DNA from: Allofranklinella schreckenbergeri
GTDB taxonomy: Bacteria > Pseudomonadota > Gammaproteobacteria > Burkholderiales > Burkholderiaceae_C
Direction of reading: 5' to 3'
NCBI RefSeq assembly: GCF_003703475.1
Contig: NZ_RDQM01000001.1
Location: 211,044-275,043, forward strand
DNA length: 64,000 bases
Below are positions 1 to 64,000 of the stretch, one piece after another. The translations under genes were made by a program, and so were the position numbers. The notes below the pieces were generated by a model that saw nothing but the letters and a program-made list of their open reading frames with translations, was not told the DNA's origin and did no database searches. The stretch's first letter is position 1, and every line of letters begins with the position of its first letter.

Positions 1-1
1 G

Positions 2-937
2 GCCCGCCGCGCCCAGGTCGAGGCCGCGCTAGAGCAAAGCCTGGCCCCCGCGCTCTGGCCCGCCGCGGTTGCGCCTTTGGTGCAGGCCATGCGCTACGGT
101 GCGCTCGGCGGCGGCAAACGCCTGCGCGCCCTGCTGACGCTGGCCGCGCACGAAGCCCTCTGCACCCAGGCAGACATCCCCAGCGCGCAGCGCAGCGCCT
201 GGGCGCAAACCGCCATCCGTGCCGCCTGCGCTGTGGAGCTGATCCACGCCTATTCGCTGATCCACGACGACATGCCCTGCATGGACAACGATGTGCTGCG
301 CCGTGGCAAGCCCACCGTACACGTACAGTTTGGCCAGGCCACCGCCTTGCTGGCGGGCGATGCCATGCAGGCGCTGGCGTTCGAGTGGCTGACCCCCCCC
401 ACGGACGCCACGCCCACTGAAACCGCCCTGCCCCCCGCTCAACAATGGGCGGCCCAGGCCCGCCTGTGCAGCCTGCTGGCCCGCGCCGCTGGCCCCAGCG
501 GCATGGCAGGCGGCCAGGCCATCGACCTGGCCCACGTCGGCCTGGCCATGAACCAGGCCCAACTGCAACACATGCACGAACTGAAAACCGGCGCACTGCT
601 GCTGGCCAGCGTGCAAATGGGCGCGGCCTGCGCCCCCAGCGCTTCGCCCGCCATCGGGCAAGCCTTGCACCAATACGGCCAGGCCCTGGGCCTGGCCTTC
701 CAGGTGGTGGATGACGTGCTCGATGCCACCGCCGATTCGGCCACGCTGGGCAAAACGGCAGGCAAGGACGCTGCCGACAACAAGCCCACCTACGTCTCCA
801 TCATGGGCGTGCAAGCCGCGCGCGCCTATGCGGACGAGCTGCATGCGCGCGCCTGCGCCGCGCTGGAGGCCGCACCCGCCCTGGCCGCCTCCCCCTTGCG
901 CGGCCTGGCCGATCTGGTGGTGCAGCGCGCGCACTGA
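2..937 (+). CDS. ispA: Farnesyl/geranyl diphosphate synthase, 5' end cut by window
   Basis: Cytoplasmic prenyltransferase that condenses IPP with allylic diphosphates to make FPP, the precursor of quinone side chains and undecaprenyl carriers. The frame is open from base 2, so the true start lies upstream; about 311 residues are visible, close to full length. Both Asp-rich substrate motifs are present: DDMPCMDND (bases 265-291) and DDVLD (710-724), as is the early GGKRLR motif. The gene is followed 80 nt downstream on the same strand by dxs, the usual betaproteobacterial pairing, so the two are probably co-transcribed. In relatives xseB normally precedes ispA, but it would be outside the window. 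Confidence 0.95.
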
Positions 938-1017
938 GCGCAGCCCCCGCCCCATGCGTTGACGCATCCGCCATGCCACCTTCCCCCGCCGAGCCATCGC
1001 ACAACAGGACTCCCCAC

Positions 1018-2952
1018 ATGACCGGCCCAGCCAGCTCCCCCCTCGACGCCTTTCCCCTGCTGGAATCCATCAACGACCCGCAGGACTTGCGCCGCCTGCC
1101 GCGCGAGCGCCTCAAACCCCTGGCCGAGCAGTTGCGCGCCTTCTTGCTCGCCAGCGTCGCCCGCACCGGCGGGCACCTCAGCTCCAACCTCGGCACGGTG
1201 GAGCTGACGCTGGCGCTGCACTACGTCTTTGCCACACCCCACGACCGCCTGGTGTGGGATGTAGGGCACCAGACCTACCCGCACAAAATCCTCACCGGCC
1301 GGCGCGAGCGCATGGCCACGCTGCGCCAGTTGGGCGGCATCTCCGGCTTTCCCGTGCGCAGCGAAAGCGAGTACGACACCTTTGGCACCGCCCACTCCAG
1401 CACCAGCATTTCCGCCGCCCTGGGCATGGCGCTGGCCGCCGCGCGGCGCGGCGAAGACCGCTGGAGCGTGGCCATCATTGGCGACGGCGCGATGACCGCC
1501 GGCATGGCCTTTGAAGCCATGAACAACGCGGGCGTGGAGCGCGACGCGCGCCTGCTGGTGGTGCTCAACGACAACGACATGAGCATCAGCCCCCCCGTGG
1601 GCGCGCTCAACCGCTACCTGGCCCAGTTGATGAGCGGCCAGTTCTACGCCGCCGCCAAAAACGTCGGCAAAGCCGTGCTGCAACCCGTTCCGCCCCTGTT
1701 CGATCTGGCCAAGCGCCTCAAGCAACAGGCCAAAGGCATGGTGCTGCCCGCCACGCTGTTCGAGAAATTCGGCTTCAACTACATCGGCCCCATCGACGGC
1801 CACGATCTGGACGCGCTCATCCCCACGCTGGAAAACCTGCGCCAGCTCAAAGGCCCGCAGTTTCTGCACGTCGTCACCAAAAAAGGCCAAGGCTACAAAC
1901 TGGCCGAGGCCGACCCTGTGGCCTACCACGGCCCCTCCAAATTCGACCCCGCCGTAGGCATCGTCAAACCCCAAACGGCGCCCAAACCCACCTTCACCCA
2001 AATCTTCGGCCAATGGCTGTGCGACATGGCCGCGCAAGACGAGCGCCTCATCGGCATCACCCCCGCCATGCGCGAAGGCTCGGGCATGGTGGAGTTCCAC
2101 CAGCGCTTTCCCGAGCGCTACTTTGATGCGGGCATTGCCGAGCAACACGCCGTCACCTTCGCCGCAGGCCTGGCCACGGAAGGCTTCAAACCCGTGGTCG
2201 CCATTTACTCCACCTTCTTGCAACGCGCCTACGACCAGATGATCCACGACGTGGCGCTGCAAAACCTGCCCGTGGTGTTCGCGCTGGACCGCGCGGGCCT
2301 GGTCGGCGCCGATGGCGCCACCCACGCCGGGGCCTACGACATCCCCTTCGTGCGCTGCATCCCCCACATGGCCCTGGCCTGCCCGGCCGATGAGCGCGAA
2401 TGCCGCCAACTGCTCAGCACCGCTTACGCGCAAAACCACCCCGTGTGCGTGCGCTACCCGCGCGGCGCAGGCGCAGGCGTGGAGCCACTGGCCGACCTGG
2501 AGCCGCTGCCCTACGGCAAGGGCGAAGTGCGCCGCACCTCCAGCCAGCCTGCCCGCAGCCAGGAAAGCGGCCAGGAGCACACGCCCGGCCAGCCCCCGCG
2601 CATCGCCATCCTCGCCTTCGGCACCCTGCTCTACCCCGCGCTGCAAGCCGCCGAGCGGCTGGATGCCACCGTCGTCAACATGCGCTGGGCCAAACCGCTC
2701 GATGAAGCCCTGCTGCACGAGATCGCCCGCACGCACGACGCGCTGGTCACACTGGAAGAAGGCGCCCTCATGGGCGGCGCAGGCAGCGCCGTGCTGGAAT
2801 CGCTGCACCAGGCCGGGCTGCTGCGCCCCGTACTGCAACTGGGCCTGAAGGACGAATTCATCCCCCACGGCGACCCGGCCAAGCTGCTGGCCCTGCAAGG
2901 GCTGGATGCGTCAGGCATCGAGCAAAGCATCCGCAGCCGGTTTCTGGCCTGA
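1018..2952 (+). CDS. dxs: 1-deoxy-D-xylulose-5-phosphate synthase
   Basis: Thiamine-diphosphate enzyme that joins pyruvate and glyceraldehyde 3-phosphate in the first step of the MEP isoprenoid pathway; it feeds the IspA step encoded just upstream. The product is 644 residues, normal for the family. Visible features are the N-terminal [13 protein letters not shown] segment, the TPP-binding GDGAMTAG motif, the transketolase pyrimidine domain with the catalytic Glu segment ([14 protein letters not shown]), and the C-terminal domain ending near the stop. ATG 1018 was chosen over the upstream in-frame ATG 973 because it has AGGA about 9 nt before it and begins the conserved region. The gene ends 25 nt before a palindromic repeat. 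Confidence 0.96.
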
Positions 2953-2977
2953 AAGCGGCCTGAGCGCCACTGGCGTA

Positions 2978-3141
2978 AGAGGCTGTTCAAAATCTCGGCG
3001 CGAGTGGACAAGAAGCGGTTTGGGATGGGCTGCAAGGCGCAAAACACAGCCATAGCGCCCGCTATGGCGAGGCTTTGCGGGCGCCGCAGACCGCCCAAAT
3101 CCGCTCTCTTGACCGCCGCGCAAAGATTTTGAACAGGCTCT
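2978..3141. repeat. 164-bp imperfect palindrome, MITE-like
   Basis: The ends AGAGGCTGTTCAAAATCT and AGATTTTGAACAGGCTCT are inverted copies with one mismatch. The similarity continues inward over most of the length, to a centre containing CCATAGCGCCCGCTATGG. Single-stranded, it would fold into one long hairpin. It contains no plausible gene and has no relation in sequence to the other two repeat families here. The ends resemble those of some IS5/IS1182-like elements from memory, which would make it a non-autonomous derivative; that is an inference. Confidence 0.8.
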
Positions 3142-3410
3142 CAGAGGCTGCGCACGCTGGCAAACGCTGGCAAGGGCAGCGCCGCCCCTGTCAGCGTCGC
3201 TGACTGAACACCCGCCTGCGCCGGTGTGACGAGAACAAGCGGCGCGTCTTGCAGGAAATGTCTTTATGAGAATCTACAGGTCGACCTGCCAAGGGTCGAT
3301 CACGGCCACGCCTGCCGCTTTGAATGGCGCGGTGTCGCGGCTGCGACTTGACGGCGCCTTCCAGGATGCTGCGCACCTCCGCCTCGGTGCTGCGCCCATG
3401 CTCGGCCGCA

Positions 3411-3469
3411 CGCTGCGGCAGCGCCAAGCCAGCGACGTGATCGAGCAACTGCTGGCCCGGCTCGGGTAA
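3411..3469 (+). pseudogene. Duplicated 3' tail of an AbiEii-like nucleotidyltransferase
   Basis: This stretch encodes LRQRQASDVIEQLLARLG and a stop. It is nearly identical, in DNA and protein, to the last residues of the nucleotidyltransferase at 4789-5686 (LRQRQASEVIEQLLARLG; bases 5629-5686). Similarity fades upstream of 3411 and ends shortly after the stop. An open frame runs from 3266 into it, but its first part resembles nothing I know. I read it as the remnant of a second copy of the locus, left by recombination or gene replacement. Bases 3142-3410 hold no gene that I can support. Confidence 0.7.
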
Positions 3470-3601
3470 GGGCTGGCCGCCGGAGCTTTTTCGCCGGGGC
3501 CAACCGCATGCCCAGCGCCGCCGTGGGCGTGAGCGGTAGCGCATGCGCTGGCAAGGGCTTCGCCTGTTCACACCTGCCACCATCGCCGATCTTTTGCTGC
3601 A

Positions 3602-3653
3602 CAGTAAAAATTGCCATTTAAATAAATATTCGATAGATTCGTCGTGTTTACTG
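3602..3653. promoter_or_regulatory. Inverted repeat upstream of the AbiEi-like gene
   Basis: CAGTAAA at 3602-3608 and TTTACTG at 3647-3653 form separated inverted half-sites in an AT-rich stretch that ends 26 nt before the start codon at 3680. AbiEi-type antitoxins repress their own operon through inverted repeats in the promoter, so this could be the operator. The arms are only 7 bp, and no clear -35/-10 pair is visible, so the call is tentative. The rest of 3473-3679 shows nothing recognisable. Confidence 0.35.
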
Positions 3654-3679
3654 AACAGAAAATCATCTAAACCACTGGC

Positions 3680-4789
3680 ATGCAGCAATTCCCCCCGACC
3701 GAACAGGCGCTGATCGCGCACTTGCTCGACGCCCTGCGCGCGCTGCCCGACGTGCGCGCTGATCTCTCCCCGGAAGCGGCCGATCCGAAAGGCCCACAAG
3801 GCCAGCCCAGCGGGCGCGGATACGACGCCCGGCTGGAGCTGCACCTTGCCGGGCAGTCCTTGCTCCTGCTGCTTGCCGTCAGAAAGGCCGTTTTCCCGCG
3901 CGATGTGCGCCAACTGATCTGGCAGCTGCAGGCCACCAGCCACGGCACGCCCACCGCACAGGGGGCAAACGCCTTGCCACTGCTCATCGCCCAGTCCATC
4001 TCCCCCGGCGCCAAAGAAACGCTGCGCAGCCAGCGCGTTGGCTACTACGACAGCGGCGGCAGCCTGTACCTGTGCGCACCCGGCGTGTATGTGTACATCG
4101 ACAAACCGCCGCCCAAAAGCCTGGCAAAAACCGTGCGGGCGCTGTTTGCCGGGCGGCGCGCCCAGGTCCTGCACGCCTTGCTGATGCAGCCGCAGGACTG
4201 GTTTGGCGTCACCGAGCTGGCCCAGCAGGCCATGGTCTCCACCGCCACCGCCTCCCAGGTGCTGGGCGAGCTGGAGCGCCTGGACTGGCTGGCGGTGCGC
4301 GGGCAAGGCCCTGGCAAGCAGCGCCAACTGCGCGAGCCAACCGCCCTGCTGGACGCCTGGGCCAAGCAGCTGGCCACCCTCCCGCCCCAGGCTGTGCAAC
4401 GCTACTACGTGCCGGGCGCCAAGGCCGACACGCTGGCCACGCGGCTCGGCCGGGTTTGCCACGCCTACCAGGCCCCATACGCCATCACCCACGAAGCGGC
4501 CGCGCAGCGCCTGGCGCCCTTTCTCTCCCATGTCCCCCAAGTGCGGGTGCGCCTGCCAGGCGGCGCCAGCGCCGATGCTGCGCTGGCCGAGCTGGGCGCG
4601 CGCCCCGTCCACGAAGGCGCCAACCTGGGAATCATCGAAACCAAGCCGCCTGGCGAGCTGCTCTTTAGCCAGCCAATCGACGGCCTCTGGCTGGCCAGCC
4701 CCATCCAGATCTACCTCGACCTGCTGCGCGGCGAAGGCCGCGCCAAGGAAATGGCCGAACACTTCCGCCAGGAAAGGATTGGTTTTTGA
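3680..4789 (+). CDS. Type IV TA system AbiEi-family antitoxin/regulator
   Basis: Putative antitoxin and transcriptional repressor of an AbiE-like phage-defence pair (369 residues). The middle carries a winged-helix-like segment (VTELAQQAMVSTATASQVLGE, about residues 175-195). The C-terminal half has the AbiEi-type region ending in LLRGEGRAKEMAEHFRQERIGF-like sequence. The stop overlaps the next start as TGATG at 4787-4791, so translation is coupled to the nucleotidyltransferase, the normal AbiEi-AbiEii order. ATG 3680 has no clear Shine-Dalgarno site. The family call rests on remembered motif likeness and on the partner gene. Its partner is broken, so the antitoxin may now act alone. Confidence 0.7.
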   Translation: MQQFPPTEQALIAHLLDALRALPDVRADLSPEAADPKGPQGQPSGRGYDARLELHLAGQSLLLLLAVRKAVFPRDVRQLIWQLQATSHGTPTAQGANALPLLIAQSISPGAKETLRSQRVGYYDSGGSLYLCAPGVYVYIDKPPPKSLAKTVRALFAGRRAQVLHALLMQPQDWFGVTELAQQAMVSTATASQVLGELERLDWLAVRGQGPGKQRQLREPTALLDAWAKQLATLPPQAVQRYYVPGAKADTLATRLGRVCHAYQAPYAITHEAAAQRLAPFLSHVPQVRVRLPGGASADAALAELGARPVHEGANLGIIETKPPGELLFSQPIDGLWLASPIQIYLDLLRGEGRAKEMAEHFRQERIGF

Positions 4790-5686
4790 TGCCCAAGCCC
4801 GCAACACTTGGCGGCTACAGCGACCGCTACACCGTGGACTGCGAGCGCGTCCTCGTCACGCTCCTGCGCGGCCTGGGGCCGTGGAAGGAATCGGTCTACC
4901 TAATCGGCGGGCTTGTGCCACGCTATCTCGTGGCCGCGCGGCCACCTGCCGTGCCAGCGCATGCGGGCACGCTGGACGTAGACATCGTGATCGACCTGCA
5001 CATCCTGGCCGACACCGAGGCCTATCACACGCTGGAGGACAACCTCAGAAAAATGGGCTTCGAGCGCGCCGAAAACGCCGCTGGCCAAAAGCTCTCGTGG
5101 CGTTGGCAAACCCGCACCGAACACGGCGCGCTGATGGTGCTCGAACTGCTGACCGATGCACCGCACCTCAGCGGCGGCAAAGTGCGCCCACTGCCCACCG
5201 AAGGCGCCATCTCGGCCCTGAACATCCCGCATGCGTCCATCGTCTTCGACCTGCACCAAGTCACTGAAATCCAGGCCGAGCTATTGGGCGGCAACGGCAT
5301 CGCCAGCGAAAAGGTCAGGCACGCCAACCTCGTCAGCTTCACCTGCCTGAAAGCCTTTGCCTTCGAGCAGCGCTTTGCGCGCAAGGACGCACACGACCTC
5401 GTCTACTGCCTCGAACACGCCCCCCGGCGGCATGGACGGCGTGGCCCAGGCCTTTCGCAACGCACGCGGCGGCCGGCACCGCGCCGTCATCGACGCTGCG
5501 CTGGCCGTCCTGCACCAACGCTTTGCAAGCGGCGAAACCGCCGAGGGCTACCGCAAGGATGGCCCGGTATCGGTCGCCAAATTCGAGCTGGGCGAAGGCC
5601 ATGCGCCAGAACTGCGCGAAGCCCGGGCGCTGCGGCAGCGGCAAGCCAGCGAGGTGATCGAGCAACTGCTGGCCCGGCTTGGGTAA
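4789..5686 (+). pseudogene. AbiEii-like nucleotidyltransferase toxin, frameshifted
   Basis: Nucleotidyltransferase-fold partner of the AbiEi-like gene. The N-terminal part has the pol-beta-type pattern LIGGLVPRYL followed by LDVDIVIDL (about residues 40-68). After CLEHAP the first frame runs into low-quality Arg-rich sequence, while the sensible continuation (GGMDGVAQAFRNARG...IEQLLARLG) is in the next frame. The switch falls in a run of six C at 5420-5425; five C would restore one protein of about 298 residues. Either the toxin is inactivated, or the tract varies, or it is a sequencing error. The conserved tail is duplicated at 3411-3469. Confidence 0.75.
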
Positions 5687-5833
5687 AGGCTGACCGCATG
5701 CCCGCCGCCTTCGACGCCATCGAGGCCGCCGCCCGTGAAGCGCTGTCCACACCAGCGCTGCCAAGGGCCGCGCCTGTTTTCACCAGCCCAGCGCTACAAT
5801 CGTCCATCAAGCGATGAACAAACGAGGTACAAA

Positions 5834-6100
5834 ATGGCAAACAGTGTATTGATCAGCGTGCGCATCGATCCGGCCATCAAGCAACAAGCCAGCGAGGTGC
5901 TGGCCGGTGCGGGCCTGAGCATTTCCGACGTCATGCGCATGACCCTGACCAAGATCGCCAGCGAGCGCCGCTTCAGCTTCGAATACCAGCCCAACGCGCA
6001 AACTGCCGCCGTCATGCAGGCCGTGCGCGATGGCCAGGCCCCCATGCAGCGCGCCGCCGACATCGACGCCCTGCTGGAGCAGCTCAATGCTGCCGATTGA
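5834..6100 (+). CDS. dinJ: RelB/DinJ-family antitoxin
   Basis: Antitoxin of a type II toxin-antitoxin pair, 88 residues. The N-terminal half is the ribbon-helix-helix DNA-binding region typical of DinJ (VLISVRIDPAIKQQASEVL, then GLSISDVMRMTLTKIA), and the C-terminal half would wrap the toxin. The start ATG 5834 follows GAGGTACAAA, a modest ribosome-binding site. The sequence GCTACAATCG about 33 nt upstream could be a -10 element. The last 14 nt overlap the toxin start, which gives tight translational coupling. An orphan relative of this antitoxin lies at 11858-12160. Confidence 0.88.
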   Translation: MANSVLISVRIDPAIKQQASEVLAGAGLSISDVMRMTLTKIASERRFSFEYQPNAQTAAVMQAVRDGQAPMQRAADIDALLEQLNAAD

Positions 6101-6353
6101 CTACACGCGGGCTTTCAAACGCGACTTCAAAAAGCAGGCCACGCTCGCCCTGTCGCACCACTGGATCGAAGCGCTGTACTGCCTGTGCCAGCGCCAGCCC
6201 CTACCCGCGCGCTACCGCGACCATGCCCTGGGCGGGGATTGGCAGGGCTTTCGCGACTGTCACATCGAACCCGATTTGGTGCTGATCTACCGCCAGACCG
6301 AGCAGGCGCTGGAGCTGGTGCGCATCGGCAGCCATGCCGAATTGTTTGGCTGA
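6087..6353 (+). CDS. yafQ: YafQ-family mRNA interferase toxin
   Basis: Ribosome-dependent endoribonuclease of the RelE superfamily, 88 residues. Family motifs are visible: the basic N-terminus YTRAFKRDFKKQ, then HALGGDWQGFRDCHIEPDLV, LIYR, and the near-terminal IGSHAELFG, which holds the His that is catalytic in E. coli YafQ (H87). The start was taken as ATG 6087, which lies within the antitoxin gene and gives the normal YafQ N-terminus. All expected catalytic-type His and Asp positions appear to be present, so the toxin should be functional. It is the only apparently intact TA pair in the window. Confidence 0.88.
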   Translation: MLPIDYTRAFKRDFKKQATLALSHHWIEALYCLCQRQPLPARYRDHALGGDWQGFRDCHIEPDLVLIYRQTEQALELVRIGSHAELFG

Positions 6354-6444
6354 GCGCCTTTTTACCCCCCTCTGCAAAGGCGCTCTCAGGCATCCCCTCA
6401 TGCCCAAATGCCTGGCGCGACATGCATCGGTTTTATTCGTGCAG

Positions 6445-6759
6445 TTATCTGCGGGGCAGCACACCAAAACAATTGGTTTGGCAAGTGTGAGCGCCGCCTG
6501 GAAATCCCTTTAATACAAGGCACTCTGCCTCAAGCCTGTCCTTCTCAGCCGGGTTCCTGATCAACTCGACAAGGTTTCGACACTCCTGCATGACATTTCT
6601 GTACAAGCTCTGGCATGCCTGCTGGCACGGGTATCTTTCCATGCTGATCACATGGCCCCGATGGCTTTGTAACGGGGGGTAGTAAGAGGCACAGCCAGCA
6701 ACCATCGCCAGCAAGCTAGAAAGTGTGGCGCATTTCAAAAAACAATTGATCATTTTCAT
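6445..6759 (-). CDS. Small Cys-rich lipoprotein, unknown function
   Basis: A 104-residue predicted outer- or inner-membrane lipoprotein. Translation begins at 6759 after a very good Shine-Dalgarno sequence (AAGGAGG, 5 nt spacer). The signal peptide ends in the lipobox LLAMVAGC. The mature part has several Cys residues (ERYPCQQACQSLY, MQECRN, EAECLV, HTCQTNC), which suggests disulfides in the periplasm. The start lies 44 nt inside the 3' end of the upstream gene, so the two are co-transcribed and coupled. I do not recognise the family. Codon use is less GC-rich than in the housekeeping genes, suggesting accessory origin. Confidence 0.7.
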   Translation of the reverse strand: MKMINCFLKCATLSSLLAMVAGCASYYPPLQSHRGHVISMERYPCQQACQSLYRNVMQECRNLVELIRNPAEKDRLEAECLVLKGFPGGAHTCQTNCFGVLPRR

Positions 6760-7675
6760 CAAAGCCTCCTTCCTGCAAACACCTCGCCCTTTTCTCAAGA
6801 ATAAACGGCTGGCCCGCATTATTCTCGCGCCTTGCAATTTTGAGCGCCTTTTCCGTGCAAATGGAATAGTGATTGTTGATTCTTTGCTCAAAATCCCTTA
6901 ATGCAAATTCACCATCTATATTGTTTCGGGCAATAAAATCATTGACACGGAACATCCTGTACTCTACCCGCCCATTCCTTACCACTCTGACCTCAAGCTC
7001 CCCGGTATCATGGTTGACTGAAGTCACAAAACGCCCAATACCCAGGAGTTCATAAGTCCGCATCATTTCTTCCCTCTCATCGGAGCCCTGATGATCCGCA
7101 TGCCCCCTCAAGAACTCCGATTCAATGCTCTTGCATTCATCGGCATTCGATCCAAAAACAATGTTTTGAATCGTGCCGGTTATTTTTAACTTTACATATT
7201 TCTTCCTGAAGTCCACATGATAGATGGATGGGTCGGCAGGGTTCAAGACGCAAAATTCGTCGCTATCGACAAAAAAAGCATAGTTTTCCCCCTTGCTCTC
7301 CACCAGAAGGAATGAGCCCACTGATTTCTCGTCAAAATCCGCCGAAGGCTCTGAGCCATAATGCGCACGATAGAAAATCCGGGTAAATTCCTTGAAGTCC
7401 ACCACTGGCGCTTGCGCCCCCATTTTGAGGCCGTTTCTGGCAACCCTGGATTCCAGCGCAATCATCGCCTTCCCGTCAGAAATGGAAAAAACAGCAGGCA
7501 ATCGGGGAAAGCTTCTGATAGGGAGCGCCACAGTGCCAAAAGCAGAAGCCAAATCAAGCAAACTTCTTGCCACGCGAGCAGGCTCCGATGTATCCCACTC
7601 CTTATTCAGGAAACCCAAAACTGAGGCAGCGACAATAACAGGCCCCAAGCCCCATGCCCATTTGGACGCAGACAT
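6716..7675 (-). CDS. Membrane-anchored hypothetical protein
   Basis: A 319-residue protein of unknown function. The start at 7675 was preferred over more upstream codons because it follows GGAGGG and begins a clear N-terminal signal anchor (WAWGLGPVIVAASVLGFL). The rest is soluble and mixed alpha/beta, with no motif I recognise; it is presumably periplasmic or peripheral. It overlaps the lipoprotein gene at its 3' end and follows the large DUF1566 protein gene by 129 nt on the same strand, so the three may form one accessory unit. Its codons are more AT-rich than those of the flanking core genes. Confidence 0.65.
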   Translation of the reverse strand: MSASKWAWGLGPVIVAASVLGFLNKEWDTSEPARVARSLLDLASAFGTVALPIRSFPRLPAVFSISDGKAMIALESRVARNGLKMGAQAPVVDFKEFTRIFYRAHYGSEPSADFDEKSVGSFLLVESKGENYAFFVDSDEFCVLNPADPSIYHVDFRKKYVKLKITGTIQNIVFGSNADECKSIESEFLRGHADHQGSDEREEMMRTYELLGIGRFVTSVNHDTGELEVRVVRNGRVEYRMFRVNDFIARNNIDGEFALRDFEQRINNHYSICTEKALKIARRENNAGQPFILEKRARCLQEGGFDENDQLFFEMRHTF

Positions 7676-7784
7676 ACGATTCCCTCCAAAAATTGCACCA
7701 GATTTTTCAAGCCCCCACAGCGGCGGGCATGGGGCCTCGCTTGCCGCTGCGGCGCTGCGCGCCCTGGGCTGAAAAACACCCCAA

Positions 7785-7799
7785 GGCGGCTGCGCCGCC
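7785..7799 (-). terminator. GC hairpin just after the DUF1566 gene
   Basis: GGCGGC and GCCGCC with a 3-nt loop form a perfect 6-bp hairpin 5 nt after the stop codon of the 808-residue gene. Reading in the gene's direction, TTGGGGTG and then TTTTT follow, so it could be a weak intrinsic terminator. A hairpin immediately downstream of a variable region is also a known feature of diversity-generating retroelement targets (see findings). Confidence 0.45.
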
Positions 7800-7804
7800 C
7801 CCAA

Positions 7805-10231
7805 TCACTGACTGGCTCGCACCAACCGCACCGGACCACCGCCGCCGACGTAGCGGTGGAGGTGGTAGTCGACGAAGCCGCTGCCGAAATAGACGAACCA
7901 GGCGCGGCGTGGAGCACGTCCAAAAGGCGTCGCTGTCAAATATTCCATATCCATACCGAATGCGGTATTCGGGAATATGGCGGCATCAATAGCCGGATTC
8001 ACGCAGCTTCGGTCCGCTAGGCTGGAGAGTTCCTTCACGTTGGGCAGGCGCCAGCCTGCCTGCTCTTTGGCGTGTGCCAAGGCGGCTTCATGTGTCATTC
8101 GGCTGGCCGTGCCGGTGCAAGTCATGCCGTCCCAACTCTGGCCCACGCTGCACCGCGCCCAGGTCAGGCCGGTTTCCATGTCTTTCACTTCATTGCCGTT
8201 GACACCTGTTGGCACAAAACGCCCCGATGCGCTGCTGGGACACGTAGCTTGCACGGGGGGCGCTGCGCCACGCACTAAGCGAACCGCCCCCTGTATGTAG
8301 CCACGGCTATGGCGCTCAAGCCAGCTTGTGGCCCCGTGTCTGAAATCGACGAACCAAGCGTAGGCAGGTTCACTTGCATATGAGTCTGAAGCCCAATGGG
8401 CAGCCCAATAGGTGTTGGAATCATCCCAAGTGTGCGGGAACCAGTCCGTGTTGATAGCGGGGTCGGGGTAGGGTTTGCTGTAATCCACCAGGCCTTGCAA
8501 CTCCCGCACGGTGGGCAGGCGCCAGTCGTTGAAGCCGCACAGGCCCTGGGCGTTGACCTGGGCCACGTATTCACTGGTATCGCGCGCTCGGCCGTCGCCA
8601 TAGTTGGTGTAGCGCTTGGCGTAATGGCGCAGGTGGCTGCTGTCATCGACCTTGCCTTCCCAGATCAGGCCGGTGACCGTGTCCTTGACGCATTCGGTCT
8701 TGTCGTAATGGCCGCCGCCGGGCTTGGGTACGTGGGCATAGCTCATGGGGTTGATGTGGCGGCGCATGCCGTCTTGTTTTTCCCCGCCGCTCAGGGCAAT
8801 GGCCTCGGGGCTGTCGCAGGCCACCAGGTTGTGGCTGCCCGCCTCGTAACACTGCTGGTCAGTGATGCCGGTGTGGGGCAGTTTGGGGACGAAAGGTGGC
8901 GGTGGCGGTGGCGGCGGCGGTGGTGGCGGTGTGAACGATTCGGCGGTCACGGTGTAGACGCCGTCGATGAGTGTGCCGCCGTTGGCCTGCTCATCGGTGC
9001 GCACGCGCGCGAGGCGCTGGCCAGGCTGGCCGCTCAGGGTGCAGCTTTGCTTGAAGCCGCTGCCATCGGGCTGCACGTCGGTGGGGGCTGTGCAGCGGGT
9101 TTCGGGGATTTGCAGGGTGGCCGTGGCGGGCAGATCGCGGCCTTTGACGGTAAAGACGGTGGCATGCCCGAGCGCGACGCGCCAGGGCATGATGCTGTCG
9201 AGTTTGGGGATGGGGGTGGGTTGGGGCGGCTGCGGTTCAGGGTTGGGGGCCGCGCTGGTGGCCTGGATGGTTTTGCGGTCGATGGCCTGGCCGCTTTCCG
9301 CGGTTTGCACGGTGGCCGTGCGTTTGCCTGCATCGCCGCCCAAGGTGCAGTTTTGGGTGAAGCCGCTGCCGTTGCATTGCACTTGTACGGGGGCGTCGCA
9401 TTGGGCGTTGCCAATGTTCAGCCGTGCGGTGCTGGGCAGGTGTTGGCCCCGGATGGTGAAGCGGGTGGCTTGCCCTGCCTGGGCTTGGTCGGGGGTGAGG
9501 CTGGCCAGTTGGGGCTTGGCTTGTGTTTGGCGCAGGGAGTCGCTGGGGGCGGCGACTTGGCCGCGCATGAAGTCGCGCACTTGCTCGGGCGTGGGGACGA
9601 CGGCGGCGGTGATGGCCTGCATCCATTGGCGCACGGTTTCTTCGTCTTTGGCGTCGTAGGTGGCTTGCTGGTTTGTGCCGTCCAGGTCGGCATCGACGGT
9701 GCGGGTGAAGAAGTTGGCGGCGGCCAGTTTGTGCTCGATGGCGCGTTTGTCGTCGTTTTGCGCGCCTTGCAGGATGCGGTAGGCCAGGTCGGCGGCGCTG
9801 TAGCGCCCGTCACGGTAGCCGTCGATGTAGTGTTGTTTGCCTTCGGCGTCGGGGGCTTTGCCAAAGAGGGCCTGGTAAATCTTGTCGATGGCATCGCCGA
9901 TGGTTTCTGGCGTGATGTCGCCGTAGAGGCGCTTGGCTTCTGCGGAGTTGCCAAAGTCGGCCAGGATGGTGGTGATGTCGCCTCCTGCTTTTTCTGCCCA
10001 GTAGCGCAGCCCGGCGGGGTCGCCGGGGCGCAGGTAGAAGGCGAGGTAGACGGCCTGGATGTCCTGGTAGCCGCTGGGCAGGGGCTGGGCGACGCAGGTG
10101 GCGACGCTGATGGGCGATGCGGCAGGCGCAGCGGGTTGGGTGGCGGTGCTGGCGACCTGGGCGGACAAGGCCAGGCCAGCGCCAAGCGCGGCAACGCTTA
10201 ACCCGTGGCGGCGAAATGGGGGGATGGACAT
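7805..10231 (-). CDS. Secreted DUF4214 / DUF1566 (Lcl-type) repeat protein
   Basis: An 808-residue exported protein. It starts at 10231 after AAGGAGGAG and has a signal peptide (LSVAALGAGLALSAQVAS). Next come a DUF4214-like helical region (about residues 50-210, from YQDIQAVYLAFYLRPGDPAG), two Cys-containing IPT-like repeats of about 75 residues (near 245-325 and 345-425), a run of 12 prolines, and two DUF1566/Lcl C-terminal-like C-type-lectin domains, each ending in VRLVR. The Pro run is a likely hinge, and the last domains are likely ligand-binding. Adhesin or cell-surface binding is an inference. The last 21 codons before PVRLVR all end in a pyrimidine, unlike the matching part of the first DUF1566 copy. 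Confidence 0.75.
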   Translation of the reverse strand: MSIPPFRRHGLSVAALGAGLALSAQVASTATQPAAPAASPISVATCVAQPLPSGYQDIQAVYLAFYLRPGDPAGLRYWAEKAGGDITTILADFGNSAEAKRLYGDITPETIGDAIDKIYQALFGKAPDAEGKQHYIDGYRDGRYSAADLAYRILQGAQNDDKRAIEHKLAAANFFTRTVDADLDGTNQQATYDAKDEETVRQWMQAITAAVVPTPEQVRDFMRGQVAAPSDSLRQTQAKPQLASLTPDQAQAGQATRFTIRGQHLPSTARLNIGNAQCDAPVQVQCNGSGFTQNCTLGGDAGKRTATVQTAESGQAIDRKTIQATSAAPNPEPQPPQPTPIPKLDSIMPWRVALGHATVFTVKGRDLPATATLQIPETRCTAPTDVQPDGSGFKQSCTLSGQPGQRLARVRTDEQANGGTLIDGVYTVTAESFTPPPPPPPPPPPPFVPKLPHTGITDQQCYEAGSHNLVACDSPEAIALSGGEKQDGMRRHINPMSYAHVPKPGGGHYDKTECVKDTVTGLIWEGKVDDSSHLRHYAKRYTNYGDGRARDTSEYVAQVNAQGLCGFNDWRLPTVRELQGLVDYSKPYPDPAINTDWFPHTWDDSNTYWAAHWASDSYASEPAYAWFVDFRHGATSWLERHSRGYIQGAVRLVRGAAPPVQATCPSSASGRFVPTGVNGNEVKDMETGLTWARCSVGQSWDGMTCTGTASRMTHEAALAHAKEQAGWRLPNVKELSSLADRSCVNPAIDAAIFPNTAFGMDMEYLTATPFGRAPRRAWFVYFGSGFVDYHLHRYVGGGGPVRLVRASQ

Positions 10232-10507
10232 GGCGAAGACTCCTCCTTGATGGTGGGGCGGTCAGGGTTGAGAGGGAAGGCGCGAGAGCGAAGCGGACGC
10301 AAGAACCCGGCGACGCCTATGGCGTGGCCGGGTGTGTAGAGAGCAATCCAGTGGAGTGTAGCGATTGCTTGTATGCGGGTAAGTTCTGCAAGCTGCTTTT
10401 TTGCCGATGAAGAGGTCAGGAAAACCCTGACGCCCTGGCGCCCCCCGGCACCCTGCCCTCTCTATTGCCGGCGGGAGAGGGCTTGGCAGCTACCAAAGCG
10501 ATCTTTT
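10232..10507. other. Non-coding leader region with two hairpins
   Basis: No gene is supported here. A symmetric hairpin at 10306-10332 pairs CCCGGC with GCCGGG and CGCC with GGCG around a TAT loop; it lies 75 nt upstream of the start of the DUF1566 protein gene, so it may be in its 5' leader. A second inverted repeat pairs GCCCTCTC (10455-10462) with GAGAGGGC (10475-10482). The two could be regulatory or could terminate proB transcripts reading leftward. I see no convincing promoter. Confidence 0.4.
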
Positions 10508-10583
10508 ATTTCAAATCAAAAGCAAAAAAATCACTCCATTTCGGCAATTCAGTTATGGAGTTATTTTTATCTTGATATGAAAT
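10508..10583. repeat. AT-rich palindrome, copy 1
   Basis: The left arm begins ATTTCAAATCAAAAG and the right arm ends TTGATATGAAAT. Inner arms CTCCAT/ATGGAG flank the core TTTCGGCAA. It lies 22 nt beyond the proB stop codon. Confidence 0.85.
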
Positions 10584-10605
10584 TCTTGAGAGGATGCATG
10601 CAAGC

Positions 10606-11835
10606 TCACACCAGCACCAGGTTATCGCGGTGCACCATCTCCGGCTCAGCCACGTAGCCCAGCAGGCCTTCGATGTCGTCGGAGCTGTGGCGGCAGAGTT
10701 TGCGCGCCTCCTGATCGTTGTAATTGGCCAGGCCGCGCCCGATCTGGCGGCCCGATTCGTCTTCGATCGCAATCACTTCGCCGCGCGTGAAGGCCCCGCG
10801 CACAGCCACCATGCCCACGGGCAGCAGGCTTTTGCCCTCGCTGGCGATTTTGCTGACCGCGCCTGCGTCGATCACCACCGCGCCGTGCAGTTGCAAATGG
10901 TCGGCCAGCCATTGCTTGCGCGCTTGCAGTTTGTGCATGGGGGCGTAGAGCAGCGAGCCGATGTTGTGCTCGCCGCCCATCAGGCGCGGCAGGATGTCGC
11001 GCTCGCGCCCCCAGGCGATGATGGTGGATGCGCCCGAGCGCGCCGCGCGCTTGGCCGCCAGCACTTTGGTGAGCATGCCGCCGGTGCCGATGGCTGAGCC
11101 GGCCCCGCCCGCCATGGCCTCCAGCGCCACATCGCCCGCCTGGGCCAGATGCACCTTGGTGGCCTCGGGGTGCTTGCGCGGATCGGCGGTGTAAAAGCCG
11201 TTCTGGTCGGTGAGGATGATGAGCAAATCGGCCACCACCAGATTGGCTACCAGCGCCGCCAGCGTGTCGTTGTCGCCAAAGCGGATTTCGTCGTTGACCA
11301 CCGTGTCGTTCTCGTTGATGACGGGCACGATGCCGCGTTTGAGCAGCGTCAGCAGCGTGACGCGGGCGTTGAGGTAGCGCTCGCGGTCGGCCATGTCGGC
11401 GTGGGTCAGCAGCACCTGCGCGCTGCCGAGCTGGTAATGGCGCAGCATGGTTTCGTACATCTGCACCAGGCCCATTTGCCCCACGGCGGCGGCGGCTTGC
11501 AATTCGTGCAGCTCGCGCGGGCGGCGGGCCATGCCCATGCGCTTCATGCCCTCGGCAATGGCGCCGCTGGAGACCATGATGACTTCGCGCCGCTGGCCAT
11601 TGTCCGTGCCCTTACCTGCACCGCCCTGCGGGCCGCCGCGCACGATCAGGCTCAACTGCCGCGCCCATTCGCTGATCGCCGCCGCATCCAGCCCCTGGCC
11701 CTGGTTGGTGACCAGGCTGGAGCCGACCTTGACCACGATGCGCCGTGCATGGCGCACCTGATCCCAGGCGTTGGCGCCATCGGTGGAGGGATGGGAGTGA
11801 GAAAAAGCCTTGTCCTGCTGCTGCATATCCATCAT
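10606..11835 (-). CDS. proB: Glutamate 5-kinase
   Basis: Cytoplasmic kinase that phosphorylates glutamate in the first step of proline synthesis. The amino-acid-kinase domain starts at [16 protein letters not shown], with later motifs [18 protein letters not shown] and [14 protein letters not shown]-terminal PUA domain (from about [20 protein letters not shown]) matches the long bacterial form. The start was placed at 11835, preceded by AGGTG at 7 nt; in-frame ATGs at 11832 and 11826 are alternatives. The product is about 409 residues, some 30 longer at the N-terminus than usual. In many relatives the gene follows obgE; here it stands alone between a repeat and an antitoxin relic. Confidence 0.95.
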
Positions 11836-11857
11836 CGGCTGGCACCTGCTGCACCCG

Positions 11858-12160
11858 TCAAGCATGGGGGGCAGCAGGCGCAAATATTGCGAAAAAAGCC
11901 CGCGATTCTGGCATAGGGCTTGACTGGCGCCTGCAAGCCAGAGCGTGTGCTGTTTTGCAGGTGATGGCGATTGATTCCGCTTGCGCAGCCTGAATGTCCG
12001 TCTGGATTTGGTCGAGCGCGAGCGGTTCAAGCTCGCCAGCGCGTGCAGCGCGCATGGCATCGGAGAGCGTCAACCCCATGACTGCCAGCACAGCCGCTGC
12101 TTCTTTCTTCACCTGTCCGTTGATGCGGGCCTGAACCACCGGGTCAGAAGTCAAAGCCAT
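11858..12160 (-). CDS. Orphan RelB/DinJ-like antitoxin, decayed C-terminus
   Basis: A 100-residue reading frame with a strong ribosome-binding site (AAGGAG, 4 nt spacer). The N-terminal part looks like a DinJ ribbon-helix-helix ([18 protein letters not shown], then GLTLSDAMR). The normal continuation is missing: after AMR it goes straight to [16 protein letters not shown] and then to sequence with no family likeness. No toxin gene adjoins it; proB begins 22 nt downstream. It is probably a degraded antitoxin that may still bind DNA, for example the dinJ operator at the 5.8-kb locus. That role is speculation. Confidence 0.55.
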
Positions 12161-12193
12161 TTTTCTCCTTCTGCAACCATCATGCAGCTTTTT

Positions 12194-12269
12194 TTGCAAA
12201 ACAAAAGGATAAAAAATCAACCTATTTCGGCAATATAGTAAATTAATCTAATTTACTATTGATTTGCAA
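12194..12269. repeat. AT-rich palindrome, copy 2
   Basis: The outer arms are TTGCAAA and TTTGCAA, with core ATTTCGGCAAT. A strong extra hairpin, ATAGTAAATTA/TAATTTACTAT, lies on the right side. The dnaE stop codon begins 2 nt beyond the right end. Confidence 0.8.
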
Positions 12270-12270
12270 T

Positions 12271-15200
12271 TCATCCATACACCATCTGCACCCCAACGCC
12301 GCCGTTGAGCACGCGCAGGGCGTGCAGGGCTTCTTCACTGGGGAAGATGGCCTGGGCGGGCGGCGCAAGCAGGGCGACGGTGGCGCTGTCTGTCCCGGCC
12401 TGGCATTGCATGTGCAGGCGCAGGCGCACGCCTGCCGGGCGGGCGGGGGCATCCTCCTCCGGGTGGACTGTGCTGGCCGGGGCTTCTTCCTGGGCGATGG
12501 CGTGCAGGATGGCGTTGGGGTCCATGGGGGCGTCGCCTTCGGCTTCGGCAAGAACGGCCAGGCGGGCGTCGAAGGCGTCTTCGGGGGCCACGGTCTGGGG
12601 GCCGGAAGCGCTTGGGGCCGGGCCGGGTTTGGCGGGCGCTGCGGCGGCGGCTGGCCGGGGGCGGTGCGCTTGCAGCCAGGCGTCCAGTTGTTGCAGGGCA
12701 TCGGGCTTGGTGGCGATGGCGTCGTCCCAGTCCAGGCGCAGCCAGCGGCCAAAGGCGCAGCGCGCCTGGGGCAAGTCCATGACGTCGATAACGCTCAGGC
12801 GCGGCTCGAAGCCGTTGCGCCCGGGCTGGTAGCGGACGTTGAGGATGACGAGTTCGTCTTCGCGGATGTAGTCGCCGCTGCGCGCCATGAGGGCTTCGTC
12901 CACCACGGCTTCGATGCCGCCGCTTTTGTCATCAAGCTGGAAGATGAAGACTTTGCCGCGCTGGCCGTTGACGCTGCGCAGCTCGCCAACGATGCCTGCC
13001 ACGCGTTGGGGTTCGCGGCTGTCTTGCAGGTCGGCGATGGGGGTGCGGGCGAATTGGCGCACTTCGGCCTCGTATTCGTCGAACAAGTGGCCGGAGAGGA
13101 AAAACCCCAGCGCGGTTTTCTCGTGCAGCAGGCGCTCGCGCACGCCCCAGGGCAGCACGGTTTGCAAGGGCGGCTCCTGGCCGCTGGCACCGATGGCGTC
13201 GTCGCCGAGCATGTCGAACAGGCCGCCCTGGTTGGCGTTGGCCAGTTGGGTGGCGGCCCATTCAAAGGCGATATCCAGCGTGCCCAGCAAGGCGGCGCGG
13301 TTGGGCTCCAGGCGGTCGAATGCACCGGCTTTGATGAGGGCTTCGACGGTGCGCTTGTTGATCTTGTGCTTGTCCACGCGCAGGCAGAAGTCGAACAGGC
13401 TTTTGAACGGCCCGCTTTGGCGGCCTTTGTCGCCTTCGCCCCGGCCTTCGCGCGCGGCGATGATGGCTTCGATGGCGGCCTGGCCCGTGCCTTTGACGGC
13501 GCCCAGGCCGTAGCGAATGAGGCGGTCGCTGACGGGTTCAAAGCGCCAGGCGCCGTGGTTGATGTCGGGCGACTCGAAACGGATGCCGAATTTCTGCGCA
13601 TCGGCCAGCAGCACGGCGAGTTTGTCCGTGTCGTCCATTTCCACGGTCATGTTGGCGCAGAAGAATTCGGCCGTGTAATGCACCTTCAGCCAGGCCGTGT
13701 GGTAGGCCAGCAGCGAGTAGGCGGCGGCGTGCGATTTGTTGAAGCCGTAGCCGGCGAACTTCTCCATCAAGTCGAAGACTTCGTCGGCCTTGGCCTCGCT
13801 GATGCCGTTCTTGGCCGCGCCCTCGCGGAAGATCAGGCGGTGCTTGGCCATTTCCTCGGGCTTTTTCTTGCCCATGGCGCGGCGCAGCAAGTCGGCGCCG
13901 CCCAGCGAGTAGCCGCCCAGGATCTGCGCGGTCTGCATCACCTGCTCCTGATAGACCATGATGCCGTAGGTTTCGCTCAGCACCTTCTCCACCAGCGGGT
14001 GCGGGTACTCGACCTCCTCCTTGCCGTGCTTGCGCGCCACGAAGCTGGGGATCAGGTCCATCGGGCCGGGGCGGTACAGGGCGTTGAGGGCGATGAGGTC
14101 TTCCAGGCGGCTGGGGCGCGCTTCCTTGAGCATGCCTTGCATGCCGCGGCTTTCGAACTGGAACACGGCCTCGGTCTTGCCTTCCTGAAACAGCTTGTAG
14201 GTGGCCTTGTCGTCCAGCGGCAGCTTTTCAAAGGCGAAGTCCTGCTGGCCGGGGTGGCGGGCGATGATGAACTGGCGCGCCAGCTCCAGGATGGTGAGCG
14301 TGGCCAGGCCCAGAAAGTCGAACTTGACCAGGCCGATGGCCTCCACGTCGTCCTTGTCGTACTGGCTCACGGCCGCATCGCTGCCGGGCTGCTGGTACAG
14401 CGGGCAGAAATCGGTGAGCTTGCCCGGCGCGATCAGCACGCCGCCGGCGTGCATGCCGATGTTGCGTGTCAGCCCTTCGAGCTTTTGCGCCATCTCGATC
14501 AGGGATTTGACTTCCTCCTCGTTCTTGATGCGCGCGGCCAGCAGCGGCTCGGCGGCGAGGGCGTATTTCTCCTTGTCGGCCTCGCTGAGGTTTTCCGGCG
14601 GGTATTGCAAGGTGACGGGCTTGCCCGGCTTGTTGGGGATGAGCTTGCTGATGCCGTCGCAGAAGGTGTAGCTCATGTCCATCACCCGGCCCACGTCGCG
14701 GATGGCCGCGCGCGCGGCCATGGTGCCGAAGGTGGCGATCTGGCTGACGGCCTCGCGCCCGTACTTTTGCTTGACGTACTCGATCACGCGATCGCGGTTG
14801 GTCTGGCAAAAGTCGATGTCGAAGTCGGGCATGGAGACCCGCTCGGGGTTCAGAAAGCGCTCGAACAGCAGGTTGTATTGCAGCGGGTCCAGATCGGTGA
14901 TGGACAGCGCATAGGCCACCAGCGAGCCCGCGCCCGAGCCGCGCCCCGGCCCCACCGGGCAGCCGTTGGCCTTGGCCCACTGGATGAAGTCCGACACGAT
15001 CAGGAAGTAGCCGGGAAAGCCCATTTTCAGGATCGTCTCCAGCTCGAACTCCAGCCGCTGCACGTAGCGAGGGCGCTCGGCTTCCCGCCGGGCGGCGTCG
15101 GGGTACAGCAGCGCCAGGCGCTGCTCCAGCCCGGCGTGCGATTGCTGGCGGAAGTAGCTCTCGATGGTTTCCCCCTCGGGGATGGGGAAGTCCGGCAGGC

Positions 15201-16029
15201 GCGGCTTGCCCAGCACCAGCGTCAGATTGCAGCGCTTGGCGATCTCCACCGTGTTGGCGATGGCGCTGGGGATGTCGGCAAACAGCGCCTGCATTTGCGC
15301 GGCGGTCTTGAAATGCTGCTCGGGCGTGAAGCGGCGCTGGCGCTTTTGATCGCCCAGGATTTCGCCCTCGGCAATGCACACGCGCGCCTCATGGGCCTCG
15401 AACTCATCGGCATCGAGAAACTGGATCGGGTGCGTGGCCACCACCGGCAGCCCCGCCTTGGCCGCCAACTGCACGGCCTGGGCGATGTAGCGCTCGTCAT
15501 CGCGGCGGCCCGCGCGTTGCAGCTCGATGTAAAAGCGCCGGGGGAAGATGCGCGCCAGCTCCATCGCCCGCTCGAACGCCTGCGGGAAATCGCCATTGAG
15601 CAAGCTGCGCCCCACCGCCCCCTGCTGCGCGCCCGAGAGTGCAATCAGCCCCTGGCTGTGCTGCTCCAGTTGCGCCATGCTCACCTGCCCCATGCCCTGG
15701 GCCTGCGCGGCGGCGTGCTGCTTGTCCGTCCAGGCCAGCGCCAGCAGCGCGTTCAGGCTCAAATAGCCCTGCCAGTCCTGCACCAGCAGCAGCAGCCGCG
15801 TGGGCGCATCGCCAGGCGCCCCGGCCACCACCACCTCCGCGCCCAAAATGGGCTTGAGCCCCTTGCCGCGCGCCTTGGTATAGAACTTGACGGCGCCAAA
15901 CAGATTGTTCAAATCGCTGATGGCCAGGGCCGGCTGCCCATCCTTGGCCGCACGCGCGACCACATCGCCAATGCGGGCCGTGCCATCGACGACGGAAAAC
16001 TCAGTGTGCAAACGCAGGTGAATAAACAT
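12271..16029 (-). CDS. dnaE: DNA polymerase III alpha subunit
   Basis: Replicative polymerase of 1252 residues. The N-terminal PHP domain begins FIHLRLHTEFSVVDG. The polymerase core includes GPGRGSGAGSLVAYALSITDLDP and the catalytic MPDFDIDFC (two Asp). Helix-hairpin-helix and OB-fold parts follow (GIVGELRSVNGQRGKVFIFQLDD). The C-terminus has a Pro/Ala-rich linker. The start at 16029 gives the conserved N-terminus; there is no Shine-Dalgarno sequence, but a -10-like ACAAT lies about 10 nt upstream, so the mRNA may be nearly leaderless. The stop codon abuts AT-rich palindrome copy 2. Confidence 0.97.
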   Translation of the reverse strand: MFIHLRLHTEFSVVDGTARIGDVVARAAKDGQPALAISDLNNLFGAVKFYTKARGKGLKPILGAEVVVAGAPGDAPTRLLLLVQDWQGYLSLNALLALAWTDKQHAAAQAQGMGQVSMAQLEQHSQGLIALSGAQQGAVGRSLLNGDFPQAFERAMELARIFPRRFYIELQRAGRRDDERYIAQAVQLAAKAGLPVVATHPIQFLDADEFEAHEARVCIAEGEILGDQKRQRRFTPEQHFKTAAQMQALFADIPSAIANTVEIAKRCNLTLVLGKPRLPDFPIPEGETIESYFRQQSHAGLEQRLALLYPDAARREAERPRYVQRLEFELETILKMGFPGYFLIVSDFIQWAKANGCPVGPGRGSGAGSLVAYALSITDLDPLQYNLLFERFLNPERVSMPDFDIDFCQTNRDRVIEYVKQKYGREAVSQIATFGTMAARAAIRDVGRVMDMSYTFCDGISKLIPNKPGKPVTLQYPPENLSEADKEKYALAAEPLLAARIKNEEEVKSLIEMAQKLEGLTRNIGMHAGGVLIAPGKLTDFCPLYQQPGSDAAVSQYDKDDVEAIGLVKFDFLGLATLTILELARQFIIARHPGQQDFAFEKLPLDDKATYKLFQEGKTEAVFQFESRGMQGMLKEARPSRLEDLIALNALYRPGPMDLIPSFVARKHGKEEVEYPHPLVEKVLSETYGIMVYQEQVMQTAQILGGYSLGGADLLRRAMGKKKPEEMAKHRLIFREGAAKNGISEAKADEVFDLMEKFAGYGFNKSHAAAYSLLAYHTAWLKVHYTAEFFCANMTVEMDDTDKLAVLLADAQKFGIRFESPDINHGAWRFEPVSDRLIRYGLGAVKGTGQAAIEAIIAAREGRGEGDKGRQSGPFKSLFDFCLRVDKHKINKRTVEALIKAGAFDRLEPNRAALLGTLDIAFEWAATQLANANQGGLFDMLGDDAIGASGQEPPLQTVLPWGVRERLLHEKTALGFFLSGHLFDEYEAEVRQFARTPIADLQDSREPQRVAGIVGELRSVNGQRGKVFIFQLDDKSGGIEAVVDEALMARSGDYIREDELVILNVRYQPGRNGFEPRLSVIDVMDLPQARCAFGRWLRLDWDDAIATKPDALQQLDAWLQAHRPRPAAAAAPAKPGPAPSASGPQTVAPEDAFDARLAVLAEAEGDAPMDPNAILHAIAQEEAPASTVHPEEDAPARPAGVRLRLHMQCQAGTDSATVALLAPPAQAIFPSEEALHALRVLNGGVGVQMVYG

Positions 16030-16043
16030 GGGGCGCGATTGTA
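16030..16043 (-). promoter_or_regulatory. -10-like element next to the dnaE start
   Basis: Reading leftward, the sequence is CCTACAATCGCGCCCCATG, with TACAAT as a likely -10 box ending about 10 nt before the ATG. The same string precedes the protease gene at 30968, and a near-copy precedes gspC at 24695. This implies a very short 5' leader. Confidence 0.5.
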
Positions 16044-16076
16044 GGAGGGGGGCTGGCCTGCCGGAAAAGCAAGGCA

Positions 16077-16556
16077 TCACGCCGCCCACAGCGCGGGCTT
16101 GTTCACCATCAGCCAATACACCAGCGCCATGGCGATAAAGGCCGGGTAGCCCAGCGCCTCCCACCAGCGGGCCAGGCGTGCGTATTCATGGGGCAGGGCG
16201 CTGCCGCTGGCGTGGGCGGCCTGGGCCATGCGCGCCATGCGCAGTTGCAGCCACAGCACGGGTAGCCAGCAGGCGCCGGCCAGCGCGTACAGCGCCAGCG
16301 AGGCGGCCAGCCACGGCGTGCTCAGCGGCCAGCCGGCCCAGTAGGCCAGCAGCACGCCGGTGACGGGCTGCACGATGACGGCCGGCGTGGTGAACCAGGT
16401 GTCGGCGCGCACCACCAGGCGGCTGACCACGGCCTGTGCGGCCACGTTGCCCGAGCGGTTGGCGAAAAACATGTAGAAGGCCGAGCCAAAACCCGTGCCC
16501 ACCATGAGCACGCTGCTGAGGATGTGCAGCCATTTGACGATGAGGTAGCTGTTCAT
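16077..16556 (-). CDS. DUF2269-family integral membrane protein
   Basis: A 159-residue inner-membrane protein with about four predicted membrane helices (ILSSVLMVGTGFGSAFYMFF, PVTGVLLAYWAGW, LAASLALYALAGACW and PAFIAMALVYWLM). The opening LIVKWLHILSSVLMVGTGFG is typical of DUF2269. The function is unknown. Its start overlaps the stop of the DoxX-like gene by ATGA (16553-16556), so it is translationally coupled and is the last gene of the GbsR-led operon. It sits 47 nt before the dnaE start, on the same strand. Confidence 0.8.
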   Translation of the reverse strand: MNSYLIVKWLHILSSVLMVGTGFGSAFYMFFANRSGNVAAQAVVSRLVVRADTWFTTPAVIVQPVTGVLLAYWAGWPLSTPWLAASLALYALAGACWLPVLWLQLRMARMAQAAHASGSALPHEYARLARWWEALGYPAFIAMALVYWLMVNKPALWAA

Positions 16557-17002
16557 GGGGCGCTCCGGTAGAGGACGAAAAGAATGGCCAGGATGGGCAG
16601 GTTCTTGCTCAGCGGGCCGATGGGGTGCAGCCACAGCGTGGGCAGCAGTGCGGTGGCGGCCAGCGTCAGGCCCAACACGGCCAGGGCCGTGAGGGCGTAG
16701 GTGGCGCGGGTGGGCCGCCAGGTCAGCGCCAGCGCCAGGGCGATGTCCAGCGCCACGCCGCTGCCGATGAGCGCGTGCGCCAGCGGCCCCGGCGGCACGC
16801 CGCCGGCGCGCAGCAGCGCCAGGCTTTGGCCGTTCCACTCGATCAGGCTGGCGGCCACGGTGAGCCAGCACACGGCGATCAGGCTGGCGCGCAGCAGGCG
16901 CAGTGCGCCAGGGGCGTGGAGGCCATGCGGGCCGTGGCTGGCGGGGCCTGCGGGCGGGGTTGCAGATGGGGCTTCGAATGGGGTTGCAGGCGTGCGGCGC
17001 AT
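16553..17002 (-). CDS. DoxX-like membrane protein
   Basis: A 149-residue four-helix membrane protein of the DoxX-like type. Helices are visible at LRASLIAVCWLTVAASLIEW, ALIGSGVALDIALALALTW, YALTALAVLGLTLAATAL and LSKNLPILAILFVLY. The PLSKNLPIL segment near the C-terminus is characteristic. The start at 17002 lies 1 nt beyond the stop of the upstream SDR gene, and its end overlaps the DUF2269 gene. Such proteins are often linked to redox or thiol stress. A function with the neighbouring SDR and DCC proteins at the membrane is inferred from the operon only. Confidence 0.75.
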   Translation of the reverse strand: MRRTPATPFEAPSATPPAGPASHGPHGLHAPGALRLLRASLIAVCWLTVAASLIEWNGQSLALLRAGGVPPGPLAHALIGSGVALDIALALALTWRPTRATYALTALAVLGLTLAATALLPTLWLHPIGPLSKNLPILAILFVLYRSAP

Positions 17003-17003
17003 G

Positions 17004-18008
17004 TCAGCCTCCGGCGAATGCGGCCAGGCCCGCGATGAAGCGCGCCGGGGGCGTGGCCGGGCGGCCCAGCAGCGCGGGCAGGGTGTGGGCGTCGGCCACG
17101 TTGTCGCTGGCCAGCAGGGCCAGCGATTGGCTGCACCAGGGGGAAAAGGGCAGCGCATCGCCCAGGCGCGCGCTGGCGCGGGTCAGCCAATGGGGCAGAG
17201 GCCAGACCCGGGCGGGGCGGGCGGGGCCTTTGCCGCCCTGTTCGCCCAGTTGCGTGCGCAGCAGCGCGATGTACTCGGCCATCGTCATGGCCTGCGGGCC
17301 AGCCAGATCGGCCAGGCCGGTGAACGCGGCGGTGCCGTCGGTGGCGTTGTTGGCGGTGAAGTCAGTGGTGGCGCTTGTGCCCGTGGCGATGCCAGCGGGC
17401 GGCGGCAGCAGGCGCGCCACGGCATCGGCCAGGTCCCACACGGCCAGGGGCTGCACGCGCGCTTGCAGCACCGGGCGTGGTAGGGCCAGCCAGGGCAGGC
17501 GCGCCAGCGCCATGAACAGGCGCGTGCTCTCGCCGCCCGCACCAAACACCAGGCTGGGGCGCAGTACCACGCCATCGAGCTGGCCGGCCTCGGTCAGCGC
17601 CAGCAGGTGGGCGTCGGCGGCGCGCTTGGTGCGGGCGTAGGCAGTGTCACCGTGGGCGATGCCCAGCGCGGAGATCTGCACCACGCGGCGCAGGCCGTGG
17701 GCGGCGCAGGCGTCGAACAGGGCGCGCGGGGCGGCATCGTGCACCAGCGCCATGGGCCGTGCGCGGCTGTCGCGCAGCAGGCCCACGGCGTTGACCACGG
17801 CCTGCACGCCGTGCAGCAGCGGCGCCCAGTGAGCTGGCGTGCTGGCCTGGGTGAAATCCACGGCCGGGCTGCTGTGGCGGCTGGCGGCGCGCACCTGCCA
17901 GCCTGCGCGGCGCAGGGCCTGGGCGATGTGGCGGCCGATGAAGCCGTTGGCGCCGCACAGCAGCACGGTGGGGGCGGTGGATGGGGTGGAGGATGCAGGG
18001 GCGGTCAT
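17004..18008 (-). CDS. NAD(P)-binding SDR-family epimerase/oxidoreductase
   Basis: A 334-residue atypical short-chain dehydrogenase. The nucleotide-binding motif is VLLCGANGFIGRHIAQAL at the N-terminus. Later parts (VVQISALGIAHGDTAYARTKRAADA) hold the Ser and YxxxK-like region, and VLRPSLVFGAGG matches the extended NDUFA9-like group. The start at 18008 has a good AAAGGAG site. The substrate is unknown. It is the fourth gene of the operon that also encodes GbsR, SRPBCC, DCC, DoxX-like and DUF2269 proteins. Confidence 0.8.
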   Translation of the reverse strand: MTAPASSTPSTAPTVLLCGANGFIGRHIAQALRRAGWQVRAASRHSSPAVDFTQASTPAHWAPLLHGVQAVVNAVGLLRDSRARPMALVHDAAPRALFDACAAHGLRRVVQISALGIAHGDTAYARTKRAADAHLLALTEAGQLDGVVLRPSLVFGAGGESTRLFMALARLPWLALPRPVLQARVQPLAVWDLADAVARLLPPPAGIATGTSATTDFTANNATDGTAAFTGLADLAGPQAMTMAEYIALLRTQLGEQGGKGPARPARVWPLPHWLTRASARLGDALPFSPWCSQSLALLASDNVADAHTLPALLGRPATPPARFIAGLAAFAGG

Positions 18009-18047
18009 GGCAAGGCTCCTTTCAATGGCGTGGAGGGTGAACAGGCC

Positions 18048-18551
18048 CTACTTTGGGGACGGTTGACGGGGCGCGCCGCTTTCATCCAGTCGGCAAGCGC
18101 CCGCCGGGCCGCAGCGCTGGCTGGCATGGCGGGCGGCGTGGGCCTGTGCCTCCTGCAGGGGCTGTGCCAGGGGGCGCGCGAACAGCCAGCGCGCCAGCGA
18201 GCGGGGCAGGCGCTGGCGGTGGCGCGCCAGGTGCGGGTAGAGCGCGCGGGCCAGCCGGCCCAGCAGCGGATGGCGCAGGGCGCTTGCCACGCGGTGGCGG
18301 CCCACGGCGGCGTAGGCGGCCTCGAACGCGGGCACGCCCACCAGCACGCGGCCGTCGGCGGTCTGGGCGTGCATCAGGCGCATCAGCTCGGCCTGGGTGC
18401 AGCCGGCGGGCGCGCCGTCAAAGCCGGGGGGCGAACAGTCCACCAGCCGCAGGCGGCCGTGTGCGTCGCGCTGCAAGAGCGCGTGCATCTCCGCTGCGCA
18501 CAGCGGGCAGGAGGCGTCGTAGTACAGCGTCAGGGGGTAGGTGGCGGGCAT
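18048..18551 (-). CDS. DCC-family (DUF393) thiol oxidoreductase-like protein
   Basis: A 167-residue protein with the defining DxxCPxC motif near the N-terminus (YYDASCPLC). This family has a thioredoxin-like redox motif and is annotated as putative thiol-disulfide oxidoreductase. There is no signal peptide, so it should be cytoplasmic or membrane-peripheral. AAGGAGA precedes the start at 18551. The C-terminal half is Arg/Leu-rich and helical. It lies between the SRPBCC and SDR genes of the same operon. Confidence 0.85.
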   Translation of the reverse strand: MPATYPLTLYYDASCPLCAAEMHALLQRDAHGRLRLVDCSPPGFDGAPAGCTQAELMRLMHAQTADGRVLVGVPAFEAAYAAVGRHRVASALRHPLLGRLARALYPHLARHRQRLPRSLARWLFARPLAQPLQEAQAHAARHASQRCGPAGACRLDESGAPRQPSPK

Positions 18552-18583
18552 GGTGATCTCCTTGGTTTTTAAAAATGGATATT

Positions 18584-19096
18584 TCAGAAAAAAGTGAAAT
18601 CAAGGCGCAAAAAAGGGGCGCGGCGGCTTGTGCTGCTTTTGCTGCTTTCGCGGCCTGGGCATGGCTCCAGGCTTTCGGCCAGGCGCTTGAGGGCGCGCAG
18701 GCGCTGGCGCGATTGGCGCTGCACGTAGCGGCCCACCAGCGGCGTGAGCAGCCAGGCCACGGCCCGGTGCAGGCGCAGGTGGTAAGTGAAGTGCACGCGG
18801 CAGCGCCCCGGCCCATCGGGCACGAAGCGCCAGCTGCCCGCCAGCGCGGCAAACAGCCAGGGCCCGCGCAGCAGGCGGAAGGCGGCCACGCGCGGGCGCT
18901 GGAAGCTGACGTAAGCCACGTCAAACGCCATGCCCAGCGGGGCCGGGCAGTGCGCCACGCGCGTGCCGTCGGCTGCGGTGGCGGGCCGGGCGTGCGGAGT
19001 CAGGCTGTCCCACAGCGGGCGCAGGGCGTAGTCCTGGCTCAGATCGAAGCAGGTGGCGGCGCTGGCCGCGATGTCGATGTGGGTCTGAATGCGCAT
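18584..19096 (-). CDS. SRPBCC-family (polyketide cyclase-like) protein
   Basis: A 170-residue START-like hydrophobic-cavity protein. The beginning (QTHIDIAASAATCFDLSQDY) and the later AAFRLLRGPWLFAALAGSWRF and RCRVHFTYHLRL strands fit a polyketide cyclase/SRPBCC fold. The ligand is unknown. The start at 19096 follows AGGAG. The basic C-terminal tail (LKRLAESLEPCPGRESSKSS) is not obviously part of the fold. It is 25 nt downstream of the gbsR-like regulator and is probably controlled by it. Confidence 0.78.
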   Translation of the reverse strand: MRIQTHIDIAASAATCFDLSQDYALRPLWDSLTPHARPATAADGTRVAHCPAPLGMAFDVAYVSFQRPRVAAFRLLRGPWLFAALAGSWRFVPDGPGRCRVHFTYHLRLHRAVAWLLTPLVGRYVQRQSRQRLRALKRLAESLEPCPGRESSKSSTSRRAPFLRLDFTFF

Positions 19097-19121
19097 GGGC
19101 GGCTCCTGGTCGGTTAAGGGT

Positions 19122-19640
19122 TCAGCGCACCAGCTTCTGCACGCTGGCGCCGAGCTTGAGCACCTTCTCCAGCGTGCTGGGCGACAGGCGCAGCATCTCC
19201 TCGCTCCAGGCGCCCAGCGCCTGCATGAAGCGCAGGGTCTCGCGCAGGCGGTCCTGCGCGTCTGGCGGCTCGGCGGCGAAGTCCTCGCGCGCCACCAGCT
19301 CGGCCAGCAGGCGCGTGGTGGGGTCGAACTCGCGCTCCTTGCGTTCGCGCACGATGGTGCGAAACAGCGCCCACACGTCGCTGGAGGTTTCAAAGTAATC
19401 GCGCCGGTCGCCCAGCACATGGGTGACGCGGATCAGGTTCCAGTTTTGCAGCTCCTTGAGGCTGTTGCTCACGTTCGAGCGCGCCACGCCCAGGGTCTCG
19501 GCCAGCGCCTCGGCATGCAGCGGGCGGCCGTGGATGAACAGCAGCGCATGGATTTGCGCCACCGTGCGGTTAACGCCCCAGGCGGAGCCCATTTCGCCCC
19601 AGTGGACGACGAAGCGGCGTGCGATGTCAGTTAGTTCCAT
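19122..19640 (-). CDS. GbsR/MarR-family transcriptional regulator
   Basis: A winged-helix regulator of about 172 residues. The family-typical opening (RRFVVHWGEMGSAWGVNRTVAQIHALLF) and HTH region (AEALAETLGVARSNVSNSLKEL) are clear. The rest is helical and presumably dimerises. It is the first gene of the six-gene operon to 16077, so it is likely an autorepressor. The start at 19640 lacks a Shine-Dalgarno site and follows directly after the promoter/operator at 19664-19687; an in-frame ATG at 19676 lies inside the operator and is unlikely. Confidence 0.85.
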   Translation of the reverse strand: MELTDIARRFVVHWGEMGSAWGVNRTVAQIHALLFIHGRPLHAEALAETLGVARSNVSNSLKELQNWNLIRVTHVLGDRRDYFETSSDVWALFRTIVRERKEREFDPTTRLLAELVAREDFAAEPPDAQDRLRETLRFMQALGAWSEEMLRLSPSTLEKVLKLGASVQKLVR

Positions 19641-19663
19641 AAGCCGGGAATGTATAGCAACTG

Positions 19664-19687
19664 AAATTTCTGTCAAGACAGAAATTT
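19664..19687 (-). promoter_or_regulatory. Perfect palindromic operator for the GbsR operon
   Basis: AAATTTCTGTC and GACAGAAATTT are perfect 11-bp arms with a 2-bp centre. The leftward -35 TTGACA lies inside it, followed after 16 nt by TACATT, so a bound dimer would block RNA polymerase. This is the expected arrangement for autorepression by the adjacent GbsR/MarR-type regulator. Confidence 0.8.
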
Positions 19688-19762
19688 AGTACTGATAGGG
19701 AGGCAAAATCTTGAAACCATCGTCATCCAAGAGCACGTTGCGAACTTTGCGTCCACCTGCTG

Positions 19763-19830
19763 GCCCGAAACCGTGTGATCGCAAGGCTGCACATACCGCC
19801 AAAGCTGAAGGTTCCCACGCCCAAACCTAC
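19763..19830. repeat. Decayed arm of the GC-rich CTAG element
   Basis: CTGGCCCGAAACCGTGTGAT and the following CGCAAGGC match, with few differences, one hairpin arm of the 275-bp element at 22785-23059 (there CTGGCCCCGAAACCGTGTAA followed by TCGCAAGGC on the complement). Similarity then fades through CGCCAAAGCTG. Neither terminal repeat is present, so it is an old fragment. Confidence 0.6.
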
Positions 19831-20217
19831 CCAACGCAAGCTTGTTTTGCTTCTTCTACACCACAGTTCACACTGACACCCTCTGGTTTGGCAGGTTCGT
19901 CCTCATGGCAGTCTTGCCCAACTGGAGCTTGCGTCGCTAGACTTCGCACTTTCGTTTTGCGCCTTGTGCGCCCATCCTCCGGCCATGCCCCACTGCGCGG
20001 GCTGCGCCTTCACCCCACGTTGCAAAGGAGCTTCCCATGACCCGACGCCATGCCATCGCACTTTGCAACCTGGCTGCGCTGGCCGCCGCCTGAAAACCTC
20101 CGCGCCTCCACTACCTTTTGCGCTCGCAAGCCAACGCGGCTTGACCGCTTGGCCTGTCTGGTCGGCGTTGGCCGCTGCACCAAGCAGCGTGGTTTTCAGC
20201 TTTTGCGCCCGCATTTT
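19831..20217. other. Apparently gene-free spacer with one tiny ORF
   Basis: No real gene is recognised between the GbsR operator and rtcB. The one coding-like feature is an 18-codon ORF at 20037-20093 (MTRRHAIALCNLAALAAA) with a good AAAGGAG site; it looks like the start of a signal peptide whose gene has been lost. The composition is somewhat less GC-rich than in the genes. I see no tRNA or clear promoter. Confidence 0.4.
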
Positions 20218-20290
20218 TACCAATCAAAGAAAACAAAATCCATTGCTTTCGGCATGATAGCAATAGATTGATTTTTACTTTTGATTGGTA
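20218..20290. repeat. AT-rich palindrome, copy 3
   Basis: Perfect outer arms TACCAATCAAA/TTTGATTGGTA, inner arms ATTGCT/AGCAAT, and core TTTCGGCATG. It lies about 100 nt upstream of rtcB. Confidence 0.88.
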
Positions 20291-20392
20291 AGTGCATCAG
20301 CCTCACATTCGCTGCCGCATGCCTGCGTCTGGCTTGCGTCTGCCCAGGTTGCCCTGTTTCTTTTTTGATTTCCCTTTCATTCAAGGATTTCT

Positions 20393-21607
20393 ATGGGCAA
20401 TTCTTTGCAGGCAAACCTGCGCGACAAAGTGCGCGTGTTTGCCAATCAACAAGTTTGGCTGGAAGCCAATGCCGTGGCGCAGTTACGCACCACGGCGCAA
20501 CTGCCGCACATGCACGCAGCGGTCGGGCTGCCGGATTTGCACGCGGGCCGCGGCTATCCCATTGGCGCGGCGTTTTTCAGCATCGGGCACTTCTACCCCG
20601 CGCTGGTGGGGGGCGATATCGGCTGCGGCATGGCCTTGTGGCGCACCGATTTGAAGGCGCACAAAACCTCCCCCGCCAAACTGGAAAAGCGGCTGGGCAG
20701 CCAGGAGGGGCCGCTGCCCGAGGCGCTGCTGCACGAAGCCCAGGCGCAAGCGTCCTGGCGCGCAGTGCAAGCGCTGGCCGATGCCAGGGCGTTGCCGAGC
20801 ACGACGGCGATGCTGGAGGGCAGCCTGGGCACCATCGGCGGGGGCAACCACTTTGCGGAGCTGCTGGCGTGCGATCGCCTCTACCCCGATCCCGCCAATG
20901 GCGATGAGGGCAGCGCAGACGGCGCACCGGCTCTGGCGCTGGATCCACGCGGCGTGTATCTGCTGGTGCACAGCGGCTCGCGCGGGCTGGGCGGAGCCAT
21001 CTTGCGCGAGCATGTGCAAGCCCACGGCCACGCGGGCTTGCGTGCGGGCAGCGCGGCCGCGCAAGACTATTTGCGCCAGCACGATGCCGCCCTGGCTTAC
21101 GCCCAGCTCAACCGCGCCTGCATCGCGCAGCGCTTTTTGCGCGCGTTGCGCGCCGAGGGCGAGTTGCTGCTGGATGTAAGCCACAACCACGTGCACGCGG
21201 CCTGCATTGATGGCTTGCCAGGCTATCTGCACCGCAAGGGGGCCACGCCTGCCGATGCGGGGCCGGTCGTCATTCCCGGCTCGCGCGGCGATTACAGCTA
21301 TGTGGTGCAGCCCGTTGCCGGGCGGCACGAAGCGCTGGATTCGCTGGCCCACGGCGCGGGGCGCAAATGGGCGCGCAGCGACTGCGCGGGGCGGCTGGCG
21401 CGCTTTCATGCCGACGATTTGCGCAAAACGCGCCTGGGCAGCGCCGTCGTGTGCAGCGACAAGGAGCTGCTGTTCGAGGAAGCGCCGCAGGCGTACAAGG
21501 AAGTCGATGCCGTCGTCGCCAGCCTGGTCGAGGCGGGCCTGATCCGGCTGCTGGCGCGCCTGCGCCCTTTGCTGACTTACAAGAAAGGCGCCGCCCCATG
21601 CTGCTGA
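20393..21607 (+). CDS. rtcB: RtcB-family RNA ligase (PrfH-linked type)
   Basis: GTP-dependent RNA ligase that joins 2',3'-cyclic phosphate or 3'-phosphate ends to 5'-OH ends. The product is 404 residues. Family motifs are present: LPDLHAGRGYPIG, GGDIGCGMAL (metal-binding Cys), GTIGGGNHFAEL, HSGSRGLG, DVSHNHVH and HGAGRKWARS, whose His is the guanylylation site in characterised RtcB. ATG 20393 follows AAGGA. It overlaps prfH by 10 nt; this pairing defines the RtcB2-PrfH subgroup, known from literature to repair ribosomes cleaved in the 16S decoding centre. No RtcR regulator or RtcA gene is nearby. Confidence 0.92.
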   Translation: MGNSLQANLRDKVRVFANQQVWLEANAVAQLRTTAQLPHMHAAVGLPDLHAGRGYPIGAAFFSIGHFYPALVGGDIGCGMALWRTDLKAHKTSPAKLEKRLGSQEGPLPEALLHEAQAQASWRAVQALADARALPSTTAMLEGSLGTIGGGNHFAELLACDRLYPDPANGDEGSADGAPALALDPRGVYLLVHSGSRGLGGAILREHVQAHGHAGLRAGSAAAQDYLRQHDAALAYAQLNRACIAQRFLRALRAEGELLLDVSHNHVHAACIDGLPGYLHRKGATPADAGPVVIPGSRGDYSYVVQPVAGRHEALDSLAHGAGRKWARSDCAGRLARFHADDLRKTRLGSAVVCSDKELLFEEAPQAYKEVDAVVASLVEAGLIRLLARLRPLLTYKKGAAPCC

Positions 21608-22278
21608 TCCAAATCACCGCCGCCCAAGGCCCCGCCGAGTGCGAGCTGGCCGTGCGCCTGACTTTGCGCGAATTGCTGCGCGATGCCGAGCGCGCCGGCG
21701 TGCAGTTGCACCAAGTGCAGGCCGTGCGCACGGCGGCTGGCTACAAATCCGTGGTTTTGCAGGTGCGGCCTGCGCCGCAAAGGCATGCCCGGGGGCAGGC
21801 GCAAGATGACGCCACCCTGCTCCAGCCCTGGCTGCAAAGCTGGCTGGGCAGCATCCAATGGGTGTTCGCCAGCCCGCTGCGCCCGGGCCATCGGCGCAAA
21901 AACTGGTTTGTGGCCGTGCAGCGCTGCCCGGATTGGGAGCCAGGCGAACAGCCGCCCGACCACGCCGATGCGCAAGGTATTGGTGACGATGCCATCGTCT
22001 TTACCGCCTGCCGCGCAGCGGGCAAAGGCGGCCAGCACGTCAACACGACCGCCTCTGCCGTACACGCCGTGCACCAAACCAGCGGCATCGCCATCAAGGT
22101 GATGGCGGAGCGCAGCCAGCATGCCAACAAAAAGCTGGCCCGCGCGCTGATCGCCCTCAGGCTGGCCGAGCGCGCGCAGGCCGCCCAAGCCCACGCACGC
22201 CAGGCCCGCGCGCAACTGCACTGGCGCGTCGATCGCGGCAACCCGGTGCGCGTGTTCCACGCCAAAGCGCCGCTGTAG
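21598..22278 (+). CDS. prfH: Peptide chain release factor H
   Basis: Release-factor homologue of 226 residues that lacks the codon-recognition domain and keeps the peptidyl-tRNA hydrolysis domain with GGQ (residues 144-146, within AAGKGGQHVNTT). With RtcB it is thought to release peptides from damaged, stalled ribosomes so that the cleaved 16S rRNA can be resealed. ATG 21598 lies within the end of rtcB, so the two are coupled. A GC hairpin follows 10 nt after the stop. Likely role: tolerance to RNase-type bacteriocins or toxins. Confidence 0.92.
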   Translation: MLLIQITAAQGPAECELAVRLTLRELLRDAERAGVQLHQVQAVRTAAGYKSVVLQVRPAPQRHARGQAQDDATLLQPWLQSWLGSIQWVFASPLRPGHRRKNWFVAVQRCPDWEPGEQPPDHADAQGIGDDAIVFTACRAAGKGGQHVNTTASAVHAVHQTSGIAIKVMAERSQHANKKLARALIALRLAERAQAAQAHARQARAQLHWRVDRGNPVRVFHAKAPL

Positions 22279-22287
22279 AGGCCCCAA

Positions 22288-22316
22288 GCGCCCCGGCGTC
22301 CGGTCGCCGGGGGCGC
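22288..22316 (+). terminator. GC hairpin after prfH
   Basis: GCGCCCCGGCG pairs with CGCCGGGGGCGC (one bulge) 10 nt after the prfH stop. No T-tract follows, so it is a weak intrinsic terminator or an RNA 3'-end stabiliser. A TAGAAT hexamer just after it could be the -10 of the next gene. Confidence 0.5.
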
Positions 22317-22395
22317 TCTAGAATCGAATCACCGCAATCACCGCCGCTGCCAGCGGCATTGTTGCCATTGCTATTGCTACCGAAAGGAGAACACC

Positions 22396-22788
22396 ATGCT
22401 TTCACCACAAAAGCTCACGCGCTGCACCGGCGCTGTTTGGGGCAGCCTCGCCCTGGCCTGCGCGCTGGCGGGCTGCTCCAGCGTCCCCGCGCCTACGGCC
22501 GAGATGGCCGTAGCCCGCTCCACGCTGGATCGCGTCGTCACCCAGCCTTCGGTCGCCGCCGCCGCGCCTGTGGAGCTGCAACAGGCCCGCGAAAAGCTCG
22601 CCCGCGCCGAGCAGGCCTTGGCTGAGAAAAAGCACCTGCAAGCGCGCCGCCTGGCGCAAGAAGCCCAGGCCGATGCCCAATTGGCCGAAAGCAAAGCCAA
22701 CGCCGCCAAAAACCAGGCCGCGCTGGATGAAGTGCGCCGCGCCAACCAAGCCCTCAGCGACGAGCTGCTGCGCCAACCCGCACGCTAG
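22396..22788 (+). CDS. DUF4398-domain lipoprotein
   Basis: A 130-residue envelope lipoprotein. It has a Shine-Dalgarno sequence GAAAGGAGA, a signal peptide, and the lipobox ALACALAGC. The mature part is one long charged helix (ELQQAREKLARAEQALAEKKHLQARRLAQEA...), the DUF4398 pattern, and probably a coiled coil in the periplasm. The next gene is an OmpA-like protein with the same kind of helix, and the two are normally adjacent. Here a 275-bp CTAG element sits between them, and the TAG stop codon is the left CTAG of that element. Confidence 0.85.
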   Translation: MLSPQKLTRCTGAVWGSLALACALAGCSSVPAPTAEMAVARSTLDRVVTQPSVAAAAPVELQQAREKLARAEQALAEKKHLQARRLAQEAQADAQLAESKANAAKNQAALDEVRRANQALSDELLRQPAR

Positions 22789-23059
22789 AGCGTGTTATGC
22801 ACTTTTCGCCCCCCGCGAGAGCGCCCCGGCGTGTGCAGTGCAAGGCGCCGTCCCCGCCGCAGCCTGATGGGCTGCAAGGGGACGGCAACGCCGCAATGCG
22901 CATGCCGGGGCGCTTCTCCCTTCGGGCTGGCCCCGAAACCATGCACTCGCCGCGTTGCCACGCTTGCCAAGGCAGCCAGCCTTGGCGGCGCGTGACGCCT
23001 TGCGATTACACGGTTTCGGGGCCAGCGCGGGGGAGCGCAAAGTGCATAACACGCTCTAG
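22785..23059. mobile_element. GC-rich CTAG element, full copy 1
   Basis: CTAG at both ends (22785-22788, 23056-23059) looks like a 4-bp target duplication. Inside are 17-bp perfect terminal repeats, AGCGTGTTATGCACTTT and its complement. Two hairpin arms follow: 22821-22913 (GCGCCCCGGC/GCCGGGGCGC) and 22927-23025 (CTGGCCCCGAAACC/GGTTTCGGGGCCAG). The whole would fold as a three-armed cruciform. It encodes no transposase. Copy 2 (26130-26404) is inverted, of equal length and over 90 percent identical by eye. Confidence 0.85.
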
Positions 23060-23102
23060 AAGCCATTCCATTCCCCGGTTCTCACATCAAAGGAGTGCAC
23101 AC

Positions 23103-23969
23103 ATGAACAAGCCTATGCAATGGACGCTGTGGGCCGCCGCCGCTGCCGTCCTGACCGCCTGCGCCGCCACAGGCGTCAACCCCGCGCTGGAGCAAGCGCG
23201 CCAGCTCGTGACCGCCACCGGCTCCAATGCCGACGTGGCCCGCTTCGCGCAACTGGAGCTCAAATCCGCTTCCGACACCATTGCCCAGGCCGACCGCATC
23301 TGGCGCAAAGACGGCGACGAGGCCGAAGTCCGCCACCTGGCCTACCTGGCCACCCAGCAAGCGCAAACGGCCCAACTGGTGGCCCAGGCCCGCTCGGCCG
23401 AGCAAGCCTTTGGCCAGGCCCGCAGCGAAGCCGACCGCCTGCGCCTGCAAACGCGCACGCGCCAGCTCGAATCGGCACAGGCCGCCGCCCAGGCTGCGCA
23501 AGCCGAAGCTGCCTCCGCCCAGGCCAGGGCCGCAGCCGCCCAGGCGGAAAACGAGGCGCTGCAAGCGCGCCTGCGCGAGATGCAGGCCGAGCAAACCGAG
23601 CGCGGCCTGCTGGTCACGCTGGGCGATGTGCTGTTCGAGTTCGGCAAGAGCGATTTGCTGCCCTCAGCCAACCCGCGCATGGACAAGCTCGCTGCGTTCT
23701 TGCAGCAATTCCCCGAGCGTCGCCTGCGCATTGAGGGCTATACCGACTCGGTCGGCTCCGAGGCCTTCAATCAGGCCCTCTCCGAACGCCGCGCCGCCGC
23801 CGTGCAATCGGCCCTGGTCAGCCGTGGCGTCAACCCCGCACGCATCACCGTGCAGGGCTATGGCAAAAACCACCCCGTCGCCAGCAACGCCACCCCCGAA
23901 GGCCGGGCCATGAACCGCCGCGTTGAGGTAGTGATTGCCGACGAACAGGGCAATTTGCGCTCGCGTTAA
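23103..23969 (+). CDS. DUF4398 / OmpA-domain envelope protein
   Basis: A 288-residue protein that ties the outer membrane to peptidoglycan. AAAGGAG precedes ATG 23103. The signal peptide has a possible lipobox (AAVLTACA). A long Ala/Gln-rich helix (about residues 30-165) contains the DUF4398-like part and a coiled coil. The C-terminal OmpA domain begins LGDVLFEFGKSDLLP and contains the peptidoglycan-binding pattern IEGYTDSVGSEAFNQALSER and NRRVEV. It pairs with the lipoprotein gene upstream. The strong hairpin at 24004-24043 terminates it. Confidence 0.9.
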   Translation: MNKPMQWTLWAAAAAVLTACAATGVNPALEQARQLVTATGSNADVARFAQLELKSASDTIAQADRIWRKDGDEAEVRHLAYLATQQAQTAQLVAQARSAEQAFGQARSEADRLRLQTRTRQLESAQAAAQAAQAEAASAQARAAAAQAENEALQARLREMQAEQTERGLLVTLGDVLFEFGKSDLLPSANPRMDKLAAFLQQFPERRLRIEGYTDSVGSEAFNQALSERRAAAVQSALVSRGVNPARITVQGYGKNHPVASNATPEGRAMNRRVEVVIADEQGNLRSR

Positions 23970-24003
23970 GCACGCACTGCACGCACACCACGCCCTGCAC
24001 ATG

Positions 24004-24043
24004 AAAAAACCGCGCCAGGCCAAGCGCCCGCGCGGTTTTTTTT
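24004..24043. terminator. Bidirectional intrinsic terminator
   Basis: AAAAAACCGCGC (24004-24015) pairs with GCGCGG (24030-24035) followed by eight T. It lies 34 nt after the OmpA-like gene; the A-run on the left makes it usable from either strand. Confidence 0.9.
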
Positions 24044-24071
24044 CGTGGTTTCTCCATCCTCTCAATTACTC

Positions 24072-24137
24072 ATCAAAGGAAAATCAACTTCAATACTATC
24101 AAGCCTAAATATGGCTATTTTTTATTCCTTTTGATTT
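24072..24137. repeat. AT-rich palindrome, copy 4
   Basis: The arms are ATCAAAGGAAAAT and ATTCCTTTTGAT, and the core AAGCCTAAATATGGC is diverged. It ends 12 nt before the gspC stop codon. Confidence 0.75.
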
Positions 24138-24149
24138 GTAAATACATGC

Positions 24150-24695
24150 TTATTGCGTAAAGACATGCCCACCGCCCTGGCGCATCGGGCCTTTGATGGC
24201 TGGCTCCAGCGCGCCGGGCTTGGGCTGAGTGGGGGGTGTGGGTTTGAAAGCGGGCAGCTCCAGCTCCAGCTCCGCGCCCTGGGCAGGCTGCAAATAGGCT
24301 TTGCGCCCTTGCAGCTTGCGCAGATACGGCCCGCCCTCGCCCACCTGGGCGCCCACGCGGTACATGCGGGCGCTCTGGCCGTTGATGGCAATCAGCGCCG
24401 CGCCTTGCCCGCTGGCCGTGCCTGCCATCACGCCCACCAACTCGTAACGGGCATCGGGCATCGCCTCGGTGGCGGGCGCTTGCGCGGCAGCCGCTGGGCC
24501 TTGTGCCCCCAGCAGCGCGCGCAAGCCCTGAGCATCGGCCGTCCAAAACTGTTGGCCGGCCACAGCAGCGGGCGGGCCATCTTGCAAGGCGGGCTGCACC
24601 AGCACCCAAAAGGCGGCGCTGCCCCCCGCCAGCGCCCAAACGGCGCTGGTGAGCAGGCGTTGCGCCCACGGCGATTGAAGAAAAGGCTTGCGCAT
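24150..24695 (-). CDS. gspC: Type II secretion GspC-like inner-membrane protein
   Basis: A 181-residue protein resembling the N-terminal part of GspC, which links the inner-membrane platform to the secretin in the periplasm. It has a short cytoplasmic start, one membrane helix (LLTSAVWALAGGSAAFWVLV) and a beta-rich homology region (YELVGVMAGTASGQGAALIAINGQSARMY, then YRVGAQVGEGGPYLRKLQ). There is no PDZ domain; the C-terminus is a Pro-rich tail, the short form common in betaproteobacteria. It diverges from gspG. The start at 24695 follows a near-copy of the ACAATCGCGCCCC motif. Confidence 0.78.
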   Translation of the reverse strand: MRKPFLQSPWAQRLLTSAVWALAGGSAAFWVLVQPALQDGPPAAVAGQQFWTADAQGLRALLGAQGPAAAAQAPATEAMPDARYELVGVMAGTASGQGAALIAINGQSARMYRVGAQVGEGGPYLRKLQGRKAYLQPAQGAELELELPAFKPTPPTQPKPGALEPAIKGPMRQGGGHVFTQ

Positions 24696-24710
24696 GGGGC
24701 GCGATTATGA
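24696..24710 (-). promoter_or_regulatory. -10-like element next to the gspC start
   Basis: Reading leftward, CATAATCGCGCCCC is followed directly by the gspC ATG. It shares AATCGCGCCCCATG with the dnaE and protease starts, so a short or absent 5' leader is likely. Confidence 0.45.
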
Positions 24711-24854
24711 TCGACGGCCATGCGCCCCCGCGCCAGTCAGCAGGCCTTCAGCGCCTGCCCAGCCAGGGTCGATTGAGGCCAGATCGAGGCCCATTTGTGG
24801 GCCAAAATCACGCCCCTTGCGCGCTGGCCGCGCGCCCAACAGCCTGTTTTTGTC

Positions 24855-25331
24855 ATGACTTTTCCTGCCTCCCCCCTGCCCGCCTCCGCCCCCCGCCCGC
24901 ACTGCAGCGCGCGTTTGCAGCGCGGTTTCACGCTGATTGAGATCATGGTGGTGGTGGTCATTTTGGGCGTGCTGGTCGCGCTGGTAGCCCCCAACATCCT
25001 GGGCCGCACCGACGAGGCGCGCCAAACCGCCGCGCGCGCGCAAATCAACACCATCGTCACCGCGCTGAAGTTCTATCGCAACGACAACATGCGCTACCCC
25101 ACGGCCCAGCAAGGCTTGCAGGCGCTGATCGAGCGCCCCACGACCGAGCCTGTGCCCGCCAAGTGGAGCCGCCCGTATCTGGACAATGGCAAGCTGCCGC
25201 TGGACCCCTGGGGCAACCCCTACCAATACCTGCAACCGGGCCTGCATGGCGAGGTGGATGTGTTTTCCTACGGCGCCGATGGCCAGCCCGGCGGCGAAGG
25301 GGCCGATGCCGATATCGGCAGTTGGCAATAA
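24855..25331 (+). CDS. gspG: Type II secretion major pseudopilin
   Basis: Major subunit of the T2SS pseudopilus, 158 residues. The prepilin leader ends RLQRG and is followed by FTLIEIMVVVVILGVLVALV, so cleavage by the prepilin peptidase should occur after Gly, with Glu5 in place. The C-terminal part has the GspG signature (YPTAQQGLQALIERP, then LPLDPWGNPYQYLQPG), including the calcium-site region GADGQPGGEG. ATG 24855 was chosen; TTG 24795 is possible but gives an unusually long leader. Other T2SS genes are outside the window. Confidence 0.92.
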   Translation: MTFPASPLPASAPRPHCSARLQRGFTLIEIMVVVVILGVLVALVAPNILGRTDEARQTAARAQINTIVTALKFYRNDNMRYPTAQQGLQALIERPTTEPVPAKWSRPYLDNGKLPLDPWGNPYQYLQPGLHGEVDVFSYGADGQPGGEGADADIGSWQ

Positions 25332-25373
25332 GCGCCGCCGCCCTTTCCCGCCCACCTCACCCCGCCACCACCC

Positions 25374-25439
25374 CAATCAAAGGAAAACCAACTCGTTTCA
25401 AAATATGCCGAAAAGGCATATTTTGTTGCCTTTTGATTG
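25374..25439. repeat. AT-rich palindrome, copy 5
   Basis: The outer arms are CAATCAAAGG/CCTTTTGATTG. A perfect inner hairpin, AAAATATGCC/GGCATATTTT, has the loop GAAAA. It is 42 nt after the gspG stop. Confidence 0.9.
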
Positions 25440-25477
25440 ATAAAAACACCCTCCCACCGTAGCCTGCAAACGACGCA

Positions 25478-26080
25478 ATGACCCTCTCCCCCCCCGCTTC
25501 CGCCTGCTCCCCTTCCGACCAGCCAGCCCAGTTGCTGGCCAAATCCGACGACAACCTGATCTGGCTCGATTGCGAGATGAGCGGGCTGGACCCCGAGCGC
25601 GAGCGCCTGCTGGAAATCGCCGTCATCGTCACCGGCCCGCAATTGCAGCCGCGCGTGGAAGGCCCCGTCATCGTGCTGCACCAAAGCGACGAGGTGCTGG
25701 ACAAGATGGACGCCTGGAACAAAGGCACGCACGGGCGCAGCGGCCTGATCGACAAGGTGCGCGCCTCCACCATCGACGAGGAGCAGGCCCAGGCGCAATT
25801 GCTGAGCTTTCTGCGCCGCTATGTGGGCAAGAACAAATCGCCCATGTGCGGCAACACCATCGGGCAAGACCGGCGCTTTCTCGTCAAATACATGCCAAAG
25901 CTGGAGGCGTATTTCCACTACCGCAACGTGGATGTCAGCACCCTCAAGGAGCTGACGCGGCGCTGGCAACCCGAGATCGCCCAGGCCTTCAAAAAAGCGC
26001 AAAAACACACCGCGCTGGCCGATGTGCACGAATCCATCGACGAGTTGCAGTACTACCGCGCGCAGGTGATGAAGATTTGA
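25478..26080 (+). CDS. orn: Oligoribonuclease
   Basis: DEDDh 3'-5' exoribonuclease that degrades 2-5-nt RNAs, including pGpG from cyclic-di-GMP turnover. The product is 200 residues, with about 22 extra N-terminal residues. Catalytic motifs are [11 protein letters not shown] (Asp31, Glu33), [10 protein letters not shown], and [14 protein letters not shown] with the DEDDh His and last Asp. The C-terminus [10 protein letters not shown] is family-typical. ATG 25478 has no Shine-Dalgarno sequence. The gene ends about 30 nt before a fragment of the CTAG element. Confidence 0.95.
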
Positions 26081-26108
26081 GCGCCCGCCAAGGCGGCCCG
26101 CTCGGGGG

Positions 26109-26133
26109 GCGGAGAGTGCATAACACGCTCTAG
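26109..26133. repeat. Solo right end of a CTAG element
   Basis: GCGGAGAGTGCATAACACGCT followed by CTAG is one terminal repeat without the rest of the element. It shares its CTAG with the full copy that starts at 26130, as if a new copy had inserted at the end of an old one. Confidence 0.7.
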
Positions 26134-26404
26134 AGCGTGTTATGCACTTTGCGCACCCCCGCGCTGGCCCCAAAACCGTGTAATCGCAAGGCGGCGCGCG
26201 CCGCCAAGGCCGGCTGCCTTGGCAAGCGGGCCAACGCGGCGAGTGCATGGTTTTGGGGCCAGCCCGAAGGGAGAAGCGCCCCGGCATGCGCATTGTGGCG
26301 TTGCCGCCCCCTTGCAGCCCATCAGGCTGCGGCGGGGACGGCGCCTTGCACTGCACACGCCGGGGCGCTCTCGCGGGGGGCGGAAAGTGCATAACACGCT
26401 CTAG
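26130..26404. mobile_element. GC-rich CTAG element, full copy 2 (inverted)
   Basis: It has the same 275-bp length, CTAG flanks and terminal repeats as copy 1 at 22785, but in the opposite orientation. In the stem of one arm, CCCCGAAACC/GGTTTCGGGG of copy 1 is CCCCAAAACC/GGTTTTGGGG here (26168-26177 and 26249-26258), a paired change that keeps the stem. Other differences are not all compensated. No transposase is encoded; open frames of about 85 codons across it are by-products of GC-rich sequence. Confidence 0.85.
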
Positions 26405-26440
26405 AATGCGCCTTTTGCTTTTACCCCTCTCTTCCCCTCT

Positions 26441-27340
26441 ATGGCATCTCCTGCAACGGCCCTCACTGGCAGCATCGTGGCCCTGGTCACCCCCTTGCAC
26501 GAAGACGGAAGCGTCGATTTCGACACCCTGCGCAAGCTGGTGGATTGGCATATCGACCAAGGCACCGATTGCATCAGCGTCACCGGCACCACTGGCGAAT
26601 CCCCCACGCTCACGCATGAGGAGCACCAGGAAGTCATCAAAGCCGTCGTCGAACACACCGCCAGGCGCGTGCCCGTGATGGCTGGCTGCGGCTCCAACGC
26701 CACCGCTGAAGCCATCGCCCTGGCCCGCTACGCCCAGCAAGTCGGCGCCGACAGCCAACTGCAAATCGCCCCCTACTACAACAAGCCCACGCAGGAGGGG
26801 ATGTACCAGCACTTCAAAGCCATCGCCGAGGCCGTGCCCGAGCTGCCCATGTACCTCTACAACGTGCCCGGGCGCACAGTGGCCGATCTCCAGCACGACA
26901 CCGTGCTGCGCCTGGCGCAAATCCCCAGCATCATCGGCATCAAGGAAGCCACGGGCGACATCGCCCGCGCCCAGCGTCTCATCCAGGAAGCGCCCGAGGG
27001 CTTTGCCATCTTCTCAGGCGACGACCTCACCGCCATCGCCCTCATGCTCTGCGGCGGCCACGGCAACATCAGCGTCACCGCCAACATCGCCCCCGCCCTC
27101 ATGAGCCAACTGTGCAAAGCCGCCATTGCAGGCGATGCGCCGCAAGCCAACGCCATCCAGAAGCGCCTGATGCCACTGCATCGCCACTTGTTCAACGAGG
27201 CCAACCCCATCCCGCTGAAATGGGCCATGCAACGCCTGGGCCTGTGCGGCGGCACCTTGCGCCTGCCGCTCACGCCCCTCTCGCAGCCCCACCAGGCCCC
27301 GCTGGAAGCCGCGTTGCGCAGCGCGCAGTTGCTGGCATAA
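26441..27340 (+). CDS. dapA: 4-hydroxy-tetrahydrodipicolinate synthase
   Basis: Cytoplasmic aldolase that condenses pyruvate with aspartate semialdehyde on the lysine/diaminopimelate pathway. The product is 299 residues, a TIM barrel. The Schiff-base Lys is K168 in GIKEATGD; catalytic Tyr140 is in YNVPGRT; Thr50 and Thr51 are in [13 protein letters not shown] 26441 has no ribosome-binding site. The TAGAAT hexamer at 26402-26407, formed at the edge of the CTAG element, is a plausible -10, so the insertion may have reshaped this promoter. bamC follows in the same direction, as in many betaproteobacteria. Confidence 0.96.
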
Positions 27341-27536
27341 CCGCTGGCCTGAGGCTGACCTGACGCAGGCTCAACACAGGCAGAACGCGCCGTGGCATCC
27401 CGCACTGCAAACGCCAGCGCTGCCCCGTCATTGCCCTCCCCTGCCCTATGGCCCTGGTCCGCCCTTTTCCTCATCCATCGGCAGCGGCGGTGCATGGCAC
27501 CCGCCGCACCGCCACCCGCCCTTTCGCCCTGAACCC

Positions 27537-28679
27537 ATGACCAGACCCATTGCCCAGTCCATCCGCCCTGTTGCACGGCACGCCCTCACTCTGGCCGCTG
27601 CGCTCTCCCTTGCGGCCTGCTCCGTCATGGAGGGCGACAAGATCGACTACAAAAGCGCCTCCCGTGGCACCGCGCTGGAAGTGCCCCCCGATTTGACGCA
27701 ACTGACCCCCGACGCGCGCTACACCCTCTCCGGCGGCGCAGTCTCCGCCAACGCCTTGCTGGCCGCGCAAATCCGCCAAGGCCAAAGCGGCAACCAGGTC
27801 GCAGGCGACCAAATGGCCGATGTGCGCATCCACCGCGAAGGCAACACCCGCTGGCTCAGCGTGCCCCGCAGCCCCGATGCGCTGTGGGATCCCGTGCGCC
27901 AGTTCTGGCTCGACAACGGCTTCACCCTGGTGATGGATCAGCCCGCCATCGGCATCATGGAAACCGACTGGGCGGAAAACCGCGCCAAGCTGCCGCAAGA
28001 CATCATCCGCAACACGCTGGGCAAAGTCATCGACGCGCTGTACTCCACCGGCGAGCGCGACAAATTCCGCACCCGCCTGGAGCGCCGCCCCGATGGCGGT
28101 ACCGACATCTACATCACCCACCGCGGCATGGTGGAAGAATTCACCGACCGCACCCAGCAACTCACCATGTGGCAGCCCCGCAGCGCCGATGCCGAGCTGG
28201 AAACCGAATTCCTGCGCCGCCTGATGGTGCGCCTAGGCGTGAGTGAAGAACAATCGCGCGCCATTGCCGCCGCCAGCGGCCAAGCCACCCCTGGCGCGAG
28301 CGCCAGCACCTTCACCGGCGCCCAAATGGTGCAGCTCGCCGCCGCGCCCGCCCTGCAACTGCAAGACGACTTTGACCGCGCCTGGCGTCGCGTCGGCACC
28401 GCGCTGGATCGCACCGGCTTCACCGTCGAAGACCGCGACCGCTCCCAGGGCCTGTACTTCGTGCGCTACATCGCGCCCGACGCCCAGCGCGAAAAACCCG
28501 GCTTCTTTGGCCGCCTCATCGGTCGCGAAGCCTCGGCCCCGCAACCCGTGCGTTACCGCATCTTCGTGCACACACAAGGCGGCGCCTCCTACGCCCAAGT
28601 GCAAACCGAAGCCGGCCAACCCGCCCCCGCCGAGCAGGCCCAGCGCATCATCGGCCTGCTGCACGAAGACTTGAAATAA
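27537..28679 (+). CDS. bamC: Outer membrane assembly lipoprotein BamC
   Basis: Lipoprotein component of the BAM complex that folds outer-membrane proteins. The product is 380 residues. It has a signal peptide with lipobox ALSLAAC, then the unstructured N-terminal segment typical of BamC that contacts BamD (GDKIDYKSASRGTALEVPPDL). Two helix-grip domains follow (about 90-215 and 255-375; for example RWLSVPRSPDALWDPVRQFW and LQDDFDRAWRRVGTALDRTGF). It is preceded by dapA at 196 nt and followed by an MBL-fold hydrolase gene, a conserved order in the group. Confidence 0.92.
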   Translation: MTRPIAQSIRPVARHALTLAAALSLAACSVMEGDKIDYKSASRGTALEVPPDLTQLTPDARYTLSGGAVSANALLAAQIRQGQSGNQVAGDQMADVRIHREGNTRWLSVPRSPDALWDPVRQFWLDNGFTLVMDQPAIGIMETDWAENRAKLPQDIIRNTLGKVIDALYSTGERDKFRTRLERRPDGGTDIYITHRGMVEEFTDRTQQLTMWQPRSADAELETEFLRRLMVRLGVSEEQSRAIAAASGQATPGASASTFTGAQMVQLAAAPALQLQDDFDRAWRRVGTALDRTGFTVEDRDRSQGLYFVRYIAPDAQREKPGFFGRLIGREASAPQPVRYRIFVHTQGGASYAQVQTEAGQPAPAEQAQRIIGLLHEDLK

Positions 28680-28757
28680 GCGCCTATTCAAAGCCCTTGG
28701 CTTGAGGATGCCAGGCAGGCAGCGGCCGCGCCGCGCCGGCCAGACATCCTTTTTTTA

Positions 28758-28826
28758 CAAATCAAAAAGATAAAAAATACCCATGTTTCGGCAACATGGG
28801 TAATAAGTTAATTTTTCATCGATTTG
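28758..28826. repeat. AT-rich palindrome, copy 6
   Basis: The outer arms are CAAATC/GATTTG, and the perfect inner arms TACCCATGTT/AACATGGGTA surround TCGGC. The right end overlaps the first possible (TTG) start codon of the MBL-fold gene. Confidence 0.9.
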
Positions 28827-29633
28827 GAATTGAAACCCCCTCCCCCATTGCGCTTTCGCAGCCTGGCCAGCGGCAGTTCAGGCAACGCCACCTTGGTGCA
28901 AGGGCGTGCAGCCGATGGTCAAGCCCCCTTTTATGCCCTGATCGACTGCGGCCTGCCGCTGCGCCAACTGCGCGCGCAACTGCAAACCTGCGCACTCACG
29001 CCCGAAGATCTGCATGCCATCTTCGTCACGCACGAGCACGCCGACCACGTTGGCCCCTGCTTCGATCTGGCGCGCCGCCTGCACATCCCCATCTGGAGCA
29101 GCTACGGCACCTGGCTAGGCGCAGGCCGCCCCGATTGCGACGGCATGTGGCAGTGCGCGCGCGACGGCCAAACCATCACCTGGGGCCGCATGCAAGCCCT
29201 GCCCTTCACCGTCCCGCACGACGCGCGCGAACCCCTGCAACTGCGCATCAGCCAAGAGGGCCTGGACATCGCCTTGCTCACCGACCTGGGCCACATCACC
29301 CCCCACGTGCTGGCGCACGCGCGCGATTGCCAAGCCCTGCTGCTGGAGTTCAACCACGAGCCCGATTTGCTGGCCGCCTCCCGCTATCCCCCCTTTCTCA
29401 AACGCCGCATCGCCGGGCCGCAAGGCCACCTGGCCAACGCCACCGCCGCGCAATTGCTGTCGCAAGTCCTGCACAGCGGGCTGCAACACGTCGTGGCCGC
29501 CCACCTCAGCCAGCAAAACAACCGCCCCGAGCATGCCTTGCGCTGGATGCAACAGGCCATCGGCACGCACCCCATCGCCTTGCACATTGCTACCCAAGAG
29601 GCTGGCTGCGATTGGATCAACCCCTCTTCGTGA
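28824..29633 (+). CDS. MBL-fold metallo-hydrolase (YycJ/WalJ-like)
   Basis: Metallo-beta-lactamase-fold hydrolase of about 269 residues. The metal motif is THEHADHVG, with FRSLASGSSGNATLV at the start and LSQQNNRPEHAL near the end, as in the YycJ-like group. Substrate unknown; nuclease-like activity has been proposed for relatives. There is no ATG or GTG start near the conserved N-terminus; the choices are TTG at 28824, 28830 or 28848. The first lies inside AT-rich palindrome copy 6, so that repeat may have replaced or altered the original start region. Confidence 0.85.
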   Translation: MELKPPPPLRFRSLASGSSGNATLVQGRAADGQAPFYALIDCGLPLRQLRAQLQTCALTPEDLHAIFVTHEHADHVGPCFDLARRLHIPIWSSYGTWLGAGRPDCDGMWQCARDGQTITWGRMQALPFTVPHDAREPLQLRISQEGLDIALLTDLGHITPHVLAHARDCQALLLEFNHEPDLLAASRYPPFLKRRIAGPQGHLANATAAQLLSQVLHSGLQHVVAAHLSQQNNRPEHALRWMQQAIGTHPIALHIATQEAGCDWINPSS

Positions 29634-29830
29634 TGGCATTTAACCTCAAACAACCATCAACCAACATTAAAATGCGATAACTTTGTTGATGCATAAAAAA
29701 AAATTTAAAAACCCCGCATTGCCACTTCTCAGCAAGACACCACATTGTTAATTTTTTATTACAATACCGCCTGAAAATTTCATCACAGGCGTGCAAACCG
29801 ATTACCCCCTTTGACCGAGTAAAGCAGAAA

Positions 29831-30538
29831 ATGAGAATCGCAATATTGGATGATGACCCGCTGGTTCAGGGAATGGAACGCGCCACCGTCGAAAAAATGG
29901 GCCACACCGCCTATTTGTATGGCGATGGAACCAGCCTGTTAAAAGATTTGCGTCGGCAAACGTTCGATTTAATCATTATCGATTGGATGCTTCCCGATAT
30001 GGATGGCCCCGCCGTGGTTGACGCCATCCGCAAAAGCATTGGCTCCAGCACACCCATTTTGTTTGTGACGCAGCGCAATAGCGAAAGCGACGTTATCGCG
30101 GGCTTGAGCTGCGGCGCGGACGACTTCATGGCCAAACCCATTCGCATCGGCGAACTTACCGCCCGCGTAAGTGCCCTGTTGCGGCGCGCTTACCCCGCCT
30201 CGCAAAACGGATCGGGCATTTTGGAGTTCGGCATTTACACCTTCGATACCGAAAATCGCACGCTGGCCGTGCGGGGCGAGCCCGTGGAAATGAAAGCGCG
30301 GGAATTCGATTTGGCCCTGTTCATGTTCCAAAATGCCGGGCGCCTGCTCTCGCGCGATCATGTCCGTGAGCTGGTTTGGGGCCAGGCCAACCAAGTGCCC
30401 TCGCGCTCGCTGGATACCCACGTTTCGCGCTTGCGCACCAAACTGGGGTTGCATCCTGAAAATGGCTACGTGGTCAATGCCGTATATGGTGTTGGCTATC
30501 GCCTTGAGGCCTGCAAATCGGATACCGATCACGCCTGA
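29831..30538 (+). CDS. OmpR/PhoB-family response regulator, orphan
   Basis: A 235-residue two-component regulator. The receiver domain has the acidic pocket LDDDP, phospho-acceptor Asp51 (IIIDWMLPDMDG), Thr80 and Lys102 (FMAKP). The C-terminal winged helix has FDLALFMFQNAGRLLSRDHVRELVWG and SRSLDTHVSRLRTKLGL. No histidine kinase is adjacent, so the partner is elsewhere. The codons are clearly more AT-rich than in the neighbours, and the 197-nt upstream spacer is AT-rich, which suggests acquired DNA or a conserved AT-rich regulator promoter. Confidence 0.9.
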   Translation: MRIAILDDDPLVQGMERATVEKMGHTAYLYGDGTSLLKDLRRQTFDLIIIDWMLPDMDGPAVVDAIRKSIGSSTPILFVTQRNSESDVIAGLSCGADDFMAKPIRIGELTARVSALLRRAYPASQNGSGILEFGIYTFDTENRTLAVRGEPVEMKAREFDLALFMFQNAGRLLSRDHVRELVWGQANQVPSRSLDTHVSRLRTKLGLHPENGYVVNAVYGVGYRLEACKSDTDHA

Positions 30539-30579
30539 TTTTCAAATCCAGAAAAATAAAAAACCGATTTTCACAATTG

Positions 30580-30607
30580 AAAAAGCCGCTTGATCAAGCG
30601 GCTTTTT
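30580..30607. terminator. Intrinsic terminator, perfect palindrome
   Basis: AAAAAGCCGCTTGA and TCAAGCGGCTTTTT are exact inverted arms. It serves the response regulator on the + strand and probably the copper chaperone on the - strand. Between the regulator's stop and this terminator, 30543-30581 (CAAATCCAGAAAAATAA...) may be a decayed AT-rich palindrome. Confidence 0.9.
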
Positions 30608-30637
30608 TCTTTCAGGCATTGAAAAACGCGAAAAAAC

Positions 30638-30838
30638 TCAGAGCGCGACCACTTTATAACCAGCCTCCTCAATCGCCGCAATCAACGCGCTGCGCGGCTG
30701 TGTTGTGCCCACGCTGACCAGGCCCGTGCCCAAATCGATTTGAATCTTCGCCGTATTGTCCAGACTGAGAACCGCTTTCTGGACCGCATTGACGCAGTGC
30801 TGGCATGTCATGCCTGTCACTTTGAATGTCTGATTCAT
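30638..30838 (-). CDS. copZ: Heavy-metal-associated (copper chaperone-like) protein
   Basis: A single 66-residue HMA domain. The metal site is GMTCQHC (Cys12, Cys15), and the ferredoxin-like fold ends in IEEAGYKVVAL. It probably binds and hands over Cu(I) in the cytoplasm. The start at 30838 has a near-perfect AAGGAGG site. No copper ATPase or CueR gene is adjacent. The family call is safe; the exact metal is inferred. Confidence 0.88.
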   Translation of the reverse strand: MNQTFKVTGMTCQHCVNAVQKAVLSLDNTAKIQIDLGTGLVSVGTTQPRSALIAAIEEAGYKVVAL

Positions 30839-30950
30839 TGAAACCTCCTTGAAAAAGGCGATACGCCATTAACGAACAATCAGGCAAAGGCGGGCTGATC
30901 CACGCTCTGCACGCTTGGAGCCATTGTAGGCAGAGTTCGCCAACCCTCAC

Positions 30951-30967
30951 CCCTACAATCGCGCCCC
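30951..30967 (+). promoter_or_regulatory. -10-like element next to the protease start
   Basis: CCCTACAATCGCGCCCC runs straight into the ATG at 30968. The last 16 bases up to the start codon are the same as before dnaE, so this gene is likewise probably transcribed with almost no leader. Confidence 0.5.
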
Positions 30968-32395
30968 ATGATCTCTTTCTTGCGGCTTTCCAGTTGTTGC
31001 AGGCGTCACAGACGTTATGGGCGCATTTTTCCGATTTTGCTGGCAGCGTTTGCCGCCATCGCCCAACCGTGTTTGGCCCAAGATACCAAAGCGGAAACGC
31101 CGCCATCCGTGCCCGCAGCCGAAACCCTGACCGATGCCAGCCCGGCTGCCCAGCGCGTCTATGCCCAGGCGCGTGAGCAATTGGTGCAAGTGCGCACGCT
31201 GGTCAAAGGCAGCGATAGCCAAAGCAGCGTTGGCTCGGGTTTTCTGATTGAGGCCGACGCCAACGCCCGGCTACTGCTGACCAATTACCACGTCATCAGC
31301 ACGGCACTGCTGGAGCCTCAGCGCCACCGCCTCGTTTACACCACCGGTGCAGGCCAACAAGGCGCCTTGAGCATTGTGGCGTTCGATGTCGTGCACGATC
31401 TTGCCCTGTTGCGTATCGAAGGCGAGCATTTCGCCCACACACCGCCTTTGCGTTTCCGCCCCGCTCACCAGGCCATGCAGCGCGGCGAGCGCATTTTTGC
31501 CCTGGGCAATCCGCTGGATGTGGGTTTTGCCGTGATGGAGGGGCATTACAACGGTGAGGTCGAACGCGCGTTTTACCCCCATATTTTTTTCGGCGGCTCG
31601 CTCAGCGGCGGCATGAGCGGCGGGCCTGCGCTGGACGAAAACGGCCAAGTCATCGGGGTCAACGTCGCCACCCGCCGCGATGGCGAGCAGATCAGCTTTC
31701 TTGTGCCCAGCCAGTTCGCGCAGCCTTTGCTGGAGCGCGCGCGCGCCGCTTTGGCCACCAGCTCCACGCCAACGCCGCTCAAGGCCTCGCAAGCCTATGC
31801 CGAAATCACCCGGCAACTGCTGGCCCACCAGGAGCTGCTGACCGAGCGTTTCATCGCCCTGCCTTGGCAAGCCCAGCCCGACGCAGAAGCGCCCAGCCGC
31901 TACCAGGCGCCCATTCCGCAGGAAGTCTTCATGCGCTGCTGGGGCAACTCCTCGCGCGACGACGAGACGGACATGCGCTCGCGCGAGTCGGAATGCACCA
32001 TGGATTGGGGCATTTTCGTGCGCCGCAACAACACCCTGGGCACCTTGAACGTCAGCCACACCTGGCTGGATGGCCGCACCATCGGGCCTTGGCGGTTTGC
32101 GCAGCAGTATTCCGACTTGTTTGGCAGCCAGGTCGCCGACAACTACAGGGGCAAAGACGTGCCCCGCCGCTGCCATGAGCGCTTTGTGGAGCACAACCAC
32201 CTGCCCATGCGGGCGGTGCTGTGCATCGACGGCTTGCGCAAGCTGCCCGGCCTGTACACGCTGCACCTGATTACCGCCTCCGTCAACCAAGACACCCAAG
32301 GCCTGCTCAGCTCCTTGCAGGTCGAGGGCGTGAGCTACGCCAACGCCATGCGTTTGACCGAACATTTCCTGAAGGGCTTTGCATGGAAAGACTAG
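30968..32395 (+). CDS. Exported trypsin-like serine protease
   Basis: A 475-residue periplasmic protease of the S1/DegP-like fold. The signal peptide is GRIFPILLAAFAAIAQPCLA. The catalytic triad can be placed at His108 (LLTNYHVI), Asp144 (VVHDLALL) and Ser217 (SGGMSGGPAL). There is no PDZ domain; the C-terminal 220 residues are a separate Cys-containing region with no family I know. The last 13 nt overlap the start of the FHA membrane protein gene, so the two products probably act together at the inner membrane. Confidence 0.88.
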   Translation: MISFLRLSSCCRRHRRYGRIFPILLAAFAAIAQPCLAQDTKAETPPSVPAAETLTDASPAAQRVYAQAREQLVQVRTLVKGSDSQSSVGSGFLIEADANARLLLTNYHVISTALLEPQRHRLVYTTGAGQQGALSIVAFDVVHDLALLRIEGEHFAHTPPLRFRPAHQAMQRGERIFALGNPLDVGFAVMEGHYNGEVERAFYPHIFFGGSLSGGMSGGPALDENGQVIGVNVATRRDGEQISFLVPSQFAQPLLERARAALATSSTPTPLKASQAYAEITRQLLAHQELLTERFIALPWQAQPDAEAPSRYQAPIPQEVFMRCWGNSSRDDETDMRSRESECTMDWGIFVRRNNTLGTLNVSHTWLDGRTIGPWRFAQQYSDLFGSQVADNYRGKDVPRRCHERFVEHNHLPMRAVLCIDGLRKLPGLYTLHLITASVNQDTQGLLSSLQVEGVSYANAMRLTEHFLKGFAWKD

Positions 32396-33432
32396 GCATT
32401 CTCGAAGTCCTCGACCGCGACGGGCACGCGCGCAGCAGTTGGCCGCTGCACCAGTGGCCCGTCACCGTCGGGCGCGATGTGGGCAACGATGTCGTCCTGG
32501 ACGACCCGCACCTGGCCGCACATCACTTCACCCTGGAGGCCACAACGGCTGCGCCCGACAGCCCCCAGCCTGGCAGCGTTGAGCCGGATGAGCCGGGCGC
32601 AACACCCACGCCGCCGCACATTGTTGCCACCGTCTCCGCCAGCACCCGCAACGGCCTGCGCCAGGGGCGCAAGGTGTACCGCGCCGGCCAGCTCCTGCCC
32701 TTGCACAGCGGCAGCGAATGGCACGCGGGCGCCACCCGCCTGCGCCTGCGCCTGGCCGGTGCGCCTGTGAGCGAGGAGCTGCCGCTGCTGACGCGCACCT
32801 GGTGGTCGCTGCTCAACCCTGCGCTGGCCTTGCTCGGCATCGTTTTGCTGCACGCCTTGCACGTTTACCTGCAATACGACGAGATCAGCACGCGCCTGGT
32901 GCTGGAAGAAACGATGCCCAACCTCATCACCCTCGGCGTCTGGGCACTGCTGTGGGCCATCGTCACGCGCATCTTCCGCCACCAGATGTTTTTCTGGCGG
33001 CACACCGGCATCATGTCCTGGGCCGTCCTGGTCATGCTGGCGCTGAACTACGTCATGGCGGGCCTGTCCTTTAGCTGGTCGCTGCCCTGGCTCAACATGG
33101 CTTGGGAAGAATGGGAATGGCTGCCGTTGGCCGTCGCCGTCTGGGCGCACCTGCGCATCGTGCTCTACACCCGCACTCGCGTGCGCGTGGCCACCGCGCT
33201 CGTGCTGGCCCTTGCCCTGGCGCTGGCGCTGATTCCGCCGCTCCTGCGCTACGCCGATACGGGCCAGCTCTGGACGCCCTGGTATGGCAAATCCCTGGGG
33301 CCGCCCTGGCTGCGCGCCAGCCCAACCATCAGCGTTGAACAATTCCGCCTGGAAGCCGAGGAGCTGGAAGCGCCGCTGCGCCGCAAGCTGGAAAAACTCA
33401 ACGCAAAAGAAACGTCCAAAGACCTGCCATGA
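32383..33432 (+). CDS. FHA-domain integral membrane protein
   Basis: A 349-residue protein. The N-terminal forkhead-associated domain (VTVGRDVGNDVVLDDPHLAAHHFTLE) would bind phosphothreonine in the cytoplasm; it carries an insert around residues 65-90. After about residue 140 there are about five membrane helices (LLNPALALLGIVLLHALHVYL, NLITLGVWALLWAIVTRIF, MSWAVLVMLALNYVMAGLSF and others), then a charged C-terminal helix. It is coupled to the protease upstream (13-nt overlap) and to maf downstream (ATGA). A signal-controlled protease/anchor pair is an inference. Confidence 0.82.
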   Translation: MERLGILEVLDRDGHARSSWPLHQWPVTVGRDVGNDVVLDDPHLAAHHFTLEATTAAPDSPQPGSVEPDEPGATPTPPHIVATVSASTRNGLRQGRKVYRAGQLLPLHSGSEWHAGATRLRLRLAGAPVSEELPLLTRTWWSLLNPALALLGIVLLHALHVYLQYDEISTRLVLEETMPNLITLGVWALLWAIVTRIFRHQMFFWRHTGIMSWAVLVMLALNYVMAGLSFSWSLPWLNMAWEEWEWLPLAVAVWAHLRIVLYTRTRVRVATALVLALALALALIPPLLRYADTGQLWTPWYGKSLGPPWLRASPTISVEQFRLEAEELEAPLRRKLEKLNAKETSKDLP

Positions 33433-34034
33433 ACCCTGCCGCCCTCCCGCCCAGCCCACGCCCGCTCATCCTTGGCTCCACCTCGCCCTACCGGCGCGCC
33501 TTGCTGGAGCGGCTGGGCCTGCCCTTTGACATCGCCCGCCCCGAGGTGGATGAAACCCCCTTGCCCGGCGAAGCCCCGCAAGCGCTCGCCATCCGCCTGG
33601 CGCTGGCCAAGGCGCAGGACGTGGCCGCGCGCCACCCCGAGGCCATCGTCATCGGCAGCGACCAAGTGGCCGATTTGAACGGCCAAAGCCTGGGCAAGCC
33701 CCACACCCACGAGCGCGCCGTGGCGCAATTGAGCCGCATGAGCGGACAAACCGTCGTTTTTCACACCGCCATCGCCGTGGTCTGCCAGGCCAGCCATTTG
33801 GTGTTGCAGGACCTGGCTGCCGTTCGTACCCGTTTTCGTCCGCTGGATGCCGCCGAGATCGAGCGCTATTTGCGCGCCGAACAGCCCTACGACTGCGCAG
33901 GCAGCGCCAAAAGCGAGGGGCTAGGCATCAGCCTGCTCGATGCCATCGACAACGACGACCCCACCGCCCTCATCGGCTTGCCCCTGATCCGCACCTGCCG
34001 CATGCTGCGCGCTGCGGGTCTGGCCATTCCCTGA
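33429..34034 (+). CDS. maf: Maf-family nucleotide pyrophosphatase
   Basis: House-cleaning nucleotide pyrophosphatase of 201 residues that removes modified nucleotides. It begins LILGSTSPYRRALLERLGL (Maf SxSPRR-like motif with Y) and has the catalytic VIGSDQVADLNGQSLGKP and the C-terminal YDCAGSAKSEGLGI motif. These fit the YceF-like (m7GTP) subgroup better than the dTTP/UTP one. Its start overlaps the FHA gene stop by ATGA, and a tetrapyrrole-methylase-like gene follows after 12 nt. Confidence 0.92.
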   Translation: MNPAALPPSPRPLILGSTSPYRRALLERLGLPFDIARPEVDETPLPGEAPQALAIRLALAKAQDVAARHPEAIVIGSDQVADLNGQSLGKPHTHERAVAQLSRMSGQTVVFHTAIAVVCQASHLVLQDLAAVRTRFRPLDAAEIERYLRAEQPYDCAGSAKSEGLGISLLDAIDNDDPTALIGLPLIRTCRMLRAAGLAIP

Positions 34035-34046
34035 CGCCTGCAAACC

Positions 34047-34943
34047 ATGACAACGCCCCCCCGAAAAGGTCGGCTGCTGCTGGTGCCCGCGCCGCTGGAT
34101 TTTGGCTGCGCCCAGCAAATGCCCCTCAGCCACACGCTGCCCGAGCACACCCTGCGCCAAGCCGCCGCCACTGGCCACTGGATTGTCGAAAACGCCAAAA
34201 CCGCCCGCGCCTACCTCAAGCGCATCGACGCGCTCTACCCCTTGTGCCAGCCGCTGCAAGCCATGCAGATGGCCGAGCTGCCGCGCGAAATCCATAAAAG
34301 CGGCGACCACGCAAGCGCGCCATCCAGCGCTGGCAACCCACGCCAGACCAAGGGCATGAAAGGCCAAGCCGCCTTGGGCAAAAACGCCAGCCGACACCAC
34401 CAACACCAACACCGCGCCATCCCAGAGCGCGGCGTGGGCTACGACCCCGCCGCCCTCTTGCAACCCGCCCTGGAGGGGCACGACATCGGCCTGCTCAGCG
34501 AAGCGGGCATGCCCGGCGTGGCCGATCCTGGCTCCTCCATCGTGCGCGCCGCGCATCAACTGGGGCTGTGCGTCGTGCCGCTGGTCGGCCCCGTTTCACT
34601 GCTGATGGCGCTGGCCGCCTCCGGGCTGAACGGGCAGAACTTCGCATTCACGGGCTATCTGCCCGTGGCCGAAGGCGAGCGCGCCGCGCGCATCAAGCAA
34701 CTCGACAGCTTCAGCCGCCACAGCGGCCAGGCGCAAATCCTCATCGAAACGCCCTACCGCAACGCCCGCCTGTGGCAAGCCTTGCTGCAACACCTGCGTC
34801 CAGACACCTGGCTTTCCATCAGCGCCGGCCTGAGCCTGGAGAGCGCCATCAGCCAAACGCGCACCGTCGCCCAGTGGCGCCAGCACAGCCCCGCCTGCCC
34901 GGCCGACGGGAAAACGCCTGCGGTGTTCGTTTTCGGCTGCTGA
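34047..34943 (+). CDS. RsmI-like SAM-dependent methyltransferase
   Basis: Tetrapyrrole-methylase-fold enzyme of 298 residues, related to the rRNA 2'-O-methylase RsmI but of the short Maf-linked group. The glycine-rich SAM site is LLSEAGMPGVADPGSSIV, and ANQ-like PLVGPVSLLMALAASGLNGQ follows. Between residues about 84 and 128 there is a His/Gln/Ser-rich insert with low complexity (GQAALGKNASRHHQHQHRAI) that breaks the usual LLSEAG-preceding region. The insert may be a loop or a recent in-frame insertion. Confidence 0.82.
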   Translation: MTTPPRKGRLLLVPAPLDFGCAQQMPLSHTLPEHTLRQAAATGHWIVENAKTARAYLKRIDALYPLCQPLQAMQMAELPREIHKSGDHASAPSSAGNPRQTKGMKGQAALGKNASRHHQHQHRAIPERGVGYDPAALLQPALEGHDIGLLSEAGMPGVADPGSSIVRAAHQLGLCVVPLVGPVSLLMALAASGLNGQNFAFTGYLPVAEGERAARIKQLDSFSRHSGQAQILIETPYRNARLWQALLQHLRPDTWLSISAGLSLESAISQTRTVAQWRQHSPACPADGKTPAVFVFGC

Positions 34944-34963
34944 ACTGCGCTCTGCGTTTTCCC

Positions 34964-35034
34964 CCAATCGATAGGAAAACACACACATTGCCTATCAAGC
35001 CGAAACAGGCGATTTTTCAACTCCATCGAAATGG
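34964..35034. repeat. AT-rich palindrome, copy 7
   Basis: Diverged copy: CCAATCGATAGGAAAA on the left and TCGAAATGG on the right, with core AAGCCGAAACAGGC. It begins 20 nt after the methyltransferase stop and is followed closely by copy 8. Confidence 0.65.
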
Positions 35035-35067
35035 AAATTCTGCCTTGCGCCGATTTCCCCAATACAG

Positions 35068-35138
35068 ATCAAAGTAAAATCACCATACCAACCACCATGC
35101 CGAAAGAGGCATGTTTGCATTCCGATGGTTTGGAAAAC
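35068..35138. repeat. AT-rich palindrome, copy 8
   Basis: It starts ATCAAAGTAAAAT; the perfect inner arms CATGCC/GGCATG enclose GAAAGA. The outer arms are diverged. It lies 9 nt beyond the truA stop, in tandem with copy 7. Confidence 0.7.
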
Positions 35139-35147
35139 TGGGAAGAA

Positions 35148-36038
35148 TCACCCAACCCCCGGCAAAAAATCGCATCCTGCGGTGGTGTGGGGCAGCCCCC
35201 AATGCGCCTCGTAACGCGGCCCCAGAAAGTACAGCCCGTCGGGCGCAAACGTAGGCGCCGCCGCATCGCGCGAGCGGGCCGCCAACACCTGCGCCATCCA
35301 TTCGGGCGGATATTGCCCCTGCCCAATGGCGACCAGGCAACCCATGATGTTGCGAATCATGTGATGCAAAAAAGCGTTCGCCTCGAACTCGAAACGCCAA
35401 TAACACGTAGGCACGCGCGTGAATGCCTTGGCCGCGCTGGCCCCGGCCGCCTCCCGCACAATTGGCGCGGCAGGCGCTGAAGTCGGCCAATGCCCGCGCC
35501 GCAAGGGCGTGGCCGTAATGGCGGCACGCAGCATCGTCTTCACCGGCGTATGCGACTGGCACGCCGCAGCGCGAAACGAGCTGAAATCGTGCTCGCCCAG
35601 CAAATACGCCGCGCCTTGGCGCATCGCCTGCCCATCCAGCGGCAAAAACGTCCAGCCCACGCGCCCGGCCTCAATGCTGGGCCGGACGGGCGATTGCAGC
35701 AGCACGTAGGCATAACTGCGGCTTTGCGCCCGGTTGCGGGCGTGGAAGTCGTCGGGCACGACGCGCGCCCATTGAATCGCTACATCGCCGGGCAAATAGC
35801 GGTTCACGCCACGCACCCAAGACATTTCCTCGCGCTGCACCGGCGAATCGAAATGCACCACCTGCATCAGCCCGTGCACCCCCGCATCCGTGCGCCCCGC
35901 ACACACTGTGGACACTCGCTGACCAATGAATTGCGCCAGCGCCGCCTCCAGGCGATCCTGCACGGTTTGCCCATCGGGCTGGCTTTGCCAACCGTGGTAA
36001 GCCTTGCCGTCGTAACTCAAGCCCAATGCTATACGCAT
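35148..36038 (-). CDS. truA: tRNA pseudouridine(38-40) synthase
   Basis: Converts uridines 38-40 of the tRNA anticodon stem to pseudouridine. The product is 296 residues. The catalytic Asp is D51 in CAGRTDAGVHG. Other motifs are DDFHARNRAQSRSYAYVL, GEHDFSSFRAA and FLHHMIRNIMGCLV. The start at 36038 gives the expected MRIALGLSYDG. There is a modest insert of about 25 residues before RVPTCYWRFEFEAN. In many bacteria truA follows fimV, as it does here (fimV at 36262-39096, same strand), though a strong terminator separates them. Confidence 0.95.
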   Translation of the reverse strand: MRIALGLSYDGKAYHGWQSQPDGQTVQDRLEAALAQFIGQRVSTVCAGRTDAGVHGLMQVVHFDSPVQREEMSWVRGVNRYLPGDVAIQWARVVPDDFHARNRAQSRSYAYVLLQSPVRPSIEAGRVGWTFLPLDGQAMRQGAAYLLGEHDFSSFRAAACQSHTPVKTMLRAAITATPLRRGHWPTSAPAAPIVREAAGASAAKAFTRVPTCYWRFEFEANAFLHHMIRNIMGCLVAIGQGQYPPEWMAQVLAARSRDAAAPTFAPDGLYFLGPRYEAHWGLPHTTAGCDFLPGVG

Positions 36039-36065
36039 AGAAAATCAGGATAAAGTCGCAGAGTT

Positions 36066-36134
36066 ATCAATCAATAGGAAATTTTATATGCATGTTAAGG
36101 CAATTCCATCAATGATATGAATTTCCTATGATGT
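36066..36134. repeat. AT-rich palindrome, copy 9
   Basis: The arms are TCAATAGGAAATT and AATTTCCTATGA, with core AAGGCAATTCC. It starts 27 nt upstream of the truA start codon, so it may include its promoter. Confidence 0.75.
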
Positions 36135-36148
36135 GAACATCAATGCCA

Positions 36149-36188
36149 AAAACAAACGCCGAAGCGCATGCGCTTCGGCGTTTGTTTT
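36149..36188. terminator. 40-bp perfect palindromic terminator
   Basis: AAAACAAACGCCGAAGCGCA is followed by its exact complement, ending GCGTTTGTTTT. It lies 73 nt after the fimV stop and upstream of truA, so it should end fimV transcription and works on either strand. Confidence 0.92.
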
Positions 36189-36261
36189 CAAGGGCAAAAG
36201 ACTGTGAGAGCCTCTGGCCCCAAGCGCTGTTTCAAGTCAGCCCCGGTTTTGAAGTCGACTT

Positions 36262-39096
36262 TCAGGAATTCAACCCATCCAGCATGGCTTGCGCCTTGGC
36301 CTTGAGCGGCCCATCCGCCTGGGCAATCACCTCTTGCAGCAAAGCACGCGCGCCTTCGCTATCGCCCAAACCCTGAAATTCGCGGGCCAAAGCGAGCTTG
36401 GTGGCCAGCGGATCTTCATCGGCCATCGTTTCGGGGCCCAAATCCAGCTCACCCAGGAAGCTGCGCTCGCCCTCCAGGGGATTGACCGTCTCCATCGGCC
36501 TGGACTGCGGCTCCGGCTCAATCGGCGGCAGGCTGAAATCCATATCGGACAGATCAAATTCCAGCGAACTCTTAGGCCCTTCCTCGCTGGGCGACTCGAG
36601 CTGCGACACGCTCGCGGGTACGGTAGAGGAAGTCTCCTCTTGCGCGCTTGGCAAGGTGGGGATAGCAGCGTGCGCAGCGTCTTCATGCGGCAGTCCGGCG
36701 GAAACCGACGAGGGCGCTTCGATATCGCCCAGGTTCAGATCCAGGCCCAAATCCGCCAACCCGGCCGGAGATGGTGCAGACGCGGGGCCAGTAGGCCGCT
36801 CGCCTTGCTCGGTGTCCGGGCCATCGCTCACCGGCGCGAGGGAAGATTGCTGGAAGTCGAAATCCAGGCCAGAGAGCGGCCCAAAGCCCGACAGCAGGCT
36901 GGAATCGGCCCCGGCATTGGGATCTTCCACGCCACCAGCTTCTTGCTGGGGGGTTTGGTAGAGCGGATTGGTGGGATCCAGATTGCGGCCCAACTCGGCC
37001 ACTTTGGCCCAATCGGTGCCCGTTTGCTGCGTCAGCTTGGCCAGCTCGCTGGCCTTGGCTTCAAACAGCAAACGATCTTGCCGCGAGGCATAGATCTCGG
37101 CCAAGCGCACCTTGATGGCGGCGCGCGTCGGATTGTTGATTTCCGCCTCCTTGAGCACTTCTTCAGCCTGCTGGTCGCGGCCATAGGCCAGCAGCACATC
37201 GGCTTCCAGCACCGGATCGCCCTCGCCCGTCGCATCGATCTGGCTAGGCGAATACGACATGGAAGACACGGCAGTGGACAAGCCCGACGAAGCCGACTGG
37301 GTTGAAGCGGCAGAGGAGCCGCCCTGGGTGTCGCCCCCTCTGCTGCTGGCGAAGAAGGAGTCGGGGATGTTGCTGTTTTCGTACACCACATCATCCCCGC
37401 TGCGCCCTTTGCGGTAGCGGTAGTACAGCCCCAAGCCGAGCAGCGCGAGCAAACCGCCGCCCATGTACGGCAGCCAGGGGTTGGCCAGCAAGGAATCCAG
37501 GAAGCTTTCCTCCACCACAGGGGCTGGCGCGGGCGCTGGCCTGGGCTTCTCCGCAGGCTTAGGCGGCTCTGGCGGTGGCTCGACGGGTTTGGGCGGCTCC
37601 ACTGGCTGCACAGGCTCGACGGGTGCGGGCGGCTCAGCAGGTACTGGCTCAACGGGCACGGGCGCAGGCTCGGGGATTTCGACCGCTTTGGCAGGCTCTG
37701 CCGGGAGTTTGACCTCATCCATAGGCACTGCGTCTGACGCAGCCGCGGGCGTCTCGGCGGGCGTTTCAGTAGGTGCCTGCGGCAGCGGCACGGGCGGCGG
37801 CGCTTCAATGGGCACAATGCCCGCCGACTCTTTGGCAGCGCCAGCGCCATTGCCGTTGAGTTCCTTGGCTTGCTCCAGCAGCTCCTTGGCCTTTTGGGCA
37901 TTGGTTTCGGCTTCCAGCCTGCGGGCCTCGTCCTCCTCTTTCTGGCGCTGCATGACCAATTGCTGCTCCATGCGTTTTTGCGCCTGTGAGGCTTGCTGCG
38001 ACGAAAGCTTGAGCGTATCGCCCTGCGGTGCGGCAGGTGCCGTCACAGGCGCAGTCACTCGGCCCACGGTGGTGTCGCTCTTGTGCTTTGCCGTGGGCAC
38101 GGTGGCGACGCGGGCGGCCGCACGGTTGCGGTATTGATTGAAGTCGCGCGTCTGGGCCACGATCTGGCGGCGCGCATCATGCGCGGAGACGGCCTGCACT
38201 TCGGCGAGATCGGGGATCTCCAGCGTCACACCCGAGCGCAGCAGGTTGACGTTATCGCGGATGAAGGCATGGGGGTTGGCGCGTTGCAGGGCAACCAGCA
38301 TTTGATCCAGCGATACGCCGCTGGGCAAATGGCGGCGAGCGATGGAGCTGGCGGTGTCGCCGCGCCGCGTCCTGACCGCGCCCTCTGCACCTGCTGCGGG
38401 CATGCTGCTGGCCCGCGCTTTGCCACCTGCACGGCTCGCCGCCGCACGGGATGGCTTGGGTGCGGGCGCCACCGCGCCCGAGACCGTCTGGCCCTGGCTT
38501 TGCATCCAGTTCCTGGCGCGCTGGTACACATCATCGCCTTGTACACGGGTAGAGGTGCGCGGCGCTACGACAGGCGCCATTGCGGGTGCGGGCCGCGTCG
38601 GCATGGTGGTAGCCACAGGTGCCTCTGCGGGCGTCGCCGCGGATTGCGCGCCTGCGCTGCCAGCCGCTGCACTGCGCTTGGGCGAGATGGGGGGATCCAG
38701 CAGTACAGCGTAGCTGCGCACCGCGTTGCCGCCATTCCAGGTGGCGCTAAGCACCAGGTCCACAAACGGCTCGTTCACCGGCGTGGGCGTGCTGAGCAGC
38801 AACTGCGCCGAGCCATCGGCTTTGCGCTGCAAGGTCACTTGCAGGCGGGTCATGATGCTGGAGTAGTTGGCGCCGTGGGCGTTGAAGACGTCGGGGGAGG
38901 CCGGGTTGGCCTGGAGGGTCTGCGCCTCGTCTGCCGTGAGATTGCTCACTGGAATCGTGGCGCGCAAGGGTTCGCCCAAGTGCGACTGCACACGAATTTG
39001 CCCCAACGTCAAAGCCGCCGCAGGTCCATGCAAGCCAGCGGTTAGCGCCACTGCAGCGGCCAGGGCAGAGTGTTTCCAACGATGCATGTTTGCCAT
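36262..39096 (-). CDS. fimV: FimV/HubP polar landmark protein
   Basis: A 944-residue inner-membrane protein that organises the cell pole and type IV pilus function. After a signal peptide (SALAAAVALTAGLHGPAAA), the N-terminal FimV domain is LTLGQIRVQSHLGEPLRATIPV. A LysM-like peptidoglycan-binding segment lies near residues 235-290 (VRTRRGDTASSIARRHLP). There is a coiled coil around 365-415, a long Pro/Glu-rich region, one membrane helix near 550 (PYMGGGLLALLGLGLYY), an acidic cytoplasmic part and the C-terminal FimV TPR-like end (ATKLALAREFQGLGDSEGARALLQEV). The start could also be the ATG at 39087. Confidence 0.93.
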   Translation of the reverse strand: MANMHRWKHSALAAAVALTAGLHGPAAALTLGQIRVQSHLGEPLRATIPVSNLTADEAQTLQANPASPDVFNAHGANYSSIMTRLQVTLQRKADGSAQLLLSTPTPVNEPFVDLVLSATWNGGNAVRSYAVLLDPPISPKRSAAAGSAGAQSAATPAEAPVATTMPTRPAPAMAPVVAPRTSTRVQGDDVYQRARNWMQSQGQTVSGAVAPAPKPSRAAASRAGGKARASSMPAAGAEGAVRTRRGDTASSIARRHLPSGVSLDQMLVALQRANPHAFIRDNVNLLRSGVTLEIPDLAEVQAVSAHDARRQIVAQTRDFNQYRNRAAARVATVPTAKHKSDTTVGRVTAPVTAPAAPQGDTLKLSSQQASQAQKRMEQQLVMQRQKEEDEARRLEAETNAQKAKELLEQAKELNGNGAGAAKESAGIVPIEAPPPVPLPQAPTETPAETPAAASDAVPMDEVKLPAEPAKAVEIPEPAPVPVEPVPAEPPAPVEPVQPVEPPKPVEPPPEPPKPAEKPRPAPAPAPVVEESFLDSLLANPWLPYMGGGLLALLGLGLYYRYRKGRSGDDVVYENSNIPDSFFASSRGGDTQGGSSAASTQSASSGLSTAVSSMSYSPSQIDATGEGDPVLEADVLLAYGRDQQAEEVLKEAEINNPTRAAIKVRLAEIYASRQDRLLFEAKASELAKLTQQTGTDWAKVAELGRNLDPTNPLYQTPQQEAGGVEDPNAGADSSLLSGFGPLSGLDFDFQQSSLAPVSDGPDTEQGERPTGPASAPSPAGLADLGLDLNLGDIEAPSSVSAGLPHEDAAHAAIPTLPSAQEETSSTVPASVSQLESPSEEGPKSSLEFDLSDMDFSLPPIEPEPQSRPMETVNPLEGERSFLGELDLGPETMADEDPLATKLALAREFQGLGDSEGARALLQEVIAQADGPLKAKAQAMLDGLNS

Positions 39097-39208
39097 TTGC
39101 TTCTTTATAAATGTAAAAAAATGATTGGTTGTGCTCTTGGCGTGGCAGGCTCAGGTTGGCCCCGCGCCGAAGCCGCCCCACGCGGCCAATTCACAGTTGT
39201 GTCGTTCG

Positions 39209-39237
39209 ACGATAACAGTATTGAAATGCACTGACAA
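39209..39237 (-). promoter_or_regulatory. Candidate fimV promoter
   Basis: Reading leftward: TTGTCA, 17 nt, TATCGT, which places the transcript start about 105 nt before the fimV start codon. The spacer length is ideal, but the -10 is imperfect. Confidence 0.4.
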
Positions 39238-39364
39238 GGAGATTACCCGAGTTTCAATGTTACGATTGAAAACACTTTGTGGCATGTTGCCCCTCGACAA
39301 CGCATGCCCCAAACCTTTTGAAATCATGGGCTTACCTTGGGTTTCTCGAACGTTTTTGAGCTTG
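39238..39364. other. Spacer without a recognised gene
   Basis: The gap between fimV and the CBS/DUF294 gene (39097-39417) holds the candidate fimV promoter and the CTAG mini-element. The remaining sequence shows no coding frame, hairpin or repeat that I can support. Confidence 0.4.
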
Positions 39365-39421
39365 GAGCGCGTGATGCACTTTGCGCCCCCGCGAGAGCGC
39401 AAAGTGCATGACACGCTCTAG
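39365..39421. repeat. Mini-form of the CTAG element
   Basis: GAGCGCGTGATGCACTTTGCG and the near-complement CGCAAAGTGCATGACACGCTC face each other with only 12 nt between them, then CTAG. Both internal arms of the full 275-bp element are absent, leaving a simple hairpin. The left flank is TTGG instead of CTAG. The CTAG at 39418-39421 contains the stop codon (TAG on the - strand) of the adjacent gene. Confidence 0.8.
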
Positions 39422-41367
39422 AGCCGATATTTCAAACGCAAAGTGCTTTGCAAACGCTCGGCTTCGGCCAATGCGCCGCGCAGCACGCGCTGCTCCAGGG
39501 GGTTGAGGGCGCTGGCGTCGATGCGGTTGTCCAGCGCCTGCCCCGCTTGCAGTTGCTGCTGGTGGTGGTGCAGGCGCAGTTGTTGCAGATAGTTGAACGC
39601 CTCTTCATAGGTTTGCGCCCGCACTTCGGGCAAATGGCCTTGCTGGCCCAGGCTGCGCAGCCGCTCCACCGTGGAGGCGGCGCGGATGCCGTGCCCCAGC
39701 GCCAGAATGCGCACGGCATCCACAAACAGCGCCAGCGCCTGCGTTTTCAAATCAATGGTTTGTTCGCCGCCGCCCAGTGCGTGCTTGAGGCGATGGCGCA
39801 AGCCGCCGAGCTGGCTGGCCGCAGGCGGGCTGCGATCGAGCGCCTGGGCGGCCATCAGGCGCAAAAAGGCTTCGTCTTGCCCGGCCGTTTGCAGCGCATG
39901 GGCTTGTACTTCGGCCAGCCCGGCGTCATCGCCCCAGACCAGCCGCTGATCGAAATAAATCGTCGAGTGCAGCAAATCCTGCGGGCTGCCGCTGAGCACC
40001 ATGCGGTTGTAAAACGCCTTCCACTGGAAATCGGCCAGGCACAAATCGGGGTTGCTGGCCATCACATTGCCTGTGCACCAGCTCATGCCGCACGCGTCCA
40101 GCGCGGTGTTGATGGCGTGAGCCAGCGGCAGCAGCCGGGCCTGGCAGGCGCGCGCTTCCTCCACATCGCTGGCGCGGAAGATGATGCCGTTGTCCTGGTC
40201 GCTCAACAGGGTTTGCTCGCCGCGCGCCTCGCTGCCAAAGGCAATCCAGCCAAAGGCGATGCCGGGATCGCCGTGCTCGGCCAGCACCAGCTCGATCACG
40301 CGCGCGACGGTGTGGTCATTGAGCTGCGTCACGATGCGCAGCAGTTGCTCGGCGCTGGCGCCGTGCGCCAGCATTTTGGCCACCAGCTTGGGGATTTCGC
40401 CGCGGATGGCCGTCATGGCCTCAACCGATTGGGCGCTGCGGATGGCCCTGGCCTGATGCACCAAATCCACGCGTTGCAGGGCGAACAAATCGCGCTCGGA
40501 AATCACCCCGCGCAGCCGCCCGTCCTCCACGATGCAGACGTGGGCGAAGTGGTGCTGGGCCATCAGCTCCGTGGCGTCAAACGCCGTGGCCGTGGGCGGC
40601 AGGTGGTAGGGCTTGCGCGTCATCACCTGCTCGATGGGCCCATCCAGATTGGCTTGCGGGTCGATCACCAGGCCGCGCAGATCGCGCAGCGTGAAGATGC
40701 CTGCCAGCCGCTGCTGAGCGTCCACCACCGCGATGCTGCCCGCGCGCTTGTCGTGCATGCGGCGCACCGCCTCACGCACGCTGGTCTCGGGCGTGCAGGT
40801 AATCGGTTCGCGCGTGAGCATCTCCGCCAGCGGGGTAGCCAGCGATTCGCTCTCGCTCAAGGTCTGCGCCGCGCTGGCCTGCAAGCGGTTGCCGATGCGC
40901 CCCAGCAGGCTGCTGACGCCGCGCATGGCGTATTGGCCGAAGGCTTCGGAAGTTTCCGCCAGGCGTGCGAAATCGGGCACGGGCAATTGCAGGCAAAACG
41001 TATCTTCCACTGCAGTGTAGGTGCGGCGCGAGGCGCGCTCGCCGATGATGGCGGCAAACGGAAAGCCGTCGCCAGGCAGCAGGTTCAGCGGCACATCCGG
41101 CTCCTCGCGGCCATCGCCGCGCAAGCCCTGCACATGGCCCTGGCGCACCACATACCAGAACCGCACCTTGCCATCGGCGGGGGTGATGATGGGCTGGCCT
41201 GCGGCGAAAAACACCAACCGGCTGCGCTCGAGCAAAAACAGCACATGCGCCTGCTCCATCGCGTCAAAAGGCGGGTAGTGCTTGAGAAAGCCCGCCAGCG
41301 CCTGGATGTTTTGCGCCACGGCCTGCTGACCGGCTTTTTGCAGGCTGGGCGTTTGGGGATGGGTCAT
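39418..41367 (-). CDS. cNMP/CBS/DUF294 nucleotidyltransferase-like protein
   Basis: A 649-residue cytoplasmic protein. The order is: cyclic-nucleotide-binding-like domain (residues about 25-145, PADGKVRFWYVVRQGHVQGL), two CBS motifs (about 175-300, MLTREPITCTPETSVREAVRRM and VMTRKPYHLPPTATAFDATELM), a DUF294 nucleotidyltransferase-like domain with GSEARGEQTLLSDQDNGII (about 395-420), and a helical C-terminal DUF294_C domain. Relatives are PII-uridylyltransferase-like and are often next to a DnaQ-like exonuclease, which is not seen here. The substrate is unknown. Its TAG stop is part of the CTAG mini-element. Confidence 0.85.
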   Translation of the reverse strand: MTHPQTPSLQKAGQQAVAQNIQALAGFLKHYPPFDAMEQAHVLFLLERSRLVFFAAGQPIITPADGKVRFWYVVRQGHVQGLRGDGREEPDVPLNLLPGDGFPFAAIIGERASRRTYTAVEDTFCLQLPVPDFARLAETSEAFGQYAMRGVSSLLGRIGNRLQASAAQTLSESESLATPLAEMLTREPITCTPETSVREAVRRMHDKRAGSIAVVDAQQRLAGIFTLRDLRGLVIDPQANLDGPIEQVMTRKPYHLPPTATAFDATELMAQHHFAHVCIVEDGRLRGVISERDLFALQRVDLVHQARAIRSAQSVEAMTAIRGEIPKLVAKMLAHGASAEQLLRIVTQLNDHTVARVIELVLAEHGDPGIAFGWIAFGSEARGEQTLLSDQDNGIIFRASDVEEARACQARLLPLAHAINTALDACGMSWCTGNVMASNPDLCLADFQWKAFYNRMVLSGSPQDLLHSTIYFDQRLVWGDDAGLAEVQAHALQTAGQDEAFLRLMAAQALDRSPPAASQLGGLRHRLKHALGGGEQTIDLKTQALALFVDAVRILALGHGIRAASTVERLRSLGQQGHLPEVRAQTYEEAFNYLQQLRLHHHQQQLQAGQALDNRIDASALNPLEQRVLRGALAEAERLQSTLRLKYRL

Positions 41368-41509
41368 GAGGCGGTCGCTCCCGGAGAAAGTTGGCTGGCC
41401 TGCCCGGCAGGCAGGGCGCGGGCAGGAGCGCAACATTGTTCCACGCCCCATGCCGCCAAACGCCTTGCGGCACAATCGCCGTTTTGCATTTTTTCCAGGG
41501 AAATCGAAC

Positions 41510-42190
41510 ATGGCCGAGGACATCGTGGTTTTCACCGGCGCGGGCATCAGCGCCGAGAGCGGCTTGCGCACCTTCCGCGATATGGACGGCTACTGGAACG
41601 AGCACCGCATTGAAGACGTCGCCACCCCCGAGGGCTACGCCGCCAACCCCGCGCTGGTGCTGGAGTTTTACAACCAGCGCCGCCGCGAAGTGCGTCAGGC
41701 CCAACCCAACGCGGCCCACCTGGCCATTGCGCAATTGCAGCAGCGCCACCGCGTCACCGTCATCACGCAAAACATCGACGATTTGCACGAGCGGGCTGGC
41801 TCGCGCAACGTCATCCACGTGCACGGCGAAATCACCAAGGGCCAAAGCAGTGTGGACGACACGCTGATCGTGCCGCTGCAAGGCGCCGACATCGCCCTGG
41901 GCGATCTGGCGCCCGATGGCAGCCAACTGCGCCCGCACGTGGTGTGGTTTGGCGAGGCCGTGCTGCGCCTGGATGAGGCGCTGGAAGCCATCTGCCAGGC
42001 CGATCGCGTGCTGGTCGTGGGCACCTCGCTTTCGGTCTTTCCCGTCGCCGCGCTGGTGCAGGAAGCGCCCGCGCACGCGGAGAAGGTGCTGATCGCGCTG
42101 GAGATGCAACGCACCCCCGCCCACTACCACTTCCTGCAAGGCCGCGCCACCGATCTGGTGCCACCGCTGGTGGCGCAGTGGCTGCCTTGA
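41510..42190 (+). CDS. cobB: Sirtuin NAD-dependent deacylase
   Basis: Removes acyl groups from protein lysines with NAD, in the cytoplasm. The product is 226 residues. NAD-site motifs are FTGAGISAESGLRTFR and TQNIDDLHERAGSRNVIHVHGE, with the catalytic His in HVHGE. The usual zinc-binding Cys pairs are missing: the segment between HGE and PHVVWFGE has no Cys, as in the short zinc-less bacterial class. VVWFGE and GTSLSVFPVAALV follow. ATG 41510 is preceded by AGGGA. Confidence 0.9.
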   Translation: MAEDIVVFTGAGISAESGLRTFRDMDGYWNEHRIEDVATPEGYAANPALVLEFYNQRRREVRQAQPNAAHLAIAQLQQRHRVTVITQNIDDLHERAGSRNVIHVHGEITKGQSSVDDTLIVPLQGADIALGDLAPDGSQLRPHVVWFGEAVLRLDEALEAICQADRVLVVGTSLSVFPVAALVQEAPAHAEKVLIALEMQRTPAHYHFLQGRATDLVPPLVAQWLP

Positions 42191-42202
42191 TCCTCGAAAT
42201 TT

Positions 42203-42271
42203 CAAATCAAAAAGAAACAAAATAACCTTGTTATGGCAATACAATCAATCCATAACATTTACAATGATTTG
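42203..42271. repeat. AT-rich palindrome, copy 10
   Basis: The outer arms are CAAATCA/TGATTTG and the inner arms GTTATGG/CCATAAC; the core is diverged. It is 12 nt after the cobB stop and 20 nt before the dnaG start. Confidence 0.85.
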
Positions 42272-42291
42272 TAAAAAACACAACCCCGCCC

Positions 42292-44388
42292 GTGGCCATC
42301 CCGCAAAGCTTTCTGGACGAACTCAACGCCCGCACCGACATCGTCGAGGTCGTGGGGCGTTACGTCACGCTGAAAAAAGGCGGCGCCAACCTGCTGGGGC
42401 TGTGCCCGTTTCACGAGGAAAAATCCCCCTCCTTCACCGTCAGCCCCAGCAAGCAGTTCTATCACTGCTTTGGCTGCGGCGCGCACGGCAACGCCATCCA
42501 CTTCCTGATGAACTACGCGGGCATGGGCTTTGTCGATGCCGTCAAGGAGCTGGCCCACCACGCCGGCCTGCCCATGCCGCAGCAAGAGCGCCTCTCGCCC
42601 GCCCAGGCGGCCGAGCGCCAGCAGCAGCGCGAGCAAAAGAAAACTCTGGCCGAGATCAACGCCCAGGCCGCGCGCGCCTACAAAAACTTCCTGAAAACCG
42701 CGCCCGAAGCCATCCTCTACCTCAAAGGCCGAGGCGTGAGCGGGGCCATCGCCGCGCAATTCATGCTCGGCTACGCCCCGGCGGGCGAGCATGCGCTCTC
42801 CTCCGTCTTTGCCGACTATGCCGACCCGCTGCTCGAAGAAGCGGGCCTGGTCATCTACAAGGAAGAAACCGGCCGCCGCTACGACCGCTTCCGCGAGCGG
42901 CTGATCTTCCCCATCCGCAACGTGCGCGGCGAAACCATCGGCTTTGGCGGGCGCATTCTGGGCAGCGGCCAGCCCAAATACCTCAACTCGCCCGAAACGC
43001 CCATCTTCCACAAAGGCCAGGAGCTGTACGGCCTGTACGAAGCGCGCGCAGCCATCCGCAGCCAAGGCTACGCGCTGGTGTGCGAAGGCTATATGGACGT
43101 CGTCGCCCTGGCCCAATGGGGCTTTGCCAACGCCGTCGCCACGCTGGGCACCGCCTGCACCGAAGCGCACGTGCAACTGCTGCTGCGCCACACCGAGCAC
43201 ATCGTCTTTGCCTTCGACGGCGACACCGCCGGGCGCAAAGCCGCCGCCAAAGCCCTGGCCTGCGCCCTGCCCTTTGCCAGCGACACGCGCAGCATCCGCT
43301 TTCTCTTTCTGCCCAAAGAGCACGACCCCGACAGCTACATCCGCGAGCGCGGCCAAAACGCCTTTGCCGAACAAGTCGAACTGGCCCTGCCCCTGAGCCA
43401 ATACCTGCTGCAAGTGGCCAGCCAGGACTGCACCCTCGCCACCGCCGAAGGCCGCGCACGCATGGCCCACCAGGCCTACCCGCTGTGGGCCTTGCTGCCC
43501 GAAAGCGCACTGAAAATCCAGATTCGCAGCGAAATCGCCCGCATCGCCCAGATGGAGCGCGACGACTTGCTGCACCTGTGGCAAAGCATGGCCGCCGACC
43601 CGCGCCACGCCCCCAGGCGCAGCCAGCCACTGCGCCCGCCCAGCCCGTCCAGCGCCCCCGCCGCTGGCGAGCCCCCCTCCGACGCTGACAACATCCCCCC
43701 GTCCGCCTGGCTGGATGACAACCTCGAGCCGCTCGACCCGCTGGAGACTTTCGCGCCCATTGAATCCTTGGAGCCGCCCCCCGCGCCTGACTGGCCCCCG
43801 CCCGGCCCCGATGCCCCCCCCGCCAGCGATTACCACCCCGCCGCCTGGCCCAGCCGCCATGACGGCGAGCGCCGCTATGGCGACAGCAGCCGCCAGGAGC
43901 GCGACACCCGCTTCAGCCGCCGCGCCTTTGAGCCGCGCCCGGCACGCCCCCCCCGCGCGCCCCTGCGCCAGCGCCCGCTGCGCCGCGAAGAACACGCCGC
44001 CAGCATCCTGCTGGCCCACATGCCTCTGGCCGAACGCCTGGGCGAGCGCAACATGACGCTGCTGTGCCGCCTGCCCGAGCCGGACGGGCGCCTGTTCGCC
44101 TGGGTGGACGACCACCTCCAGCACCACGGCGCGCAACCCTGGGCCGAGATCAAGCCCCTGCTGCAACAAGCCGCGCTCGCCCCCATCCAGCGCCTGTTGC
44201 CCCATATCGAAGATTTGGCCGCCCAGCCCATGGAAAACTACCGCGACGAGCTGGACAACGCCCTCAAGCACATCATGATCCGCCAGCTCCAATACGAAAT
44301 CGAGCAAGTCACCCGCCATTACGACACCGACAGCCAGGCCGGCGCCCGCCTGCGCCAGCTCACCGCCCACCTGGCCACCCTCAAATAA
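42292..44388 (+). CDS. dnaG: DNA primase
   Basis: Synthesises RNA primers at the replication fork; 698 residues. The zinc-binding domain is GLCPFHEEKSPSF plus FHCFGCG-type (HCFGCGAHGNAIHFLM). The RNA-polymerase core has RRYDRFRERLIFPIRN and FGGRIL. The Toprim domain has LVCEGYMDVVAL and FDGDTAGRKAA. A Pro-rich linker of about 100 residues precedes the C-terminal DnaB-binding helical domain. The start is GTG 42292 without a Shine-Dalgarno sequence. In many relatives rpoD follows; here two AT-rich palindromes and azlC follow instead. Confidence 0.96.
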   Translation: MAIPQSFLDELNARTDIVEVVGRYVTLKKGGANLLGLCPFHEEKSPSFTVSPSKQFYHCFGCGAHGNAIHFLMNYAGMGFVDAVKELAHHAGLPMPQQERLSPAQAAERQQQREQKKTLAEINAQAARAYKNFLKTAPEAILYLKGRGVSGAIAAQFMLGYAPAGEHALSSVFADYADPLLEEAGLVIYKEETGRRYDRFRERLIFPIRNVRGETIGFGGRILGSGQPKYLNSPETPIFHKGQELYGLYEARAAIRSQGYALVCEGYMDVVALAQWGFANAVATLGTACTEAHVQLLLRHTEHIVFAFDGDTAGRKAAAKALACALPFASDTRSIRFLFLPKEHDPDSYIRERGQNAFAEQVELALPLSQYLLQVASQDCTLATAEGRARMAHQAYPLWALLPESALKIQIRSEIARIAQMERDDLLHLWQSMAADPRHAPRRSQPLRPPSPSSAPAAGEPPSDADNIPPSAWLDDNLEPLDPLETFAPIESLEPPPAPDWPPPGPDAPPASDYHPAAWPSRHDGERRYGDSSRQERDTRFSRRAFEPRPARPPRAPLRQRPLRREEHAASILLAHMPLAERLGERNMTLLCRLPEPDGRLFAWVDDHLQHHGAQPWAEIKPLLQQAALAPIQRLLPHIEDLAAQPMENYRDELDNALKHIMIRQLQYEIEQVTRHYDTDSQAGARLRQLTAHLATLK

Positions 44389-44421
44389 ACCCGAACCGAA
44401 GTCCGCACCAAAAAATCCAAC

Positions 44422-44479
44422 CAAAGGAAAACCCGCTTATTGCGGGACATACCGAAACAGAGCAAATTCATTTCCTTTG
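44422..44479. repeat. AT-rich palindrome, copy 11
   Basis: The outer arms are CAAAGGAAA/TTTCCTTTG, with a small hairpin CCCGC/GCGGG on the left and core ACCGAAACA. It lies 33 nt after the dnaG stop. Confidence 0.85.
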
Positions 44480-44522
44480 AAATACAATTTTCCAGCCCTG
44501 AGTCACACCACCATTAGCAAAC

Positions 44523-44581
44523 CAAAGGAAAACACACCCTTTTCCCAACTTGCAAAAACAAGGCGATTTCATTTCCTTTTG
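44523..44581. repeat. AT-rich palindrome, copy 12
   Basis: The outer arms are CAAAGGAAA/TTTCCTTTTG, and the core GCAAAAACAAGG is diverged from GCCGAAACAAGG. It is in direct tandem with copy 11, same orientation. Confidence 0.8.
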
Positions 44582-44670
44582 ATCAAGAATAAAAAAGCAA
44601 AAACCACCGCAATCAGCCGCCCACCAAGCCCCGCACGCTTGCCCCTCGACCTCCCACCAGCGCTTTTTTC

Positions 44671-45429
44671 ATGCCCCCCTTCTTGAGCGGCCTGGCCGCC
44701 AGCCTCTCCATCGCCACGGGCTACTTTCCCGTGGCCATCTCCTTTGGCCTTTCTGCCGTCGAAGCCGGGCTGGCCCCCGGCATCGCCGTGCTCATCTCCG
44801 TGCTCGTCTATGCGGGCGCCAGCCAGTTCTTGCTCATCAGCCTGCTGGCCTCCGGCGCGGGCCTGCCCGCCAGTGTTTCCACCATCTTGCTGATGAATGC
44901 CCGCCACCTGTTTTACGGCCCGGCGCTGGCCCGCCTGCTCCAACCCGCCTTGCCCGCCAACGGGGCCAACACTCCCGCTCCCCTTGTTCCCGTACCCGCC
45001 CTGGCCTTTGGGCTGACCGACGAAGTCTTTGCCACCGCCATGAGCCGCATAGGGCGCATCCCGCCCGCCGCGCGCCCGCTGTGGTTTCTGGGCCTGTCCT
45101 GCGGCTCCTACGCCGCCTGGGTGCTGGGCAGCGCCACGGGCGCTTTTGTGGTGGGCGATATCAGCCAATGGCCACTGTGGCTGCGCCAGGCACTGGGCTT
45201 TGTGCTCCCGGCGCTGTTTTTCACCCTGTTGCTGGAAAACGGCATCCGTCCCTGGCGCTTTGCCATCGGCGCAGCCGCCCTTTGCGCCCTGGCCGCGCTA
45301 CCTTGGTTGCCCGGCCACCACGCTTTGTTGCTGGCCATTGCGGGCGGGGCCATCGGCCATAGCCTCGCCCTGCGCCTGGGCCATGCAATCGCACCTGCAC
45401 CATCCTCCATCGAATCCGCCCAACCATGA
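44671..45429 (+). CDS. azlC: AzlC-family branched-chain amino acid exporter subunit
   Basis: Large subunit of an AzlCD exporter (252 residues), an inner-membrane protein with about seven helices. The family opening is LAASLSIATGYFPVAISFGLSAVEAGL; YAGASQFLLISLLASG and MNARHLFYGPAL are hallmark motifs. It works with AzlD, whose gene overlaps by ATGA (45426-45429). Branched-chain amino acids are the known substrates of the family; the one here is not proven. Confidence 0.9.
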   Translation: MPPFLSGLAASLSIATGYFPVAISFGLSAVEAGLAPGIAVLISVLVYAGASQFLLISLLASGAGLPASVSTILLMNARHLFYGPALARLLQPALPANGANTPAPLVPVPALAFGLTDEVFATAMSRIGRIPPAARPLWFLGLSCGSYAAWVLGSATGAFVVGDISQWPLWLRQALGFVLPALFFTLLLENGIRPWRFAIGAAALCALAALPWLPGHHALLLAIAGGAIGHSLALRLGHAIAPAPSSIESAQP

Positions 45430-45797
45430 ATACCGTCTTGTGGATCATCGGCTTGAGCGCCGCTGGCACCTTTGCCCTGCGCTGGCTGCCGCTGCGCCAG
45501 GCCCTGCGCCCCCGCCCCGCCCAGCCGCCAAGCAGCGCCCCCCAGCCGCTGCGCCGCCTGCTGCAATCCTTGCTGGCAGGCGTTGGCCCGGCGGCCATCA
45601 CGGCGCTGCTCGTCGTCTCCCTCTGGGGGCTGGCTGGCTCCGGCGCTGGCGCAAGCCCATCCGTGGCGGCGCTCATGGCCATCATGGCGGGCCTGTGCGC
45701 CTTGCTGCTCACGCGCCGCTGGGTCAAAGGCATTGCCGCGCCCACCCTGGCGGGCGCGTGCGTGTATGGGCTGTGCATGCAGTGGCTGATGGGGTGA
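45426..45797 (+). CDS. azlD: AzlD-family transporter small subunit
   Basis: A 123-residue inner-membrane partner of AzlC. Helices are seen at VLWIIGLSAAGTFALRWLPL, GPAAITALLVVSLWGLAG and AALMAIMAGLCALLL. The start overlaps azlC, which gives stoichiometric expression. The motif FALRWLPLR near the N-terminus fits AzlD proteins. Confidence 0.87.
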   Translation: MNTVLWIIGLSAAGTFALRWLPLRQALRPRPAQPPSSAPQPLRRLLQSLLAGVGPAAITALLVVSLWGLAGSGAGASPSVAALMAIMAGLCALLLTRRWVKGIAAPTLAGACVYGLCMQWLMG

Positions 45798-45932
45798 GGC
45801 GGACCGCCTGTTTGCCGACTGGCTCAGCGGCCAAAGGAAGGGGCGAAATTGGCATAAGCTCCCGCACTTTCGCCTTGGCGCTCTGGCGCCAGGGCTTGTT
45901 CAACCCATTGCGAATTTTTGCGAGGTCCCTCC

Positions 45933-46952
45933 ATGTTCCAAAAACTCATCACCGGCGCGGCCATCGGCCTGGCCAGCCTGAGCCTGCTCTCCAGCGCCGC
46001 GGCCCAGAACACGCAGCCAGACGCCCAGGCCAACAGCGCCCAGAACTGGCCCGCCAAGCCCATCCGCATGATCGTCCCCTTCCCGCCCGGCGGCGGCACC
46101 GACACCTTGGCGCGGCTGATTTCCGCCAAGCTCGGCGAGGCCAAGGGCTGGAACATCGTGGCCGATAACAAGCCCGGCGTGGGCGGCACGCTCGGCATTG
46201 GCGAAGCGGTGAAAGCCGCAGCCGAAGGCTACGACTTCGTGCTGGGGCAAAAGGACAACCTCGTCATCGGCCCCTGGCTGTATAAAAACCTGAGCTGGAA
46301 CCCCGTCAAAGACCTCACCCCCATTGCCCACGTGGCTTACTCGCCCGTGCTCATCTCCACCAGCGTCGATTCCCCCTTCAAAACCCTGGCAGACGTGGTC
46401 GCCGCAGCCAAAGCCCAGCCTGGCGCCATCACCTACGGCTCGCCCGGCAACGGCACCTCCATCCACCTGGCCGGGCAAATGCTGGAAACCGCCGCGGGCA
46501 TCGACCTCATCCACGTGCCCTACAAAGGCTCCAGCCCCGCGCTGGTGGATGTCATCGCGGGCAACGTGCATTTGATGGCCTCCTCCGTGCCCTCGGCCAT
46601 GTCGCAAATCAAGGCCGGCAAGCTGCGCCCGCTGGCCGTCACCTCCGCCACGCGCAGCTCCTCCCTGCCCGATGTGCCCACGGTGGCCGAATCGGGCATT
46701 GCAGGCGTGGCCCAATTCGATGTCAGCACCTGGTACGGCGTCATGGCCCCCGCAGGCTTGCCCCAGCCCATCGCCGATGCCATGCACGGCGCCGTCAATA
46801 CGCTGCTGCAAACCGATGCCGTGCGCCAAGCCATTCAGAAACAAGGTGCAGAAGCCAAAGCCATGGGCCGCGCCGAATTCGCCGCCTTCCTGAAACAAGA
46901 CTACGAAGCGTGGAAAAGCATCGTCGAAGCATCGGGCGTTCAACTGGATTGA
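45933..46952 (+). CDS. Bug-family tripartite tricarboxylate receptor
   Basis: Periplasmic solute-binding protein of the TTT/Bug family, abundant in Burkholderiales. The product is 339 residues with signal peptide LITGAAIGLASLSLLSSAAA. Typical motifs are WPAKPIRMIVPFPPGGGTDTLAR, NKPGVGGTLGIGEAV, ITYGSPGNGTSIHLAGQML, HVPYKGSSPALVDVIAGNV and ATRSSSLPDVPTVAESG (split). GAGGT precedes ATG 45933. No TctA/TctB membrane genes are adjacent, so it is an orphan receptor; the ligand is unknown, usually a carboxylate. Confidence 0.9.
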   Translation: MFQKLITGAAIGLASLSLLSSAAAQNTQPDAQANSAQNWPAKPIRMIVPFPPGGGTDTLARLISAKLGEAKGWNIVADNKPGVGGTLGIGEAVKAAAEGYDFVLGQKDNLVIGPWLYKNLSWNPVKDLTPIAHVAYSPVLISTSVDSPFKTLADVVAAAKAQPGAITYGSPGNGTSIHLAGQMLETAAGIDLIHVPYKGSSPALVDVIAGNVHLMASSVPSAMSQIKAGKLRPLAVTSATRSSSLPDVPTVAESGIAGVAQFDVSTWYGVMAPAGLPQPIADAMHGAVNTLLQTDAVRQAIQKQGAEAKAMGRAEFAAFLKQDYEAWKSIVEASGVQLD

Positions 46953-46963
46953 CGCCTCTCAAA

Positions 46964-47039
46964 ATTCCATATCAAGAGAAATAAAATACCTGTATTTTGG
47001 CAAATTGGTATTTATTCCAATATTCTCTTGATATGGAAT
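46964..47039. repeat. AT-rich palindrome, copy 13
   Basis: The perfect outer arms ATTCCATATCAAGAGAA (17 bp) differ from those of other copies. The inner arms are AATACC/GGTATT and the core is TTTTGGCAAA. It sits between two convergent genes, 11 nt after the Bug stop. Confidence 0.88.
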
Positions 47040-47115
47040 ATGGCATAAAAAAGCGACGCTGCGCATGGGGCCAACATAGCGCCAACACAGGCGCAGCCCC
47101 AGGCAGCGCCCGTGT

Positions 47116-48009
47116 TCACAGGCAAGCCAGCAGCGTCAGGTAAAAACCCAGCTCCCCCACCTGCTGCGCCGCGCCCAGCCCATCGCCCGTAAAGCCGCGC
47201 AAGCGCACTTTCAAGCGCCAGCCCACCCAAGCCGCGCCCACGGCGCAGCCCAAGGCTGGCCACCACCACGGCACGCCAGGCGCCACCCAGCACAACGCCA
47301 GCAAAACCCCGCACGTAACACCCGTCGCCAAAGCCAAGGCAGGCCACGTCACCCCCTGCGTCACGGATTGGGATTTGGAGAGCGCCGCCACCCCCGCATA
47401 CGGCAGCCACGCCGCAATCCACACCGGCGGCAGGCGCGAGAGCACATGCCCGCCCACCAAGGCAGCACAAGGCAACAACCACCCCGGCGCGGACAAGGCG
47501 GAGGAAGCCGCCGCCAGCCATTCGCCCGCCCCGGCCGCCGGCAACGCCTGGCCCGTCGCCCGCACCGCAGCGGCCTGCACCAGCGCCGCCAGCAAAGCCA
47601 CTTTCAAGCCCAGCGCCACCACCAAGGCCATGGCGCCAAAAGCCCCGATGCGGGAATCCTTCATGATCTCCAGCGCGCGCTCGGCGCTCGCCCCGCCGCC
47701 CAGGCCGTCGGCCAAATCGGCCAGGCCATCCTCATGCAATGCGCCGGTCACCAGCAAGCCGCCCAGCACCGCCAGTGAAGCCGCCACCCAGGCCACCGCA
47801 GGCACTGCGCCCACCGCAGGCAGCAGTGCCAACGCCAGCGCCAGCGCCAGCGCCGAGAGCAAGCCCACCAGCGCGCCCACCAGCGGCAAATGGCCAAAGG
47901 CGCGCGACAGCATGGCAGGCGTATAGCCCACCCATTGCGCCAGCGCGCCGGTGACGGGAAGACGGGTGAAGTACTGCACAGCCAGCAACCAATGGCGTAG
48001 CGCTTGCAT
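47116..48009 (-). CDS. cobS: Adenosylcobinamide-GDP ribazoletransferase
   Basis: Inner-membrane cobalamin synthase that joins adenosylcobinamide-GDP and alpha-ribazole. The product is 297 residues with many hydrophobic helices. Family motifs are [12 protein letters not shown] at the N-terminus, [37 protein letters not shown] (split here as [15 protein letters not shown] and [10 protein letters not shown]) and [12 protein letters not shown] near the end. With cobT at 48213 it makes the lower-ligand end of B12. An AT-rich palindrome separates the two genes. Confidence 0.93.
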
Positions 48010-48123
48010 AAAGGGCTATTGCATCAAGAGCTATTGCATGTGGGAGTTGGGGAGCCGGTGCGCGGGCGCGCGCAGGTTGGCGGGCAAGGCTGCCAAGCAG
48101 GCTCCCAAACAATTGGAAATTTC

Positions 48124-48187
48124 AATCAAAGGAAAATATAAACACCATCCATCATGCCAATATAAGGTTATTTTATTTCCTTTGATT
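48124..48187. repeat. AT-rich palindrome, copy 14
   Basis: The left arm is AATCAAAGGAAAATA; the right complement is AATCAAAGGAAATAAAATA. The core is CATGCCAATATAAGG. It lies between cobT and cobS, 25 nt after the cobT stop. Confidence 0.85.
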
Positions 48188-48212
48188 TATAAATTAAGCA
48201 ATAAACAACGCC

Positions 48213-49256
48213 TCAAGCACTCTGCCCGGAAACCTGGGCCGAATCAAAGCTGGCCATCTCGCGCAAGATGCGGCAGGCCGACTCCAACAGCGGCCAAGCC
48301 AGCGCCGCGCCAGAGGCTTCGCCCAGGCGCATATCCATTTGCAGCAAAGGCTTGGCATCCAGCGCTTGCAGCATCAGGCGGTGGCCCTGCTCATGCGAGA
48401 GGTGCGAGAACACGCAGCGTTGCAGCACGTGGGGCTGCATGCGCGCGGCCACCAACACCGCCGCGCCGGTGACGAAGCCATCCACCACAATCACCCGCCG
48501 TTGCAGCGCCGCCTCCAAAGTCGCCCCCACCATGGCGGCAATTTCCAGCCCGCCCATGCACGCCAGCACCTCCAGCGGCTCGCGCACCTGGGCATGGCGA
48601 TCCAGCACTTTTTGCAGCACCTGCAATTTGCGCGCAAAAGCCTCGCCCACCACGCCCGTACCCGCACCCGCACAGACGGCGATGGGCTGATCGGTCAAAC
48701 GCGCCAGCAACAAAGCCGCCGCCGAAGTGTTGCCAATGCCCATTTCGCCCAACAGGATGGCATTGCCCGGGCAAGCGCGCACCGCCTCTCGCCCAGCCTC
48801 TATCGCGGCCAGGCACTGCTCTCGCGTCATGGCCGGGCCTTCGCTGGCATCGGCAGTGCCCTGGGCCACCTTGAAATCAAACAAGTCCGCATGGGCAGGC
48901 AGCGTATGGGCCACGCCGCAATCGACCAACTTGAGTGCAATGCCATGCTGGCGCGTCAACACGCTGATCGCCGCCCCGCCCGCCAGCATGTTGTGCACCA
49001 TCTGCCAGGTCACATCGCTGGGAAAAGCCGACACCCCTTGGCGTGCCAGGCCGTGATCGGCCGCAAAAATCAGGCAATGCGGCTGCTCCAACACAGGCTC
49101 AGCCGTGCCCAGGATGCAGCCCAACTGCGAGGCCAAATCCTCCAAACGCCCCAACGAGCGCAAGGGTTTGGTTTTGTTGTCCAGCAAGTGGCCGATGCGG
49201 ACAGCCAATTCGGTTTGCGAGAGATCGTCGATGACGGGTAAAGATGCTTGGGTCAT
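48213..49256 (-). CDS. cobT: Nicotinate-nucleotide-dimethylbenzimidazole phosphoribosyltransferase
   Basis: Makes alpha-ribazole phosphate from nicotinate mononucleotide and dimethylbenzimidazole for cobalamin. The product is 347 residues. Visible motifs are CLIFAADHGLARQGVSAFPSDVT, MLAGGAAISVL, LLGEMGIGNTSAAALL, GAGTGVVGEAF and VVDGFVTGAAVL, with the C-terminal FSHLSHEQGHRLML; the catalytic Glu lies in the LRLGEASGAALA-like segment (MRLGEASGAA). No cobalamin riboswitch was seen in the 117 nt upstream. Confidence 0.95.
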   Translation of the reverse strand: MTQASLPVIDDLSQTELAVRIGHLLDNKTKPLRSLGRLEDLASQLGCILGTAEPVLEQPHCLIFAADHGLARQGVSAFPSDVTWQMVHNMLAGGAAISVLTRQHGIALKLVDCGVAHTLPAHADLFDFKVAQGTADASEGPAMTREQCLAAIEAGREAVRACPGNAILLGEMGIGNTSAAALLLARLTDQPIAVCAGAGTGVVGEAFARKLQVLQKVLDRHAQVREPLEVLACMGGLEIAAMVGATLEAALQRRVIVVDGFVTGAAVLVAARMQPHVLQRCVFSHLSHEQGHRLMLQALDAKPLLQMDMRLGEASGAALAWPLLESACRILREMASFDSAQVSGQSA

Positions 49257-49373
49257 GAATGCTCAAATGGCGTTGGAAGTGAACGACAGGCGCCACTTCT
49301 CGCCCCAAGCGGAAGCGGCGCAAAACAGGCAGCGAGATGCGTTTTGCAACGCTTCAAAGTTTTTTGGCTGGCC

Positions 49374-50093
49374 TCACACCCGTTTCCAAACGGGCTGGGC
49401 TGCATCGTATTGCTCTTGCGGCACATCAAAAGGCAGGCGGGCCAGCGAAACCGCAAACTTTTTATTTGCAGTGTGAATACTCCAAATCACTTCCACCAAT
49501 GCTCGGTTATTCAACAAAGGCTCACCGCCCAAAATAAACCAATAACCGACCTCATTCACCCAAAATGGCACCATCGTCGTGCTGGGCAAAAGCATATCGA
49601 TGCCATCGTAAAACGAAATCGAGCTATTGCTATTCCAGCCACGGCGTTTTTGGCGACGCATGAACTCGAAAAACTCCACCGTAATGGCAGAGAGAATTTC
49701 CGCTTCGGACGCGTCGTAACCAGAGCGAGCCAGGCAAAAACCATCGTCCGATGCCAGGGCCGCCATGCGGGTACTGGATAAACCCGCAATGGCATGGGGC
49801 AAATAATGATCCAGGCGCGCATCCGGCGCCTGAAGTTCGCGCTCGACCTCATGCACCCACCCCTCTTGCATTGCCTGGGTTAATACAGCTTCATGCTCAG
49901 GCGCTTGTGCCAACCACACACTGCGCCGCAGCGCTGTAGAGGCAGGCAAAAGGGTTTGCAAGACGGTGGCGGTTTGATTGGGCGTGCGCTCAGCATGGGC
50001 ATACATGGCACCCGTGGGGGTAAGCATCAAAAACGGATCCTCTGCCACCGATGCGTCTGTGCCCGTACTGCATTCATTCATCTTGCTATCCAT
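49374..50093 (-). CDS. Unknown protein, possible Roadblock-like fold, last gene of GTPase operon
   Basis: A 239-residue soluble protein I cannot assign. The middle part (RMAALASDDGFCLARSGYD followed by EAEILSAITVEFFEFM) resembles the strand-helix pattern of Roadblock/LC7 domains, which would make it a second Roadblock partner of the GTPase encoded directly upstream (8-nt overlap at 50086-50093). The C-terminal part (VPFWVNEVGYWFILGGEPLLNNRALVEVIW) is also alpha/beta. There is no signal peptide. Its role in the operon is inferred only from position. Confidence 0.6.
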   Translation of the reverse strand: MDSKMNECSTGTDASVAEDPFLMLTPTGAMYAHAERTPNQTATVLQTLLPASTALRRSVWLAQAPEHEAVLTQAMQEGWVHEVERELQAPDARLDHYLPHAIAGLSSTRMAALASDDGFCLARSGYDASEAEILSAITVEFFEFMRRQKRRGWNSNSSISFYDGIDMLLPSTTMVPFWVNEVGYWFILGGEPLLNNRALVEVIWSIHTANKKFAVSLARLPFDVPQEQYDAAQPVWKRV

Positions 50094-50631
50094 TTGAACC
50101 GTTGAAAGGGTCGATGCTGAATATCAACGATTTCACCAAAGCCGCCATGTGAGGACGGCTGCGCGCGTCGATATCCATCACGGTGGGTGGCAGCCCCATT
50201 TCACCCAAAGCCTTGGACAGCTCCAGGCGCGGTTGCGGGCCACTGACATCGGTATGGGTAACCCCTACGACCAAGGCTGTTTGGTCAATGAATTCACGAA
50301 ACTCATCCACATACAACCGCAAATCGGCCACAGGGTCTTTCGCACTGCCATTGAGCATCAACACCATGCCCAAGGCATTTTCAGTGAGAATTTCCCACAT
50401 GAAATCAAAACGCTTTTGCCCCGGCGTCCCATAAAGCCGCACCTGGTCGCCACTGGCCAATTTCATCAAACCATAATCCATGGCCACGGTCGTCGTCTGC
50501 TTGAGCAAACGGATTTCATCCGAAGCGTTCGCTTCCGTGCTAACGACTTCAATATCGGAAAGCGTCCGAATAGCTGTGGTTTTACCCGCTCCCACGGGGC
50601 CAGCAAATACAATTTTGTAGGTATTAGGCAT
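50086..50631 (-). CDS. MglA/CvnD-like small GTPase
   Basis: A 181-residue Ras-like GTPase of the bacterial MglA/conservon type. The P-loop is GPVGAGKTT (residues 11-19), switch I Thr residues are around 46-48, and the G3 motif is LYGTPGQKRFDFMW (TPGQ at 69-72 in place of DxxG). The G4 site reads GVTHTD (125-128) rather than NKxD, a known deviation in this group. Such GTPases work with Roadblock proteins, one of which is encoded in this operon (54120-54482). It probably acts as a polarity or signalling switch in the cytoplasm. Confidence 0.85.
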   Translation of the reverse strand: MPNTYKIVFAGPVGAGKTTAIRTLSDIEVVSTEANASDEIRLLKQTTTVAMDYGLMKLASGDQVRLYGTPGQKRFDFMWEILTENALGMVLMLNGSAKDPVADLRLYVDEFREFIDQTALVVGVTHTDVSGPQPRLELSKALGEMGLPPTVMDIDARSRPHMAALVKSLIFSIDPFNGSNG

Positions 50632-50717
50632 AGTTCAATGAAACCATCAATGCGCTGTAGCGTACCAGCGAGACAATCACCCTCAAAAAAATTGATAATC
50701 AGACCGTATCACTGCAA

Positions 50718-52235
50718 TTAAAACAATTTATCCAGCAGCGATTTGAAAAATCCACGGCGAACGGCGACTTTTTCGCGTCCGCTCACGGAAACAGGCTGTT
50801 GGGGGGCAGATGGCTGCGCTGGCATAGGAACCACTGCCGCAAGCCCGGAAATGACAGACAAAACGATAAAGCGCAAAACGTCTTGCTCGTTTTTCGGAAA
50901 TGCGCGCACCAAATCCTCAATGGATTGCGGCATGCGCGCGCAAATGGCAGCCAGTTGCACATCCAAAGGCCCCACTTGTTCGATTTGCGAAAAGTTGGGG
51001 AACCGCCGCAATTGGAAAGAAAGGTTTTCTTTGGCCTGGAGCCGGACATCCAGCAAGGCGTCGCTTACCAACTCCCACACCAAAACATCCAAGGGTTTGC
51101 GGTTGCGCGCATTGCTTTTACCGAAATGTTGACGGGCCACGTCTTCTGCCACGATAGAAAGCAAAGGCTGCATTTCCATGGCCTCTAACACGCCTGGCGT
51201 TTGCACCATTTTGCGAATAGAGGAAACCGAAGACAGGGACACAATCCAGCCCGCCTGACTATCCAGCACAAAGATGGAAGGCCCCACGCGCAGCAAATAC
51301 GCTCCGCCTAATAACTTGCCAATAAAGCGCACCAAAGCCATTTGGCGCAATGCGGGGAACACAGCCTGCAAACGCTCCAGCACATCCTGATTGATCCCAC
51401 GCGCTTCAACCGACAGGCGCACAACAGGCGGAGCCACGGAAAGAGAAGCCTGAGGCTGACGTGTGGCTTCAGCCTTTTTACCCGTACCCAGCAACTCCTC
51501 TGCTCGGCTGGCAGGCGTCGCAGGTTCTGGCTTTTGGGGCACAGCGACGGCGGGCGCTGGCGCGGGCGCCGGCGTCGCAGAAGGAGGCGTTTCCTCCGCT
51601 GGCTTGCGCCCAACCATCAACAAGGCGCGGCGCCAAGCGGGCATTTTGGCCTGCTCGTCCGCTTCTTTTTGCGCTTCGGAGACTTCGGCGGGAGCGGCTG
51701 GAATGTCAGGCGCAGAAGCGCCTTTCAGAAGAGAACGCGTCAAAGATCCGGGGCCAGAATGGATCACCGCAGGGGCTGGTTCAGGTGCAGGCGCAGGCGC
51801 AGGCGGCTCGGAAGCGGTCGTAAAGGCCTCTGTCCTGATCGACTTGAGCGCATCGCGCAACCCCATACTCGTATAGGGCATAGCCAGCCAGGCCAGTTGC
51901 TGCCCCTCTTGCAGCGGCAACTTGGCCTCTTGCCAACCGCTGGTGCTGCCTCGAAACAGCAAGACGGCCGAACGGCCATCCAGAAATTCCAATAAACGCA
52001 CTTGGGTTTCAGGCGTGTGCTTTCGCATCCCCAAGCTAAACAAGTCAACAACGCAATAGCGGCAAGCCAAGGCTTGAGGCGTTTGTACAGGAGCGCTCAT
52101 CGTCAAATCGCGCTTGAGTACAACGCATTTATTGTCACGCCACGTCATGCCAATCATGATCTCGATGGCTGCCGCTTCGTGATCCGTCAGTCCTGCCAAT
52201 AAGACGTGTTTGTCATTCAGTACGTGCTTATTCAT
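50718..52235 (-). CDS. Large unknown protein of the GTPase operon, receiver-like N-terminus
   Basis: A 505-residue soluble protein. The N-terminal 140 residues look like a degenerate receiver-like alpha/beta domain (HVLLAGLTDHEAAAIEIMIG, CRYCVVDLFSLG, SAVLLFRG, MPYTSMGLRDALKSI). Residues about 145-285 form a Pro/Ala-rich linker. The C-terminal 200 residues are a second domain (RLSVEARGINQDVLERLQAVF ... VLDSQAGWIVSLSSV) ending in a basic amphipathic tail (VRRGFFKSLLDKLF), which could bind membrane. GAGGA precedes the start at 52235, which overlaps the next upstream gene by ATGA. I do not know the family. Confidence 0.65.
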   Translation of the reverse strand: MNKHVLNDKHVLLAGLTDHEAAAIEIMIGMTWRDNKCVVLKRDLTMSAPVQTPQALACRYCVVDLFSLGMRKHTPETQVRLLEFLDGRSAVLLFRGSTSGWQEAKLPLQEGQQLAWLAMPYTSMGLRDALKSIRTEAFTTASEPPAPAPAPEPAPAVIHSGPGSLTRSLLKGASAPDIPAAPAEVSEAQKEADEQAKMPAWRRALLMVGRKPAEETPPSATPAPAPAPAVAVPQKPEPATPASRAEELLGTGKKAEATRQPQASLSVAPPVVRLSVEARGINQDVLERLQAVFPALRQMALVRFIGKLLGGAYLLRVGPSIFVLDSQAGWIVSLSSVSSIRKMVQTPGVLEAMEMQPLLSIVAEDVARQHFGKSNARNRKPLDVLVWELVSDALLDVRLQAKENLSFQLRRFPNFSQIEQVGPLDVQLAAICARMPQSIEDLVRAFPKNEQDVLRFIVLSVISGLAAVVPMPAQPSAPQQPVSVSGREKVAVRRGFFKSLLDKLF

Positions 52236-52834
52236 TGGTTTATCCTCTTTTGCAAAGCTTCCATGACTTCCTCCCACTGCGGGGAAAGCGCCCTGCCGCG
52301 GCGCCCAAGTTCCTTTCTTGCGAGCATGAAAGCCAGCACATCGTTGGAACTGACACAATGGTCAAGGAAATGCATCTCCGCCTCCACATCCCCCTCCAAC
52401 AAAGCCTGTATGGCATTGGCCACAATGGTGCGAGAGTCGTCCGTACCACATAACAGCGCACGCGGCGAAACATCCAACGACGGCGTAGCCAACACACACC
52501 AACGCGTAGCCAGCTTATTGACTCTGGGCAGCGGCTCACCGCTGCTGACCTGCGCCAGCATGGCCCCTAAAACCAAAGGAGACAAGCGCTCCTGCACTTT
52601 GCGTTGCAAGAACACTTTCGACAATGCCGAATCAGACGCACATCCCACCAGCATATCGACCAGTGCGCCTTGCAGCGGCTCCACGCCATCCAACGCCAAT
52701 GCCTGCTTGACCCGATCCTCGTGAGCTAAGCGATCCGCCGGTTTTTGCAATACCAGGCGACTGGCCCGTCGAAAGAACAACCGCGCCGCCACTGCGGCTG
52801 GCAGCGGCGGCGTATGGATAGTTTGTTGGGTCAT
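52232..52834 (-). CDS. Unknown helical protein of the GTPase operon
   Basis: A 200-residue, probably all-helical cytoplasmic protein with no motif I recognise. It has a Leu/Ala-rich central part (PLQGALVDMLVGCASDSALSK) and a charged C-terminus. It is translationally coupled to the 505-residue protein (overlap of 4 nt) and lies 30 nt after the PhnD-like gene. An adaptor or effector role is possible but unsupported. Confidence 0.6.
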   Translation of the reverse strand: MTQQTIHTPPLPAAVAARLFFRRASRLVLQKPADRLAHEDRVKQALALDGVEPLQGALVDMLVGCASDSALSKVFLQRKVQERLSPLVLGAMLAQVSSGEPLPRVNKLATRWCVLATPSLDVSPRALLCGTDDSRTIVANAIQALLEGDVEAEMHFLDHCVSSNDVLAFMLARKELGRRGRALSPQWEEVMEALQKRINQ

Positions 52835-52864
52835 AGCCTTAGGCCGAGATCGAAATGACCTGAC

Positions 52865-53614
52865 TCAATCGAGCAAGGTTTCCATCAAATCGATCATGAA
52901 CTCGGCATCTTCAGCCGTCATGCTTTCAAAGCCGCCAGAGATGCCCAGCTCGTCCAATACGGGCTGGCCATCGGGCGTACCCGTCAAGCCCGTGAGCGCG
53001 TCCTGGATCAGCTTTTCATGCTCAATCGCCTTGGCACTCATCAAGAACACATGCACGATGTCCGTGAGCTTGCTTTCAATCAAAGGCTTGAGCTGCGTTT
53101 TTGTCAAACGCGACAGAGAGTGGTAGGCCTCCGCCAAGAAGAAGCTGGCATCGACCTCGCCCTTGATCGCCAAGCGGGCCGCAGCTTGGTAGTTCTCCAC
53201 CAGTTGCCACTGCACATCGGCTTCCGTCAAATCGGCAGGCTCAAGCAAACGCAAGCCAATGAGCTTGACATCCTTGTTATCCGTCAAAGCGATTTTGCAA
53301 CCAGGCTTGAGGTCTTCCACCACATTCAAAGCAGAGTCAGCCCCCGTTGCGATCACCATCTCATCGGATTTGCCAACCGGGCGAGCTACCGCCTGGTAGC
53401 CAGAGTCACGCACCATCGAAGCAGCGTCGAAAGGGTTGGCATAAACCATGTCCACATCACCCTTGGCAATCAGATCGGCTTGTTCAGCCGCAGATGCTGG
53501 TGTGAGCAAATGCAAATGCAGACCCGATTTCTTTTGCAGCAATGTATTGAGCATATGCCAGCCAGCAAAACGCTCTGGCGAAAAATCAGGGGCAATCAAT
53601 AGGTTCAACGTCAT
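52865..53614 (-). CDS. Cytoplasmic PhnD-like substrate-binding protein
   Basis: A 249-residue protein with the fold of phosphate/phosphite/phosphonate periplasmic binding proteins (PhnD-like: GDVDMVYANPFDAASMVRDSGYQAVARP, and later DASFFLAEAYHSLSRL). It has no signal peptide or lipobox: it begins MTLNLLIAPDFSPERFAG directly at the first beta strand, after AAGGGAG. No ABC transporter genes are nearby. It is therefore likely an intracellular ligand sensor recruited to the GTPase/Roadblock/PAS system. It begins 1 nt after the PAS gene ends. Confidence 0.78.
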   Translation of the reverse strand: MTLNLLIAPDFSPERFAGWHMLNTLLQKKSGLHLHLLTPASAAEQADLIAKGDVDMVYANPFDAASMVRDSGYQAVARPVGKSDEMVIATGADSALNVVEDLKPGCKIALTDNKDVKLIGLRLLEPADLTEADVQWQLVENYQAAARLAIKGEVDASFFLAEAYHSLSRLTKTQLKPLIESKLTDIVHVFLMSAKAIEHEKLIQDALTGLTGTPDGQPVLDELGISGGFESMTAEDAEFMIDLMETLLD

Positions 53615-53615
53615 T

Positions 53616-54107
53616 TCATGCTCCCTTTTCAGCAGCCAACCATTGTTTATACAAAGCCGTCATTTCTTCGATTTTCTTGCGCGAAGGCTTGCGACGCACA
53701 GAGGTGTAACCCACCACCTGGCCGCCGCGCTTATTGGGAACGGCTGTCGCGTAAACCCAATAATGCGAGCCGTCTTTGCGCAAGTTTTTGACGTAACCAT
53801 GCCATTTCTTGCCTGCCAGCATGGTTTCCCACAAATCCTTGAATGCGGCTTTAGGCATGTCAGGGTGGCGCAAGATGCAATGCGGCTGACCAATCAGCTC
53901 TTCACGCTCATAACCGGAAAGCTCAATAAACGCATCGTTGGCATGCGTCAAAATGCCATTGAGATCGGTGCGCGAAATAATCAAGCGCCCCTCCGGATAC
54001 GGGATTTCCCGGTCGCTGACTTTTACCGTGCGAGTCGTGCCGTCGTAAAACGTAATTTCGTGCGTATGCACCGCATCTGCTGCGGGCTGCTGAAGTGGCA
54101 TTGCCAT
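53616..54107 (-). CDS. Aer-type PAS-domain protein
   Basis: A 163-residue stand-alone PAS protein. The pattern RTDLNGILTHANDAFIELSGYEREELIGQPH, RHPDMPKAAFKDLWETMLAGKKWHGYVKNLRKDG and SHYWVYATAVP (quoted in part) matches the FAD-binding PAS of the aerotaxis receptor Aer and relatives. There is no kinase, HAMP or methyl-accepting domain, so it must signal through partners. AAGGGGGG precedes the start at 54107, 12 nt after the Roadblock gene. A redox or oxygen input to the GTPase switch is an attractive inference. Confidence 0.85.
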   Translation of the reverse strand: MAMPLQQPAADAVHTHEITFYDGTTRTVKVSDREIPYPEGRLIISRTDLNGILTHANDAFIELSGYEREELIGQPHCILRHPDMPKAAFKDLWETMLAGKKWHGYVKNLRKDGSHYWVYATAVPNKRGGQVVGYTSVRRKPSRKKIEEMTALYKQWLAAEKGA

Positions 54108-54119
54108 AGCTTGCCCCCC

Positions 54120-54482
54120 TTACACGAGCTTAGACAGCGCCTCGGCGGCACGCTTGATGTCCAAGAACAACAGACCCAATTTGGCGTTTTGCTTGGCCAA
54201 CACCGTCAGCACGGCCTCGCTGCCGGCCGAACTCATGATCACATAGCCACGCTCGCCTTGCAGCAACACGCGCTCCAGCGTGCCGCGCGCCAGCTCACGC
54301 GCTGCGCGATCACCCAGAGAGAGCAGCGCAGCCGACATGGCGCCCACGCGGTCCTCGTCCATGCCTTGGGGCAGCGCCGAGGCGATCATCAAACCGTCTG
54401 TAGAGATCAGCGCCGATGCTTCCACGTCAGCAGACGAGCCTTTAAGTTCTTCCAGCACTTGCTGGAGCATATCTGTACGCAT
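54120..54482 (-). CDS. Roadblock/LC7 (MglB/CvnB-like) protein
   Basis: A 120-residue Roadblock domain: ALISTDGLMIASALPQGMDEDRVGAMSAALLSLGDRAAREL and LLQGERGYVIMSSAG...AVLTVLAKQNAKLGLLFLDI (abbreviated) are textbook for the family. Homologues act as GTPase-activating or regulatory partners of MglA-like GTPases; here the GTPase is at 50086-50631. It is the first gene of the seven-gene operon. AAGGA precedes the start at 54482; an upstream in-frame start (54524) is less likely. Confidence 0.88.
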   Translation of the reverse strand: MRTDMLQQVLEELKGSSADVEASALISTDGLMIASALPQGMDEDRVGAMSAALLSLGDRAARELARGTLERVLLQGERGYVIMSSAGSEAVLTVLAKQNAKLGLLFLDIKRAAEALSKLV

Positions 54483-54554
54483 AGGGTCGTTCCTTTTCAA
54501 CGTTGTTGTGAGTCCTTGCACCAAAGGTGGCGCAAAGGGGTTGCATTTAAATAC

Positions 54555-54627
54555 AAATTGAAGACAAATGAAATATGTCCATGTTTCAGGGATACAACAT
54601 TTAACAATTTTTAAAAAATAGTATCCC
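54555..54627. promoter_or_regulatory. AT-rich region upstream of the GTPase operon with inverted repeat
   Basis: GGGATAC (54589-54595) and GTATCCC (54621-54627) form separated inverted half-sites in AT-rich DNA about 107 nt before the first operon gene; they may bind a regulator. The left part (CAAATTGAAGACAAATGAAA, core ATGTTTCAGGGA) may be a decayed AT-rich palindrome. No confident -35/-10 pair was found. Confidence 0.4.
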
Positions 54628-54742
54628 TACTACCTTCTTCAAAAAAGCGCTCCCTCTCAAGCCAGGCAGCATTCCGCTTTTCCGAAAGAGAGGGCAAAAC
54701 CCAGTAGCGCCTCTGAATACTCGATTGCCTTGGAGCCTGACA

Positions 54743-55981
54743 TTAGCCACGCACATGAACCCGCGCAAACTTGCGCTTGCCCACTTGCACTACATAAGTT
54801 CCTGCTTCCAGCTTCAAGGCCCGGTCCCTGACCACACCGCCATCAATACGCACGCCTGCGCCATCAATCAAGCGATTAGCCTCGCCGGTAGAAGCCGTCA
54901 GGCCCGCCATTTTCAATACCTGCCCCACACCCAAAGGGGCTCCACTCAACTCGACATCAGGCAAGTCATCTGGAACGCCGCCTTTGCTGCGATTGATGAA
55001 ATCCTGCTCAGCAGCATCTGCAGCCTGCGCAGAGTGAAAACGAGAGGTGATTTCTTTGGCCAGCATCACCTTCGCCTCTTTGGGGTTACGCCCTTGCGCC
55101 ACCTCTTTCTTCAAAGCATCAATCGCATCCAAAGAGCGGAAAGAGAGCAGCGTAAACCAATCCCACATCAGCTCATCCGAGATGGAAAGCACTTTGGCAA
55201 ACATGCTATTGGCATCCTCCGTGATGCCAATGTAGTTGTTCTTGGACTTGGACATTTTGTCCACTCCATCCAGGCCAACCAGCAAGGGCATAGTCAGCAC
55301 GCATTGCGGCTCCTGCCCGTATTCCTGCTGCAAATGCCGCCCCATCAGCAAATTGAACTTTTGATCGGTGCCGCCCAGCTCCAAATCCGCCTGCAGCGCC
55401 ACCGAGTCGTACCCTTGCATCAATGGATAGAGAAATTCATGGATGCTGATGGATTGCCCGGCATGGAAGCGCTTGTGGAAGTCGTCGCGCTCCATCATGC
55501 GCGCCACGGTGTATTTAGCTGCCAGGGAAATCATGTCCGTCGCGCTCAGCTTGTCATTCCACTGGCTGTTGTAGCGAATCTCAGCCCGATCCAGATCCAG
55601 CACTAATCCCGCTTGCTGGTAATAAGTTTGCGCATTGGCCTCGATTTGTTCGGCCGTCAAGGGCGGCCGCGTCGTATTGCGCCCCGATGGATCACCGATG
55701 CGCCCCGTGAAATCCCCAATCAGAAAAATGACCGTGTGACCCAAGTCCTGCAGTTGCCGCATCTTGTTGAGCACGACTGTGTGGCCCAAATGGATATCGG
55801 GCGCCGTAGGGTCCAAACCCAATTTAATGCGCAGCGGCTTGCCCGACGCTTGGGCACGTTGGAGTTTTTGCAACCAATCTGCCTGCGGCAGCAACTCCTG
55901 AACGCCCCGCATGGTCACGCGCATGGCCTCCTGCACGGCGTCGCTCATAACGGGGGATAGGGGATTTTCAGAAGCAGGCAT
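54743..55981 (-). CDS. tyrS: Tyrosyl-tRNA synthetase
   Basis: Class I aminoacyl-tRNA synthetase of 412 residues. The HIGH-type motif is [12 protein letters not shown] and the KMSKS motif is DKMSKSKNN. The Tyr-site region [14 protein letters not shown] is present, and a C-terminal S4 RNA-binding domain ends [18 protein letters not shown]. The start at 55981 lacks a Shine-Dalgarno sequence; ATG 55948 is an alternative. The leader region contains a hairpin followed by eight T just before the start, which could attenuate expression. An M23 peptidase gene diverges from it, as in related genomes. Confidence 0.95.
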
Positions 55982-55999
55982 AAGAAGGCGTTTTGATCG

Positions 56000-56047
56000 A
56001 AAAAAAATGCAGCTTTGGGTATATAGGCCAAAGCTTTGTAAAGCTGC
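56000..56047 (-). terminator. Hairpin plus U8 in the tyrS leader, possible attenuator
   Basis: Reading toward tyrS, AGCTTTGG (56018-56011 side) pairs with CCAAAGCT, and an overlapping choice pairs GCAGCTTT with AAAGCTGC. Eight T follow immediately, ending 19 nt before the tyrS ATG. The position inside the leader and the two mutually exclusive stems suggest attenuation, not simple termination. Confidence 0.55.
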
Positions 56048-56075
56048 TTGGCAGGAAAGCGTTTTTGACTATACT
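56048..56075 (+). promoter_or_regulatory. Strong promoter for a rightward RNA
   Basis: TTGGCA (56048-56053), a 16-nt spacer and TATACT (56070-56075). Start expected near 56082. It drives the candidate structured RNA and/or the leader of the M23 gene. Confidence 0.65.
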
Positions 56076-56095
56076 GCCAAGGTTTTTGCGGGCTT

Positions 56096-56123
56096 ATTGT
56101 ATGAAAGCCTAGGCTTTGCATAA
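56096..56123 (-). promoter_or_regulatory. Candidate tyrS promoter with palindromic spacer
   Basis: Reading leftward: TTATGC, 16 nt, TACAAT. The spacer contains the perfect 14-bp palindrome AAAGCCTAGGCTTT. It diverges from the 56048-56075 promoter, with start sites only a few bases apart. Confidence 0.45.
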
Positions 56124-56229
56124 GCGATAGCCGCATTTTTTTGTGATTTCGTCCAAGTTTGCATTGATCGCCCTTTGGCCAAGCCAACGGAGCGATAAAA
56201 AGGCAAGCGCAAAACATTGATAAGAGGGA

Positions 56230-56258
56230 GCACTCCCGCCCCGCCGGGAGTGCTTTTT
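56230..56258 (+). terminator. Intrinsic terminator before the M23 gene
   Basis: GCACTCCCG and CGGGAGTGC form a perfect 9-bp stem around CCCCGC, followed by TTTTT. The only upstream rightward promoter in view is that at 56048. Confidence 0.88.
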
Positions 56259-56317
56259 ATTGTGTTTGCGCGCATGCCCAACACCTGCAAACTGAGGCCA
56301 TCTGCTAGGACTTTCCC

Positions 56318-57793
56318 TTGAACTACGAGCAGCCTGAATCCCAACATCCAGCAATGCCCATCGTCCAGGTCGAAAGCAAAGATCCCCCGCCAGATGGTCT
56401 ATCCGCCGCGTCATTGGCATCTTCGGCGGATACGGCAGGTGAAGTCCTTGCCCCTGAACAATGCGCTCCTGCACTTGCATCGGCACCCTCTCGCTCCACT
56501 TCGAAATACCTGGCTGCCGGCCTTCTGGCCTTGCTGGGCGGCGGCGCGTTCGCCGTGGCCAATATGCAAGTCACCGATCAGCCCATCTTTCAGCGGCTGA
56601 GCAGTCACGACATCCCTTCGCTTGTCTCTGGCCGCAACTTGGCTAGCCTCACGCCGGAGAAAGACCATTTCCTGCTCTATCGCAGCGCGCGCGTGCGGGC
56701 CAATGAAACCGCCGAGGGCCTGCTGGAGCGCCTGGGCATCAGCGATCCTGCCGCTGCCACGTTCCTGCGGCGCAACCCTCTCGCGCACAAAAACCTCTGG
56801 GGCAGAAACGGGCGCTTCGTTACAGCCGAAGCCAACGCCGACCATGAGCTGGTGCGGCTGACAGCCCGCTGGGTGACCGATAGCGACAGCACGGATTTTC
56901 AGCGCCTGGTGGTCAGTCGCGATGAGGACGGCCAATTCACCGCCGTACTGGAAAAAGGCCAGCTCAAGAAAAACGTGCGCATGGCCTCAGGGAAAATCCA
57001 AAGTTCCTTGTTCGCCGCCACCGATGCGGTCAACCTGCCCGATCCCGTCGCCGTGCAAATCGCTGAAATGTTTTCTACCGATGTGGACTTTCACAAGGAT
57101 TTGCGCAAAGGCGATCGCTTCACCGTCGTGTACGAAACGCTGGAAGCCGACGGCGAACCTTTGCGCAGCGGTCGCGTTCTCAGCGCTGAATTCGTCAACA
57201 AAGGCAAGGCCTACCAGGCGCTGTGGTTCCAGGAAGACGAAAGCGCCAAAGGGGCATATTACGCACTGGATGGCTCCAACCTGCGCCGCGCCTTTCTGGC
57301 ATCGCCGCTGGAGTTTTCGCGTGTCTCCAGCAGCTTTGGCAGCCGGTTCCACCCCATCAAAAAGACTTGGCGCAACCACAATGGCATCGACTACGCCGCC
57401 CGCCCCGGCACACCCATCCGCAGCGTGGGCGATGGCGTGGTGCAGGAATCGAAATGGAGCGATAGCTACGGCAACGTCGTCTATATCGACCACGGCGAAG
57501 GCCAGGTCACCGTATATGCCCACATGACGCGCCGCGATGTGCAAAAGGGCGACAAGGTCAGCCAGGGCCAATTCATCGGCACCGTAGGCTCCACGGGCAT
57601 GTCCACCGGGCCGCATTTGCATTTTGAGTTCCGCGTCCATGGCGAATTCAAAGACCCGCAAATCATTGCCCAGGGCAGCGCCGCCGCCGCCCCCATCACC
57701 AAGAAAATCCGCGAACGCTTTGACGCCCTGGCTGCCGAGGCGCGCCTGAATTTCGAGCACGCCCCCTTGATGACGCAAGCCAGCGTCGAATAA
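56318..57793 (+). CDS. Membrane-anchored M23-family metallopeptidase
   Basis: Peptidoglycan endopeptidase or activator of 491 residues. It has an N-terminal cytoplasmic tail, one membrane helix (YLAAGLLALLGGGAFAVANM), a periplasmic LysM/OapA-like region (RVRANETAEGLLERLGISDP), and the LytM/M23 domain at about 345-455. The zinc motifs are HNGIDYAARPGTPI (HxxxD) and GPHLHFEFRV (HxH), and AHMTRR has the third His. The start is probably TTG 56318, which has AGGA at 7 nt; ATG 56354 has none. The gene lies just after a terminator, so read-through control is possible. Confidence 0.88.
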   Translation: MNYEQPESQHPAMPIVQVESKDPPPDGLSAASLASSADTAGEVLAPEQCAPALASAPSRSTSKYLAAGLLALLGGGAFAVANMQVTDQPIFQRLSSHDIPSLVSGRNLASLTPEKDHFLLYRSARVRANETAEGLLERLGISDPAAATFLRRNPLAHKNLWGRNGRFVTAEANADHELVRLTARWVTDSDSTDFQRLVVSRDEDGQFTAVLEKGQLKKNVRMASGKIQSSLFAATDAVNLPDPVAVQIAEMFSTDVDFHKDLRKGDRFTVVYETLEADGEPLRSGRVLSAEFVNKGKAYQALWFQEDESAKGAYYALDGSNLRRAFLASPLEFSRVSSSFGSRFHPIKKTWRNHNGIDYAARPGTPIRSVGDGVVQESKWSDSYGNVVYIDHGEGQVTVYAHMTRRDVQKGDKVSQGQFIGTVGSTGMSTGPHLHFEFRVHGEFKDPQIIAQGSAAAAPITKKIRERFDALAAEARLNFEHAPLMTQASVE

Positions 57794-57825
57794 CGCAGGC
57801 GCCCTGCCCCAAACCCCTTGCGCAC

Positions 57826-57855
57826 AAAAAAGGTCGGTTTCATCCGACCTTTTTT
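57826..57855. terminator. Intrinsic terminator after the M23 gene
   Basis: AAAAAAGGTCGG pairs with CCGACCTTTTTT around TTTCAT, 33 nt after the stop. It directly abuts AT-rich palindrome copy 16, so the region between the M23 gene and manC holds two hairpins. Confidence 0.92.
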
Positions 57856-57856
57856 A

Positions 57857-57925
57857 CAAATCAAAAAGAAAAAAAATAACCCTATTCCGGCAACGTAGAA
57901 AAATGCCGACTTTTCTTATGATTTG
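57857..57925. repeat. AT-rich palindrome, copy 16
   Basis: The arms are CAAATCA...AGAAAA and its near-complement ending TTATGATTTG; the core is TTCCGGCAACG. It is 4 nt from the manC stop codon. (Number 15 is the doubtful copy at 54555.). Confidence 0.85.
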
Positions 57926-57929
57926 AAAA

Positions 57930-59447
57930 TCAAGAGGCGCCTTGCGTACCGATGCGCCCATACGTGTCCTCAAAGCGCACGATATCGTCCTCGCCCAGGT
58001 AGCTGCCCGATTGCACTTCGATGATCTCCAGCGGCACCTTGCCCGGATTGCGTAGCCGGTGCACATTGCCCAAGGGGATGTAGGTGGATTGGTTTTCTGT
58101 CAGCAACGTGACTTTGTCGCCATTGGTGACTTCGGCCGTACCGCTGACGACCACCCAATGCTCCGCGCGATGGTGGTGCATTTGCAGGCTGAGCGAGGCG
58201 CCAGGGTTGACCACAATGCGCTTGACTTGAAAGCGCGCGCCAACGTCCAGGCTGTCGTACCAGCCCCAGGGCCGGTACACCTTGCGATGGGTATCCGCCA
58301 GCCCCTGGCCCGCTTGCCTGCCCTGCCGCAGCGCGCCAACGATTTTCTTGACCTCTTGCGCGCGGCTTTTATCCGCCACCAGCACGGCATCGGGCGTCTC
58401 CACCACCACCACATCCTGCAAGCCCACGCCGGCAATCAAGCGACCGCTGGAAAACAGCAGCGTGCCGCTGCACGACTCCAGCAAGGCGCTGCCGCGCGTG
58501 GCATTGCCTTGCGCGTCGTGCGGCAATACATCCCACAGGGAATCCCAAGCGCCCAGATCCGACCAGCCCGCATCCAGCGCCAGCACGCCTGCGGGCACGC
58601 CCGCCGTGCTGTCGCGCGGCAAGCGCTCCATCACCGCATAGTCGATGGAATCGCTGGGGCAGGCAGCAAATGCAGCCTCGTCGGGGCGGATGAAATCCAA
58701 ATCCCGCCGGGCTTGCGCCATCGCCTGCTGGCAGGCTTGCAGGATATCGGGCCGGTACAGGCCAATGGCTTTCAGCCACACGCTGGCGCGCACCATGAAA
58801 AGCCCGCTGTTCCAGTAATAGCGGCCGCTGGCGATGTATTGGCCGGCCGTGGCCGCATCGGGCTTTTCCGTAAAGCTGGCGATGTGATGGCCTGCGCCCA
58901 GCGCGTGGTCGGAGCGCTCGATATAGCCGTAGCCCGTTTCCGGCGTGCGCGCCACTACGCCGAAAGTCAGCATGGCGCCATCCGCAGCCAGGGGCAGGCC
59001 GGCCTCGACGGTGCGTAAAAAAGCCGCCTGATCCGTCATCACATGATCGGCCGGCATGGCCAGCAAGATGGGATCGCACGTCTGCTGCGCCCCCACCTCG
59101 CTGCCTTGCGTGGCCGCGAGCGCCGCCAGCGTCAACGCAGGCGCTGTGTTGCGCCCTTCAGGCTCCAGCACGATGCTGGCCGCCGCGCCTGCGCCTTGCG
59201 CTTGCAGCCATTCCTGCAACTGGCTGGCCACCAGAAAACGATGCGCTTTGTTGCACACCAGGATGGGCGCTTGCACATGCGCAGCTTGCGGCGAAAGCCC
59301 CTCCAGCCGCCGCAGCGTTTGCTGCAACATGCTGTGCTCGCCCACAAGGCTCAGGAATTGCTTGGGATAGGCCTCGCGCGAGAGCGGCCACAGGCGCGTG
59401 CCCGAGCCGCCACACAAGACGACAGGGGCCAGGGTGAGTGTGTTCAT
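57930..59447 (-). CDS. manC: Mannose-1-phosphate guanylyltransferase / mannose-6-phosphate isomerase
   Basis: Bifunctional enzyme (505 residues) for GDP-mannose, a precursor of exopolysaccharide and O-antigen sugars. The pyrophosphorylase domain begins VVLCGGSGTRLWPLSREAYP, with LVLEPEGRNTAPAL-type (VLEPEGRNTAPALTLAA) and FTEKPD motifs. The C-terminal cupin isomerase domain is YRPWGWYDSLDVGARFQVKR and LSLQMHHHRAEHWVVVSG with the metal His residues, then GNVHRLRNPG. It stands alone, without an adjacent polysaccharide cluster. The start at 59447 has only a weak ribosome-binding site. Confidence 0.94.
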   Translation of the reverse strand: MNTLTLAPVVLCGGSGTRLWPLSREAYPKQFLSLVGEHSMLQQTLRRLEGLSPQAAHVQAPILVCNKAHRFLVASQLQEWLQAQGAGAAASIVLEPEGRNTAPALTLAALAATQGSEVGAQQTCDPILLAMPADHVMTDQAAFLRTVEAGLPLAADGAMLTFGVVARTPETGYGYIERSDHALGAGHHIASFTEKPDAATAGQYIASGRYYWNSGLFMVRASVWLKAIGLYRPDILQACQQAMAQARRDLDFIRPDEAAFAACPSDSIDYAVMERLPRDSTAGVPAGVLALDAGWSDLGAWDSLWDVLPHDAQGNATRGSALLESCSGTLLFSSGRLIAGVGLQDVVVVETPDAVLVADKSRAQEVKKIVGALRQGRQAGQGLADTHRKVYRPWGWYDSLDVGARFQVKRIVVNPGASLSLQMHHHRAEHWVVVSGTAEVTNGDKVTLLTENQSTYIPLGNVHRLRNPGKVPLEIIEVQSGSYLGEDDIVRFEDTYGRIGTQGAS

Positions 59448-59556
59448 GAACGACCCGAAAAACTTGGCTCAAAAGTGCCGCAGACTATAACGCCTGTTGC
59501 CACCGCGCCGCCCTTGCCCGCCTTACTCACGCGTTGGCTTCAAAGCATTTTTTATA
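59448..59556. other. manC upstream region
   Basis: A non-coding spacer with a leftward -10-like TATAGT about 40 nt before the manC start and no clear -35. Bases 59622-59781, between palindrome copy 17 and hrcA, also hold no gene; GATAAAAT lies about 11 nt before the hrcA start. No CIRCE-type repeat was seen. Confidence 0.35.
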
Positions 59557-59621
59557 CTTCAAAGGAAAATAAATATTGGCATTTAGGCAATTCATAAATG
59601 AAATTACTTTTCCTTATTGGA
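59557..59621. repeat. AT-rich palindrome, copy 17
   Basis: The arms are CTTCAAAGGAAAATAAAT and ACTTTTCCTTATTGG; the core is TTTAGGCAATTC. It lies between the divergent genes manC and hrcA. Confidence 0.75.
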
Positions 59622-59781
59622 AAACCAACTCCTGCCAGCGCCGCCCTCTCTCCCAAAGCAAAAAATGGCATGCATAGGCTTGGGCAGAAGGCCCATGCCA
59701 CGACCCTTTGATGTGCAAGCTCACCCGGCGGCACCCAGCCGCATGCGCCTGCGCGCATGGTGCAATCGATAAAATCTGCGC

Positions 59782-60810
59782 ATGCTGGATGAACGCGCCA
59801 AGGTTCTGCTGACCACTCTGATCGAACGCTATATCGAAGACGGGCAACCCGTGGGCTCGCGCACGCTTGCCAAGTCTTCCGGGCTGGAGCTTTCGGCGGC
59901 CACCATCCGCAACGTCATGGCCGATCTGGAGGACTTGGGCCTGGTTGCCAGCCCCCACACTTCAGCAGGGCGCGTGCCCACCCCCAAGGGCTATCGCCTG
60001 TTCGTCGATGGCCTGATGACGGTGCAGCGCGAGCAACTGCCCGGCGCGCACCTGCACACGCCCCATGCGCCCCAGCTCTCGCCTGATCAGCCCCAGCGCG
60101 TGATCGCCAACGCAGCGCAAATGCTCTCGGACATGTCGCAATTCGTCGGCGTGGTCGTAGCGCCGCAGAAAAGCAGCGTTTTCCACCATATCGAGTTTTT
60201 GCGCCTCTCTGCGCAACGCGTGCTGGTGATTTTGGTCTCGCCCGATGGCAATGTGCAAAACAAGGTGGTGCTCACCGATGCCGACATCGCGCCAGAGCAT
60301 TTGCAGCAAGCGAGCAATTACCTCAACGCCCACTACTGCGGGCTGACCATCGACCAGGTACGCGAGCGCCTGCGCCGCGAGATCGACCGCCTGCGCGCCG
60401 AAATCGCCTCGTTGATGGAAGCGGCCATTGGCGAGCCTGCCGACGCGGGCGAAGACGCGCAGCAAGACGTCGTCATCTCTGGCGAGCGCAACCTGCTGGC
60501 GGTAAGCGATTTCTCCCGCGATATGGACAGCATCCGCCGCGCCTTCGATCTGTTCGAGCAGAAAAGCCAAATCCTGCAACTGCTCGACGTCACCGGCCAA
60601 GCCCAGGGCGTGAAAATCTACATCGGCGGTGAAAGCCACATCGTGCCTGTTTCAGAGCTTTCCGTCGTCAGCGCGCCTTATGAAGTCGATGGCCAAATCG
60701 TCGGCACGCTGGGCGTGATTGGCCCCACACGCATGCCCTACGAGCGCATGGTGCACATCGTGGACATCACCTCGCGCTTGCTGACCAACGCTCTAAGCCG
60801 CTCCAAATAA
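59782..60810 (+). CDS. hrcA: Heat-inducible transcription repressor
   Basis: Represses groESL/dnaKJ-type heat-shock operons by binding CIRCE sites with help from GroEL. The product is 342 residues. The N-terminal winged helix is [37 protein letters not shown], followed by [20 protein letters not shown]; the GAF-like C-terminal domain ends [21 protein letters not shown] (quoted in part). No CIRCE element was found in the window, so its targets are elsewhere. A small membrane protein gene follows after 11 nt. Confidence 0.95.
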
Positions 60811-60821
60811 CGCCTGCCCTT

Positions 60822-61232
60822 ATGCCCCCTAACGACGACCCCATCATCGACATTCCCGCCCGCGAGATCGACCCGGAAACCCTCGATGGCCTGCGGCTGC
60901 TGAGCTGGATCAGCTATGGCATGCATCTGGCGGTGGCCGTTTGCGCCGTGGTGCCTGGGCTGGAGCCCAGCATGGTGCTGCTGCTGTTGGCGCTGGTGCT
61001 GGATCTGGTCAAGCGCGACGACGCCCTGGGCACCTGGCAGTGCAGCCATTTCGACTGGCGTATCCGCAGCGTTGGCTGGGCCATCGTCTGGTACGCCCTC
61101 ACCTCGCCCCTGTACCTGCTGCTTTACGTACCCGGCAAAATCGCCTGGTTCTTCGTCTCGCTGTGGTTTCTGGTGCGCATCGTCAAAGGCATGATCGCCA
61201 TGAACCAGCAGCAGATCGTCGAGAGCACCTAA
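60822..61232 (+). CDS. Small integral membrane protein, unknown
   Basis: A 136-residue inner-membrane protein with about four helices (LLSWISYGMHLAVAVCAVVPG, MVLLLLALVLDLV, VGWAIVWYALTSPLYLLLYV and FFVSLWFLVRIVKGMIAM). It resembles the DUF4870/TIC20-like small membrane proteins, with the phrase GTWQCSHFDWRIRS in the loop. The function is unknown. It is 11 nt downstream of hrcA and probably shares its transcript. Confidence 0.75.
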   Translation: MPPNDDPIIDIPAREIDPETLDGLRLLSWISYGMHLAVAVCAVVPGLEPSMVLLLLALVLDLVKRDDALGTWQCSHFDWRIRSVGWAIVWYALTSPLYLLLYVPGKIAWFFVSLWFLVRIVKGMIAMNQQQIVEST

Positions 61233-61343
61233 CTCCGCATCACGCACGCGTGCCGTTTGGGAGGAACTGAAAAACGGCACGACCTTTGCGCCACACCCTC
61301 TGGCCGAGGGAGAGGCGCGCCACTACCAACCTGAGAACACAAG

Positions 61344-62369
61344 ATGGACAAAAAGAAAAAGCACACCATCAACCTCGCCCTGCAAGGCGGCGGCTCGCAT
61401 GGCGCATTCACCTGGGGCGTACTTGATGCCCTGCTGGAAGATGGGCGCCTGCGCTTTGACGGCATCAGCGGCACCAGCGCTGGCGCCATGAATGCCACCG
61501 TGCTGGCCAGCGGCTTTGCCGCCGCTGCCGAGCTGGGCCTGCCGCGCGAGCAGGCACAACAACACGGCTGCGAACTGGCTCGCAAGGCCTTGCGCAAATT
61601 CTGGGAAGCCGTCGGCACGCTGGGCACCTTTTTTGCCGCCACCCCTTCCAACGTTGCCGCGCAATGGATGCCCTGGCTCAAGCCCTTCATGGCCCCCTCG
61701 CTCACGCCCGCGCAGAGCAACCCGATGGACATCAACCCGCTGCGCTCCCTGCTCAGGCAAAACGTGGACTTTCAAGCCATCGCACGCCACCAAGGCAAAG
61801 GGCTGGTGCCGCGCCTGTTCATTGGCGCCACCAACGTGCGCACCGGGCGCAGCAAAGTCTTTCAAGACAGTGAAATCACGCTCGATGCGCTGATGGCATC
61901 GGCCTGCTTGCCCCAAATTTTCAACGCCGTGGAAATTGATGGCGAGCACTACTGGGATGGCGGCTACTCCGGCAACCCCGCCATCTACCCCTTGATTTAC
62001 AACACCAAAAGCGACGACGTGCTGCTGGTGCAAATCAACCCCATCGAAACCGGCGCGATGCCCCAAACCATGTCGGAAATCCAGGAGCGCATCAACGAAG
62101 TCACCTTCAACTCCAGCCTGCTGGCCGAGCTGCGCGCCATTGAATTCGTGCGTCGCCTGCTGAGCGAAGGCCGCCTGGACGACTCGCGCTACAAAGACAT
62201 GCACATGCACCGCATCGACGGCGGCGCCTTTTTGCAAACCTTTGGCAGCGACAGCAAGCTGCGCGCCGACATCGGCTTTTTGCACAAGCTCTTTGCTGGC
62301 GGCCGCGCCTGTGCCGAGCAATGGCTGAGCGCCCATCGCGGCGATCTGGGCGTGCGCTCCACACTGTGA
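61344..62369 (+). CDS. Patatin-like phospholipase
   Basis: Serine acyl hydrolase of 341 residues. The oxyanion motif is QGGGSHGAF, the nucleophile elbow GISGTSAGAMNA and the catalytic Asp DGGYSGNPAI, so the Ser-Asp dyad is complete. There is no signal peptide, so it is probably cytoplasmic or membrane-associated. The C-terminal half has the DUF3336-less short bacterial form (RLDDSRYKDMHMHRIDGG). The start at 61344 gives the common MDKKKKHTINLALQ N-terminus. Confidence 0.9.
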   Translation: MDKKKKHTINLALQGGGSHGAFTWGVLDALLEDGRLRFDGISGTSAGAMNATVLASGFAAAAELGLPREQAQQHGCELARKALRKFWEAVGTLGTFFAATPSNVAAQWMPWLKPFMAPSLTPAQSNPMDINPLRSLLRQNVDFQAIARHQGKGLVPRLFIGATNVRTGRSKVFQDSEITLDALMASACLPQIFNAVEIDGEHYWDGGYSGNPAIYPLIYNTKSDDVLLVQINPIETGAMPQTMSEIQERINEVTFNSSLLAELRAIEFVRRLLSEGRLDDSRYKDMHMHRIDGGAFLQTFGSDSKLRADIGFLHKLFAGGRACAEQWLSAHRGDLGVRSTL

Positions 62370-62411
62370 GCAGCCGTGCCCACCCGCCGCTCGGGAACGC
62401 CTCCACAAAAT

Positions 62412-62480
62412 TCAATCAAAGGAAAAACAGCTTTATGCCTATCATGCCGAAACAAGGTTGATTTATTTCCTTTTGATTGA
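62412..62480. repeat. AT-rich palindrome, copy 18
   Basis: The outer arms are TCAATCAAAGGAAA / CCTTTTGATTGA, and the core CATGCCGAAACAAGG is the best match to the consensus. It lies 42 nt after the patatin stop. Confidence 0.92.
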
Positions 62481-62622
62481 TAAAAAGCATCCCTTCCGCG
62501 TTCTGGCGGTTTCGCCATAGCGCCCCTGCAAACCCCGCAAAATATCGCCCCCAAGCATGGCCCGCACAAGCGGGCCATGCGCTTTGGCAACTTCAACCTC
62601 TCCCCCACCCCCTGCCACGCCC

Positions 62623-63966
62623 ATGTCCGTCTTCAACTTCACCTTCGTCCCGTGGTTTCGCTCGGTTGCGCCCTACATCCACAAATTCCGCAACCAAACC
62701 TTTGTCGTCGGCGTATGCGGCGAAGCCATTGCCGCAGGCAAGCTGCAAAACCTGGTGCAAGACCTGGCCCTGCTGCACAGCATGGGCTTGAAAATCGTCC
62801 TCGTGCACGGCTTTCGCCCGCAAGTCAACGAGCAACTGCTGGCCAAAGGCCACCAACCGCGCTACTACAAAGGCCACCGCATCACCGACCCCGCCGCGCT
62901 GGACGCCGCGCAGGAAGCCGCCGGGCAATTACGCTTTGAAATCGAAGCCTGCTTCAGCCAGGGCCTGCCCAACACGCCCATGGCCGGCTCCAAAATCCGC
63001 GTCATCTCCGGCAACTTCATCACCGCCCGCCCCATGGGCATTCTGGACGGGGTGGACTTTCAACACACCGGCAAGGTGCGCAAAATCGACGTCGACGGCA
63101 TGCGCCATGCGCTGGAGACCGACTCCATCGTGCTGCTCTCGCCCTTTGGCTTCTCGCCCACGGGCGAGGCCTTTAACCTGGCGATGGAGGAAGTGGCCAG
63201 CTCCATTGCCATCGCCCTCAAGGCCGACAAACTGCTCTTCGTCAGCGAAGTGCCCGGCATCCGCGAAAAACCGCAAGCCGCGCCAGGCGAAGACAACCCC
63301 ATCGTCACCGAAATGACGCTGGCCGACGCGCGCGAGCTGCTGCAAAACACGCCCGAGGCCGAGCACCCCACCGACGCAGGCTTTTATCTCAAATACTGCA
63401 TCAAAGCCTGCGAAGGCGGCGTCGAGCGCAGCCACATCATCCCCTTTGCGGTCGATGGCTCCATCCTGCTGGAAATCTACGTGCACGACGGCATCGGCAC
63501 CATGGTGGTGGACGAGCGGCTGGAAGAAGTGCGCCAAGCCACCGCCGACGACGTGGGCGGCATCCTGCAACTGATCGAGCCGTTTGAAAACGACGGCACG
63601 CTGGTGCGCCGCAGCCGCACCGAGATCGAGCGCGACATCGCCAGCTACACCATCATCGAGCACGACGGCGTGATTTTCGGCTGCGCCGCGCTCTACCCCT
63701 ACCCCGAAGCGAGCACGGGCGAAATGGCCGCCGTCACCGTCTCGCCCCACGTGCAAGGCCAGGGCGACGGCGAAAAGCTGCTGCGCCGCATTGAGCAGCG
63801 CGCCCGCGCGCTGGGGCTGAAAAGCATTTTCGTGCTGACCACGCGCACCATGCACTGGTTCATCAAACGCGGCTTTGAAGCCGTCGATCCCGACTGGCTG
63901 CCGCAGGCGCGCAAGGACAAATACAACTGGGATCGCAAAAGCCGCGTGCTGGTCAAAAAGCTGTGA
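62623..63966 (+). CDS. argA: N-acetylglutamate synthase
   Basis: First enzyme of arginine synthesis; 447 residues. The N-terminal amino-acid-kinase domain (VGVCGEAIAAGKLQNLVQDLALL, KIVLVHGFRPQVNEQL) binds the arginine feedback signal. The C-terminal GNAT domain (DVGGILQLIEPFE, AAVTVSPHVQGQGDGEKLLRRIE, FIKRGFEAVDPDWLP) carries out the acetyl transfer. The start ATG 62623 gives the standard FVPWFRSVAPYIHKFRNQTFV beginning (in two parts); it has no Shine-Dalgarno sequence. The last 34 bases of the window show no gene that I can assign. Confidence 0.95.
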   Translation: MSVFNFTFVPWFRSVAPYIHKFRNQTFVVGVCGEAIAAGKLQNLVQDLALLHSMGLKIVLVHGFRPQVNEQLLAKGHQPRYYKGHRITDPAALDAAQEAAGQLRFEIEACFSQGLPNTPMAGSKIRVISGNFITARPMGILDGVDFQHTGKVRKIDVDGMRHALETDSIVLLSPFGFSPTGEAFNLAMEEVASSIAIALKADKLLFVSEVPGIREKPQAAPGEDNPIVTEMTLADARELLQNTPEAEHPTDAGFYLKYCIKACEGGVERSHIIPFAVDGSILLEIYVHDGIGTMVVDERLEEVRQATADDVGGILQLIEPFENDGTLVRRSRTEIERDIASYTIIEHDGVIFGCAALYPYPEASTGEMAAVTVSPHVQGQGDGEKLLRRIEQRARALGLKSIFVLTTRTMHWFIKRGFEAVDPDWLPQARKDKYNWDRKSRVLVKKL

Positions 63967-64000
63967 TGCGAGCGCGCCCTGCACGCACTGACCATGGAAA

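Follow-up and report, generated by a model that had tools for sequence, protein, structure and literature searches.

A conserved operon of an MglA-family GTPase, two Roadblock proteins and exchangeable sensors in Allofranklinella schreckenbergeri and related bacteria

Introduction

Which signal could reach a bacterial Ras-like GTPase that is encoded together with two Roadblock proteins, a stand-alone PAS protein and a phosphonate-binding-like protein, and where might that signal go? The question is raised by seven genes in a 64,000-nt stretch (hereinafter the window) of the 2.82 Mb genome of Allofranklinella schreckenbergeri, which an earlier note on this DNA considered to be a possible new signalling system recalling the conservons of Streptomyces and the MglA/MglB switch of Myxococcus. 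As detailed below, the GTPase belongs to the Group 3 type of the MglA family; systems of this group are widespread in beta- and gammaproteobacteria, and no input for them was found in the literature consulted.

The operon and its Group 3 core

The genes are transcribed from the minus strand (49374-54482) in the order Robl, PAS, PhnD-like, h200, p505, GTPase and p239, with intergenic spacings of 12, 1, 30, -4, 86 and -8 nt (Table 1); the arrangement of seven genes on one strand with gaps of at most 86 nt was confirmed, as was the gene content listed in the earlier note. Pfam and NCBIfam searches identified Roadblock/LC7, PAS and phosphonate-binding domains in the first three products and no family in h200 and p505; the GTPase matched P-loop GTPases without a clear family, and p239 gave a Roadblock match below the threshold.

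Table 1 Genes of the operon in the window, in order of transcription
Gene	Position	Strand	Product	Supporting match or evidence
Robl	54120..54482	-	120-aa Roadblock/LC7 protein (MglB-like), first gene	Pfam Robl_LC7 2e-18
PAS	53616..54107	-	stand-alone PAS protein of the Aer type (163 aa), putative redox sensor with FAD	Aer PAS 8dik, E 3e-38
PhnD-like	52865..53614	-	249-aa binding protein without a signal-peptide-like stretch	Pfam Phosphonate-bd 1.6e-37
h200	52232..52834	-	200-aa protein, predicted all-helical and TPR-like	no family match
p505	50718..52235	-	505-aa protein: receiver-like N-terminus, Pro-rich linker, C-terminal domain, basic tail RGFFKSLLDKLF	no Pfam match
GTPase	50086..50631	-	MglA-family small GTPase, Group 3 type	motif residues kept in 80 family members
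p239	49374..50093	-	239-aa divergent second Roadblock protein with extra N-terminal domain	fold prediction

The GTPase was assigned from motif residues counted over 80 family members, those of another cassette type included. Gly11 and Lys17 of the P-loop and Thr47-Thr48 of G2 are present in all 80 sequences, as is the Pro-Gly-Gln of G3, which reads GTPGQ in the window protein (residues 68-72; Thr69 in 71 of the 80), and both G2 and G3 are of the Group 3 form. In G5 (D155-A-R157 in the window), Asp155 and Arg157 are each retained in 78 of the 80 sequences; G4 of the window protein, THTD, lacks the usual lysine, which is found at that position in 13 of the 80. The Group 1 type exemplified by the MglA of Myxococcus could be ruled out because GTPGQ and threonine take the place of TVPGQ and the intrinsic arginine.

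Group 3 MglA systems of beta- and gammaproteobacteria, as portrayed in the main text of PMC4316618, consist of a protein predicted to have receiver-like and winged-helix ends, MglA and one or two MglB proteins, and p505 appears to match the first of these. Its receiver-like pattern includes Asp64 (78 of 103 sequences) and Pro120 (100 of 103) and is followed by the Pro-rich linker. The short, basic, amphipathic-looking C-terminal tail was recognized in 49 of 62 loci that contain the GTPase and in 1 of 24 that do not (one of the 24, L117, lies at a contig end), using a search pattern adjusted by eye, which overlooks some genuine tails. Because the p505/GTPase/Roadblock core matches the Group 3 systems reported in 2014 (PMC4316618), the kind of system is already known, and a description thus exists for this core, contrary to the earlier note, which knew of none for the set. 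For the exchange of sensors, the near-constant PhnD-like and h200 partners and the repeated loss of the GTPase, we found no description: the seven-gene set was not encountered in the literature searched, and the terms PAS, globin, phosphonate, oxygen and tetratricopeptide do not occur in the main text of PMC4316618.

Roadblock proteins are best known as regulators of GTPases. Robl retains Asp29-Gly30 in 95 of 95 relatives, in line with a Roadblock fold carrying the conserved Asp-Gly; its best structural match is 7f8m (1.8e-27), with MglB (6h5b) at 2e-4, and it is 93-97 % identical in three relatives, one from the same genus and two from other genera. For the C-terminal part of p239, a second Roadblock domain is predicted from fold matches that span residues about 91-211; hhalign comparison of p239 with Robl gave a probability of no more than 2 %, yet the two were aligned in the expected register. 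The proposal of an MglA-like GTPase accompanied by two Roadblock proteins is thus borne out by Pfam for Robl and by the predicted fold for p239.

The helical model of h200 produced weak matches (best Foldseek E 0.25), and TPR matches, themselves weak, were obtained only for homologues and longer counterparts in other loci. As noticed earlier, FimV is encoded near the operon (36262-39012, FimV_N match 3e-33, with a Pro-rich linker of its own); hhalign probability between h200 and FimV was at most 2 %. In two relatives, a bactofilin gene adjoins the h200 homologue (L030:12723-13076 and L114:1929-2279), perhaps a polar or cytoskeletal link. Elsewhere in the window (5834-6353), overlapping genes for a RelB antitoxin (3e-15) and a YafQ toxin (9e-29) form a type II toxin-antitoxin pair.

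Conservation of the gene set

A scan of the genome collection with Robl yielded 359 relatives, the best 80 of which, a sample biased to close relatives of Robl, were kept; 52 of these 80 loci were complete, with at least 5 kb upstream and at least 6 kb downstream, and were scored with refined profiles (open reading frames were scanned directly in low-GC loci, on which the gene caller fails). All seven genes are found in the order of the window in 20 of the 52 complete close loci and in the rotated order h200-p505-GTPase-p239-Robl-PAS-PhnD in nine more. The GTPase is the only missing gene in 16 loci (one with a second PAS), both p505 and the GTPase are missing from six that belong to several lineages and keep the other five genes, and a single locus retains Robl and PhnD alone. 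The PhnD-like gene is present in 52 of 52, and each of the 29 GTPase-bearing loci also encodes p505. The seven-gene set is therefore an evolutionary unit conserved in two gene orders, contrary to the lack of conservation that the earlier note had named as grounds for refuting its reading, with PhnD and h200 as near-constant partners within the close clade. The flanking genes vary: once the seven families and the longer counterparts of these are set aside, the commonest cluster, a two-component regulator judging by its sequence, occurs in 13 of 99 loci.

Strong matches to Robl (at least 129 bits, the genome of origin included) were obtained in 30 of 399 genomes of the order and 41 of 369 genomes of the class, and a phylum-wide draw gave matches at E 1e-20 in 6 of 299 genomes, one of them outside the class. 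This distribution rules out a lineage-restricted curiosity. The neighbour scan took in 114 proteins from 36 loci, 27 of an initial 141 having been discarded on visual inspection because they were short, distant or look-alikes; among the 25 families listed of 162, the di-iron protein ODP shares the highest count with MMR_HSR1 and Lactamase_B. One locus labelled Streptomyces cinereus (L092) contains a Moraxellaceae-like operon and probably comes from a mislabelled or contaminated assembly. In another (L031:6958-13522), a Group 3-like cassette of a different type occurs twice in tandem; besides a GTPase, it encodes a protein of about 225 aa, two proteins of Roadblock size and one of 119 aa, which is 74-79 % similar to copies in other loci. 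Related cassettes are present in several of the loci L033-L044.

Sensors of the operon and their replacement

The five flavin contacts of the E. coli Aer PAS domain, H53, R57, W70, N85 and R115 (PMC9668731), correspond to H76, R80, W93, N108 and R138 of the window PAS protein; in the alignment with 8dik, which has no gaps, one and the same offset accounts for all five residue types. The counterparts are retained in 70, 80, 81, 81 and 81, respectively, of 82 relatives. The match to 8dik (E 3e-38) and the conservation of these residues uphold the assignment of the protein to the Aer redox type, and we predict that it is a stand-alone redox sensor that would bind FAD. Unlike the Aer receptor, with its HAMP and MCP signalling domains, the 163-aa protein gave Pfam matches of the PAS type only. 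The PhnD-like protein does not look like an exported binding protein: a hydrophobic N-terminal 12-mer was found in only 1 of 108 copies, using a simple hydropathy test (mean Kyte-Doolittle value of at least 2.0, from the furthest in-frame start to domain residue 30).

A less biased set of 60 loci from 58 genomes, a subset of the matches from the order (25 loci) and the class (35 loci), shows that the sensor is exchangeable. In the 51 loci with at least 5.5 kb upstream and at least 2.5 kb downstream, which were scored for five sensor families, the same-strand cluster contains PAS alone in 13, ODP in 10, protoglobin alone in 5, PAS together with protoglobin in 1 and FIST in 1, and none of the five families in 21. 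PAS is accordingly replaced or joined by ODP, protoglobin or FIST, an exchange of which we found no description. The PhnD-like gene is part of the same-strand cluster in 18 of the 51 loci and missing from it in 33; the GTPase is part of it in 44, and L128 adds one on the other strand.

ODP is an oxygen-binding di-iron family, for which the best structural match is the ODP of Treponema denticola (6qrq, 5.7e-62). Nine loci have ODP as the first gene of a cluster whose last genes are p505-GTPase-p239-Robl, the two parts being separated by a protein that is TPR-like or of similar size; in L145, ODP comes immediately after Robl. The ODP loci carry five family labels in all. The protoglobins (PF11563, E down to 9e-26), whose nearest solved structure is a globin-coupled histidine kinase, are encoded either between p239 and Robl or immediately behind the latter and also carry five family labels. 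Genomes contain one to four copies of either family (10 genomes for ODP, 6 for protoglobin), and the copy in the operon is the sole family member in 5 of the 10 and 2 of the 6, respectively. Given so few copies per genome, chance adjacency appears very unlikely.

Because other oxygen-binding modules fill the PAS slot in some relatives, the input is best read as oxygen or redox state, which would be the common theme of the sensors; the FIST locus and the 21 loci without any of the five families do not fit this theme. To our knowledge, FIST is not an oxygen sensor. Nor is an oxygen or redox input known for any bacterial Ras-like switch, which would make this one new. An oxygen/redox sensor that recurs and can be exchanged offers a concrete, testable input for Group 3 MglA systems and suggests a new way of coupling bacterial oxygen sensing to surface behaviour.

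Several further arrangements were observed. In L145 (9809-11063), Robl is followed at 98 nt by ODP (PF19583, 3e-70), with no p239, p505 or related GTPase alongside and no related GTPase found anywhere in the genome, perhaps a minimal form of just two genes. An oral Ottowia with PAS in its set also encodes ODP, about 3.3 kb beyond the seven genes and on the other strand (L059:18112-18891). A protein of about 157 aa without a Pfam match is encoded between p239 and Robl in L123 (9472-9945), and a relative immediately precedes Robl in L111 (near 4277); by eye the protein resembles the V4R ligand-binding domain. A GAF histidine kinase (L170:8214-9629) and a chemoreceptor-type gene (L177:2965-4197) are each located just downstream of Robl.

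Loss of the GTPase

The GTPase, to which the earlier note had given a central place, proved to be absent from many relatives that keep the rest of the set. It was lost repeatedly, nearly always together with the C-terminal tail of p505, and Robl is under strong purifying selection whether the GTPase is present or absent. On a tree of 71 loci, 32 of them GTPase-less (L117, the contig-end case, included), presence and absence of the GTPase require 7 changes, whereas 300 shuffles needed 23.6 on average; the change at L117 is an artefact, and the GTPase-bearing L060 is nested in a GTPase-less clade. A search of 22 of the genomes with GTPase-less loci detected no related GTPase at E 1e-3 in 17, and the same search recovered the GTPase in 5 of 5 controls. 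Four genomes (G911, G921, G922 and G923) have a relative of the GTPase elsewhere, and G920 contains a 24-residue remnant that includes a stop. Five further GTPase-less genomes also gave no related GTPase (0 of 5); among these five, G735 may be a case of a missed GTPase, since relatives from the same genus have divergent copies. Median dN/dS of Robl is 0.034 for one GTPase-less clade (24 loci) and 0.047 for a clade that has the GTPase (13 loci), with dS near saturation in many of the pairs.

The existence of GTPase-free versions implies that the GTPase is dispensable for whatever keeps the other genes. These versions represent natural experiments on Roadblock proteins without a GTPase and as such bear on the archaeal and eukaryotic Roadblock proteins.

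Candidate outputs

Type IV pili are compatible with the data as an output. All 40 Robl-positive genomes and all 18 GTPase-less ones examined scored above the cut-off for the retraction ATPase PilT; because 35 of 40 genomes treated as Robl-negative did so as well (25 listed without a Robl match, ten absent from the match lists and five searched for the GTPase alone), the link to pili is weak. In single cases, a ComP-like minor pilin is encoded 661 nt after Robl (L137) and Robl is followed at about 2.8 kb by a gene of the T2SSF family (PilC-type; L157); there is no pilus family among the 25 listed of the 162 neighbour families. The flagellum as a general target is ruled out, given that 24 of 53 carriers, the window genome among them, lack FliG (one genome was counted twice). 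In a Methylomonas, the region downstream of the operon contains a gene for a class-I adenylate cyclase (L121:12325-15096).

Observations on other bacteria involve similar components. In M. xanthus, MglA stimulates pili through the TPR effector SgmX (PMC7519303); in Snodgrassella, a point mutation in a Group 3 mglB changed motility at the colony edge (PMC11112851); and the retraction speed of gonococcal pili changes on oxygen depletion, which the authors credit to proton motive force (PMC3691265).

A proposed mechanism and its alternatives

Starting from the gene set, its conservation, its protein families, the replacement of sensors and the repeated loss of the GTPase, all of which come from sequence comparison, we infer protein contacts, FAD binding, a direction of signalling and a pilus output that could be combined as follows. 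The PAS protein, with FAD, would read the redox or respiratory state and the cytoplasmic PhnD-like protein a small ligand; both would act on a Roadblock assembly of Robl with p239, which would control the Ras-like GTPase by setting its state. Together with its constant partner p505 and the helical h200, the GTPase may then act on an output at the cell surface, most likely the assembly or polarity of type IV pili. We consider it somewhat probable that the operon is such an oxygen/redox-input Group 3 MglA/Roadblock switch with type IV pilus assembly or polarity as its most likely output. A bolder version, which we put forward as a tentative conjecture, is that type IV pili are served by a system of oxygen or energy taxis without chemoreceptors, in which interchangeable oxygen/redox sensors (FAD-PAS, protoglobin and ODP) would feed a two-Roadblock hub and through it the GTPase, and the hub alone would signal where the GTPase has been lost.

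The frequency of that loss gives some weight to another possibility, namely that the scaffold of Robl and p239 alone carries the oxygen or ligand signal to some machine, with the GTPase and p505 as an optional amplifier. The absence of a related GTPase from 17 of the 22 and all five further GTPase-less genomes, the lower dN/dS of Robl in the GTPase-less clade and the Robl-ODP pair of L145, in a genome without a related GTPase, all speak for it. We nevertheless regard it as rather doubtful: 44 of the 51 less biased loci keep the GTPase on the same strand and L128 has an opposite-strand copy, Roadblock proteins being known above all for regulating GTPases; moreover, the searches covered Group 3-like GTPases, so that another GTPase could serve, and 4 of the 22 have a relative elsewhere.

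The other two explanations do without pili or motility. If p505 were a GTPase-controlled, winged-helix DNA-binding regulator, the operon would tune gene expression to redox state and a ligand; a transcription role was indeed proposed for the Group 3 protein with its receiver-like N-terminus and winged-helix-like C-terminal region (main text of PMC4316618). We find this unlikely given that the short, basic, amphipathic-looking tail of p505 is nearly always lost with the GTPase, which fits docking or a membrane role, and that p505 itself is missing from 6 of the 52 complete close loci, the six keeping the other five genes. It is more improbable still, by a wide measure, that the operon regulates the metabolism of phosphonates or related compounds, with PhnD as the key input and uptake or respiration as the controlled process. 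The PhnD-like gene accompanies all 52 complete close loci, several of the loci having extra copies, but there is no phosphonate-uptake family among the 25 listed of the 162 neighbour families, and PhnD is missing from the same-strand cluster in 33 of the 51 less biased loci.

Relation to known systems

With the Group 3 MglA/MglB systems, as presented in the main text of PMC4316618, the operon shares the G2 threonine, GTPGQ and D-A-R motifs, a G4 that in the window protein lacks the lysine, as is often so in that group, coupled MglB, the range over beta- and gammaproteobacteria and, as it appears, an adjacent receiver-like protein with a variable linker. It differs from that description in the addition of PAS, the PhnD-like protein and h200, in a highly divergent second Roadblock protein with an extra N-terminal domain, in its exchangeable sensor and in the existence of GTPase-free versions. 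The mgl operon of Snodgrassella likewise combines a Group 3 MglA with several MglB proteins and has a proposed phenotype of the type IV pilus kind; however, no redox sensor or PhnD partner is mentioned in the available part of that report, and the mutated mglB is an orphan far from mglA (PMC11112851). The Group 1 system of Myxococcus (MglA/MglB/SgmX) resembles the operon in its small GTPase and Roadblock regulator, may do so in its TPR-type partner and pilus output (PMC7519303) and is set apart by TVPGQ, the intrinsic Arg finger and partners encoded away from mglA (PMC4316618).

The conservons of Streptomyces (CvnA-D) also unite a Roadblock protein, an MglA-family GTPase and a sensor in one conserved operon. 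Among the seven genes, Pfam and NCBIfam gave no match to the CvnA histidine kinase or to CvnC, so that the likeness noted earlier does not extend to identity and the operon is not a conservon.

As regards the sensors, a stand-alone Aer-type PAS protein acts on a separate partner in the CetA/CetB energy taxis system of Campylobacter as well, but there the partner is a chemoreceptor (PMC2628428) and here it would be the Roadblock/GTPase set. Similarly, homologues of the Treponema denticola ODP (6qrq) are part of the cluster in some relatives, whereas the Treponema protein itself is coupled to a chemoreceptor homologue (PMC7666581).
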